Shown here piece after piece: positions 1-40,758 of a stretch of DNA of 40,758 bases. The notes under the pieces were generated by a model. That model made no database searches, had not been told where the DNA came from, and saw only the letters and a list, made by a program, of their open reading frames with translations. The stretch is from Nitrospirota bacterium (GTDB lineage Bacteria; Nitrospirota; Nitrospiria; Nitrospirales; Nitrospiraceae): assembly GCA_020027965.1 (NCBI GenBank), contig JAHRHE010000011.1, forward strand, positions 1 through 40,758, in the 5' to 3' direction. Position 1 is the first letter of the stretch. Each line of letters begins with the position of its first letter. Made by a program: the position numbers and the translations under genes.

Positions 1-319
1 ACGTGCTCGCGCATCGCGCACACAAGATTTATCGCTTCGGAAAGTGGTGGATGTGTGCTCGCTGGACGCGCGCAGTCTGAGGCTGCTAGGCCACCTGCCC
101 TAAGAGAATGGAGCAGTAAATGAGGTGTGCTCGCTCGGGTAAGGGCGCGTCTTGGCGCGCCCGGGGTGGGCAGGTGAAAATGACGCGCGCAATTGGGGTC
201 AGCCGGGCCACCGGGCTTGTGGGATAGCGGTAAAGGGCGTCGCCGGACACGCGCAGTTGGAGGCACCCCGGGCGCCGCTCCCAAGCATCTGAGTAGTTCT
301 CAAGTGGATTTGTGGGATT
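1..319. other. purA upstream region with short degenerate repeats
   Basis: No convincing gene is seen here. The stretch holds degenerate direct repeats: gtgtgctcgct occurs at 53-63 and 125-135 (a shorter tgctcgc at 4-10). A second motif, roughly gacgcgcgcagt followed by a G-rich tail, occurs near 65-82, 182-199 and 245-263. A perfect 7-bp stem (143-149 with 156-162, 6-nt loop) has no following T-run, so it is not a classical terminator. Open frames across the start of purA on the minus strand look like shadows. Confidence 0.5.
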
Positions 320-1630
<1,311 letters not shown>

Positions 1631-1654
1631 CGGCCCCGATAAGGCATTGGCCGA

Positions 1655-1728
1655 TGGTCAGCGGTCAATGGTAAAATCATGCGCAGCAGGACCACGGATG
1701 GTCTGAATTTACCACTAACCACTGACCA
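1655..1728 (+). repeat. Imperfect hairpin with GACCACT-type tandem repeats after purA
   Basis: The arms 1655-1675 and 1708-1728 pair over 21 bp, with three G-T positions, around a 32-nt loop. The right arm runs into a tandem array of roughly 7-10-bp accactgacc-like units up to 1742. There is no T-run, so the structure may protect the purA mRNA 3' end or be a dispersed repeat rather than an intrinsic terminator. Confidence 0.6.
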
Positions 1729-1751
1729 CCGACCACTGACCACACGGGAGT

Positions 1752-1827
1752 GAGCCGCTAGCTCAGACGGTAGAGCATCGCCCTTTTAAGGCGAGGGCCC
1801 TGGGTTCGAGTCCCAGGCGGCTCACCA
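1752..1827 (+). tRNA. tRNA-Lys (UUU), CCA encoded
   Basis: A full cloverleaf can be drawn. The acceptor stem pairs GAGCCGC (1752-1758) with GCGGCTC (1817-1823), discriminator A1824, encoded CCA 1825-1827. The anticodon stem TCGCC/GGCGA encloses the loop CTTTTAA, giving anticodon UUU. The T arm is CTGGG-TTCGAGT-CCCAG. The 3' 41 bp of the gene is duplicated at 2484-2702, marking it as the probable attachment site of an integrated element. Confidence 0.97.
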
Positions 1828-1963
1828 TCACCACCTTCCCTTCGAGTGCCTGCGTCTCCGGCCATGCCGCGATCAGCGAGTGAAGCGGCCACGCCGCGGT
1901 GCAGGTCCGGGATTGTCAAGATAGCAAAGTCTGACCCCGCCTACTGATGACCCGGCCTACTTC

Positions 1964-2347
1964 CTACATAGCAATGTGTTTCTTCAGGATCTCCGAATCC
2001 TTAATCGCCGGGGTTGTTGGGGCCAGCTCGGCCGCCTTCTTGAATTCAGTCGTCGCCTCTTCATGCTTGCCCATCTTGTCGAGCGTCAGACCAAGATTGT
2101 AGTGGGCCTCAGCCAGGTTGGGATCGGCCTTAATGGCCTTGCGAAAGTGGCCTTCAGACACATCCCAGTGGCCTTGCTTATAGTGTCCGACGCCTTCATC
2201 GTTGCCCATCCGTCCGGCCGAACTGGCAGGGGACATGAGCGCTGAATCTGCTGTCGGCGTCCCACCGCCGGACTTACCGTAGTCGCACCCCACTTCAAGA
2301 ATGAGGAGCCCGAGGACGAGCCCAACAGAGAGAAAAACCTGTTTCAT
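1964..2347 (-). CDS. Small TPR lipoprotein
   Basis: This 127-residue protein has an N-terminal hydrophobic signal (residues 4-19) ending in LEVGC, a plausible though non-ideal lipobox with Cys about residue 21, so export and lipidation are inferred. The mature part holds about two tetratricopeptide repeats (roughly residues 52-115), including the typical AEAHYNLGLTLDKMGKHEEA pattern. TPRs mediate protein-protein contacts; no enzymatic domain is visible. The ATG at 2347 is preceded by a strong AAGGAGG site 6-8 bp upstream. It is the only gene between tRNA-Lys and the interrupted tRNA copy, so it may be the cargo of a small integrated remnant. Confidence 0.8.
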   Translation of the reverse strand: MKQVFLSVGLVLGLLILEVGCDYGKSGGGTPTADSALMSPASSAGRMGNDEGVGHYKQGHWDVSEGHFRKAIKADPNLAEAHYNLGLTLDKMGKHEEATTEFKKAAELAPTTPAIKDSEILKKHIAM

Positions 2348-2483
2348 GGCAACCTCCTTCCAGGATGTTTAATTGGTAACAAAGGGGCCTCTCTTGAGGA
2401 TCAGCCTACTCCTCTCACTTTTCTCTGGTCAACTCCCCGCACTTATGGAACTGACCGGATTTCTAAACCGCGTGTCGCGTTAC

Positions 2484-2702
2484 TAAGGCGAGGGCCATAG
2501 CCCGGATTATTCAGGGAGGCCGTCGCGAGACAGGTGAGGCCGAAGTCCGCCGGGGCTGCTCGGAAGCGAGGGCGACACAGGCGTACCCTGCGGTACGTCG
2601 AGGAGATCGAGCGAGAACAGCTCCGCCGGACAAGAGAATCGACTGTCGCAGTAGGCGTCCCTGAATAGTCCGGGCTCAGTTCGAGTCCCAGGCGGCTCAC
2701 CA
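2484..2702 (+). pseudogene. Partial tRNA-Lys copy (candidate att site), interrupted
   Basis: Positions 2484-2496 are identical to tRNA-Lys 1787-1799 (13 bp, from the anticodon loop on), and 2679-2702 are identical to 1804-1827 (24 bp including CCA). Between the two blocks lies a hairpin element in place of the 4 bp 1800-1803. A partial 3' tRNA copy in direct orientation is the known footprint of tRNA-targeted integration. Here the two copies enclose only about 650 bp and no integrase, so the island is probably a remnant or one of several stacked insertions. Confidence 0.85.
2499..2676. repeat. 178-bp element with 19-bp terminal inverted repeats and nested pairing
   Basis: The ends agcccggattattcaggga (2499-2517) and 2658-2676 are inverted repeats over 19 bp with a single G-T position. 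Inside, 2545-2558 pairs with 2618-2631 (12 Watson-Crick plus one G-T of 14). The block 2525-2533 pairs with 2643-2648 with a small bulge, and an apical hairpin pairs cgtacc (2582-2587) with ggtacg (2592-2597). The element can therefore fold end to end. It carries no credible gene. It has the character of a MITE or a large palindromic repeat; a structured RNA is the alternative. Confidence 0.75.
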
Positions 2703-2838
2703 CTTTCGCACACTCGCAAAGGCCAGTCTCCTCAGCTTCCCCCCACCGACGTGGCAAAGCTCTTAGCTTCCGTTCGCCCCGCGACTCCAATTCAGCCGTT
2801 GATGAACTGTGTTTGAATTCAAACCACGCTCGTAAAGA

Positions 2839-3411
2839 TCAGGACCTGGTTCTGACATTGTGACTGTTGAGCATCCTCGCAAAAATGCCGATGATTGTGG
2901 CTAACCACGAGATTAGGAGTAGCAAGAGGAAACCACCAACGATTAGCCAAATGCTCAGATCTGCCGACCCCAATAATATGACCGCTCCAATACCAATCAC
3001 CAAATAAGTAGAAAGAAGAAACAGCCCTGTGATCTTCTTTCTTGCTGCCAGATCTTGTTCAGGACCTGGGAAGTTGGGGAGTTTGCCCTTGTTAAAGAGC
3101 AGGAAAGCAAGTGGTCCGAGGAGCAGGAATGTTATGTAAGTAAACAACCCCGGTTCTCCTCCGCTCCATGACAAATTCACTCTGTCAGTGCCTGAGTGGA
3201 CCGAAACTATCCCACCGTCAGGCTCAAATGATTTAACGATGAGTCGGAACAAATAAGCTGCAATAGCAGTAAATAAAACAAAGCCACCTACCATTCCAGC
3301 GTCTGGTCCCTTTTCAATCAAAATTAGGAGAACGACGAACGCACCAGATAATGAGACTAGAAACGGCACGGATATGAGTAGAAGCCATAGGAGTTTCATC
3401 GAATTCGGCAT
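2839..3411 (-). CDS. Hypothetical membrane protein, about five to six TM segments
   Basis: I do not recognise a family. The 190-residue product has hydrophobic segments near residues 5-33, 38-60, 88-107, 127-148 and 151-177, leaving a short polar loop around 61-86 and another (GKLPNFPGPEQDLAARKK) near 108-126. It is therefore probably a polytopic inner-membrane protein. The ATG at 3411 has a short AGG-type ribosome-binding site. Base composition is clearly lower in GC than purA or the kdp genes, in keeping with the accessory region. It is transcribed in the same direction as the downstream-numbered CDF gene but separated by about 210 bp. Confidence 0.65.
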   Translation of the reverse strand: MPNSMKLLWLLLISVPFLVSLSGAFVVLLILIEKGPDAGMVGGFVLFTAIAAYLFRLIVKSFEPDGGIVSVHSGTDRVNLSWSGGEPGLFTYITFLLLGPLAFLLFNKGKLPNFPGPEQDLAARKKITGLFLLSTYLVIGIGAVILLGSADLSIWLIVGGFLLLLLISWLATIIGIFARMLNSHNVRTRS

Positions 3412-3476
3412 GCCTGAAGCATTGTTTTTAGAACCTGAAGCTATTTCGCCATAATCTGATTCTCAATCTCGGTGGC

Positions 3477-3593
3477 CTAAAAGCCATCATGGCTCCCTGG
3501 ATGAAGCAAACCGGGGGATGGGAGCAAGCTAAAGCCGAGCAGAGCAGGGCCAATCAGGAAGGTGAGCAGTGCCAAGCGAAGGAACAGCCTCAT
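3477..3593 (-). CDS. Possible 38-residue single-TM peptide
   Basis: An ATG at 3593 opens a 38-codon frame encoding a basic start (MRLFLRLALL) and one hydrophobic segment, ending in PGSHDGF. It lies 28 bp after the stop of the CDF transporter on the same strand. Longer versions of the frame, starting at 3719, would overlap the CDF gene and are less likely. The ribosome-binding site is weak and no homolog is recognised, so this is a tentative call. Confidence 0.3.
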   Translation of the reverse strand: MRLFLRLALLTFLIGPALLGFSLLPSPGLLHPGSHDGF

Positions 3594-3621
3594 AGAAGCC
3601 CTGGCTTTAAGCAATACATCT

Positions 3622-4605
3622 CTAGTGTGAGTGGCTGGGTAACTCGTCATGCTCATGCTCGACAATCCGGTGATGACGTTCACCTGAAGCACTGACAGGA
3701 TCAACGTGAATGGTGGCATTGGCTAGGTACGGCAGGTGGTGCAGCAGTTGATGCCGAACCTCACGGGCAATCTGATGGCCTTGTTCGACCGGAAGATCAG
3801 ACTTTATCGCGATATTGACATCCGCCAACAGCCGATGGCCCAGCCACCGTACCCTCACTTCGGTCACCTCTAAGACCTCTGCTACATGGTGGGCCGCGTG
3901 TCTGACCTCATCGATCACTTCGGGATCAACTCCATCCAGCAGGCGAGTAAAGAGGGATTTTCCTGAATCCCAAACTATCTTGAAGATCACGATCGTGATC
4001 ACCAGACCAACGACCGGATCGGCTTGCGGATATCCAAACCATACGCCGATGATTCCCACGAGGACGCCTAAACTTGTTAAGCCATCGATCCGGGCGTGGT
4101 AGCCATCCGCGACAAGGGCAGCGCTCCCGATCTGTTTTCCCGTACGAATCCGAAAGATCGCGACTAGTTCATTCCCGGCAAAGCCAATCAGAGACGCGGC
4201 AGCCACCGCTCCAAGGTGCTTAATCTCATGAGGCTGAACTAGTGCGTTGAAAGATTCATAGCCTGCCAGCACTCCGCTTACCAGCATGATAAAGACAATG
4301 ACCATTCCGGCAAGGTCCTCAACTCGTCCATATCCATAATTGAATCTCTTGCTAGGTTTCTTCCTAGCCATCAGAAAGGCGACCCATAAAGGGATTGCGG
4401 TTGCCGCATCGCCAAAGTTATGAATCGTATCGGCCAAAAGGGCGACACTGGATGTAAAAACAAGGATGGCCACTTGGACCAGAGCGGTCAGCAGGAGTCC
4501 GAGCATTGACCACTTGACCGCCAAAATTCCTTGCTCTGTCGTCAGTAGAGCTGGATCGAGCGCACCATGAGTATGATCATGGTCGTCAGGCTTATATAGA
4601 TGCAT
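3622..4605 (-). CDS. Cation diffusion facilitator transporter (CzcD/ZnT-like)
   Basis: An inner-membrane proton/divalent-cation antiporter of the CDF family, predicted to export Zn(II), Co(II) or Cd(II). With the ATG at 4605 the protein is 327 residues. It has six TM segments, a His-rich N-terminus (DDHDHTHG) and a cytoplasmic C-terminal dimerisation domain (roughly 220-300), ending in a His-rich tail (EHEHDELPSHSH). The transport site is visible as H62-x3-D66 in TM2 and H170-x3-D174 in TM5, an HD/HD arrangement usual in zinc-type members. The longer frame begins with TTG at 4665 without a ribosome-binding site; the ATG at 4605 fits the family's usual MH...H start. It is the first of three unrelated-subtype CDF genes in 5 kb. 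Confidence 0.9.
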   Translation of the reverse strand: MHLYKPDDHDHTHGALDPALLTTEQGILAVKWSMLGLLLTALVQVAILVFTSSVALLADTIHNFGDAATAIPLWVAFLMARKKPSKRFNYGYGRVEDLAGMVIVFIMLVSGVLAGYESFNALVQPHEIKHLGAVAAASLIGFAGNELVAIFRIRTGKQIGSAALVADGYHARIDGLTSLGVLVGIIGVWFGYPQADPVVGLVITIVIFKIVWDSGKSLFTRLLDGVDPEVIDEVRHAAHHVAEVLEVTEVRVRWLGHRLLADVNIAIKSDLPVEQGHQIAREVRHQLLHHLPYLANATIHVDPVSASGERHHRIVEHEHDELPSHSH

Positions 4606-4753
4606 CTCTTCGTGCCGATGTGGATCGCTATGACGCAACACGAGTGTGTTGATGGTGATGTTCAAAAACCATGGTCCGATCTTAAGTTAAAAGGTGGGAC
4701 AAAAACGAGGAAAAGTTTTGCAGATTCGAAGGGTCAAAAGCCACTCTTTTTGA

Positions 4754-5020
4754 TCAATCTGACTGCTCGACACGCCACTTTATTTTGTCGTCCGGAATGT
4801 TTAAGCACTCCTTTTCAATCTTTACCTTGATTCTGTTCTTCGCTTCATTCACGGCTTCCTCTTCGCTCATATAACGTTGACTGCTTTCTGCACAGAGTAT
4901 AGTGACATTCTCAACGACAGGCTCCTTCCCCTTTCCAAAATCAATTGTCCATTGACTATAACCGTATCCTTTTTCGGGCCCTCTGTTTTCCACAAAGATT
5001 GTCGCGTTTACTTCTCCCAT
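4754..5020 (-). CDS. Hypothetical 88-residue soluble protein
   Basis: No family is recognised. The protein is acidic to neutral, has no signal peptide or TM segment, and shows an N-terminal beta-rich part (NATIFVENRGPEKGYGYSQWTIDFG) followed by a charged helix (SEEEAVNEAKNRIKVKIEKE). The ATG at 5020 has a good GGAGG site 7-8 bp upstream, which supports a real gene. It lies between two CDF transporter genes on the same strand; a role linked to them is only positional inference. Confidence 0.6.
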   Translation of the reverse strand: MGEVNATIFVENRGPEKGYGYSQWTIDFGKGKEPVVENVTILCAESSQRYMSEEEAVNEAKNRIKVKIEKECLNIPDDKIKWRVEQSD

Positions 5021-5106
5021 GGCTGTAACCTCCCGTCTTATCTTGATTCATTCAAAAGTATTTCTTTGTGACCACTCGTCGCATGAACAACAGTTCCAGG
5101 AATGAC

Positions 5107-5772
5107 CTAAGGACTGATGGGCTCCCTAGCGCAACATGTGCGACCCCGGATGGCTTCCCATCCCTCCCAAGCGATGAAAGGGACCATGCCGAGCCCAGCC
5201 AAAGGGTCAGCCCACCACCAGTCTAACCACGCGTTCAAACTAAGCCCGAGCAACAGTATCGCCGAGAGGTACGCACAAATCTCAGTCTGACGAGTTTCTG
5301 CTTCGAGCGCCCCACTCTCCAGACTAGTTGCCACCTTCCGCTTGAGGTGGGCAAGCCAGGGCATCACAATCAGCGACAGCCCAGCCAACACGATGCCAAT
5401 GATACTGTGCTGAGGAGGGATACGCTCGATCAAGTCATGAATCGATTCATAGAGTATGTAGCAGGCCAGCAAGAGGAAGCAGACACCGATAAGCCTCAGG
5501 GCTCGTCGTTCTGCCTGTTCCCGTGTTTCTTCATCCCGATCATGGCTTAATCGCCACAGAGCAGCTAGGCTGCTTGTGACCTCAATAGCGGAATCAAAGC
5601 CGAAGCCAATGAGAGCAATGCTGCCCGCCAGGAATCCAGCCACAAGCGCAATGACGAACTCGGCGGAATTCCAAGCAATGGTCAAATATTGGAGCCTTCG
5701 ACCCCTTGCGAGAAACTGGGCTCTATTTTGAGCTTGTTGGAGGACCGTAAGGCTTGCAGGGGTTGTCGTCAT
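5107..5772 (-). CDS. CDF-like cation transporter without C-terminal domain
   Basis: A 221-residue inner-membrane protein of the CDF superfamily, with about six TM segments (roughly 30-52, 56-75, 94-112, 124-141, 165-180, 188-206) and no cytoplasmic C-terminal dimerisation domain. The TM2 metal-site position reads GFGFDSAIE (D60-x3-E64). The matching TM5 position reads EAETRQTEIC, with Gln and Cys where His/Asp usually sit, so its metal preference cannot be predicted from the classical site. The C-terminus ends in TCCAREP. The ATG at 5772 is used. It shares orientation with the other minus-strand metal gene at 3622 but is 86 bp from the intervening small gene. Confidence 0.8.
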   Translation of the reverse strand: MTTTPASLTVLQQAQNRAQFLARGRRLQYLTIAWNSAEFVIALVAGFLAGSIALIGFGFDSAIEVTSSLAALWRLSHDRDEETREQAERRALRLIGVCFLLLACYILYESIHDLIERIPPQHSIIGIVLAGLSLIVMPWLAHLKRKVATSLESGALEAETRQTEICAYLSAILLLGLSLNAWLDWWWADPLAGLGMVPFIAWEGWEAIRGRTCCAREPISP

Positions 5773-5982
5773 AAACTATTTTAATCCATACAAGCTGACA
5801 ACGAAACCCAACAAAATTCTCTGTTCATGGCCCTGTAGATGATCTGCGGCTTTTCGGCCGATCCGTCTGTATGTGAGTTGACTCAAACCGCCAATTTTTC
5901 TCTCTTAGGCTTCTGTGCTGATGCCCTACGACTGTGCTAAATTTGTGCCACCTGCTGGCTGTGCACCAGCTTAGGCCTATCC

Positions 5983-6633
5983 ATGTGGATAATCGCTGGA
6001 CTCAAGAGCTTCTTCCTCCTTGTCATAAGCTCATCTGTTGTTTTGGGACAGGAAGCCGAAGGAATTCGTCCGCTCTTGACATCGGGCTTGAATGAACTTC
6101 AACGATCTCTTCCTCATGATACTCGATTTCTCACAGATGCCCACTCAATTGAAACCTTCTTGAAGTTAGTTGATGACGCGCCGCCGGATTGGGCCGCAGT
6201 CTATGGCCATGGGAGCCATGACGAGCGGCTGTTTACCTTGAATCGTGAGCGAGATACACTGCGGCAGGGTCGAATAGAAGCTCCAGGGCTAGTGACATTC
6301 TTCTGGGATGGACAGCTGTCCGACTACGATCCACGCCTCGGAGGATTCCGGGTTGCCATCGGGCCTCGGATGACTCCGACCAGATGGGGCCTTGTACGGT
6401 TCAAACCTGACAGCCTACCATCAGAGCTGGTCGCAGTGGTTTCGTCCCAGACACGCAACGCTCTACAGAAAGATGCGGTAGCACGCACGAAGATTGAGAT
6501 CATTGTTGCCATGACGGGGCGGCTTATTCCCGAAGAGTCAATCATCTACGACTTTGCCCATGACGAACCTGGGAAAGGAATGGTCATGCCTGTGGTACGG
6601 ATCGAGCGGCTGGACTATCTCCTATCCGAGTAA
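5983..6633 (+). CDS. Hypothetical exported protein
   Basis: No family is recognised. The 216-residue product begins with a typical Sec signal (MWIIAGLKSFFLLVISSSVVLGQ), with cleavage likely after the Gly or Gln near residue 22-23. The mature region is about 190 residues without TM segments or Cys motifs. It contains an FWDGQLSDYDPRLGGFRVAIGP stretch near 105-126 and a beta-rich C-terminal part. It stands alone on the plus strand between minus-strand genes. It is followed by a 10-bp perfect inverted repeat. Confidence 0.65.
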   Translation: MWIIAGLKSFFLLVISSSVVLGQEAEGIRPLLTSGLNELQRSLPHDTRFLTDAHSIETFLKLVDDAPPDWAAVYGHGSHDERLFTLNRERDTLRQGRIEAPGLVTFFWDGQLSDYDPRLGGFRVAIGPRMTPTRWGLVRFKPDSLPSELVAVVSSQTRNALQKDAVARTKIEIIVAMTGRLIPEESIIYDFAHDEPGKGMVMPVVRIERLDYLLSE

Positions 6634-6706
6634 TGTTCCCGAGCCCAACACTTCGCCGATCCGCAGCCGATCAAGCAATGGGCTGTGGTGGCAAAGTTTG
6701 AAATAC

Positions 6707-6737
6707 GGGCGGCTTAACCCTAAAGGCTAAGCCGCCC
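6707..6737. terminator. 10-bp perfect hairpin without T-run
   Basis: The arms gggcggctta (6707-6716) and taagccgccc (6728-6737) are perfectly complementary around an 11-nt loop. It lies between a plus-strand gene (ends 6633) and a minus-strand gene (ends 6871), where a bidirectional transcription stop would be expected. The lack of a T-tract on either side weakens the terminator call. Confidence 0.45.
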
Positions 6738-6870
6738 AACTAGTCAGCTAAATAGCCCATGTACCCATTGCCACACATTTGAGGCAGCTTCAAATGGGCA
6801 GAAGCCTAATATTTCAACCCATGGACACATCGCTCCTCACCTCCTTTTGCCTGACATTATTTCGTGAACT

Positions 6871-7176
6871 CTACGAACAGGACATTTGGCCTAATTGAAT
6901 ATTCTGAAGGACGTCCCGATACATCGCGCAGCTCTCTTTGATCTTTCCACTATCAGATTCATGCTTCTGAACACACTGCCGATAGGCTTTCAGCAGATCG
7001 GTCACTTCGCGGCTCATCTCAGCATTGGCTTGCCGCTGGCGGTAATCCATGCATCGCATGGCGTCTTTACCAGTTAGCGTTGAGCAATCTTCCTTCGCAT
7101 ATTGGGTAAAACTCCCGCAGCTCGCCAACATTGGCATCACGAGGACAGTCATGAGAACACTCTTTGAGATCTTCAC
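6871..7176 (-). CDS. Small cysteine-containing lipoprotein
   Basis: With the GTG at 7176 the product is 101 residues: a signal peptide (KISKSVLMTVLVMPMLASC) with a good lipobox MLASC, then a helical mature part with spaced cysteines (DCST, RCMD, QCVQ, SCAM, MSCS) that could form disulfides in the periplasm. The longer frame from 7230 would put 18 non-signal residues first and lacks a ribosome-binding site. The GTG has AAAGGGGG about 8 bp upstream. The function is unknown; TPR or enzyme motifs are absent. Confidence 0.7.
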   Translation of the reverse strand: MKISKSVLMTVLVMPMLASCGSFTQYAKEDCSTLTGKDAMRCMDYRQRQANAEMSREVTDLLKAYRQCVQKHESDSGKIKESCAMYRDVLQNIQLGQMSCS

Positions 7177-7276
7177 TGTTGTTTCCCCCTTTCTCACGGT
7201 TTCTTGCAGAAGCACGAGTACGCGCAGCACTCAGCTGCAGAATTGATTGGAATGCTCAGTTGACCGAGAAGGAAAA

Positions 7277-7630
7277 TCAGATACGAAGGACGGAGAGTTT
7301 GAGCAAAAGATATTGCGGATGCTGCCGAGGTTGGTGATGATAGTGATACCAAGCGGTATAGATTTGGGAAGCTTGTGTCGCAATCTGATCGAGCCCATGG
7401 AAATCAAATGCCAGTACTAATTTAGAATGCTGACCATCGGGGATACTCACGGTCGATTCCACACTCATTGTCTTAAAAATATCGCAAAACTGCGGAACCT
7501 GTTTGTCCTGTGATGAAGGGCAATTTCCCATCATTGAAAGAGGAGAGGAGTCGAAGGGAACGAGACACGCATAGGCGTTGAACGTCATGACTGACAACAG
7601 CAAGATGAGGGCAATGGCAACGGCTCGCAT
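7277..7630 (-). CDS. Hypothetical exported protein with cysteines
   Basis: A 117-residue protein with an N-terminal signal (MRAVAIALILLLSVMTFNAYA) and likely cleavage before CLVPF. The mature part has three or four cysteines (CLVPF, GNCPSS, FCDIF) and a His-rich C-terminal stretch (WYHYHHQPRQHPQ). Cys and His clusters on an exported protein beside metal transporters suggest, but do not show, metal binding. The family is not recognised. It is divergent from the CDF cassette at 7685. Confidence 0.6.
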   Translation of the reverse strand: MRAVAIALILLLSVMTFNAYACLVPFDSSPLSMMGNCPSSQDKQVPQFCDIFKTMSVESTVSIPDGQHSKLVLAFDFHGLDQIATQASQIYTAWYHYHHQPRQHPQYLLLKLSVLRI

Positions 7631-7713
7631 AAGAAAAATTCTAGCCCCCCCGAGTTCTGAAAGTCAACAGGGTGTGGCCGTAGGGTAGTGGGTCAGTTTG
7701 ACTCCGGGCGGCT

Positions 7714-7762
7714 TTCACGATCATGGAAAGGCCATCGATAATTGTTCCGGTTCTGGAACAAT
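7714..7762 (+). promoter_or_regulatory. Putative promoter and operator dyad of the CDF cassette
   Basis: A possible promoter is ttcacg (7714-7719), 17 bp, gataat (7737-7742). It runs into a perfect 8-bp dyad attgttcc (7741-7748) and ggaacaat (7755-7762) with a 6-nt spacer, about 22 bp before the chosen start codon. A dyad at this place suits a repressor site or a leader hairpin. Both calls rest on pattern alone. Confidence 0.35.
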
Positions 7763-7784
7763 GGGAATGTGGCATGGCGGCAGA

Positions 7785-8363
7785 ATGAAGGACGAATTGC
7801 GTAATGCCGTTCGAGTCGTGGCCCTGCTTAACCTCGCCTATTTTGGCGTCGAATTTGGCGTCGCGCTTATGATCGGGTCGGTCGCACTATTCGCGGACTC
7901 GATCGACTTTCTTGAAGATGCCTCTATCAATGTCCTGATCCTTATGGCGCTGGCATGGAGCACGCCGCGCCGTGCCCTGATCGGCAAGATGCTCGCTGGC
8001 ATCATCCTGATTCCCGGCCTCGCTACATTCTGGATGGCTTGGCAGAAGTTCGCGGCTCCGATGCCGCCGGCGCCACTTCCTCTCTCGCTCACAGGGGCGG
8101 GTGCCCTGCTTGTCAATTTCGTGTGTGCCCTGATTCTGGTCCGCTTTCGCCATCACGGCGGGAGCCTCGGCCTTGCCGCCTTCCTATCGGCGCGGAATGA
8201 CGTGCTGGCCAACGCAGCCATCATTCTGGCCGGGCTGGCCACAGGCTATACACGGTCAGCCGGGCCTGACCTGATCGTCGGACTCGGCATCGCCATCATG
8301 AATGCGGGCGCCGCAGGGGAGGTTTACAATGCTGCCAGAAAGGAAACCGACGCGACAATTTGA
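7785..8363 (+). CDS. CDF-family cation transporter, short form
   Basis: A 192-residue inner-membrane transporter of the CDF superfamily without the C-terminal cytoplasmic domain. Six TM segments can be drawn. The TM2 motif FADSIDFLEDA gives D41-x3-D45, and the TM5 motif SARNDVLANA gives D139-x3-N143, a pattern usual for this short subgroup. The open frame extends back to a TTG at 7698 inside the left inverted repeat. However, the ATG at 7785 (MKDELRNAV...) begins right where family similarity is expected; ATGs at 7761 and 7767 are alternatives. Exporting a divalent cation is inferred. The gene is the sole cargo of the inverted-repeat unit. Confidence 0.85.
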   Translation: MKDELRNAVRVVALLNLAYFGVEFGVALMIGSVALFADSIDFLEDASINVLILMALAWSTPRRALIGKMLAGIILIPGLATFWMAWQKFAAPMPPAPLPLSLTGAGALLVNFVCALILVRFRHHGGSLGLAAFLSARNDVLANAAIILAGLATGYTRSAGPDLIVGLGIAIMNAGAAGEVYNAARKETDATI

Positions 8364-8377
8364 AACTGACCCACTAC

Positions 8378-8777
8378 GCGCAGAAGTCCAGCGCGGGTGT
8401 TGACCCTGCCGGATATAAGCCTTCCATAGGCCGGTACGCAGTGACAGAATCGGTGTGCTTTTGCGACATGGAGTTTCGGAACTAGCTTTGAAAACCAGGT
8501 TTTCAGGTGGTTCTTAACAAAGCACCAAGGTGAGCTACGCCCAAACCCAGCCCGCTGCCCCCCTCGCTCTTCCATATGCCATTCGCCATAAGCTATTAGC
8601 TCTTCTCTCTCAGCCATTTGCCATACGCTCTCTGCTCCCCGTCATCAACCATACGCCATATGGTATTAGCTCCTCCCCACCAGCCCCCCTGTGACCTACC
8701 TCATAGCTTTTAGTCAGGACATTCATGTGACTTCTGGTAAGCTTGAGGAGAGTGCAAGCAGGGAAAAAGAGCGATCC
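8378..8777. repeat. Gene-free stretch with GCCATACGCCAT-type repeats (copy 1)
   Basis: No gene is supported. A 17-bp odd palindrome tgaaaaccaggttttca lies at 8489-8505. From about 8537 to 8712 the sequence matches 9472-9583 in direct orientation: a shared cagcccgc... start, then units such as gccatttgccatacgc and attagctcc, then ctgtgacctac.tcatagctt. Copy 1 is longer because the catacgcc unit block is duplicated inside it. The last 60 bp lead into the TPR gene. Confidence 0.6.
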
Positions 8778-9383
8778 ATGAGTATGAAGCTCACGGTCAG
8801 TGCTGGTCTTCTCTATGCGGGCCTTGTCATCGTGGTCCTGGGTGTTGGGCCTGCCTCTGGTCAACAGGCACCTGACGAGATCATGGACATAAGCCGAAGA
8901 ATGATCGGACTTCAGAAAGCCGGGAAACATGCCGAAGCGCTGCCTTTGGCACAAAAGGCGTTAGAAATGTCGGAAGAGAACCTCAACCCCGATCATCCGA
9001 CCGTGGCCATCTACCTTGAACACCTGGCGGCACTGTATCGTACCCTCGGAGAGGGAGTGAAGGCTGAGCCCTTGCTCCGACGATCGCTGGCAGTCCGCGA
9101 GAAGGCCCTAGGCCCCGACCACCTGGCCGTGTCCTACACCCTCCACAACTTGGCCGGCCTGTATGCGGCCGAGGGAAAGTACGCTGAGGCAGAACCACTG
9201 TTCCAGCGTGCCCTAGCGATCAAGGAGATGGCGGTAGGGCCAACCGACCCCATTGTGGCAGTCACGTTAGAACACTTTTCCATCCTGCTACGGAAAACGA
9301 ATCGCATCGAGGAAGCAGCGCAATTGGAATCACGCGCGAAAGCCATTCGCGAGAAAAATCCCCCTGCGACATCCCCCAAGTGA
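8778..9383 (+). CDS. Exported TPR protein (kinesin-light-chain type repeats)
   Basis: A 201-residue protein with an N-terminal signal peptide (roughly residues 1-28, ending ASGQQ) and three to four 42-residue TPRs of the kinesin-light-chain type (roughly 45-190). The recurrent pattern is GPDHLAVSYTLHNLAGLYAAEGKYAEAEPLFQRAL spread over positions 95-145. Such repeats form a protein-binding solenoid, probably in the periplasm. The frame is open from 8691 but the ATG at 8778 gives a clean signal peptide with a GGGAAAAAGAG stretch upstream. The gene is bracketed by direct repeats (8537-8712 and 9472-9583), so it may have been moved or duplicated as a unit. Confidence 0.75.
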   Translation: MSMKLTVSAGLLYAGLVIVVLGVGPASGQQAPDEIMDISRRMIGLQKAGKHAEALPLAQKALEMSEENLNPDHPTVAIYLEHLAALYRTLGEGVKAEPLLRRSLAVREKALGPDHLAVSYTLHNLAGLYAAEGKYAEAEPLFQRALAIKEMAVGPTDPIVAVTLEHFSILLRKTNRIEEAAQLESRAKAIREKNPPATSPK

Positions 9384-9471
9384 GCGTGCTCGTGGCTGGC
9401 GCTGAGCGAGGGAACCCACCTGTCCGGGAACCGGCCGATCTTCGGCACCGTCAACGTCCGCAACTTCCACG

Positions 9472-9583
9472 ACCCCAGCCCGCCGCCTCCCGCTCCCTTC
9501 CATCTGGCATCAGCCATTTGCCATACGCCATAAGCCATTAGCTCCCCTCCGCCAGCCCCTCTGTGACCTACTTCATAGCTTTC
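9472..9583. repeat. GCCATACGCCAT-type direct repeat (copy 2)
   Basis: This is a direct repeat of the stretch at 8537-8712, here in a shorter form. The 3' portion 9520-9582 aligns without gaps to 8649-8711 with only around ten differences. Both copies lie downstream of or between genes in the accessory region. The units (gccatacgccataagccattagc) have the look of a dispersed simple-sequence repeat family. Confidence 0.6.
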
Positions 9584-9675
9584 CTTGTGGAAATTCGCTA
9601 GACTCCGGCAGAGGGTGGCAATAGCACAACGAACAGAGGGAGAGACGACTTGGGCGCAGTCGCGAGAATGAGGGC

Positions 9676-9912
9676 ATGAGCGCTAACCCGCTGGTCTTTC
9701 GCGTCCATGCCATCCAGCGCATGTTTCAGCGGCACATCAGCAAAGACGATGTGCGTCATGTATTCGCCGAAAGTTTGGTGAGTTTGGTGTCAGGCATTAC
9801 TATTGACTTATTGTGGGAAGCGCCGACCGCGGCGTGGTCCCACCCTTCAACCTTTCGAATAACCTCCTCCAAGGCTTTCACGCAGGATCGGACCACAGCA
9901 GGACCCACTTGA
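9676..9912 (+). pseudogene. Truncated DUF4258-type protein
   Basis: The first about 30 residues (NPLVFRVHAIQRMFQRHISKDDV) match what I know of the N-terminus of DUF4258 proteins, a small family often paired with a YgiT-type zinc-finger antitoxin-like gene. After that (from about 9768) the sequence no longer resembles the family and the frame ends after 78 codons, about 15-20 short of normal. The usual YgiT-like partner is missing. The break follows a short tandem repeat (agtttggtgagtttggtg), which could mark the rearrangement. Likely non-functional. Confidence 0.6.
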
Positions 9913-9980
9913 ATGTGCGAAGACCCCGAAAAATAGAGCGAAGATTTCTATAATCAGCACCAAAGGAGGAGGAATCACCT

Positions 9981-10307
9981 ATGGGGATTCAACCGTTGCA
10001 GGATTGGGTACTGATCGAACCGTCGGAGGCCAAGGAAAAGACCGCCGGGGGGTTGGTCATCCCCGACACGGCCAAGGAGAAACCTGTAGAAGGAAAGGTC
10101 CTGGCCGTGGGGAAGGGGCGCTTGGAAACACCGGAAAAGAAGTGGGGAAGTAAACCCAAAGAGAAAGAGGAAAAGGTCTTCAAGCCCACGGTCCTCAAAC
10201 CGGGCGATCAGGTCCTCTACGAGAAATACGGAACGACCAACGTCGATCTGGACGGTAAGGAACTCGTTCTCGTCCGCGAGTCCGACATCCTCGGCTGGGT
10301 GGGGTAA
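9981..10307 (+). CDS. groES: Co-chaperonin GroES, orphan and enlarged
   Basis: GroES is the heptameric lid of the GroEL folding chamber in the cytoplasm. The protein is 108 residues against about 95 normally. Residues 1-45 include the mobile loop region (KEKTAGGLVIPDTAKEKP) and the VEGKVLAVG strand. The C-terminal part KPGDQVLYEKYGTTNVDLDGKELVLVRESDIL is standard. The extra residues sit in the roof hairpin (about 47-69) and are highly charged, with many Lys and Glu. No groEL follows; the next gene is a minus-strand PBP. The ATG at 9981 has a strong AAGGAGGAGG site. A tataat (9949-9954) lies just upstream but no good -35 is seen. Confidence 0.93.
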   Translation: MGIQPLQDWVLIEPSEAKEKTAGGLVIPDTAKEKPVEGKVLAVGKGRLETPEKKWGSKPKEKEEKVFKPTVLKPGDQVLYEKYGTTNVDLDGKELVLVRESDILGWVG

Positions 10308-10430
10308 GAAGGGTCGTTTAGGTTTTCCACTTGCTCGAGCACCCCATTTGTAGAAGGGATGGAGTCTGACTTTGATCTCTGAGCACTCATGCACTCTCAT
10401 GCATGATGACCCTCGGTCTCGCGCGGAAGC

Positions 10431-12740
10431 CTAGAATCGGAAGGCGCGCTTGATCCGGTCCCAGAACCCTTCGCCGTGGAGCGCGCAGTATTCCGTCGGC
10501 TCCGTGCCCTCGATGAAGACCTCTTCGATGCTCTCGGGACACCTCGAGGTCGCCAACTGGCCGGTCTTTGGATCGAGTTTGCGAGTCACGATTCCGCCGG
10601 GAACGGGGAAGTCCGGCGAGTCGGGCGGGAGGATCTGGCGGACGAAGTCGGCCCAAATGGGCAGCGCCGCCTGGGCCCCCGTGAGCCGGAGCTCGCTTGC
10701 GTCGTCAAAGCCGACCCAGACTCCGATGGCCAGATCCGGGGTGTACCCGACGAACCACGCATCGTGGGTGGAATCGGTGGTGCTGGTCTTTCCCGCCACG
10801 GGTACGGTAATCCCCGCTCGTTTGGCCATGACCGCGGTGCCGCGCTCGACGACGCCTTTCAGCAGGGACGTCATGATGTAGGCCGCAGCGGGGGAGACGG
10901 CCTGACGACGCTCGGGGACACCAGGCCAAAGGCTCTGGCCGTCGCTGGCGGTCACCGTCTGGATCGGGGTCGGGGACACGAACCATCCCTGCTGCGCGAG
11001 CGCGCCGAAGGCGCTGGTGATCTCCAGTAGCGAGACCTCCGACGTCCCCAACGCGAGGGAGAGATTCGGTTCGAGCGGACTGTGGATGCCAAGCCGCCTG
11101 GCCAACTGGATAATCGGTAGCACGCCGACGGCGTGGGCGACGCGGACGGCCGGCACATTGAGCGATTGCTCCAGCGCGGTTCTCACCGTCACGGGGCCGC
11201 GAAACTGGCGATCGTAATTGTGCGGGGTCCACTCCGCGTGGGCGGCGGGCAGGCTGAGCGGTTCGTCTGCGATGAGGCTCGCGGAGGTCAGCGGGCTGCC
11301 ACCCACGGAGCCGGCTTCGAACGCCACGAGGTACACGAGCGGCTTGAACAGCGAGCCCGGTTGGCGCCTGGCCTGCACGGCACGGTTAAACTGGCTGAAC
11401 CGGTAGTTGCGGCCGCCCACCATGGCGAGGATGGCGCCGGTCTTTGGGTCGAGGGCGACCAGGGCGCCCTGCAGCGGCACATGCGCCTGTTTCAGGAACG
11501 GATGCGCGGCTTCGAGTTGCGCGAGCCCGCGCTCCAGAGCCTCTTCCGCGAGGCGCTGCATCACGTGATCGAGGGTGGTGACGATCTTCACGCCGGGCGG
11601 AAACGGCTCGCCGGCGGAGTCCGAAGCCTGGCTGATGAGGAAGTCCACGAAGTACGGTGCATCGGTGACGGTCACCGGCGTCGGCACCACGTGAATCGGT
11701 TGCCGCGCCGCGGCCTCGTGCTCGGGCGCGGACAATTTGTCCTCTTCCCGCAGCCGGGTCAGGACCAGGTCCCGCCGCTCCTTCGCCATCGTCGGATTCT
11801 TGATGGGCGAGTACCCGTTCGGCGCCTTGATCATGCCCGCGAGCAGAGCGGCCTCTGCGAGGGTGAGGTCCTGCACCGACTTGCCGAAGTACCAGCGCGC
11901 CGCCTCGCCGACGCCGTAGATCGAGACCGACTCGACCTGGCCGAGGTAGATCTCGTTCAGGTAGCTCTCGAGGATCTCATCCTTTCCATATTTCAGCTCC
12001 AGCATGAGCGCGGCGAGGGCTTCCTTGATCTTGCGAAGGGCCGTCCGCTCGCGGGTATAGAACAGATTCTTGGCCAGTTGCTGGGTGATCGTGCTGCCAC
12101 CCTGCACCACCTCGCCGCTTCGGAGGTTCGCCCACAGGGCCCGGGCGATGGCCTGGGGATCAATGCCGAGGTGCTGGTAGTACCGACGGTCTTCGGTCGC
12201 GAGCACCGCGTCGATCAGTGCCCGCGGCATGGCGGTGAGCGGCACCCACTGCTTGACCTGGCGCGAGGCGCCGCGCAGGCCTCCGAGCAGCGGCGGCTCC
12301 AGGGGGACGGGGGGAATCGGCTCGCCCAGTGGAATGGACAGGACCTGGCTGATCCGGCCGTTTTCGAGCGCGAGCCGGACGGGCGTGCCGCGCACGAACC
12401 GGTCCGGGTCGTCATGTACATAAAGATCGACCGCCTCCTCCGTGATGCGATACTCGCCGGGTCCGGATGGCTCGCCCCCGACCGGGTGATAGCCGAGACG
12501 AGCGAGCCGTTCCTCGAGGCGGCTCCCTTCGACAGAAAGACCCGGCTTAAGAAGGAACGGGCTGGCGAAGAGCAACACGGGAGGGCGCTCCTCGCCTTTC
12601 GGTAAGGCGACGACCGCCCACAGGTAGCCGACATACAGTCCGAGCAGACCGACCAGGGCCAGTCCGCTCCATAGGAGGATCCGGCGGCCATGGGTGCACG
12701 ATTGCATCCAACCGGTCATCCTAGTCCATGCGGTCGTCAT
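10431..12740 (-). CDS. mrcB: Class A penicillin-binding protein (PBP1b-like)
   Basis: A bifunctional peptidoglycan synthase: it polymerises lipid II and cross-links stem peptides on the outer face of the inner membrane. The 769-residue protein has a single TM anchor (about 22-47) and a UB2H-like segment (about 55-120). A GT51 glycosyltransferase domain follows (about 165-340, catalytic E183 in ATEDRRYYQH, then GGSTITQQLAKNLFY). The transpeptidase domain has QPGSLFKP (S463, K466), QSLNVP and a KTS motif at 651-653. The third box is KTS where KTG is usual. The C-terminus carries a CPES...EYC pair of Cys. The ATG at 12740 is chosen. Assignment as PBP1b rather than PBP1a rests on the N-terminal segment. 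Confidence 0.93.
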   Translation of the reverse strand: MTTAWTRMTGWMQSCTHGRRILLWSGLALVGLLGLYVGYLWAVVALPKGEERPPVLLFASPFLLKPGLSVEGSRLEERLARLGYHPVGGEPSGPGEYRITEEAVDLYVHDDPDRFVRGTPVRLALENGRISQVLSIPLGEPIPPVPLEPPLLGGLRGASRQVKQWVPLTAMPRALIDAVLATEDRRYYQHLGIDPQAIARALWANLRSGEVVQGGSTITQQLAKNLFYTRERTALRKIKEALAALMLELKYGKDEILESYLNEIYLGQVESVSIYGVGEAARWYFGKSVQDLTLAEAALLAGMIKAPNGYSPIKNPTMAKERRDLVLTRLREEDKLSAPEHEAAARQPIHVVPTPVTVTDAPYFVDFLISQASDSAGEPFPPGVKIVTTLDHVMQRLAEEALERGLAQLEAAHPFLKQAHVPLQGALVALDPKTGAILAMVGGRNYRFSQFNRAVQARRQPGSLFKPLVYLVAFEAGSVGGSPLTSASLIADEPLSLPAAHAEWTPHNYDRQFRGPVTVRTALEQSLNVPAVRVAHAVGVLPIIQLARRLGIHSPLEPNLSLALGTSEVSLLEITSAFGALAQQGWFVSPTPIQTVTASDGQSLWPGVPERRQAVSPAAAYIMTSLLKGVVERGTAVMAKRAGITVPVAGKTSTTDSTHDAWFVGYTPDLAIGVWVGFDDASELRLTGAQAALPIWADFVRQILPPDSPDFPVPGGIVTRKLDPKTGQLATSRCPESIEEVFIEGTEPTEYCALHGEGFWDRIKRAFRF

Positions 12741-13032
12741 CGCGGTCCTTGTCGAGTTCAGGGTGGTCTCCTCGCGACAGTCGCGTCGCGAGGCCCTTTG
12801 CCTATCATACGATACTCGTGGCGCCTAGCCTAGTCATGAAAACAAGATGTGAGACCTTCCTGCCGCCTCTGCTTATGGATCGCCCACCTAAGAGTCCGAA
12901 ACGTCCCGTGACGAGGACGGAGACACTGCTCCGGACGACACCTTTTATACCCTTTTGATAGTCACAGGATGATTTTAACGCCGTTTTTACGCGGCGGGTG
13001 TTACCGTACACCCAGTCTGAAACGGAGGCCGT
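12741..13032. other. Divergent control region between PBP and kdp genes
   Basis: No gene is supported. The kdp-proximal part carries T-rich candidate KdpE sites at 12941-12960 and 12981-12991, and the sequence ccgtttttacgcgg, which can form a small hairpin. The PBP-proximal part should hold the PBP promoter, but I see no clear consensus. The 108-residue minus-strand frame here is not credible. Confidence 0.45.
12941..12991 (+). promoter_or_regulatory. Candidate KdpE binding sites upstream of kdp
   Basis: The direct repeat cttttatacc (12941-12950) and cttttgatag (12951-12960) has a 10-bp period. A further cgtttttacgc lies at 12981-12991, 41 bp (about four helical turns) from the first half-site. 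This resembles the Escherichia coli KdpE site as I recall it, a pair of TTTATAC/TTTACAC half-sites about one turn apart. It lies about 75-90 bp before the first small open frame of the operon. Regulation by KdpE is inferred. Confidence 0.45.
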
Positions 13033-13101
13033 ATGGAAGTCATCTCGTTCGTGATGTTGTGCTTCTTCTTCATGATCTGGGTTCGGCTCGTCACCCAATA
13101 A
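13033..13101 (+). CDS. 22-residue membrane peptide upstream of kdp
   Basis: An ATG at 13033, preceded by AACGGAGG with good spacing, opens a 22-codon frame encoding a single hydrophobic helix (about 4-18) with a short basic end (RLVTQ). Peptides of this size escape standard gene callers. Its strong ribosome-binding site and position as the first frame after the candidate KdpE sites argue for translation. It could be a KdpF-like stabilising peptide or a leader peptide; which is not determined. Confidence 0.5.
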   Translation: MEVISFVMLCFFFMIWVRLVTQ

Positions 13102-13123
13102 TGTCACGCGAGGCAGATGCCCT

Positions 13124-13204
13124 ATGGACATCGTTTACTTGAGCGTGGTGGTGGTCTTTTTCCTCATGTCCGGCTGGCTCATCAGGTTTGTGAAAACATT
13201 GTAG
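13124..13204 (+). CDS. 26-residue membrane peptide upstream of kdpF
   Basis: An ATG at 13124 encodes [20 protein letters not shown] and then RFVKTL: an acidic first residue pair, one TM helix and a basic tail. This layout resembles short single-helix peptides that I recall next to kdpA in other phyla. The ribosome-binding site (GAGGCA) is weaker than that of the preceding peptide. It follows 22 bp after the first peptide gene. A hairpin (13227-13233 with 13244-13250) separates it from kdpF. Confidence 0.5.
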
Positions 13205-13226
13205 GTCACTGTGTCGCGGCGATGCA

Positions 13227-13250
13227 GGCCGCCACGCCGCGCGGGCGGCC
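13227..13250 (+). other. Intercistronic GC hairpin before kdpF
   Basis: The arms ggccgcc (13227-13233) and ggcggcc (13244-13250) are perfectly complementary around a 10-nt loop, in the 95-bp gap between the small peptide gene and kdpF. There is no T-run. It could mark an mRNA processing or stability site inside the operon. Confidence 0.35.
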
Positions 13251-13299
13251 GCTTCGTCGGCGTGGTTCCGGCACCCAGCAGAGGTGAGGTGGACTGGCT

Positions 13300-13392
13300 G
13301 TGAACGGGTTATATGTCATGGGCGGTGTGCTGGCGGTCGGGCTGCTGGTCTACCTGATGATCGCGCTGCTCAAGCCGGAGTGGTTTGGATGA
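13300..13392 (+). CDS. kdpF: Potassium-transporting ATPase KdpF subunit
   Basis: KdpF is a tiny single-helix peptide that stabilises the KdpABC complex in the membrane. The GTG at 13300 gives a 30-residue product (one TM helix at about 7-24, then LLKPEWFG), matching the family's length and its ending in an aromatic. GAGGTGAGG lies about 9 bp upstream of the GTG; the ATG at 13318 is an alternative but shortens the helix. Its stop overlaps the kdpA start in the sequence ATGA (13389-13392), indicating translational coupling. Confidence 0.8.
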
Positions 13393-15194
13393 CGCTCAAC
13401 GGCGGGCTCCAAATCGGGCTTTATTTCTTGGCCTTGCTGGCCCTCGTCAAGCCGCTGGGCTGGTATATGGCGCGGGTCTATGAAGGTCAGGTGATGGGCC
13501 TGGATCGCGTCCTTGGTTCCATTGAACGGTGGATCTATCGGATCTGTGGAGTCCGGGCAGGAGAGGAAATGGACTGGAGAGCCTACGCCGGAGCGATGCT
13601 AATGTTCAATGCAGCAGGTCTCCTGGCCCTCTACGCGTTGCAGCGGTTGCAGGGCCTGTTGCCGCTCAATCCCCAGGGCTTCGGCGCTGTCCCGCCGGAC
13701 CTGGCCTTCAATACGGCCGCGAGCTTTACGACCAATACGAACTGGCAGGCCTACGGCGGCGAAACGACGATGAGCTATCTGACCAATATGCTGGGAATGA
13801 CCGTGCAGAACTTCGTCTCGGCCGCCACCGGCATGGCAATTCTGGTTGCCCTGATCCGCGGGTTTGCCCGCCGGAGCGACACGACCATCGGAAACTTCTG
13901 GGTCGACCTGGTGCGGAGCGTCCTCTATATTCTCGTGCCGCTCTCGCTCATCCTTGCGCTCGTGCTCGTGTCTCAGGGTGCGGTCCAGACCCTCAGCTCC
14001 TACCATGCCGTGCCGCTTCTGCAATCCCTCCGTTATGAAAGGCCAGTGGCGGATGCCAGCGGCCAGCCGGCGCTGGACGACAAAGGCCAGCCGAAGAGAG
14101 AACAGGCTGCGGTCTCGGAACAGATTCTCGCTGTGGGTCCGGCCGCGTCGCAGGTGGCCATCAAACACTTGGGCACCAACGGCGGTGGCTTCTTCAACGC
14201 CAACTCGGCCCACCCATTTGAGAGTCCGTCACCGCTGACCGATTTTCTTCTGATTCTCGCTGAGACCCTCCTCGCCGCCGCGTTCACCTACACGTTCGGC
14301 AAAATGGTGGGAGATACCAGACAGGGCTGGGCGATTCTGGCCGCAATGCTGATCGTGTTGGGGATCTTCGTGGTCGGTGCGTACCAGGCGGAATCGGCCG
14401 GCAACCCACGGATTGCCGCACTTGGAGTCAACCAACAGGCCAGCGACCTCCAGCCCGGCGGCAATATGGAGGGCAAGGAGGTGCGCTTCGGCCTTGCTCG
14501 TTCGGCGCTCTTTGCGACCGCCACCACGGCGACCTCCACCGGCGCGGTCAATTCGATGCATGACTCCTTCACGCCGTTGGGAGGGTTGGTCCCGCTGGTG
14601 ATGATGCAATTCGGCGAGGTGATTCTCGGCGGAGTGGGCTCTGGTCTCTACGGCATGCTGATCTTTGCGATCATCGCTGTCTTCGTCGCAGGGTTGATGG
14701 TCGGGCGCACCCCGGAATACCTTGGGAAGAAGATTGAGTCCTACGAGATGAAGATGGCCTCCCTGTTGATCCTGATCATGCCGATGATCGTGTTGGGATT
14801 CACCGCAGTAGCGGTGGTGACCGACTCCGGTCAGTCATCCATCTTCAACCCGGGTCCCCATGGATTCAGTGAAGTGCTCTATGCCTATTCCTCGATGGGG
14901 AACAACAACGGTAGTGCTTTCGGGGGGCTGAATGCGAACACCTCGTTCTACAACCTGACGGGTGGGGTCGTGATGCTCATGGCCCGATTTTGGCTGGCCA
15001 TCCTGACCCTGGCGCTGGCCGGATCACTGGCCCGCAAGAAGTTGGTGCCCTCCGGCCCGGGCACGCTGCCGACCCACACGCCGCTGTTCGTTGTGCTGCT
15101 CATCGGGACCGTGGTGCTCGTCGGAGTGCTCACCTTCCTTCCTGCGCTAGCGCTGGGACCGATCGTGGAACACTTGCTCATGGTCAAGGGATGA
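13389..15194 (+). CDS. kdpA: Potassium-transporting ATPase, KdpA channel-like subunit
   Basis: KdpA is the K+-selective, channel-derived subunit of the high-affinity KdpFABC pump. The 601-residue length is close to the usual 560-600. Four selectivity-filter-like loops are visible: [10 protein letters not shown] (about 120), [18 protein letters not shown] (about 260), [22 protein letters not shown] (about 380) and [16 protein letters not shown] (about 500). About ten TM helices surround them. The ATG at 13389 overlaps the kdpF stop. The open frame runs back to 13284 but those 35 codons overlap kdpF. It is followed by kdpB after 22 bp. Confidence 0.98.
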
Positions 15195-15216
15195 GGGCAG
15201 CCGGAGCGAGGGAGTC

Positions 15217-17331
15217 ATGATCTCCATGCAGACAAAGATCCGTCCGCTGTTCGATCCCGCGATCGTACGCCACGCCGCGCGGGAATCGTTCAAGAAGCTC
15301 AACCCCCGGCACCAGATTCAGAACCCAGTCATGTTCGTGGTGGCGGTGGGGAGCGTGGTGACCACGGTGCTCTTTGTGCAGGCGCTCCTGGGGACCGGGG
15401 AAGCCCCAGCCGGCTTCATCCTGGCGGTCTCCCTGTGGCTCTGGTTCACGGTACTCTTTGCCAACTTTGCCGAGGCGATGGCCGAGGGGCGAGGCAAGGC
15501 TCAAGCGGAATCTCTTCGAAAGGCCCGGCGCGAGCTCAGCGCCAAGAAGCTCGGTCGCCCGGAGTCCGGCGTCGAATTTGTGAGAATGCCGGGTACGCGA
15601 GGACAGGCCGGCGAGGTCTTTACCATCGTCCCCGCCAGCGTCTTGAAGAAGAGCGATATCATCCTGGTTGAAACCGGCGACTATATCCCGGCTGACGGCG
15701 AAGTGATCGAAGGCGTGGCGTCGGTCGATGAGAGTGCCATCACCGGGGAGAGTGCGCCAGTGATACGGGAGAGCGGGGATCGCAGCGCCGTGACGGGCGG
15801 CACCCGGGTGCTGTCCGACTGGCTGATCGTGCGCATCACCGCCGGCCCGGGCGAGACGTTTCTGGATCGGATGATCGCGATGGTGGAGGGGGCCCAGCGG
15901 CAGAAGACGCCGAATGAGATCGCGCTGAATATTCTGTTAGCGGCCCTGACGATTATCTTTTTGCTGGCGACCGTGACGTTGCTGCCGTTTTCGCTCTACA
16001 GTGTGCACGCGATGGGGCGAGGGACGCCCGTGACGGTGACGGTGCTGGTCACCCTCCTGGTCTGCCTCATTCCGACCACGATCGGAGCGCTGTTGTCGGC
16101 GATCGGGATCGCGGGCATGGATCGCATGGTGCGGGCCAACGTGATCGCGATGTCGGGCAAAGCGGTCGAGGCGGCCGGGGATGTCGACGTGTTGCTGCTT
16201 GATAAGACTGGCACCATCACGCTGGGGAACCGGCAGGCCACGGCGTTCATTCCTGCAGAGGGGGTGGCCGACGGCACGCTGGCCGATGCGGCACAACTCT
16301 CCTCGTTGGCGGATGAGACACCAGAGGGACGCAGCATCGTCGTGCTGGCGAAGGAGCGCTACAACTTGCGAGCCCGTGACATCCACGAACTGGGGGCCAC
16401 CTTCATTCCTTTCACGGCTCAGACACAGATGAGCGGCGTGAACCTGAACGGCCGCGAGATCCGCAAAGGCTCGGCCGACGCGATTGAAACGTCTGTCCGC
16501 CGGTTGGGAGGGCAGGTTCCTCCGACCGTGAAGACGACCGTGGAGCGTATTTGCAAGCAGGGAGGGACCCCCTTGGTGGTCGCCGAGGGCGCGAAAGTGC
16601 TTGGCGTGATTTACCTCAAGGATATTGTCAAGGGAGGGATCAAGGAGCGCTTTGCCGAACTGCGTCGCATGGGCATCAAGACCATCATGATCACGGGTGA
16701 TAATCCGCAAACCGCTGCCACCGTCGCCGCTGAGGCGGGAGTGGACGACTTTCTCGCGCAGGCCACCCCTGAGGCCAAACTCAAGCTCATTCGCGACCTT
16801 CAGACAGGAGGACGTTTGGTCGCCATGACCGGTGACGGGACGAACGACGCCCCGGCACTCGCTCAGGCGGACGTCGCGGTGGCGATGAATACCGGGACCC
16901 AGGCGGCCAAGGAAGCCGGGAACCTCGTTGACCTGGATTCCAACCCCACCAAGCTGCTTGAGATCGTCGAGATCGGCAAACAGTTGTTGATGACTCGTGG
17001 GGCGCTCACCACGTTCAGCATTGCCAATGATGTCGCCAAATATTTCGCGATCATCCCCGCCGCCTTTACCGGCACCTACCCGGTGCTTGACTCGCTCAAT
17101 ATCATGCGGCTCGCCACGCCGGCCAGCGCGGTCCTCTCAGCCGTCATGTTCAACGCGCTCATCATCATCGTCTTGATCCCGCTAGCGCTCCGAGGCATAC
17201 GCTATCGGCCGATCGGTGCCGGCCGGCTGCTTCGGTATCACCTGTTGGTCTACGGACTTGGCGGGATCCTGGTGCCGTTCGTCGGGATCAAGCTGATTGA
17301 TCTCCTGCTGGTGGCGCTGGGGCTGGCCTAA
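15217..17331 (+). CDS. kdpB: Potassium-transporting ATPase, KdpB P-type ATPase subunit
   Basis: KdpB is the ATP-hydrolysing P-type subunit that drives K+ uptake. It is 704 residues, slightly longer than usual. Visible motifs: [10 protein letters not shown] (actuator domain, about 174), [13 protein letters not shown] with the phosphorylated D329, the nucleotide-binding domain with KGS (about 424), and [10 protein letters not shown] and [21 protein letters not shown] of the hinge. TM helices lie at about 35-85, 235-310 and 605-700. The ATG at 15217 has GGAG too close (2 bp). The ATG at 15226 has better spacing and is a good alternative start. It sits between kdpA and kdpC in one operon. Confidence 0.98.
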
Positions 17332-17336
17332 GGACT

Positions 17337-17915
17337 ATGGGCATGAACGATCATCTTCGACCGGCGGTCATGGCCCTGTTGAGCCTGACCCTCCTCACCG
17401 GCCTCGTCTATCCCTTGGCGGTGACGGGACTGGCGCAGATCCTGTTTCCTCACCAGGCGAATGGCAGTGTGATCGTCCGGAACGGGAAGATAATCGGGTC
17501 GTCGTTGATCGGGCAGCCTTTCGATGCCGCACAGTACTTCTGGGGTCGCCCATCGGCAACGGCGCCCTTTCCTTACAACTCCGCGGCGTCATCCGGCTCG
17601 AATGTCGGTCCCACCAACGAAGCACTGATCAAGGCCGTGCAGGCAAGGATCGCCGCCCTGAAGGCTGCCGATCCCGGCCACGTCCGACCCATCCCGGTGG
17701 ATCTGGTGACCGCGTCCGGCAGCGGGTTGGATCCACACATCTGCCCGGCCGCCGCCGAGTACCAGGTGCACCGGGTCGCACGGGCCCGTGCATTGGATGA
17801 GGCAACTGTCCGGCAGGTCGTCGCCCAGCACACGCACGGGCGTCAGTTTGGGATCCTGGGTGAACCCCGTGTCAACGTCTTGGAGTTGAATCTGGCGCTG
17901 GATGCCATGCACTAG
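17337..17915 (+). CDS. kdpC: Potassium-transporting ATPase, KdpC subunit
   Basis: KdpC is a single-TM subunit with a periplasmic domain that assists KdpB and is required for pump assembly. It has 192 residues, the family norm. There is one TM helix (about 10-34), then the signature GSxLIGQPF followed by [24 protein letters not shown] and GSGLDPHI, and at the C-terminus [24 protein letters not shown]. The ATG at 17337 follows the kdpB stop by 5 bp with AGGA just upstream, indicating coupling. Confidence 0.98.
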
Positions 17916-18084
17916 GATCACCATCTCTCCCCTGCGTTCGCCACGGGCTTCTGCCTTTCCGGACCTCAACGAGCACAAGGCCTCATTGACGCTTGGTTAT
18001 GCCTCTTCTACAATCCCAACTGGCGTGCGCCTCGCGCGAACCGTACTCGTCAATGACGGCATCCGGCATTCTCCTAGGAACCCC

Positions 18085-20790
18085 ATGGAAGACCAACGGC
18101 CCGACCCAGATGCGCTGCTGAGACGAGTCAAGGAAGAGGAGTCTCGGCAGGCGCGTGGCAAGCTCAAGATCTTCTTCGGCGCGACGGCCGGCGTGGGGAA
18201 AACCTACGCCATGTTGGAAGCTGCCCACGAACAGCAAGCTGATGGGGTGGACGTCGTCGTGGGCTGGGTGGAGACCCATGGGCGGGCGGAGACCGAGGCC
18301 CTGTTACAGGGGTTAGAGATCTTGCCCGCCCGCACGGTCGACTACCGAGGCACCACGCTGCGTGAGTTTGATCTGGATGCGGCCCTGGCCCGACGGCCGC
18401 ACTTGATCCTCATGGATGAGCTCGCCCACACCAATGCCCCTGGGTTGCGCCATGCCAAACGGTGGCAGGACGTCCAGGAACTGTTAGGCGCGGGCATCAA
18501 TGTCTACACGACGATCAATGTGCAGCATCTGGAGAGTCTCAATGACGTCGTCGCCCAGATCACCGGGATCGTGATGCGGGAGACCGTGCCGGATTCGGTA
18601 TTGGAACAGGCTGACGATGTCGAGCTGGTCGACCTGCCGCCCGACGATCTGCTGCAACGTCTCAAGGACGGCAAGATCTACCTGCCTGAGCAGGCGAAGC
18701 AGGCCATCCAGAACTTTTTCCGCAAGGGCAACTTAATCGCGTTGCGCGAGATGGCCTTGCGTCGGACGGCCGACCGAGTAGACGAGCAGATGCAGGTGTA
18801 TCGCCGCGACCATGCCGTGGCCCGGACATGGCCGGCGGCGGAATGCATCATGGTCTGCGTCAATCTGAAGCCACGCGGGGCTCGGCTCGTTCGCGCGGCC
18901 CGGCGCATGGCGGCGGGTCTGCACGCGAAGTGGATCGCGGTCTACGTGCAGACGTCCAGACACCTCCGCCTCCCCGAGGCCGAACGCGAGCGAGTCAGCC
19001 AGACTCTTCGGTTGGCCGAGCAGTTGGGAGCCGAAACGGTGACCCTGAGCGGGGACAACGTGAGCCAGGAGCTGCTGAACTATGCGCGCGTCCGCAACGT
19101 CACGAAGATCATTGCGGGCAAGCCGCTCCGGGCCCGGTGGAAAGAGTGGGTCTTCGGATCGGTCGTCGCCGACCTTGTCCGGAACAGCGGAGAGATCGAT
19201 ATCTACGTCATCACCGGTGAGGCGGGCGAGGGCCGACCGCTGGCGTCCGGGGTGTTGCGACGAACCAGCACCTGGTGGGCCTATGGGCAAGGGGCACTCA
19301 CGGTCGCCGGCTGCTCCCTGGTGGCTTGGCTCATGTTCCCCTTTTTCGGGGCGGCCAACCTCATCATGGTCTACCTGCTGGGCGTGACGGTTGTGGCGAC
19401 CCGGTATGGACGAGGCCCGTCCGTCGTGGCCTCCGTCCTCAGCGTGGCCGCTTTCGACTTCTTCTTCATTCCGCCCTATTTCTCCTTCGCCGTCTCCGAC
19501 GTGCAATACCTCCTGACCTTCGCGGTCATGCTGCTCGTCGCGCTGGTGATCAGCGGGCTCACCGTCCGGATCCGGCAGCAGGCGGAAGCGGCCCGACAGC
19601 GTGAGCGGCGAGCCTCCGTCCTGTACGCGATGAGCCGCGACCTGGCGACGCACCGTCTGTTGGCCAACCTCACGCGGGAGGCGACCCGCCACCTCCGTGA
19701 CGTCTTCGAGAGTCAGGTTGCGGTCCTCTTGCCCGACCCGGGCGGCCGCTTGATTCTGCAGCCCGGCGAGCAGGTGTCCTTCACATTCGATCACCGTGAC
19801 CAAGGCGTGGCTCAGTGGGCCTTCGATCACAACCAAATGGCCGGATTGGGCACCGAGACCTTACCCGGAGCGGGGGCACTCTACCTGCCGTTGGTCGGAC
19901 TCCAGGGGCCCGTCGGGGTGCTGGCCGTCCGTCCCGCCCAGCCGCAACGATTGCTGGCTCCCGAGCAGATGCATCTGCTCGAGACCTTCGCCAATCAGAT
20001 TGCGCTGGTGATCGAGCGCGCCCGTCTCGCGGAGGAGGCCCAGCGGGCGCAGGTCCAGGCCGAGACCGAACGGATGCGCAACGCGCTCCTCAGCGCGGTC
20101 TCGCATGACCTGCGCACCCCGCTCACGGCCATCACGGGCGCGGCGAGCAGCCTGCTGGATCACCCGGATGCGCTTCCTCCCGCGTCACGCCAGGAGTTGC
20201 TTCAGGCAATTTACGAGGAGGCAAATCGGTTGGACCGGCTGGTCAAGAACCTGCTGGACATCACCAGGCTGGAGGCCGGGGCTGTGCACCTTCACAAGGA
20301 ATGGCATCCGCTGGATGAGGTCGTGGGAGCCGCCCTGACCCGGGTGGAAGGGCGGTTGCGCGGTCACCCGGTCCGGACACAGTTTCCCCCACATCTGCCG
20401 ATGGTTCCGCTGGATGGTGTCTTGATTCAGCAAGTGGTCATCAACCTCCTTGAGAATGCCTTGAAATATACCCCACCGGACACCCCGATTGATCTCTCCG
20501 CCTCGGCGACCGCGGACGCGATCGTATTCGAAATCGCCGATCGAGGCCCCGGGCTCCCGCCCGGTGACGAGCAGCGGATCTTCGACAAGTTCTACCGGGC
20601 CGGCCCGGCGCGAGAGGGAGGCGTGGGACTCGGGCTCACCATCTGTCGCGGAATCGTCGAGGCGCACGGGGGCCGCATCTGGGCGGAGGACCGACCGGGC
20701 GGAGGCGCGGTGTTCCGCTTCACCCTCCCGCTCGAGGGGAGCCAGCCCAGCATCGAACCGGAGCAGGCTGAGCCCCAAACGGCCGTATGA
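18085..20790 (+). CDS. kdpD: Osmosensitive K+ channel sensor histidine kinase KdpD
   Basis: KdpD is the membrane sensor kinase that responds to low K+ and phosphorylates KdpE. The protein is 901 residues with the ATG at 18085. The N-terminal KdpD domain has a Walker A GATAGVGKT (32-40) and LMDELAHTNAPG. A USP-like domain (about 250-370), four TM helices (about 400-500) and a GAF domain (about 530-650) follow. The C-terminal kinase part shows SHDLRTPL with H674, then the N box NLLENALKYTPP and the GVGLGLTI box. The frame extends back to 17902, overlapping kdpC, but those residues are not KdpD-like. A 169-bp gap after kdpC could hold an internal promoter. Confidence 0.97.
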   Translation: MEDQRPDPDALLRRVKEEESRQARGKLKIFFGATAGVGKTYAMLEAAHEQQADGVDVVVGWVETHGRAETEALLQGLEILPARTVDYRGTTLREFDLDAALARRPHLILMDELAHTNAPGLRHAKRWQDVQELLGAGINVYTTINVQHLESLNDVVAQITGIVMRETVPDSVLEQADDVELVDLPPDDLLQRLKDGKIYLPEQAKQAIQNFFRKGNLIALREMALRRTADRVDEQMQVYRRDHAVARTWPAAECIMVCVNLKPRGARLVRAARRMAAGLHAKWIAVYVQTSRHLRLPEAERERVSQTLRLAEQLGAETVTLSGDNVSQELLNYARVRNVTKIIAGKPLRARWKEWVFGSVVADLVRNSGEIDIYVITGEAGEGRPLASGVLRRTSTWWAYGQGALTVAGCSLVAWLMFPFFGAANLIMVYLLGVTVVATRYGRGPSVVASVLSVAAFDFFFIPPYFSFAVSDVQYLLTFAVMLLVALVISGLTVRIRQQAEAARQRERRASVLYAMSRDLATHRLLANLTREATRHLRDVFESQVAVLLPDPGGRLILQPGEQVSFTFDHRDQGVAQWAFDHNQMAGLGTETLPGAGALYLPLVGLQGPVGVLAVRPAQPQRLLAPEQMHLLETFANQIALVIERARLAEEAQRAQVQAETERMRNALLSAVSHDLRTPLTAITGAASSLLDHPDALPPASRQELLQAIYEEANRLDRLVKNLLDITRLEAGAVHLHKEWHPLDEVVGAALTRVEGRLRGHPVRTQFPPHLPMVPLDGVLIQQVVINLLENALKYTPPDTPIDLSASATADAIVFEIADRGPGLPPGDEQRIFDKFYRAGPAREGGVGLGLTICRGIVEAHGGRIWAEDRPGGGAVFRFTLPLEGSQPSIEPEQAEPQTAV

Positions 20791-20816
20791 GGCCGGCCAT
20801 TGCCAGGGAATCCGCC

Positions 20817-21515
20817 ATGGCTCACCACGACACGACCGTCCTGCTGATCGAGGACGAACCCGAGATCCGGCGTTTTCTGAGGACCACGCTGCCGCAACAG
20901 GGCTATCAACTGTTTGAAGCGGTCACGGGGCAGGATGGCCTGGCGCAAGCGGCAGCCCGGAACCCGGACATTATTCTGCTGGATCTGGGACTGCCTGACC
21001 TGGACGGGCAGGAGATCATCCGACGGGTGCGCGAGTGGGGCGCGATGCCGATCATCGTGCTGACGGCCAGGGACCAGGAACAGGTCAAGATCGAGGCGCT
21101 GGATCTGGGCGCCGATGATTATGTGACCAAGCCGTTCGGGGTCAACGAGCTACTGGCGCGGATGCGCGTGGCGCTTCGGCACTCGACTCGCGCATCCACG
21201 GAGACCGGCGAGTCCGTCTTTACTCTCGGTGATCTCCGCGTGGATCTCCTGCGGCGGCAGGTGTTCCTGTCCGAGAAGGAAATTCATTTGACGCAGATCG
21301 AGTACAAATTGCTCACCACGCTCGTCCGGTACTCAGGGAAAGTGCTGACCCACCGCCAGTTGCTGAAAGAAGTCTGGGGTCCGCTGCACGTGGAAGAGTC
21401 CCATTATTTGCGGGTGTATATGCGCCAACTCCGCAATAAGTTGGAACACAACCCGGCCCATCCACGGTATCTCGTCACGGAGCTGGGCGTCGGCTATCGT
21501 CTGCGTACCGAGTAG
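20817..21515 (+). CDS. kdpE: Response regulator KdpE
   Basis: KdpE is an OmpR/PhoB-type response regulator that activates kdp transcription. With the ATG at 20817 the protein is 232 residues. It has a receiver domain with acidic pocket E12-D13, phospho-acceptor D56 (LLDLGLPDLDG) and a conserved Lys in DYVTKPFGVNELLAR. A winged-helix DNA-binding domain follows (about 130-230, LTQIEYKLLTTLVRYSGKVLTHRQLL and VGYRLR). An in-frame ATG at 20787 overlaps the kdpD stop (ATGA) and would add 10 residues; the inner ATG has CAGGGAA upstream. It ends 13 bp from the convergent porin gene. Confidence 0.97.
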   Translation: MAHHDTTVLLIEDEPEIRRFLRTTLPQQGYQLFEAVTGQDGLAQAAARNPDIILLDLGLPDLDGQEIIRRVREWGAMPIIVLTARDQEQVKIEALDLGADDYVTKPFGVNELLARMRVALRHSTRASTETGESVFTLGDLRVDLLRRQVFLSEKEIHLTQIEYKLLTTLVRYSGKVLTHRQLLKEVWGPLHVEESHYLRVYMRQLRNKLEHNPAHPRYLVTELGVGYRLRTE

Positions 21516-21528
21516 CCGGGGACGGCGA

Positions 21529-22731
21529 TCATGGCGAATCAAAGGTCCACAAGAGCCCGAAGATCAACAGGTGCTGGCCGGACGTCAGCCCGATGACGCC
21601 GGGACTGGTCTCGCCCCCCTTGAAAAATCCACCCTGCTTGCCCGTGGATTCATCGAACCGGTACTCCACTCGAAGCGTGGTGTTCGTCCATCCATAGGGA
21701 GCTTTGTACTCCACGGTGTTGGTGATGGCTTTGACGAACTGCTGGAACCCGGTCCACCGTCCGTCCCGGTCCCAATAGAACTCCGGGCGCATCGCGACGC
21801 TCCACGGCCCGGCAATGTGCCAGCGGGTAAACAGCGCCCCTGCCATCACGAACGTCCTGGGGCTGCCCGGTTGCCCGGCGATGTTCTCCGTGCCAAAGTC
21901 ATAGGACAGCGCGACGGTGACATCGTCGCCTTTCCATTCGGCGATGTAGTTGGAGTAGAGCCGCCAGAACTTTATCGACGTGTCGGCTTGGGCTGGGCCG
22001 TAATAGAGGGTTTCCGTCAGCGTGACCCGCGGCGTCGGCTTCCATGACAACTGCCCCCCGTAACTGGGCTGGTTATTGGGGTGGGCCAAGTGGTAATAGG
22101 CATTGATGACGTAGGCCGTGGCAGTCAGCTCATCGGTCAGCGGGTAGCGGGCGTTCACGCCGAACATCATGTAGGGGGTGTTGTCCGCCATCCAGGATCG
22201 GGTGTAGTTGAAGTTATCCTTCGCGTAGAGGGATTCGTAGCCGATCAGGCTGTTGAACAGGCCCGCGGTGACCGTCAGATCCTTCCCGCCCGCCGGGGCC
22301 ACGTAGGAGACATTGGCGCGGGAGAAATTCCGGAGTGTGTCAGCCCCCCCTACTTCGGGCTCTCCCTGGAGGAAGGCAAAGTTATTTGTGTCGTAGCCAC
22401 CTTGGACGCCGAACTCCATTCCCCATCGGGATTCATTCGTGGCATCTTTTCGCACGTAGGCCAGCGCCATATTCGGAGCCAGCTCGTTCGTCCGGTAGGC
22501 GGTGGTCCGACTGCGCCACAAGTGATTCGAAGGGAAGTTGAAGTTGACGTCGTAGCTCAGGTCCAGGTAGGCCCCGTAGTGCCAGAGCGGGGCCTCGGTT
22601 TTGGCGTCCTCCGAACGGGAGTGAGGAGGCTCGCTCGACGTGCCACCGATCGGCTCCTGTGCCGCGACCGATGTGGCGGTCACCCAGACCAGCAGTGAGA
22701 CTGCCAGGCACGTCCAGGCTATTCTGGTCAT
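21529..22731 (-). CDS. Outer-membrane beta-barrel porin (BBP2/OmpL-like)
   Basis: A 400-residue exported protein with a Sec signal (about 1-25, ending SVAAQEP). The mature part is rich in alternating aromatic and polar strands (LWHYGAYLDLSYDVNF, TRSWMADNTPYMMFGVNARY, VTLTETLYYGP, VTVALSYDFG) and ends in an aromatic-containing strand (LLIFGLLWTFDSP). This is typical of the putative beta-barrel porin-2 family. It probably forms an outer-membrane channel. It converges with kdpE, and T-rich sites like those upstream of kdp lie upstream of it, so a role in ion entry during K+ limitation is a reasonable inference. The substrate is unproven. Confidence 0.85.
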   Translation of the reverse strand: MTRIAWTCLAVSLLVWVTATSVAAQEPIGGTSSEPPHSRSEDAKTEAPLWHYGAYLDLSYDVNFNFPSNHLWRSRTTAYRTNELAPNMALAYVRKDATNESRWGMEFGVQGGYDTNNFAFLQGEPEVGGADTLRNFSRANVSYVAPAGGKDLTVTAGLFNSLIGYESLYAKDNFNYTRSWMADNTPYMMFGVNARYPLTDELTATAYVINAYYHLAHPNNQPSYGGQLSWKPTPRVTLTETLYYGPAQADTSIKFWRLYSNYIAEWKGDDVTVALSYDFGTENIAGQPGSPRTFVMAGALFTRWHIAGPWSVAMRPEFYWDRDGRWTGFQQFVKAITNTVEYKAPYGWTNTTLRVEYRFDESTGKQGGFFKGGETSPGVIGLTSGQHLLIFGLLWTFDSP

Positions 22732-22959
22732 GACGCCTTCGCCCTCTTTCTTGACTGATCGTCGCGCACCAACTATTTCAAAACCGGGAGCCCCTGGTCA
22801 GGCGGCCGTTCGACGCTGCTCGGCCCTTCGTACGAGGCTGGTCAAAGCCGGTCGACACTCCCTGATGAGGGGATGGATGTGTGGTTTTCTCGTCCGCGTT
22901 GTGCCTCCCAAGCCTCAGTCTGTGTAGGCCTCTCACTCTACATGAATGGACGTAAGGGG

Positions 22960-23004
22960 GGTGTAAAAACAGCCCGGTGAGGTGTCAAGGACGTATAAAA
23001 ACAG
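22960..23004 (-). promoter_or_regulatory. Candidate KdpE half-sites and promoter of the porin
   Basis: On the minus strand ctgtttttatac (23004-22993) is followed 32 bp later by ctgtttttacac (22972-22961), three helical turns apart, both pointing toward the porin. Between them is TTGACA (22988-22983), with a poor -10 (TACACC, 22965-22960) at 17 bp. A strong -35 with a poor -10 is plausible for a regulated promoter. The same ordered pair of motifs occurs upstream of kdp. Confidence 0.4.
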
Positions 23005-23217
23005 TGTGGCGGTATCGGAGACGGCCAAGAGGCGGGTTCTTCAAGAACCCACACTGCTTACCAGGGAAGCCAGTTCTCACTCCAGGCCGGCACCTCCTCT
23101 TTCTGGGACTCATTCATCAACCGTTGTCATCTTGACGTCGCGGAGCGGCGAGATTGGAGAAGGACCTCTCAAGGTAGAACCACGTAGTCATGGGAATTGA
23201 GCCCCTTTTCACGCGTT

Positions 23218-23246
23218 TGACTCCAATTGACCCATCTGGTAAAATC
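23218..23246 (+). promoter_or_regulatory. Sigma-70 promoter of tRNA-Glu
   Basis: TTGACT (23218-23223), a 17-bp spacer, and TAAAAT (23241-23246) lie about 65 bp before the tRNA-Glu 5' end. Five of six bases match in each box, which is strong for this window. Confidence 0.6.
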
Positions 23247-23310
23247 CACCGGCTTGACGGCGCGCGCAATGGTTCAGCGGCGCCTTCCAATTCATCAGAG
23301 CATCTGGCTC

Positions 23311-23388
23311 GTCCCCATCGTCTAGTCTGGCCTAGGACGCTGGCCTTTCAAGCCGGCAACACGGGTTCAAATCCCGTTGGGGACACCA
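23311..23388 (+). tRNA. tRNA-Glu (UUC), CCA encoded
   Basis: The acceptor stem GTCCCCA (23311-23317) pairs with TGGGGAC ending at 23384, with discriminator A and encoded CCA at 23386-23388. The anticodon stem CTGGC/GCCGG encloses loop CTTTCAA, giving anticodon UUC. The T arm is ACGGG-TTCAAAT-CCCGT. No 3' duplicate was noticed nearby. Confidence 0.97.
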
Positions 23389-23588
23389 ATGCTGACGCCC
23401 CACCGCTCACTCTCCCGATGGTGAAGGCCTGGCGACTCAGGCGCGGGAGTGGGGGCACGCTCCTTCGCTCAGGGCGTTGTTCACGTGTCCCTCTTCGAGG
23501 GAGACTTCCTCCCCCCCTCGAGGAATTACAACAGCATTCAGGACCATCTCAGGCTGAGCCAGCAACCAATGGAGGTCGGGGTGGAGCA

Positions 23589-24455
23589 ATGAGTCGGATG
23601 GGAGTCCTTGGGCGGGCTGGCGGATTGATCCTGGCCGCCCTGCTTCTCATGGGAGCCGAGCCGCCGGCGGAGGGACCCGGGAAACCGGGAGAGGCGGCGT
23701 CCCCTGCGGCGCCGGCAGGAAAGGACGGCGCCCCGATGGTCCCGATCCCCGAAGGCGCGTTCATCATGGGCAGCAATGAGGGATTCGGAAACGAACGACC
23801 GGAACACAAAGTCTGGTTGGATGCCTATCTCATCGACCAGTTCGAGGTCACGATCAAACTGTACGGCCAGTTCTTGAAAGAGACAGGACATCGGGCCCCG
23901 CCACTGTGGGATGAGGAAGCGGTGACCACCGCCGGGGATCGACCCGCGGTGGGTCTCGGCTGGTTGGATGCCGAAGCGTATTGCAAGTGGGCGGGGAAGC
24001 GACTGCCCACTGAGGCGGAGTGGGAGAAGGGGGCCCGCGGAACAGATGGCCGACGCTATCCGTGGGGCCATATGCAACCCTTCGTCGATATCGCAAACTA
24101 CAACCGGGGGGTGTGGGTCAGTTATCCGATTACCCTCGTCCCGGTGACTAGTGGAGTGGCGGGGATGAGCATCCGGCACGGGCTGAAGGAGGGAGGGAGG
24201 AGCCCCTACGGGCTGTATCATATGGCCGGCAATGCGGCGGAGTGGGTGGCCGACTGGTACGACAGGGAATACTATCCAAAGGCCCCCGATCGGAACCCCA
24301 AGGGCCCCGAGAAAGGGGAGAATCGTGTGATTCGGGGAGGCTCATGGAGCGATCTTCCAGTCGGCCTCCGTGCCACGGCCCGGTTGTCCGCCGAGCCGGA
24401 CTTCCGCGAGCTCACGTTGGGCGTCCGGTGTGCGATGACTCCCGCAAAGAAATGA
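23589..24455 (+). CDS. Exported SUMF1/FGE-fold protein lacking catalytic cysteines
   Basis: A 288-residue protein with a hydrophobic N-terminal signal or anchor (about 8-22) and a Pro/Ala/Gly-rich linker (about 24-50). A formylglycine-generating-enzyme fold follows (about 53-285): MVPIPEGAFIMGSNEG, YLIDQFEVT, GLGWLDAEAYCKWAGKRLPTEAEWEKGARG, YHMAGNAAEWVADWY and RVIRGGSW...LGVRCA. True FGEs convert a sulfatase Cys to formylglycine using two Cys in the segment after RGGS. Here that segment reads GGSWSDLPVGLRATAR without Cys, so that reaction is unlikely and no sulfatase is nearby. The frame extends back through the tRNA to 23190, which is not credible; the ATG at 23589 has a GGGGTGGAG site. Its role is unknown. 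Confidence 0.85.
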   Translation: MSRMGVLGRAGGLILAALLLMGAEPPAEGPGKPGEAASPAAPAGKDGAPMVPIPEGAFIMGSNEGFGNERPEHKVWLDAYLIDQFEVTIKLYGQFLKETGHRAPPLWDEEAVTTAGDRPAVGLGWLDAEAYCKWAGKRLPTEAEWEKGARGTDGRRYPWGHMQPFVDIANYNRGVWVSYPITLVPVTSGVAGMSIRHGLKEGGRSPYGLYHMAGNAAEWVADWYDREYYPKAPDRNPKGPEKGENRVIRGGSWSDLPVGLRATARLSAEPDFRELTLGVRCAMTPAKK

Positions 24456-24461
24456 TGAGCG

Positions 24462-25067
24462 ATGACTCATGCATCGATGACCGGGAGCCCCAGAATGGCC
24501 AGCAACGGAGTCTGGGGCGGAGAGACAGAGGGGACCTTGCAGGTAGGTGATACGGCTCCCGACTTCTCCCTCCCAGGCGTGGACGGGCAGACCTACAGCC
24601 TGAAGGGCTTTTCGCAGAAGACGGTCCTCGTGGTCGTGTTCTCCTGCAATCATTGCCCCTATGTGCAAGCCTATGAGGACCGGCTGGTGGCGATCCAGCG
24701 GGACTATCGGGACCGGGGCGTGCAACTGCTGGCCATCAATTCGAATGACGACAGGAGTTATCCTGAGGACAACTTTGACAATATGATCGCGCGCGCGAAG
24801 GCCAAGGGATTCAACTTCCCGTATCTCCGGGATGGTTCCCAGCAGGTGGCTCATGCCTATGGCGCCACGCATACCCCGCAGCTCTTCGTCTTCGACGCGC
24901 ACCGACGGCTCCGGTATACGGGGAAGATCGACGACAACTGGCAGCGGCCCGAGGCGGTGAGGCGTCGGTATCTGCAGGAAGCCTTGGACGAATTACTGAA
25001 AGGACGGGAGCCGGCTGAGCCCACGACGCATGCGATCGGCTGCACGATCAAGTGGGCAGACAAGTAG
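24462..25067 (+). CDS. Thioredoxin-fold (redoxin) protein
   Basis: A 201-residue AhpC/TSA-TlpA-like protein. The VGDTAPDFSLPGVDGQ strand-turn (about 28-43) leads to a redox-active CNHC at 62-65 (VVVFSCNHCPYVQAYEDRL) and a cis-Pro region HTPQLFVFD. A further Cys (C194, IGCTIKW) near the C-terminus is a hallmark of this thioredoxin subgroup. There is no signal peptide, so a cytoplasmic location is likely. The ATG at 24462 is 6 bp after the preceding gene's stop, so the two are probably co-transcribed. ATGs at codons 6 and 12 are alternatives. The partner substrate is unknown. Confidence 0.85.
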   Translation: MTHASMTGSPRMASNGVWGGETEGTLQVGDTAPDFSLPGVDGQTYSLKGFSQKTVLVVVFSCNHCPYVQAYEDRLVAIQRDYRDRGVQLLAINSNDDRSYPEDNFDNMIARAKAKGFNFPYLRDGSQQVAHAYGATHTPQLFVFDAHRRLRYTGKIDDNWQRPEAVRRRYLQEALDELLKGREPAEPTTHAIGCTIKWADK

Positions 25068-25138
25068 GGCGAGGGAAAGGGGAACCGTCACAGGGCACCA
25101 GTAGGCAGCGTCACTGCTTATCATGAGGAGAACCAGCG

Positions 25139-25327
25139 ATGTCAACTCATCCGAAAGTGACCGCCAAAAAGCGGCAGCGGGAGCGTGACAAGGCCGAGCG
25201 ACGGAAGGAGAAAGAACTCCGCCGCGTGGAGCGGAAAGAGGCGAAGAAGGCCAGCGTGAGACTGCCCGGCGAACCAGACCCGGATCTGGCAGGGATGCGG
25301 CCCGGTCCTCAGGCTCCGCTCTTTTAA
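25139..25327 (+). CDS. Small basic coiled-coil protein
   Basis: A 62-residue protein dominated by Lys, Arg and Glu (KKRQRERDKAERRKEKELRR, then a KKAS), which should form a charged helix over about 8-40. A Pro/Gly-rich tail (GEPDPDLAGMRPGPQAPLF) follows. The ATG at 25139 has a good GAGGAG site. The composition suggests nucleic-acid or ribosome association, but no family is named. I have the impression that similar peptides occur in Nitrospira genomes; that is memory, not a search. Confidence 0.6.
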   Translation: MSTHPKVTAKKRQRERDKAERRKEKELRRVERKEAKKASVRLPGEPDPDLAGMRPGPQAPLF

Positions 25328-25544
25328 CCGTGTTTCGGGCCTTCCTCCAGCTCTGTCCGAACTGGCCCACTCCCTGTGACGTACCCCCGATTGATCCCGC
25401 CGGAGGCACGAATGGTTGCCCAGTGCCTCGCCTGCGTGCCAGACGCCGATCCAGCTCACAGAGACTGAGTCGCGGCTTTGCCCGGCTCTGACCCAATCCA
25501 AGGCTGTCCCCGCTGTGTTTCCCCACTTTGTGACCCCCGACAAC

Positions 25545-26894
25545 ATGATGTTGCTGACGGACCTGTACGAGCTGACCATGGCCGCCGGCTACCACGAGCA
25601 CGGGCCGAATGACCGGGGCACGTTCGACCTCTTCGTGAGAAAGCTCCCTCCGCATCGGTCCTACCTGATGTTCGCAGGCCTGGACCAGGTGCTGTTTTAC
25701 CTCACCCATCTGTCCGTCGGGTCGGATTCGATCCGCTATCTTCGGTCCACGGGGTTGTTTCCCCCGTCGTTCCTCAGCTACCTGCGTACGCTCCGCTTTC
25801 GCGGCGACCTGGATGCGATGCCCGAGGGTACGGTGTTCTTCCCGCATGAACCCGTGCTGCGTGTGACCGCCAATATCATCGAGGCTCAGATTGTCGAAAC
25901 GTTCCTGCTCAATGCCGTCAACCTGCAGACGCTGATCGCGACCAAGGCCTGCCGCGTCCTCGAGGCGGCGGCCGGTCGTCCGGTGGTGGAGTTTGGACTG
26001 CGCCGCGCGCACGGGATGGATGCGGGACTCAAGGGGGCACGGGCCGCCTATCTGGCCGGCTGCGCGGGGAGCTCGAATGTGCTGGCTGGGCGTCTGTATG
26101 GGATCCCGGTCTTCGGCACCATGGCGCATGCCTTCGTGCAATCGTTCCCGTCCGAGATGGAGGCGTTTCAGGCGTTCACCACCACATTCCCCAAGGGGAC
26201 CACGCTCTTGATTGATACCTACGATACGCTGGCGGGGGCGCGTCGCGCCGCACGGGTGGCCCAGGACCTGGCCCGCCATGGCAACCGGCTGGGCGGCGTG
26301 AGGCTGGATAGCGGGGACCTGATCGCACTCAGCCGGCAGGTGCGCCGGCTCCTGGATGCACGCGGTCTGCGCCGCGTCAAGATCTTCGCCACCGGCAACC
26401 TCACGGAACAGCGGATCACGGAGATCGTCACCCGCCGCGCCCCGATCGATGGGTTCGGGGTGGGCACCGACCTGAGCGTGTCGGCTGACGCGCCGAGCCT
26501 GGACGTGGTCTACAAGATGAGCGAGGTAGTGCGAGCCGGCAAGACCATGCCGACGCTGAAGCTCAGCGCGCACAAACAGACGTATCCCGGACGCAAGCAG
26601 GTGTACCGGGTGGAACGCCGGGGTCGCCTGGTGGAGGACATCCTGGCGCTGGAGGGTGAATCCCTGCCGGGGCGCCCTCTGTTGGTCCCTGTACTGCGAA
26701 AAGGGCGTCTGGTCCGACGGGTGCCTTCCCTCTCGGCGATCCGACGGCATGCGGCCGCCGAGCGAGCCAGACTTCCGTCGAACCTGCTTGAGCTCGAGGA
26801 GCGCACGATCTACCCCGTCCGGATCAGCCCCGGGCTTCAACGCTTGACCGAAGCGTGCCGGCACGCCCTGGAACGCGCCCGGCGCGGCACATAG
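25545..26894 (+). CDS. pncB: Nicotinate phosphoribosyltransferase
   Basis: This enzyme converts nicotinate, PRPP and ATP to nicotinate mononucleotide in NAD salvage. The 449-residue product shows the family's N-terminus LLTDLYELTMAAGY, then TFDLFVRKLPP, the EFGLRRAHGMDAG segment, SSNVLAG and GTMAHAFVQSF. LIDTYDT, GVRLDSGDL, FATGNLTEQRI and GFGVGTDLSVS of the phosphoribosyl-binding core follow. The frame is open back to 25416, but the ATG at 25545 matches the family start; GTG at 25530 is another option. A 636-codon minus-strand frame over the same DNA is a high-GC shadow. It is followed by a cytochrome gene on the same strand. Confidence 0.93.
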   Translation: MMLLTDLYELTMAAGYHEHGPNDRGTFDLFVRKLPPHRSYLMFAGLDQVLFYLTHLSVGSDSIRYLRSTGLFPPSFLSYLRTLRFRGDLDAMPEGTVFFPHEPVLRVTANIIEAQIVETFLLNAVNLQTLIATKACRVLEAAAGRPVVEFGLRRAHGMDAGLKGARAAYLAGCAGSSNVLAGRLYGIPVFGTMAHAFVQSFPSEMEAFQAFTTTFPKGTTLLIDTYDTLAGARRAARVAQDLARHGNRLGGVRLDSGDLIALSRQVRRLLDARGLRRVKIFATGNLTEQRITEIVTRRAPIDGFGVGTDLSVSADAPSLDVVYKMSEVVRAGKTMPTLKLSAHKQTYPGRKQVYRVERRGRLVEDILALEGESLPGRPLLVPVLRKGRLVRRVPSLSAIRRHAAAERARLPSNLLELEERTIYPVRISPGLQRLTEACRHALERARRGT

Positions 26895-26979
26895 CGTGAC
26901 CATCGTCAGTCGTCATTCATCCACCGTGAGCAAGCACGAATGATGGCAGACGAACGGTGAGCGAGCCGGTCTCGGAGCG

Positions 26980-27540
26980 ATGCCGCATCAGGAACCGAGT
27001 CAGCACGACCACGGCCAGCCTCTCTCCGGCCGGACTCGTGAGGGTCGAAGGTCCGCGGAGCGAGCGTGGACCCTGATCCTCGTCGGCCTGGTGCTGCTGG
27101 TGGGGGTTCTGTCCTATGTGTGGTTAGGACCTGCAGCGGCGCCGTCGCGGCCGAGGAGCACCGTCGCCGAGTTGACGCCCTCCCGGGTGCCGCTGGTGAC
27201 GGGAAGCGAGCCGATGGAGCAGCTCTTCATCAAGGCCGGCTGTCCGGTGTGCCACTCCATCCCGGGGATCCCGGGTGCCCAGGGACGCGTCGGGCCTAGA
27301 CTGGTGCTGGGCTCGACCGGACCGATCCGGCTGGCTGATCCGCGCTACCGAGGGAAGGGAAAGACGGTGAGGGAATACGTGATCGAGTCGATCTTGGATC
27401 CGGGCGCGTACGTGGTGCCCGGCTACCCCGACCGGGCGATGCCGCGCTGGTACGGCCAGAAACTCAGTGCCGAGGCGCTCGACAAGATGGCAGTCTATCT
27501 GGAGCAGCTCACGGATGAGCCTGCGTCGCCCCGGCGCTAG
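26980..27540 (+). CDS. Membrane-anchored monohaem cytochrome c
   Basis: A 186-residue protein with a cytoplasmic polar N-terminus (about 1-29, HDHG...), one TM anchor (about 30-50) and a periplasmic cytochrome c domain. The haem-binding motif CPVCH lies at 88-92. M154 (DRAMPRWYGQ) is a good candidate for the distal axial ligand, and KLSAEALDKMAVYLEQL is the typical C-terminal helix. It probably passes electrons in the periplasm. Many such small cytochromes occur in nitrite oxidisers, but no partner complex is encoded nearby. The start ATG at 26980 follows GGAGCG. It converges with pilU. Confidence 0.88.
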   Translation: MPHQEPSQHDHGQPLSGRTREGRRSAERAWTLILVGLVLLVGVLSYVWLGPAAAPSRPRSTVAELTPSRVPLVTGSEPMEQLFIKAGCPVCHSIPGIPGAQGRVGPRLVLGSTGPIRLADPRYRGKGKTVREYVIESILDPGAYVVPGYPDRAMPRWYGQKLSAEALDKMAVYLEQLTDEPASPRR

Positions 27541-27581
27541 TCGGCTACTCCGGCTGCTCTGTGATGGGCATCCGAGTCGGA

Positions 27582-28688
27582 TTATCGCTTGAGTGTTTGT
27601 CCCTCGGTTCCCCTGGCCTCCTCTTTCTTGATCCCCGCCAGCTTGATCTTCAGCCGGAGATTATTGGCGCTGTCTGCGTTGATCAGCGCCTGCTCCAGGC
27701 TGATCTTCTCGTCCCGATAGAGCAGAAAGAGGACGTGGTCGAAGGTCGAGCAGCCCTGTTCGATCCCTTGTTCCATGGCCTCCTTGAGCAGGTCGGCTTG
27801 CCCTTTCTTGATGAGGTCCTTGATCCGAGGGGTATCCAGGAGGATCTCGCAGGCGGGAACCCGCGAGCCGTCCAGCGCGGGGATCAGGCGTTGCGAGACG
27901 ATCGCCTTCAGGTTCATGGAGAGCTGCAAGTAGATCTGCGGATGGCGCTCGGACGGGAAAAAATTGATGATGCGCTCGATGCACTGGTTGGCGTTGTTGG
28001 CGTGGAGTGTCGCCAGACACAAGTGGCCGGTCTCGGCGAAGGCGATCGCCGCCTCCATGGTTTCGGTATCGCGAATCTCGCCGATCAGAATCACGTCGGG
28101 TGCCTGCCGCAGCGTGTTCTTCAGCGCCATCTCGTAGGAATGGGTGTCGAACCCGATCTCGCGCTGCGTGATGACCGATCGCTTATGCCTGTGGACGAAC
28201 TCGATCGGGTCCTCCACGGTGACGATATGGCCGGGGGCGGTGCTGTTCCGATAGTCGATCATGGCCGCCAGCGAGGTGGACTTCCCGCACCCTGTCGCCC
28301 CGACGAACAGGACGAGGCCACGGTTGCACATCGCGAGGTCTTTGATGATCGGCGGCAGGCCCAGCCCATCGACGGGGACGATCTCGAGTTTGATCTGTCG
28401 GATGACGATCCCAATATTGCCCCGCTGGCGGAACAGATTGACGCGGAAGCGACCCAGCTCCGGGTAAAACAGCGCCAGGTTCATCTCCATCTTCTCCTCG
28501 AACTCCCTTTTCTGCTTGTCCCGCATCATGGCGTTGGCCAGGGCTTCGAGCTGTTCATTGTTAAAGGGGGTGCCGGCGGTGATGTGGGTGACGCCTTGGA
28601 TGCGGTAGATCGGAGTCAGGTCCACCGTCAGGTAGATATCCGACGCGCCGCGATCGACCATGACTTTCAGTAAGCCACGAATGTCCAT
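27582..28688 (-). CDS. pilU: Type IV pilus retraction ATPase PilU-like
   Basis: A hexameric AAA-type motor of the PilT/VirB11 superfamily, acting at the cytoplasmic base of type IV pili as an accessory retraction ATPase. The 368-residue protein has a PAS-like N-terminal domain (about 1-100) and Walker A GATGCGKST (130-138). ASP box EDPIEFVHRHKRS, Walker B with DVILIGEIRDTETM and the His box HLCLATLHANNANQ follow. It lacks the AIRNLxR signature of PilT and has instead TPRIKDLIKKG, as PilU proteins do, and a charged C-terminal tail. The ATG at 28688 is used. It lies 49 bp after pilT on the same strand, so the two are probably one operon. Confidence 0.93.
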   Translation of the reverse strand: MDIRGLLKVMVDRGASDIYLTVDLTPIYRIQGVTHITAGTPFNNEQLEALANAMMRDKQKREFEEKMEMNLALFYPELGRFRVNLFRQRGNIGIVIRQIKLEIVPVDGLGLPPIIKDLAMCNRGLVLFVGATGCGKSTSLAAMIDYRNSTAPGHIVTVEDPIEFVHRHKRSVITQREIGFDTHSYEMALKNTLRQAPDVILIGEIRDTETMEAAIAFAETGHLCLATLHANNANQCIERIINFFPSERHPQIYLQLSMNLKAIVSQRLIPALDGSRVPACEILLDTPRIKDLIKKGQADLLKEAMEQGIEQGCSTFDHVLFLLYRDEKISLEQALINADSANNLRLKIKLAGIKKEEARGTEGQTLKR

Positions 28689-28737
28689 TGCCTTCCTCCC
28701 GCAGAGTGCCTGGCGGAGATCCCTGCTGCGTGAGCGA

Positions 28738-29817
28738 TCAAGCGGCCCCGCCGGCCGCCGCCGTTCCGGCGGGCGCGACCCCGCCGAACAAATTGGGGGT
28801 CATGCTCCGGGACTGGGCTTCCGACTTGGTGACGAGGCCGCGTGTGACCAGTTCGACCAACGACATATCCATGGTCTGCATCCCGTCCTTCTTGCTCGCC
28901 TGCATGATGCCGGGGATCTGGTGGAGCTTCGCCTCCCGGACGAGGTTCCGGATGGCGGTCGTGCCGGTCATGACCTCCAGGGCCGCTACCCGACCGCCGC
29001 CCTTCTTCTTGAGGAGCGTCTGGGTGATGACCCCCTCAATTGACTCGGCCAATTGGGCGCGAACCTGGTTCTGCTGGTTGGGCGGGAAGACGTCGATGAT
29101 GCGGTCCACGGTCTTCGGGGCGCTGGAGGTGTGCAGGGAGGCAAACACCAAGTGCCCCGTCTCGGCGGCGGTCAAGGCGAGCTGGATGGTTTCTAGGTCC
29201 CGCATCTCACCCACCATGATGATGTCGGGATCCTCCCGCAATCCCGACTTCAGCGCATTGGCGAAGGAGTGGGTGTGGGGTCCCAACTCGCGCTGGTTGA
29301 CCAGGCATTTCTTGGACTTGTGGACGAACTCGATCGGGTCCTCAATCGTGAGGATGTGTCCCTCAAACGTGTCGTTGAGATAGTCCAGCATGCCGGCCAG
29401 CGAGGTGGATTTCCCGCATCCTGTCGGACCGGTCACGAGGACCAGGCCCTTTTCCCTATCGCAGAGTTGCCGCATGATGGGCGGCATGCCCAAGGCTTCC
29501 AGGGGCTGGATCAGGGTCGGGATCGTTCGGAACACGGCGCCCAGTCCCCGGCGCTGCAGGAACACGTTGACCCGGAAGCGGGCAATGTCCCCCATCTCGA
29601 ACGAGAAATCGCATTCATGGGTCTCCTCAAAGACCCGGCGGTGCGCGTCGCTCATCATGTCGTAGATCATGCCGCTGACTTCTTCCTTGCTGAGCGCAGG
29701 ATGATCCAGTTTTTTCAACTCGCCATGGATGCGCAGCATGGGCGGCTCGCCCGCACTAATGTGACAGTCCGAGGCCTCCTGCTCCACCCCGAAGCTCAGC
29801 AACTGCGTCATGTCCAT
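28738..29817 (-). CDS. pilT: Type IV pilus retraction ATPase PilT
   Basis: PilT powers pilus retraction and twitching motility. The 359-residue protein starts with the family-typical MDMTQLLSFGVEQEASDCHISAGEPP. It has Walker A GPTGCGKST (130-138), EDPIEFVHKSKK, Walker B DIIMVGEMRDLETI (about 198-211), HLVFASLHTSSAPKT and the PilT hallmark AIRNLVREAKLHQI. The C-terminus ends in a Gly/Ala-rich tail (GGVAPAGTAAAGGAA). The ATG at 29817 has a GGAGG site at about 5 bp. No pilin or pilus assembly genes are in the window. Confidence 0.96.
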   Translation of the reverse strand: MDMTQLLSFGVEQEASDCHISAGEPPMLRIHGELKKLDHPALSKEEVSGMIYDMMSDAHRRVFEETHECDFSFEMGDIARFRVNVFLQRRGLGAVFRTIPTLIQPLEALGMPPIMRQLCDREKGLVLVTGPTGCGKSTSLAGMLDYLNDTFEGHILTIEDPIEFVHKSKKCLVNQRELGPHTHSFANALKSGLREDPDIIMVGEMRDLETIQLALTAAETGHLVFASLHTSSAPKTVDRIIDVFPPNQQNQVRAQLAESIEGVITQTLLKKKGGGRVAALEVMTGTTAIRNLVREAKLHQIPGIMQASKKDGMQTMDMSLVELVTRGLVTKSEAQSRSMTPNLFGGVAPAGTAAAGGAA

Positions 29818-29955
29818 ACCAGTCCTCCACCCACACTCACAGGGTTGTCACTATACCATAGCTCTGTCTTCTCAGCCATCCTTCGCACCGAGTTTGCGCT
29901 CCCTCGAAGGCGCCTGTCAGCCGCCTTCCAGGATCTCCCTGGCCCCGGCCAGAGG

Positions 29956-31116
29956 TCACACGAGACCCAGCGCGCGCCCTGCGTCCTGGAACGCAGCCAG
30001 GACGGACTCGAGCTGTTCGTGCGAGTGTTCGGATGTCACCGTGACCCGGATCCGGCTACTCTGCCGGGGAACTGTGGGCGGACGGATGGCCGGGGCATAG
30101 ACTCCGGACTGGAAGAGCCGCTCGGCCATCCTGGTGGCCATGTCCGCATCTCCGATCAGGACCGGGATGATCGGGCTGACGGTCTCGGTGGTATGAAACC
30201 CGAGGGAGGTGAGGCCGGCGTAGAGATGTTCCCGGTTGGCCCAAAGCCGGGTGCGCCGCTCCGGCTCGGAGCGAAGGATCTCAAGCCCTGCCAGCGAGGC
30301 TGCTGCGGTGGCTGGGGGAGGAGCCGTGGTGTAGATGAAGGAGCGAGCCGTGTTGAGCAGGTACCGGATGAAATTGTCGGGGCCAGCCACATACGCCCCG
30401 CTGCTGCCCAGCGCTTTGCCCAGTGTGCCCATGTGGAACGGGAGACGTGACTCGACCCCGAAGTGTTCCAGCGTGCCCCGGCCGTGAGGGCCCATGACGC
30501 CCGTGCCGTGCGCGTCGTCCACCAGCACGCGGGCGCCGTACCGGTCCGCGAGCGCGATCAACTCCGGAAGCGGCGCCACGTCTCCGTCCATGCTGAACAG
30601 GCCGTCGGTCACGAGGAGCGTCTCGCGACGCGCCGAGCGTCTGGCGAGCAGCGTCCTGACCTGGGCCACGTCCCGGTGGCGAAAGACGCGGAACTCGGCG
30701 CCGCTCAACCGGCATCCGTCAATGAGGCTCGCGTGACAGAGGCGGTCGGCCAAGATCAGCCCCCCTGAGCCGATCAGAGCCGGGACGAGGCCGAGGTTGG
30801 CCAGATACCCGGAACCGAACAGCAGCGCCGCTTCAGTGCCCTTGAACCGGGCCAGCGCCGCCTCGAGTTCCATGTGCGGTGGGAAGGTCCCGGACAGCAG
30901 GCGGGAAGCACCAGACCCTGCGCCGAACGCCTCCGTGGCTGCAATCGCCGCCGCTTTCACCTTGGGGTGGGCGGCGAGACCCAGGTAGTCGTTCGACGCC
31001 ATCAGGATAACCCGACGTCCTTCGGTGATCACGACCGGACCTGGCTCCGACTCGATGAGCCGGAGACGCCGCACGAGGTGCCGCGCCTCAAGCTGGTGCA
31101 GGTGCTTCTCGAACAT
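29956..31116 (-). CDS. bioF: 8-amino-7-oxononanoate synthase
   Basis: A PLP-dependent alpha-oxoamine synthase that condenses pimeloyl-ACP/CoA with alanine in biotin synthesis. The 386-residue protein shows MASNDYLGLAAHP, GAGSGASRLLSGT, HASLIDGCRLSGA, the PLP-Asp segment LVDDAHGTGVMGP and the Schiff-base lysine K234 in MGTLGKALGSSG. The C-terminal YAPAIRPPTVP...RIRVTVT is also present. The closely related 2-amino-3-ketobutyrate CoA ligase (Kbl) is an alternative. The PPTVP...RVTVT region and length favour BioF. No other bio genes are seen here. The ATG at 31116 faces the divergent TPR gene; a weak promoter (TTGACA 31177-31172, TATAGG 31156-31151, 15-bp spacer) may serve it. Confidence 0.88.
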   Translation of the reverse strand: MFEKHLHQLEARHLVRRLRLIESEPGPVVITEGRRVILMASNDYLGLAAHPKVKAAAIAATEAFGAGSGASRLLSGTFPPHMELEAALARFKGTEAALLFGSGYLANLGLVPALIGSGGLILADRLCHASLIDGCRLSGAEFRVFRHRDVAQVRTLLARRSARRETLLVTDGLFSMDGDVAPLPELIALADRYGARVLVDDAHGTGVMGPHGRGTLEHFGVESRLPFHMGTLGKALGSSGAYVAGPDNFIRYLLNTARSFIYTTAPPPATAAASLAGLEILRSEPERRTRLWANREHLYAGLTSLGFHTTETVSPIIPVLIGDADMATRMAERLFQSGVYAPAIRPPTVPRQSSRIRVTVTSEHSHEQLESVLAAFQDAGRALGLV

Positions 31117-31214
31117 ATCGCGTTACGATTTGATCCGGCCCCATCCCATTCCTATACCTTGCGCTGGGCGCTGTCAACGAGCCTGTCGTGCGCCGGAGTC
31201 GTGACGGCCGAGAA

Positions 31215-31243
31215 TTGACAACAGGAGTGCAAGCTTGTATAAC
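31215..31243 (+). promoter_or_regulatory. Sigma-70 promoter of the YfgM-like gene
   Basis: TTGACA (31215-31220), a 17-bp spacer, and TATAAC (31238-31243) form a near-consensus promoter. Transcription would begin near 31250. This leaves a normal leader only if translation begins at 31303 or 31336, not at the GTG at 31261. Confidence 0.65.
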
Positions 31244-31302
31244 GGCGCACGTGCGATCGGGTGCGGTCGCGCGAGACCGACGAACGAGCACAGTCGCTTC
31301 CG

Positions 31303-32079
31303 ATGGGCTACCGAATCAGACTTCCCTCCAAGAGCATGCCGACGGATGAGGCGCACCTCCTCAGCGGCATGGAGCGCTTCGTCTTGAGCCTGCGGGAGCA
31401 CCGCCAGTGGGTTCTGGGAGGGGGTATCGTCCTGCTGGCGGCGGTGGCGGTGGTCGCGGCGGTCATGTGGCTGGACCATCGGAATACGGAGCAGGCGCAG
31501 GAGCTGAACCGACAGGCCACGTTCCTGTACCTGTATCGGCCGGCGGACAATCCGGTGAAGGCGGATGAAAATCTTCGGAAGGCGATCGCGCTGTACCGTC
31601 AGCTCGTCGAACAGTATCCGAGAACCGCCATTGCCCCGATGGCGTTGTACCACTTGGCCAATGCCCAGGTGCAAGCGAACGACCTTGGCGGCGCGATCGA
31701 GAGCTACCAGAAGTATGTCGAGATGTACGGTGCGAGCAAGGCCATGCTCGGGCTCGTGTACCAACGGCTGGGGTACGTCTACCTTCTGCGGGGCGACCGC
31801 GACAAGGCCGTCAAGGCCTTCGAGTCGGTGCTCGCGGTGCCGGGCGCCCTCAATAAGGACCAGGCCTTGTACGAACTGGCCAAGCTGGAGGAAGTGGAGT
31901 CCCACCCCCAGGCGGCGGTGGCCCGCTATCAGGAGTTGATGAAAGCGTATCCGAACTCCCCGTTCGCGGGTGAAGCGACTGTGCGTGCCAAGGCTTTGGA
32001 GCTCAAGCAGAGCCCGGAGAGTCAGCCCGCGGGCCGTCCTTCGGCCACGCCGACAGCGCCGGAACAAGGGAAGAAATAA
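31303..32079 (+). CDS. YfgM-like TPR inner-membrane protein
   Basis: A 258-residue protein: short cytoplasmic N-terminus, one TM helix (about 41-63, WVLGGGIVLLAAVAVVAAVMWL) and a long extracytoplasmic TPR region (about 80-235). The repeats read NLRKAIALYRQLVEQYPRT, ALYHLANAQVQANDLGGAI and VYQRLGYVYLLRGDRDKAVKAF. A Pro/Ser-rich tail follows. The layout matches YfgM, a protein linked to periplasmic chaperones and the Sec translocon. The start is chosen from the promoter position and the MGYRIRLPSKS beginning; the ATG at 31336 is the alternative. It converges with the MltD-like gene. Confidence 0.78.
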   Translation: MGYRIRLPSKSMPTDEAHLLSGMERFVLSLREHRQWVLGGGIVLLAAVAVVAAVMWLDHRNTEQAQELNRQATFLYLYRPADNPVKADENLRKAIALYRQLVEQYPRTAIAPMALYHLANAQVQANDLGGAIESYQKYVEMYGASKAMLGLVYQRLGYVYLLRGDRDKAVKAFESVLAVPGALNKDQALYELAKLEEVESHPQAAVARYQELMKAYPNSPFAGEATVRAKALELKQSPESQPAGRPSATPTAPEQGKK

Positions 32080-32106
32080 TCCAGAGGCAGAACGCAGGTG
32101 TGCCGG

Positions 32107-33543
32107 TTAGGGGCCGACGGCAATCAATTCGCCAGGCCGAAGCAGTCGACTCCTGAGATTGTTGCGTTCCCGAAGCTCCGCCACGGTCAGTTTGAAGCGC
32201 TTCGCGATCGTCCAGAGACTATCTCCCAAACGAACCCGGTACCATCCCTGTTTCCCCCTTGCCTGGAGGTCCCCTCGCTTGCCCGAGAACAGGGGTGGCT
32301 TCCACGTCGGCACCTGATCCAGCGCGGGTCCGACCGTCGCGGCCATTCCCACCGGGACCTTGAGTTGGTACGCCGTCTTGTCCGGCGGGGTGACATCCCG
32401 ACGCAACTCCGGGTTGAGACGCCGCAGCTCCTGATACGGGACCCCCGTGACTTTTTCGACGTCGCGGAAATGCACCGGGCGCTCGACGATGACCTCCTCA
32501 AACTGATGCGGATCCGGCGGGTCAGCCGGGAACCCGTACTGTTCCGGATTTTTCGCGATGATGGTGGCGGCCATGAAGCGCGGGACGTATTCTCTGGTTT
32601 CACGCCGGATGAGCCTGGTCTGGGCCAGTTCCCAGTAACTCTCGGCGCGCGCTTTCTGAAGGGCCCGCGACACCCTCCCCTCGCCCGCATTGTAGGCCGC
32701 GAGGGCCAATGGCCAGGTCCCGAAGAGATCATACAGGTCGCGCAGGTACCGCGCGGCGGCCACCGTGGATTTGACGGGGTCCCGTCGTTCATCGACATAG
32801 TGATCGATCCGGAGTCCGTAGAGTCTGGCCGTGCCGGTCATGAACTGCCAGGGGCCGGTCGCACGGGCGCGCGAGTAAGCTTTCGGGTTGAACCCGCTCT
32901 CGACCAGCGATAAGAATACGAGGTCGCTCGGGAGGTTGAATTCGGTAAAAATTCTGTCCACGAGGGGTTTGTAGTGACGCAAGCGCGTCAGCCACTCTTC
33001 GAAGCGGTCACGCATCGTGGTGTTAAACGACTGAATGTGGAGTTCCACTCGGCGATTGAGGACGATGGGCACGTCGTAGTCGGGCAGGCTCTGACCGCTC
33101 TCCCGTTCCCCGTAGGTGTCCGAACGCTGGGCTGCTGGGAGAAACATCTCGGCGAAGCGCCAGGGCAGGCCTGGCGGCCCGAGTGCGGGGAGACGCACCT
33201 CCAGGCCTTCCAACCCGCGCCCCTTCGGCTCCAGAGCTTCCGGTGCCTGGTCATCTGCAAGCGGAGTGGCCAGCAGCTGCGCGAGTGCCTCAGCCCCGAG
33301 CGGGCCTGCTGGCGGATCTGATGGTTGGACCGGACCCGCGTCCTCCCGCAGGGCAGGCTCCTCCCCCGAATCGGTTTGCATCACCTTCGGATCAGCCGTG
33401 AGCGGCCGAGTCCCGACATCGGCAGGCTCCGCGCTCGCGATGGCCGGTCCATTGAAGGGTTCGAAGGGGCCTTGAAGGATTCCCCATCCCGCGAGCAGGG
33501 CGCAGATGAACAGACTCAGCACGCGACCGATATTGTGGCCCAC
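32107..33543 (-). CDS. mltD: MltD-type lytic transglycosylase with LysM
   Basis: A periplasmic murein hydrolase that cleaves the MurNAc-GlcNAc bond with 1,6-anhydro product formation. With the GTG at 33543 the protein has 478 residues: a signal segment, a low-complexity Pro/Ala/Glu linker (about 35-150), and an SLT/GH23 domain (about 190-330). This domain contains catalytic E216 in SLVESGFNPKAYS, then ATGPWQFM and LALAAYNAGEGRV. A C-terminal LysM follows (about 430-477, YRVRLGDSLWTIAKRFKLTVAELRERN). The longer TTG start at 33582 lies almost at the predicted transcription start, whereas GTG 33543 has GGGGG at suitable spacing. Fold assignment is secure. Confidence 0.9.
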   Translation of the reverse strand: MGHNIGRVLSLFICALLAGWGILQGPFEPFNGPAIASAEPADVGTRPLTADPKVMQTDSGEEPALREDAGPVQPSDPPAGPLGAEALAQLLATPLADDQAPEALEPKGRGLEGLEVRLPALGPPGLPWRFAEMFLPAAQRSDTYGERESGQSLPDYDVPIVLNRRVELHIQSFNTTMRDRFEEWLTRLRHYKPLVDRIFTEFNLPSDLVFLSLVESGFNPKAYSRARATGPWQFMTGTARLYGLRIDHYVDERRDPVKSTVAAARYLRDLYDLFGTWPLALAAYNAGEGRVSRALQKARAESYWELAQTRLIRRETREYVPRFMAATIIAKNPEQYGFPADPPDPHQFEEVIVERPVHFRDVEKVTGVPYQELRRLNPELRRDVTPPDKTAYQLKVPVGMAATVGPALDQVPTWKPPLFSGKRGDLQARGKQGWYRVRLGDSLWTIAKRFKLTVAELRERNNLRSRLLRPGELIAVGP

Positions 33544-33590
33544 AATTCCCCCGCCGCTCCTGAACGTTTCGTGATTTCTCAATGAATCCT

Positions 33591-33619
33591 AGCCTATCGG
33601 TGGAACGATATCTTGTCAA
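33591..33619 (-). promoter_or_regulatory. Promoter of the MltD-like gene
   Basis: On the minus strand TTGACA (33619-33614), 17 bp, then TAGGCT (33596-33591). The -35 is perfect and the -10 moderate. It predicts transcription from about 33584, favouring the GTG start at 33543. Confidence 0.5.
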
Positions 33620-33696
33620 GGTGAAATCATGTCGCGAGGGACCTTCGGAGTCTACGCAACCTACTGGAAAAAGGCCTCTCAGGGCCCATCGTTGCC

Positions 33697-33725
33697 TTGA
33701 CAGTGGTGGGAGCGTGTGATAGCGT
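33697..33725 (+). promoter_or_regulatory. Promoter of the aminotransferase-serA genes
   Basis: TTGACA (33697-33702), 17 bp, then TAGCGT (33720-33725). The -35 is perfect, the -10 weak. The leader to the start at 33839 would be about 105 nt. A short-range inverted arrangement with the divergent mltD promoter puts the two -35 boxes about 78 bp apart. Confidence 0.45.
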
Positions 33726-33838
33726 AACGCCCTTCCGCGAACGAGCAAGGCGCTCGGCACTGACGTTCAGACAGACACCCACCACGCGGCAGCCCGGTTG
33801 AGGATTCAGCCGGTTGTCTATCAAGGGAGAGCCGTCCG

Positions 33839-35005
33839 ATGTTGAAACGGTACTTATTCGCTCCGGGTCCGACTCCGGTGCCGCCGGAAGTCCTGTTGGC
33901 GATGGCCAAGCCCGTCATCCATCACCGGGCGCCCGAGTTTGCTCAACTGTTCGGAGAGGTCCGGGAAGACCTCAAGTGGCTGTTTCAAACCAGGAATGAT
34001 GTACTCATCCTGGCCGCGTCCGGGACCGGCGGGATGGAAGGCTCGGTGGCGAACTTTCTGTCGCCGGGCGAGCGGGCGCTGGTGGTGAACGGCGGAAAAT
34101 TCGGCGAACGCTGGGGCAAGATTTGCAAGACCTTCGGCGTACAGGTGACCGAGCTCAAGGTGGAGTGGGGACAGTCGGTGGACCCTCAGGCCGTGGCCGA
34201 TGCCTTGAAGAAGGATCCGTCCATCAAGGCGGTGTATGTCCAGGCAAGTGAAACGTCTACCGGGGTCGCCCATGACGTCAAAAGGCTGGCCGAAGCGACG
34301 AAGGCACGCGAAGGGACGATTCTCGTGGTGGATGCGATCACCGCGCTGGGGGTCTTCGACATCAAGACCGACGTCTGGGGACTGGACGTCGTGGTGACCG
34401 GATCGCAAAAGGCTCTGATGCTGCCGCCCGGGCTGGCGTTCGTCAGCGTGAGCGAGAAGGCCTGGCAGATGGCCGACAAGGCGAAGAACGGGGCGTTCTA
34501 TTTCAATTTCAAGAAGGAGCGTGAGTCCCAAATCAAGAACCAGACGGCGTACACGCCCGCGGTGTCCATGATTCTGGGTCTGCAAGAAGTGCTGCGCATG
34601 CTCAAAGCGGAAGGATTGGACGCCGTGTTTGCCCGTCAGGCTCGCCTGGCCCACGCGATGCGCGAGGGGGTGCGGGCCGCCGGCCTCTCGCTGTTCGCGA
34701 AGCAGTCGCCAAGCGACGCCCTCACCGCGATTGCCGCGCCCGAGGGCGTGGACGGGCAGGCGATTTACAAGAACCTGCGGGTGCACTACGGGATCACGGC
34801 GGCCGGGGGGCAGGATCATCTCAAAGGCAAGATCTTCCGGGTCTCCCACATGGGATACATGGACACCTTCGATGTGATCACGGCGCTGGCGGCCATCGAG
34901 ATGGTGGTGAAGGGCTTAGGGTACCCGATGAAGTTAGGAAGCGGTGTGGCCAAGGCGCAGGAATTACTCATGGTGGGGGCGGAGGCCTCGGGCTCGAGGC
35001 GATAG
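33839..35005 (+). CDS. Class V aminotransferase (serine/alanine-glyoxylate type)
   Basis: A PLP enzyme of the serine-pyruvate / alanine-glyoxylate aminotransferase group. The 388-residue protein begins with RYLFAPGPTPVPPEV, has ASGTGGMEGSVANFLSPGE (phosphate-binding turn), QASETSTGVAHDV, VVDAITALGVFD, and the PLP lysine K191 in TGSQKALMLPPGLA. The C-terminal RVSHMGYMDTFDV is also present. It lies just before serA, so it may supply the transamination step in serine or glycine metabolism. Whether its natural substrate is phosphohydroxypyruvate, glyoxylate or hydroxypyruvate cannot be read from sequence. The ATG at 33839 has AAGGGAGAG upstream. Confidence 0.9.
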   Translation: MLKRYLFAPGPTPVPPEVLLAMAKPVIHHRAPEFAQLFGEVREDLKWLFQTRNDVLILAASGTGGMEGSVANFLSPGERALVVNGGKFGERWGKICKTFGVQVTELKVEWGQSVDPQAVADALKKDPSIKAVYVQASETSTGVAHDVKRLAEATKAREGTILVVDAITALGVFDIKTDVWGLDVVVTGSQKALMLPPGLAFVSVSEKAWQMADKAKNGAFYFNFKKERESQIKNQTAYTPAVSMILGLQEVLRMLKAEGLDAVFARQARLAHAMREGVRAAGLSLFAKQSPSDALTAIAAPEGVDGQAIYKNLRVHYGITAAGGQDHLKGKIFRVSHMGYMDTFDVITALAAIEMVVKGLGYPMKLGSGVAKAQELLMVGAEASGSRR

Positions 35006-35024
35006 GCACGGGGCGATGGGGGCG

Positions 35025-36617
35025 ATGAAGATTCTGGTCAGTGACAGCCTGTCGAAGCAAGGCCTCGAGATTCTGGTCAAGGCCGGGTTCACGGTTGACG
35101 TGAAGACCCAGCTCCCGAAAGAGGAGCTGCTCACGCTGATCCCGAACTACGATGCGCTGATCGTGCGCTCGGCCACGAAGGTCACCGCCGATGTGATCGC
35201 GGCCGCCGATCGCTTGAAAGTGATCGGGCGTGCGGGGTCCGGCTTGGACAACGTGGACACCCCAGCCGCCACCCGGCGCGGGATCGTCGTGATGAACACT
35301 CCGGGTGGGAACACGGTCACGACGGCCGAGCATACCATGGCGATGATTTTCGCGATGACCCGACGGATCCCCCAGGCAACGGCGTCGATGAAGGCCGGCA
35401 AGTGGGAGAAGGACCGCTTTATGGGGGTGGAACTCTACAACAAGACGTTGGGCGTCATCGGAATCGGGCAGATCGGCGGGTACCTCGCCAAGTTGTCCCA
35501 GGGCCTCTCCATGAGCGTGATTGCCTATGACCCCTACCTGGCTACCGAACGGGCTCGCGAGATGGGCGTCGAGGTGGTGGACCTGCCGGAACTGTTCCGA
35601 CGCGCGGACCTCATCTCCGTGCACACTCCCTTGACCGCCGAGACACGCTCGCTGATCAACGCCGCGGCCATCGCGCAGATGAAGGCAGGGGTCATGATCG
35701 TGAACTGCGCCCGGGGCGGGATCGTCCACGAGGCGGACCTGTACGAGGCGCTCAAGTCCAAGCGAGTCGCCGCCGCGGCCTTTGACGTGTTCGAAGAGGA
35801 ACCGATCAAGCCGGACCACCCGCTCCTGACTCTGGAGAATTTTATCTCCACGCCCCACATCGGGGCCTCGACCGGGGAAGCGCAGGAGAACGTGGCGGTC
35901 GGGATCGCCGAGCAGATCGTGGACTACTTCACCAAAGGGCTGGCGCGGGGGGCCGTCAATGTCCCGTCGGTTCCTGCAGAGCTGCTCCCTCGACTGCAGC
36001 CGTACCTGAATCTCGCGGAAAAGATCGGGCTGCTTCAGGCGCAGCTCTACGAAGGCGGCCTGGAGCGGGTGACGGTGGAGTACAGCGGGGAGGTGGCCAC
36101 GCTCGCCGTGGCTCCCTTGACGATCGCGGTGCTCAAAGGCCTGCTCACCCCCATCCTGGAAGATGCGGTCAATTTCGTGAATGCGCCGATCGTGGCCAAA
36201 GAGCGGGGGATTGAGGTGAAGGAGGTCAAGGGCGGGGATGCCGGCGACTTCACCAGCGTCATCAGGGTACGAATCGAGACGGGTAAGCAGACGCACCACG
36301 TGGCCGGGACGCTCTACAGCCGCAAGGATCCTCGCATTATCGAGATCGATAAGTTCCAGGTCGAGGTGGTCCCCGAAGGGCACATGATGCTGATCCTGAA
36401 CCAGGACCGGCCCGGCGTGATCGGCGCGGTGGGGCAAGTGCTGGGAGACCACCAGATCAACATCGCCCGCATGCAATGCTCGCGCGAGGAACGGGGCGGT
36501 CACGCACTGTTGATCATCGGGCTGGATGCCCCCCTGCCGGAAGGGGTCTTGAGCACGATCAAACGTGGGAAGTACATTCTTTCTGTCAAGTTGGTTGACC
36601 TCTCCAAGGGGGTGTAG
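35025..36617 (+). CDS. serA: D-3-phosphoglycerate dehydrogenase, long form
   Basis: This enzyme oxidises 3-phosphoglycerate to phosphohydroxypyruvate, the entry to serine synthesis. With the ATG at 35025 the protein is 530 residues, the type I long form. Substrate domain: MKILVSDSLSKQGLEIL and VRSATKVTADVI. NAD domain: GVIGIGQIGGYLAK, catalytic Arg in NCARGGIVHE, Glu and His in the later FEEEP and STPHIGASTGEAQENVA. An intervening ASB domain and a C-terminal ACT domain (about 455-530, LILNQDRPGVIGAVGQVLGDHQINIARMQ) indicate regulation by serine. The ATG at 35016 would add three residues. It is 19 bp downstream of the aminotransferase stop, thus one operon. Confidence 0.96.
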   Translation: MKILVSDSLSKQGLEILVKAGFTVDVKTQLPKEELLTLIPNYDALIVRSATKVTADVIAAADRLKVIGRAGSGLDNVDTPAATRRGIVVMNTPGGNTVTTAEHTMAMIFAMTRRIPQATASMKAGKWEKDRFMGVELYNKTLGVIGIGQIGGYLAKLSQGLSMSVIAYDPYLATERAREMGVEVVDLPELFRRADLISVHTPLTAETRSLINAAAIAQMKAGVMIVNCARGGIVHEADLYEALKSKRVAAAAFDVFEEEPIKPDHPLLTLENFISTPHIGASTGEAQENVAVGIAEQIVDYFTKGLARGAVNVPSVPAELLPRLQPYLNLAEKIGLLQAQLYEGGLERVTVEYSGEVATLAVAPLTIAVLKGLLTPILEDAVNFVNAPIVAKERGIEVKEVKGGDAGDFTSVIRVRIETGKQTHHVAGTLYSRKDPRIIEIDKFQVEVVPEGHMMLILNQDRPGVIGAVGQVLGDHQINIARMQCSREERGGHALLIIGLDAPLPEGVLSTIKRGKYILSVKLVDLSKGV

Positions 36618-36645
36618 TCCGGACTGAGCCACGAGACCGTACGCG

Positions 36646-38022
36646 ATGTCACGCTCCCCGTCCCAGGGCCTGCGCCCTCAGTTGGCCATGATGCAGCCGA
36701 ACGACCGATCCCTCATTCCCGCCGGTATGTCAGCGATCCTGCCGGAGACGGCCTCTCGCGTCCGGCGGCTGGAGGAAACGCTGCTGGCCTCGCTCGACCG
36801 CTGGGGCTACCAAGAAATCATTCCGCCCACGTTCGAATATCTGGACGTGCTGTCGGCCGGGTTGGAGCCGAAGGTGATCGAGCAGTGCTACACCTTCCCC
36901 GACCGGACCACCGGTCGGATCCTGCTCCTGCGGCCTGACGTCACGGCGCAGATTGCCAGGATCGTCGCCATGGGGATGGTGGAATCCACTCGCCCGCTCA
37001 GGTTGTGCTATCGCACCACCGTCTTTCGTTATGAGCCGGAGCATGTCGGACGCGAGCGCGAGATCTTCCAGGTTGGTGCCGAGCTCATCGGGGCCGATGA
37101 CGTGGCCATGGATGCCGAGATCATTGCCCTGATGATCGACTGTCTGATGCGCCTCGGGCTCTCTTCCTTCAAGATCTCGGTGGGGCACGTGGGATTCTTC
37201 CAGGCCTTGCTGGCCAGATCGGGGATGTCTGCAGAAGGGCAGAAGCGGGCCGAGCATGCCGCGGCGCGCAAAGACCTCCCCCGCCTCGCGGAAATCCTGA
37301 GCAAGGAGCAGGTTCCAGCCAAGGCGGCGAAGGCGATCCTGGAGGCCCCAGGCCTCTACGGGCGGCAGGAGGTGCTGGATCGAGGTCGCGTGCTCGCCGC
37401 CGGCGACCGGGGGCTGCGCGCCACCCTTCAACGCCTGACCGATGTGTATGAGCTGTTGAACGCAGCCGGTCTGGGAGAGTACCTGCTGATGGATCTGGGC
37501 GAGTTCCGAGGGTTCGATTACTATGATGGACTGGTGTTCGACGTGTTTGCCGAGGGCATCGGCTGTGAGTTGGGCGGGGGAGGGCGGTACAACCACCTGA
37601 TCGGGAGATTTGGTCGGCACCTTCCGTCTACCGGGTTTGCGTTCGATGTGGATCGGCTCTTCCGCGTGATCGAACGCGTGGAGGACGGCTTGTCTCGCGC
37701 ACAGGCGGACTTCTTCATCGTCTCCCCCGTGCAACACAGCGACAGGGTGTTCCGGGTCGCCCAGATGCTGAGGGACGGCGGGTTTCGGGCCATTCAGGGG
37801 ACGCTCCACGCGGCGGGCCCGGCAGGACTTCAGCGCGCCCTGGAGGAGGGGCGCCTGCTCGTGGCCTCGACGGTGGTGGTGCTGGGAGTCCCCGGAGTGG
37901 CTGCCGAGGAAGCCTTGGTGCTGGCGGAATCTTCGCTCCGCCGTCGCCGTTCCGGTTCGACCACGCCGACACAGCGGAAGGTCAAAATCAAGGATCTTCC
38001 CGGCTTGCCGGTGAAGAATTGA
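36646..38022 (+). CDS. hisZ: ATP phosphoribosyltransferase regulatory subunit
   Basis: HisZ is a histidyl-tRNA-synthetase paralog that, with the short HisG, forms the first enzyme of histidine synthesis. The 458-residue protein has a class II synthetase-like core: PAGMSAILPETASRVRRLEETL, motif 1-like WGYQEIIPPTFEYLDVLSAGL and motif 2-like RPLRLCYRTTVFRYE with REIFQVGAELIG. LMDLGEFRGFDYYDGLVFDVF and LGGGGRYNHLIGRFGR follow. It lacks a clear anticodon-binding domain; the C-terminal stretch is a shorter domain. HisZ presence predicts a short-form HisG elsewhere in the genome. It is 28 bp after serA, so it probably shares its transcript. Confidence 0.93.
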   Translation: MSRSPSQGLRPQLAMMQPNDRSLIPAGMSAILPETASRVRRLEETLLASLDRWGYQEIIPPTFEYLDVLSAGLEPKVIEQCYTFPDRTTGRILLLRPDVTAQIARIVAMGMVESTRPLRLCYRTTVFRYEPEHVGREREIFQVGAELIGADDVAMDAEIIALMIDCLMRLGLSSFKISVGHVGFFQALLARSGMSAEGQKRAEHAAARKDLPRLAEILSKEQVPAKAAKAILEAPGLYGRQEVLDRGRVLAAGDRGLRATLQRLTDVYELLNAAGLGEYLLMDLGEFRGFDYYDGLVFDVFAEGIGCELGGGGRYNHLIGRFGRHLPSTGFAFDVDRLFRVIERVEDGLSRAQADFFIVSPVQHSDRVFRVAQMLRDGGFRAIQGTLHAAGPAGLQRALEEGRLLVASTVVVLGVPGVAAEEALVLAESSLRRRRSGSTTPTQRKVKIKDLPGLPVKN

Positions 38023-38116
38023 CGATTGGCTCACTGTCGATTGAATGATTTTCCTGCCGGACCGATCTTCTACTGAATCAATGGCTCAATGATGCCATGA
38101 GTCAATTCTTATCGCG

Positions 38117-39463
38117 ATGAGTTCGCCGGACCTGACAGAACCGCGGCTTCCCCCGCAAAACCTCGAAGCTGAGCAGTGCGTCCTCGGCGCGATCCTGCTC
38201 GACAACTCGTCCATGGCCAAGGCGATGGAGATCGTCACGGAAGACGACTTCTATCGCACGGCCCACCGAAAGGTCTATCAGGCCATGCTCGAGCTCTCAG
38301 AACACGGCGAGGTGATCGACCAGATCACGCTCACGGAGCATTTGAAGTCCACAGGCCAGTTAGAGGCCGTTGGCGGAGCGGCATACCTGGCCGAAATGGT
38401 CCAGGTCGTTCCGACGGCCGCGAACATCAAATATCACAGCAAGATCGTGCGCGACAAAGCGCTCCTCCGTGGCTTGATCATGACCTCGACCGAGGTCATC
38501 ACGCGCGGATATGAGGGCGTCTCCTCGGTGGACGACCTGCTGGATTTTGCGGAGCGGACGGTCTTCAGTCTGGCGCAGGGGAAACTTGGCCGATCCTTCA
38601 CGCCGCTCCACCATATCATCAAAGAGAGCCTGGACCTGGTCGATCGCCTTTCGAAGCGGAAGGAACGGGTCACGGGGATCCCGACGGGATTCGAAGACCT
38701 CGATGATCTGACGGCCGGCCTGCAACCGTCCGATCTGATCGTGATCGCGGGCCGGCCCAGCATGGGCAAGACCAGCCTGGCGCTGGGCATGGCGCAGTCG
38801 GCGGCCGTCAAGCACCGCCAAGCGGTGGGGATCTTCAGCCTTGAAATGTCCAAGCCTCAACTGGTTCTGAGAATGCTCAGCTCGCAAGCGCACGTGGACT
38901 CCCACGCCCTTCGCACCGGCAAGCTGCAGAAGGAGGATTGGTGGCGATTGGCCGAGGCCGCGGGTCATCTGGAGCAGGCCCCGATTTTCATCGACGACAC
39001 CGGGGCCCTCACGGTGCAGCAGATGCGGGGGAAGGCGCGGCGGCTGAAAGCGGAGAGCGGGCTCGATCTGCTCATTGTGGACTATCTGCAGCTCATGCAA
39101 GGCCGCAGCGATGCGGAGTCACGACAACAGGAGATCTCGGACATCTCGCGGTCCCTCAAAGCTCTCGCCAAGGAGCTGAACATCCCCGTGGTGGCCTTGT
39201 CGCAGTTGAGCCGGGCCGTGGAAAGCCGAAAGCCGCCGATCCCCATGCTGGCAGACCTCCGGGAGAGTGGAGCGATCGAACAGGATGCAGACGTCGTGAT
39301 GTTCATCTATCGAGATGAAGAATACAACCCGGACTCGGAGAAGAAGGGAATCGCCGAAATCCTGGTGAAGAAGCACCGCAATGGTCCCACCGGGGATGTG
39401 AAGCTCGCCTTCCTGAATAAGTACGCCAAATTTGAAAACCTCTCGGATCGCGAAGCTGTTTGA
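38117..39463 (+). CDS. dnaB: Replicative DNA helicase DnaB
   Basis: The hexameric 5'-3' helicase that opens the replication fork. The 448-residue protein has the N-terminal primase-binding domain (about 10-115, LPPQNLEAEQCVLGAILLD), a linker helix, and the RecA-like domain with Walker A GRPSMGKTS (212-220). Walker B LLIVDYLQLM, the arginine-rich SQLSRAVESR and LRESGAIEQDADVVMFIYRDEEY follow. There is no intein. The ATG at 38117 follows a 94-bp gap after hisZ that contains short inverted segments but no clear terminator. Its stop codon overlaps the -35 box of the next gene's promoter. Confidence 0.97.
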   Translation: MSSPDLTEPRLPPQNLEAEQCVLGAILLDNSSMAKAMEIVTEDDFYRTAHRKVYQAMLELSEHGEVIDQITLTEHLKSTGQLEAVGGAAYLAEMVQVVPTAANIKYHSKIVRDKALLRGLIMTSTEVITRGYEGVSSVDDLLDFAERTVFSLAQGKLGRSFTPLHHIIKESLDLVDRLSKRKERVTGIPTGFEDLDDLTAGLQPSDLIVIAGRPSMGKTSLALGMAQSAAVKHRQAVGIFSLEMSKPQLVLRMLSSQAHVDSHALRTGKLQKEDWWRLAEAAGHLEQAPIFIDDTGALTVQQMRGKARRLKAESGLDLLIVDYLQLMQGRSDAESRQQEISDISRSLKALAKELNIPVVALSQLSRAVESRKPPIPMLADLRESGAIEQDADVVMFIYRDEEYNPDSEKKGIAEILVKKHRNGPTGDVKLAFLNKYAKFENLSDREAV

Positions 39464-39488
39464 CACCCTTTCGAGCGCTGCGTATAAT
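39460..39488 (+). promoter_or_regulatory. Perfect-consensus sigma-70 promoter
   Basis: TTGACA (39460-39465), exactly 17 bp, TATAAT (39483-39488): a full match to the sigma-70 consensus in both boxes. The dnaB TGA (39461-39463) lies inside the -35. Predicted transcription start is near 39495, about 20 nt before the ATG at 39515. Confidence 0.75.
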
Positions 39489-39514
39489 TCATTCAATTGC
39501 CGCTCCAAGCACTG

Positions 39515-40758
39515 ATGGACTCCGCTCGGCGATCGTTCATCTTCATGACTGACCCTCGCAGCAAGGCCCTAAGCGTGAACGCACGCGTCCACGGATGGCA
39601 CGCCTGCCTGCAGGTCTGGCAGGGGGCGGTCCAGAGCCTGCTCGCCTGTACCGTCCTGCTCATCTCCTGCACCTCGATTCCCGATCCGGCCGGAGAGCGG
39701 GCACATGCCGAGGCGGCCCTCTCCAGGGCGCTGAACCAACCCGCCACCCCGATCGATCCTCATGCCTATTATCACTTCATGCTCGGGTACCGGGCGGAAA
39801 TAGCTCAGGACTCCGAGCGGGCCATCCGCGAGTACACGGCCGCGCTCGGTGGAGATTCATCGTCTGCCTTTCTTCAGGCTCGCCTCGCCTCGACGTATTT
39901 CTCCGCTGGTGATGTCGCCAATGCGGTGGGCCTCGCCGACCGGGTCGCAGGCGCGGATGTCCACGATGCGTCGCTGCTGGTGATGGTCGCCGGGATCTAT
40001 GCTGGCGCCGGGCAGCTGGACAAGGCGATCTCTCTCTACGATCGGGCGATCGTGCTTGATCCCACCAAGAGTGACCCGTATTTCTCCAAAGGTATTCTGT
40101 TGGTAAACCTCAAACGCTACGAAGAGGCGGAGCGCGCCTTTGAGTCCGGAATCCAACATGCCAGCCAGTCGCCGGTCGGGTACTACTACCTGGGACGCAT
40201 CGGAGTGGAAACCAAGCAGCCGCACCGGGCCATAGAGAACTTTGAGCGGGCGATCGCCGTGAATCCGACGTTCGAACCCGCCTACGTGGCCCTGGCTACG
40301 GTGTATGAGTCCGAGCAGGATCGTGGAAAAGCCGCCGCGGTGTACCGGAGATATCTCCTGCAGGTCGATCCCCGAAGCCGAGAAATCCGCCAGCAGCTCA
40401 TCAGACTCTATCTGATCGACAAGTCCTACCGCGAGGCGCTCACGGAACTGGAAGTCATCCTCGCAGAGGACCCGAGTGATCTGGACGCCCAGCTCCGCGC
40501 AGGCCTCATCCATGGAGAGCTGAAGGATTATTCCAAGGCGATCGAGAAGCTCACCGCCATCCTGGCGGCCCGCCCCGGTGAGCTTCGGGTCCGCGACTAC
40601 CTCGGTCTGATGTACGAGGAAAGCAAGGACTACGATAGCGCGCTTCGGGCATACGAGGCCAACCTCAAGTTGCAGCCCACCTATGTGGACGCCCACATGC
40701 ATATGGGCTTCCTCCTCTACCGCCTGAAACGGTATCCGGAGGCGATCTCGCACCTCAC
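39515..40758 (+). CDS. TPR lipoprotein, truncated by window end
   Basis: The frame is open from the ATG at 39515 to the last base (at least 414 codons, no stop). A basic N-terminal stretch is followed by a hydrophobic segment with a lipobox-like LLISC near residue 53-57, so lipidation at that Cys is inferred. An ATG at 39545 or the GTG at 39575 would give a more normal signal peptide. The rest is an array of about ten 34-residue TPRs, for example AGQLDKAISLYDRAIVLDPT, KRYEEAERAFESGIQ and KQPHRAIENFERAIAVNP. It is probably a periplasm-facing scaffold protein. It has its own strong promoter and so is not simply part of the dnaB transcript. Confidence 0.82.
   Translation, partial: MDSARRSFIFMTDPRSKALSVNARVHGWHACLQVWQGAVQSLLACTVLLISCTSIPDPAGERAHAEAALSRALNQPATPIDPHAYYHFMLGYRAEIAQDSERAIREYTAALGGDSSSAFLQARLASTYFSAGDVANAVGLADRVAGADVHDASLLVMVAGIYAGAGQLDKAISLYDRAIVLDPTKSDPYFSKGILLVNLKRYEEAERAFESGIQHASQSPVGYYYLGRIGVETKQPHRAIENFERAIAVNPTFEPAYVALATVYESEQDRGKAAAVYRRYLLQVDPRSREIRQQLIRLYLIDKSYREALTELEVILAEDPSDLDAQLRAGLIHGELKDYSKAIEKLTAILAARPGELRVRDYLGLMYEESKDYDSALRAYEANLKLQPTYVDAHMHMGFLLYRLKRYPEAISHL

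Follow-up and report, generated by a model that had tools for sequence, protein, structure and literature searches.

The tRNA-Lys gene and the second copy of its 3' end

The window, i.e. the whole stretch of 40,758 nt that was analysed, is an entire contig (C254) of the 263-contig draft assembly of a Nitrospirota bacterium (G000). It carries an intact tRNA-Lys gene, followed on the same strand by a second copy of the 3' end of this gene, which is split in two by another element. The features that the following sections refer to are these:

1752-1827, forward strand: tRNA-Lys gene, anticodon TTT (ARAGORN; Rfam tRNA, 4.4e-15), the intact target gene, which provides the attL-side repeat with its 3' part
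1783-1827, forward strand: att direct repeat in the extent it has in most relatives, running from the 5' edge of the anticodon loop (tRNA position 32) as far as the CCA at the 3' end, as judged from unsplit copies there
1828-2483, no strand: presumed eroded island interior, all that is left between the att copies, with no integrase (open reading frames; integrase search at 1e-30)
1964-2347, reverse strand: gene for a TPR-repeat (lipo)protein of 127 aa, likely cargo (Pfam TPR_2, 2.2e-14)
2484-2496, forward strand: 5' block of attR, 13 nt of the 3' half of tRNA-Lys (repeat finder; 17 nt in G028)
2497-2500, forward strand: left flank ATAG, a putative decayed 4-bp target duplication (original CTGG), judged from the empty sites of other copies
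2501-2674, no strand: core of an IS1380-type MITE, 174 nt, CCCGGATTATTC...GAATAGTCCGGG (family alignment and covariation; ends shared with IS1380 elements)
2675-2678, forward strand: right flank CTCA, the putative second decayed target copy, judged in the same way
2679-2702, forward strand: 3' block of attR, an exact copy of 1804-1827, the 24 nt that end tRNA-Lys (repeat finder)
23311-23388, forward strand: tRNA-Glu, immediately next to tRNA-Lys in the empty site of G021 and displaced here by ~21.5 kb of variable DNA

The repeat finder returned an exact 24-nt direct repeat in the window (1804-1827 and 2679-2702) and a second repeat (1778-1799 and 2475-2496), in which the identity is complete over the final 13 nt (1787-1799 and 2484-2496). 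Both blocks had been described, with the correct coordinates, in an earlier reading made from the sequence alone (the sequence-only reading), and the repeats are confirmed. Together they constitute a 3' tRNA fragment that lies downstream of tRNA-Lys in unchanged orientation, as is seen in an attL/attR pair. A chance origin of the repeat is ruled out, since the reversed 24-mer, used as a control, matches nothing in 175 genomes, and since the 219-bp split copy recurs in other genera (see below). The length of 41 bp given for the repeat in that reading needs correction: to judge from the relatives, the att repeat was originally ~45 nt long and started at the anticodon loop (1783), its first four bases having since decayed here. 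The tRNA-Lys(TTT) gene is the sole one of its sequence found in the genome of the window, and a third copy of its last 24 bp, which the sequence-only reading had proposed to seek beyond the window, is absent from this draft genome. Just upstream of tRNA-Lys, at 1641-1743, there are short ACCACTGACC-like repeats with Rfam matches at chance level only.

The DNA between and beyond the two copies

Over 1962-2434, the DNA around the TPR-protein gene shares 85% identity with a segment of G040, a genome of another family of the order whose purA gene is only ~71% identical, which suggests that this segment is foreign cargo. A 111-bp stretch of groES (10188-10298; 92%) matches the same 4.9-kb contig of G040, the two matches lying ~1 kb apart there. 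As there is no integrase between the two copies, the feature in the window is the scar of an island and not an island; furthermore, the search at 1e-30 revealed no integrase of the island type in the genome of the window among the matches listed. A candidate integrase remnant next to tRNA-Lys (ETQALEGKVVM, matching 'ETQ.L') was rejected, because its tblastn score was no better than that of the tRNA part alone. In comparison with the arms found in G028 and G016, the right arm of the island is not recognisable in the window, nor is an arm of any known island.

To the right of attR, the window does not continue with the ancestral leader of tRNA-Glu that is seen in relatives. Since this ancestral neighbour now lies 21.5 kb from tRNA-Lys, everything from attR to position 23310, including the accessory genes, is variable DNA relative to G021. 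A 62-bp direct repeat (8649-8710 and 9521-9582, 87% identical) is located around another TPR-protein gene (8691-9383).

Split, empty and occupied sites in relatives

The 219-bp split copy, split at the same tRNA position, is also present in G028 (94% identity), in G031 (90%) and in G015, where it is cut by the end of a contig; it is absent from G013 and G021. When 84,980 species genomes were scanned for the right-hand junction, the only records returned were VBOJ01000032.1, MNDM01000029.1 and JAHFEU010000012.1, which are those same three relatives. The distance from tRNA-Lys to the split copy is ~8.0 kb in G028 and ~7.8 kb in G031, as against ~0.65 kb in the window, and the interiors of G028 and G031 are unrelated to each other. 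According to the sequence-only reading, an old two-block arrangement with no integrase-bearing variant would speak against integration; four genomes (G000, G028, G031 and G015) do share the arrangement, but integrase-bearing variants exist as well (see the next section).

In G021, a congener of G031, the site is empty, and tRNA-Lys is followed after ~62 bp by tRNA-Glu. The split copy of G031 has on its right the same leader and tRNA-Glu as in G021, and the flanks of G031, when joined, align to G021. The empty site thus amounts to the tRNA joined to what lies beyond the fragment, and because the DNA adjoining the split copy of G031 is exactly that found right after tRNA-Lys in G021, this copy is attR. 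Integration at tRNA-Lys leaving an attR, as first proposed from the window, is therefore shown by an empty and an occupied site within one genus, the latter with the same split attR.

Considering that the two copies are only 0.65 kb apart, and that no integrase was found in the window or, as stated above, in its genome, the second copy might instead have arisen without any integrase, when the tRNA end was duplicated illegitimately or copied by gene conversion. We consider this highly improbable, as it is already contradicted by the relatives, namely by the pair of G021 and G031, by an integrase remnant in G031 and by integrases at the same tRNA in many other genomes, and as the order and orientation of the copies are typical of displaced 3' tRNA fragments.

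Integrases and the use of tRNA-Lys in the family

In G032, an intact tyrosine integrase gene (PF00589, 4.4e-32) reads into tRNA-Lys, and a second, 48-nt copy of the tRNA end lies 5.8 kb away. An integrase of the same kind (PF00589, 6.1e-33) occurs in the tandem islands at tRNA-Lys in G016, and in both genomes the C-terminus of the integrase is encoded by the antisense strand of tRNA-Lys. A broken integrase lies beside tRNA-Lys in G031 (tblastn, 1.5e-14), and no intact integrase of the island type was found in the genomes carrying the split copy, among the matches listed. Genes for an ABC transporter, a PqqD-like protein, a nucleotidyltransferase and an HPr-kinase-like protein lie on the island of G031 (L036:9799-15805) and may form a ribosomal-peptide cluster.

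When the 44-mer and integrase matches listed were compared by their coordinates, at least 19 integrase/tRNA-Lys junctions were found in 16 genomes. The 44-mer, searched with up to three mismatches, was matched in 128 of the 175 family genomes, 55 of which have two or more copies by our own count among the matches listed, some of these being perhaps true extra tRNA genes. On these counts tRNA-Lys is a general integration hotspot in this Nitrospira-related family, in whose members the site is found empty, occupied, carrying tandem islands or eroded.

The unsplit att copies in relatives are 45-48 nt long. Five of the eight start at position 32 (three in G016 and two in G064), one at 29 (G032) and one at 36 (G013), and that of G089 is decayed; thus, six of the eight start at or just before the anticodon loop, and from these limits the crossover most likely takes place in this loop. 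ARAGORN calls two of the G016 copies as tRNA-Lys. By inspection, the right arm of G028 looks homologous to the arms of three G016 islands, with GTGCTAAATTTGTGCTAAA repeats. Intact copies and integrase-bearing variants, which the sequence-only reading had named as possible support from relatives, do exist, and the two routes it had offered for the missing interior, namely deletion or erosion of an island and the use of one site by several islands, both occur in the family.

The DNA between the copies in the window may be what is left of a later island after recombination removed its other parts, instead of an eroded original island. Tandem islands with several att copies, as in G016 and G064, and the unusual closeness of the TPR segment to another family are in line with such a history; the third copy that was not found in the genome, and the lack of an arm of any known island in the window, weigh against it, and we regard it as possible, if on the unlikely side.

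The element within the second copy

The 182-nt gap between the two attR blocks forms a strong hairpin (z = -4.7 against shuffles for the single-stranded DNA fold), and the interrupting element is bounded by an inverted repeat of 23 nt with 91% complementarity (2499-2521 and 2654-2676). The hairpin has no matching Rfam family, and is a member of a dispersed family with ~60 copies in relatives, the genomes richest in it having 13 or 14 matches; an alignment of 20 copies reveals compensatory changes in 29 of 63 pairs. Genes for IS1380-type transposases in the family (PF13701; one NF033539, 4.1e-111) are flanked by the same ends, in which CTAG is followed by a CCCGGATAATTCA-like sequence, ~1.7 kb apart, so that terminal inverted repeats are common to the hairpin and the full-length elements. 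A PF13701 transposase was not found in the genome of the window.

For seven copies in G029, the flanks were joined and sought in the genus of G029, which yielded three clear empty sites, two weaker ones, and two sites that hold another hairpin. The empty sites contain a 4-bp word between the flanks, mostly CTAG, CTAC, TTAG or CTGG, and one of the G029 copies sits at a CTGG target, as the copy in the att site would. Judging from the shared IS1380 ends and these 4-bp target words, the hairpin is a non-autonomous IS1380-type MITE with its core at 2501-2674. The insertion of a hairpin element into the tRNA copy, as had been suggested, is thereby supported and the element identified; moreover, a widespread hairpin of these genomes is in this way linked to transposition of the IS1380 type, in which a CTAG-type target is duplicated. 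Like IS1380 elements, it has CCCGGATTATTCATGA-like ends and 4-bp flanks of the CTAG type, and the ~1.7-kb copies of relatives carry the IS1380 transposase; it differs from them in its 174-nt core without a transposase and in its long covarying hairpin.

Short target duplications (4 bp, CTAG/CTGG type) are seen at the other copies, whereas the flanks in the window differ from each other. ATAG and CTCA are better read as two copies of a CTGG target that would have decayed, and this fits the comparisons with empty sites better than the loss of 4 bp upon insertion that had been proposed earlier. The outer CTAG, which pairs in some copies, was at one point taken as a part of the hairpin stem, and this was dropped, as the empty sites hold those 4 bp. 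Other hairpins with the same ends and other spacings (~120-335 bp) are present in G028, G029 and G031.

A probable history of the site

The best explanation for these observations, which we hold with high confidence, is that an island with a tyrosine integrase integrated at tRNA-Lys and produced an attR, that a MITE then inserted into this attR, and that the interior was lost or replaced lineage by lineage. The genomic island would have entered by a crossover most likely in the anticodon loop, its 45-nt copy of the gene end would have made the tRNA complete again on the attL side (within 1752-1827), and the original 3' end would have come to lie on the far side as attR. The IS1380-type MITE would have jumped into attR at CTGG and duplicated this word, either before the genera g1, g16 and g22 split or before the site moved between them. 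Replacement, erosion or overlay of the interior would have followed separately in the individual lineages, so that ~0.65 kb with one TPR-protein gene would be what is left in the genome of the window, with neither an integrase nor a recognisable island arm.

The MITE core of the window is 92.5% identical to that of G028 and 87.4% identical to that of G031, as compared to 75-78% and 70-77% for host genes, respectively, which corresponds to a divergence of 7.5-12.6% versus ~22-30%. This high identity at first suggested that the split block had spread horizontally, an argument weakened by a control pair: in G011 and G028, which represent two other genera, the MITE at a homologous site is 86% identical while its flanks are 79-81% identical, a difference that is compatible with vertical descent and slow evolution. 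In G000, G028 and G031, where the 24-nt block and the local tRNA are both visible, the two are identical, and in G028 they have a G-to-A change in common; a rough estimate for a star tree, using the rate of the MITE, predicts about four changes, which hints at possible gene conversion or continued recombination.

The MITE-bearing att site might itself still be mobile, with the crossover in the intact 24-nt block and the MITE within the attP of a living family of elements that would have spread between genera. The identities of the MITE cores, the match of the 24-nt block to the local tRNA, the wholly different cargo of the genomes, and the presence of an empty and an occupied site in the congeners G021 and G031 all agree with this. 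However, the control pair indicates that these elements evolve slowly enough for vertical descent; the start of six of the eight unsplit repeats at position 29 or 32 points to a crossover in the anticodon loop, which would leave the MITE on the chromosome; and the split-copy genomes have no intact integrase of the island type among the matches listed. We therefore think continued mobility distinctly unlikely.

Relation to known systems

Islands of the Islander type are integrated in tRNA genes and recognised by a displaced 3' tRNA fragment, with an anticodon subsite 'A' among their crossover classes (PMC4383910). The window and its relatives resemble them in having an intact tRNA gene, a 3' fragment in the same orientation downstream and variable DNA in between, and the relatives also in having a tyrosine integrase beside the tRNA and unsplit fragments that mostly start in the anticodon loop. 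The window differs in that the integrase is gone, the interval of 0.65 kb is below the Islander limit of 2 kb, and a MITE interrupts the fragment. The asn-tDNA of Klebsiella pneumoniae is a tDNA integration hotspot (PMC4891358), where, likewise, one tRNA gene takes unrelated islands in different genomes; here the gene is tRNA-Lys in a Nitrospira-related family, and one split attR is common to several genera. Fragments of tRNA genes left by mobile elements are known in prokaryotes (PMC9897764), and the window fragment is similarly a partial copy made by integration, with the difference that it is interrupted and is consequently not called as a tRNA. In a literature search, we found no paper on islands at tRNA-Lys in Nitrospira, nor on a MITE in an att site.

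The scar is a known kind of feature in a well-used hotspot, and the only unusual reading of it is that the MITE may have locked the island. As the MITE lies between the crossover point in the anticodon loop and the 3' end of the tRNA, excision by the integrase would leave a chromosome with a MITE-broken tRNA-Lys(TTT); selection might therefore have acted against excision, and attR might have become a permanent scar of three genera, the interior being free to decay or to be overlaid. We offer this idea tentatively and think it rather doubtful; the split attR could nonetheless serve as a natural experiment on the question of whether islands can be immobilised by a small insertion in their att site.
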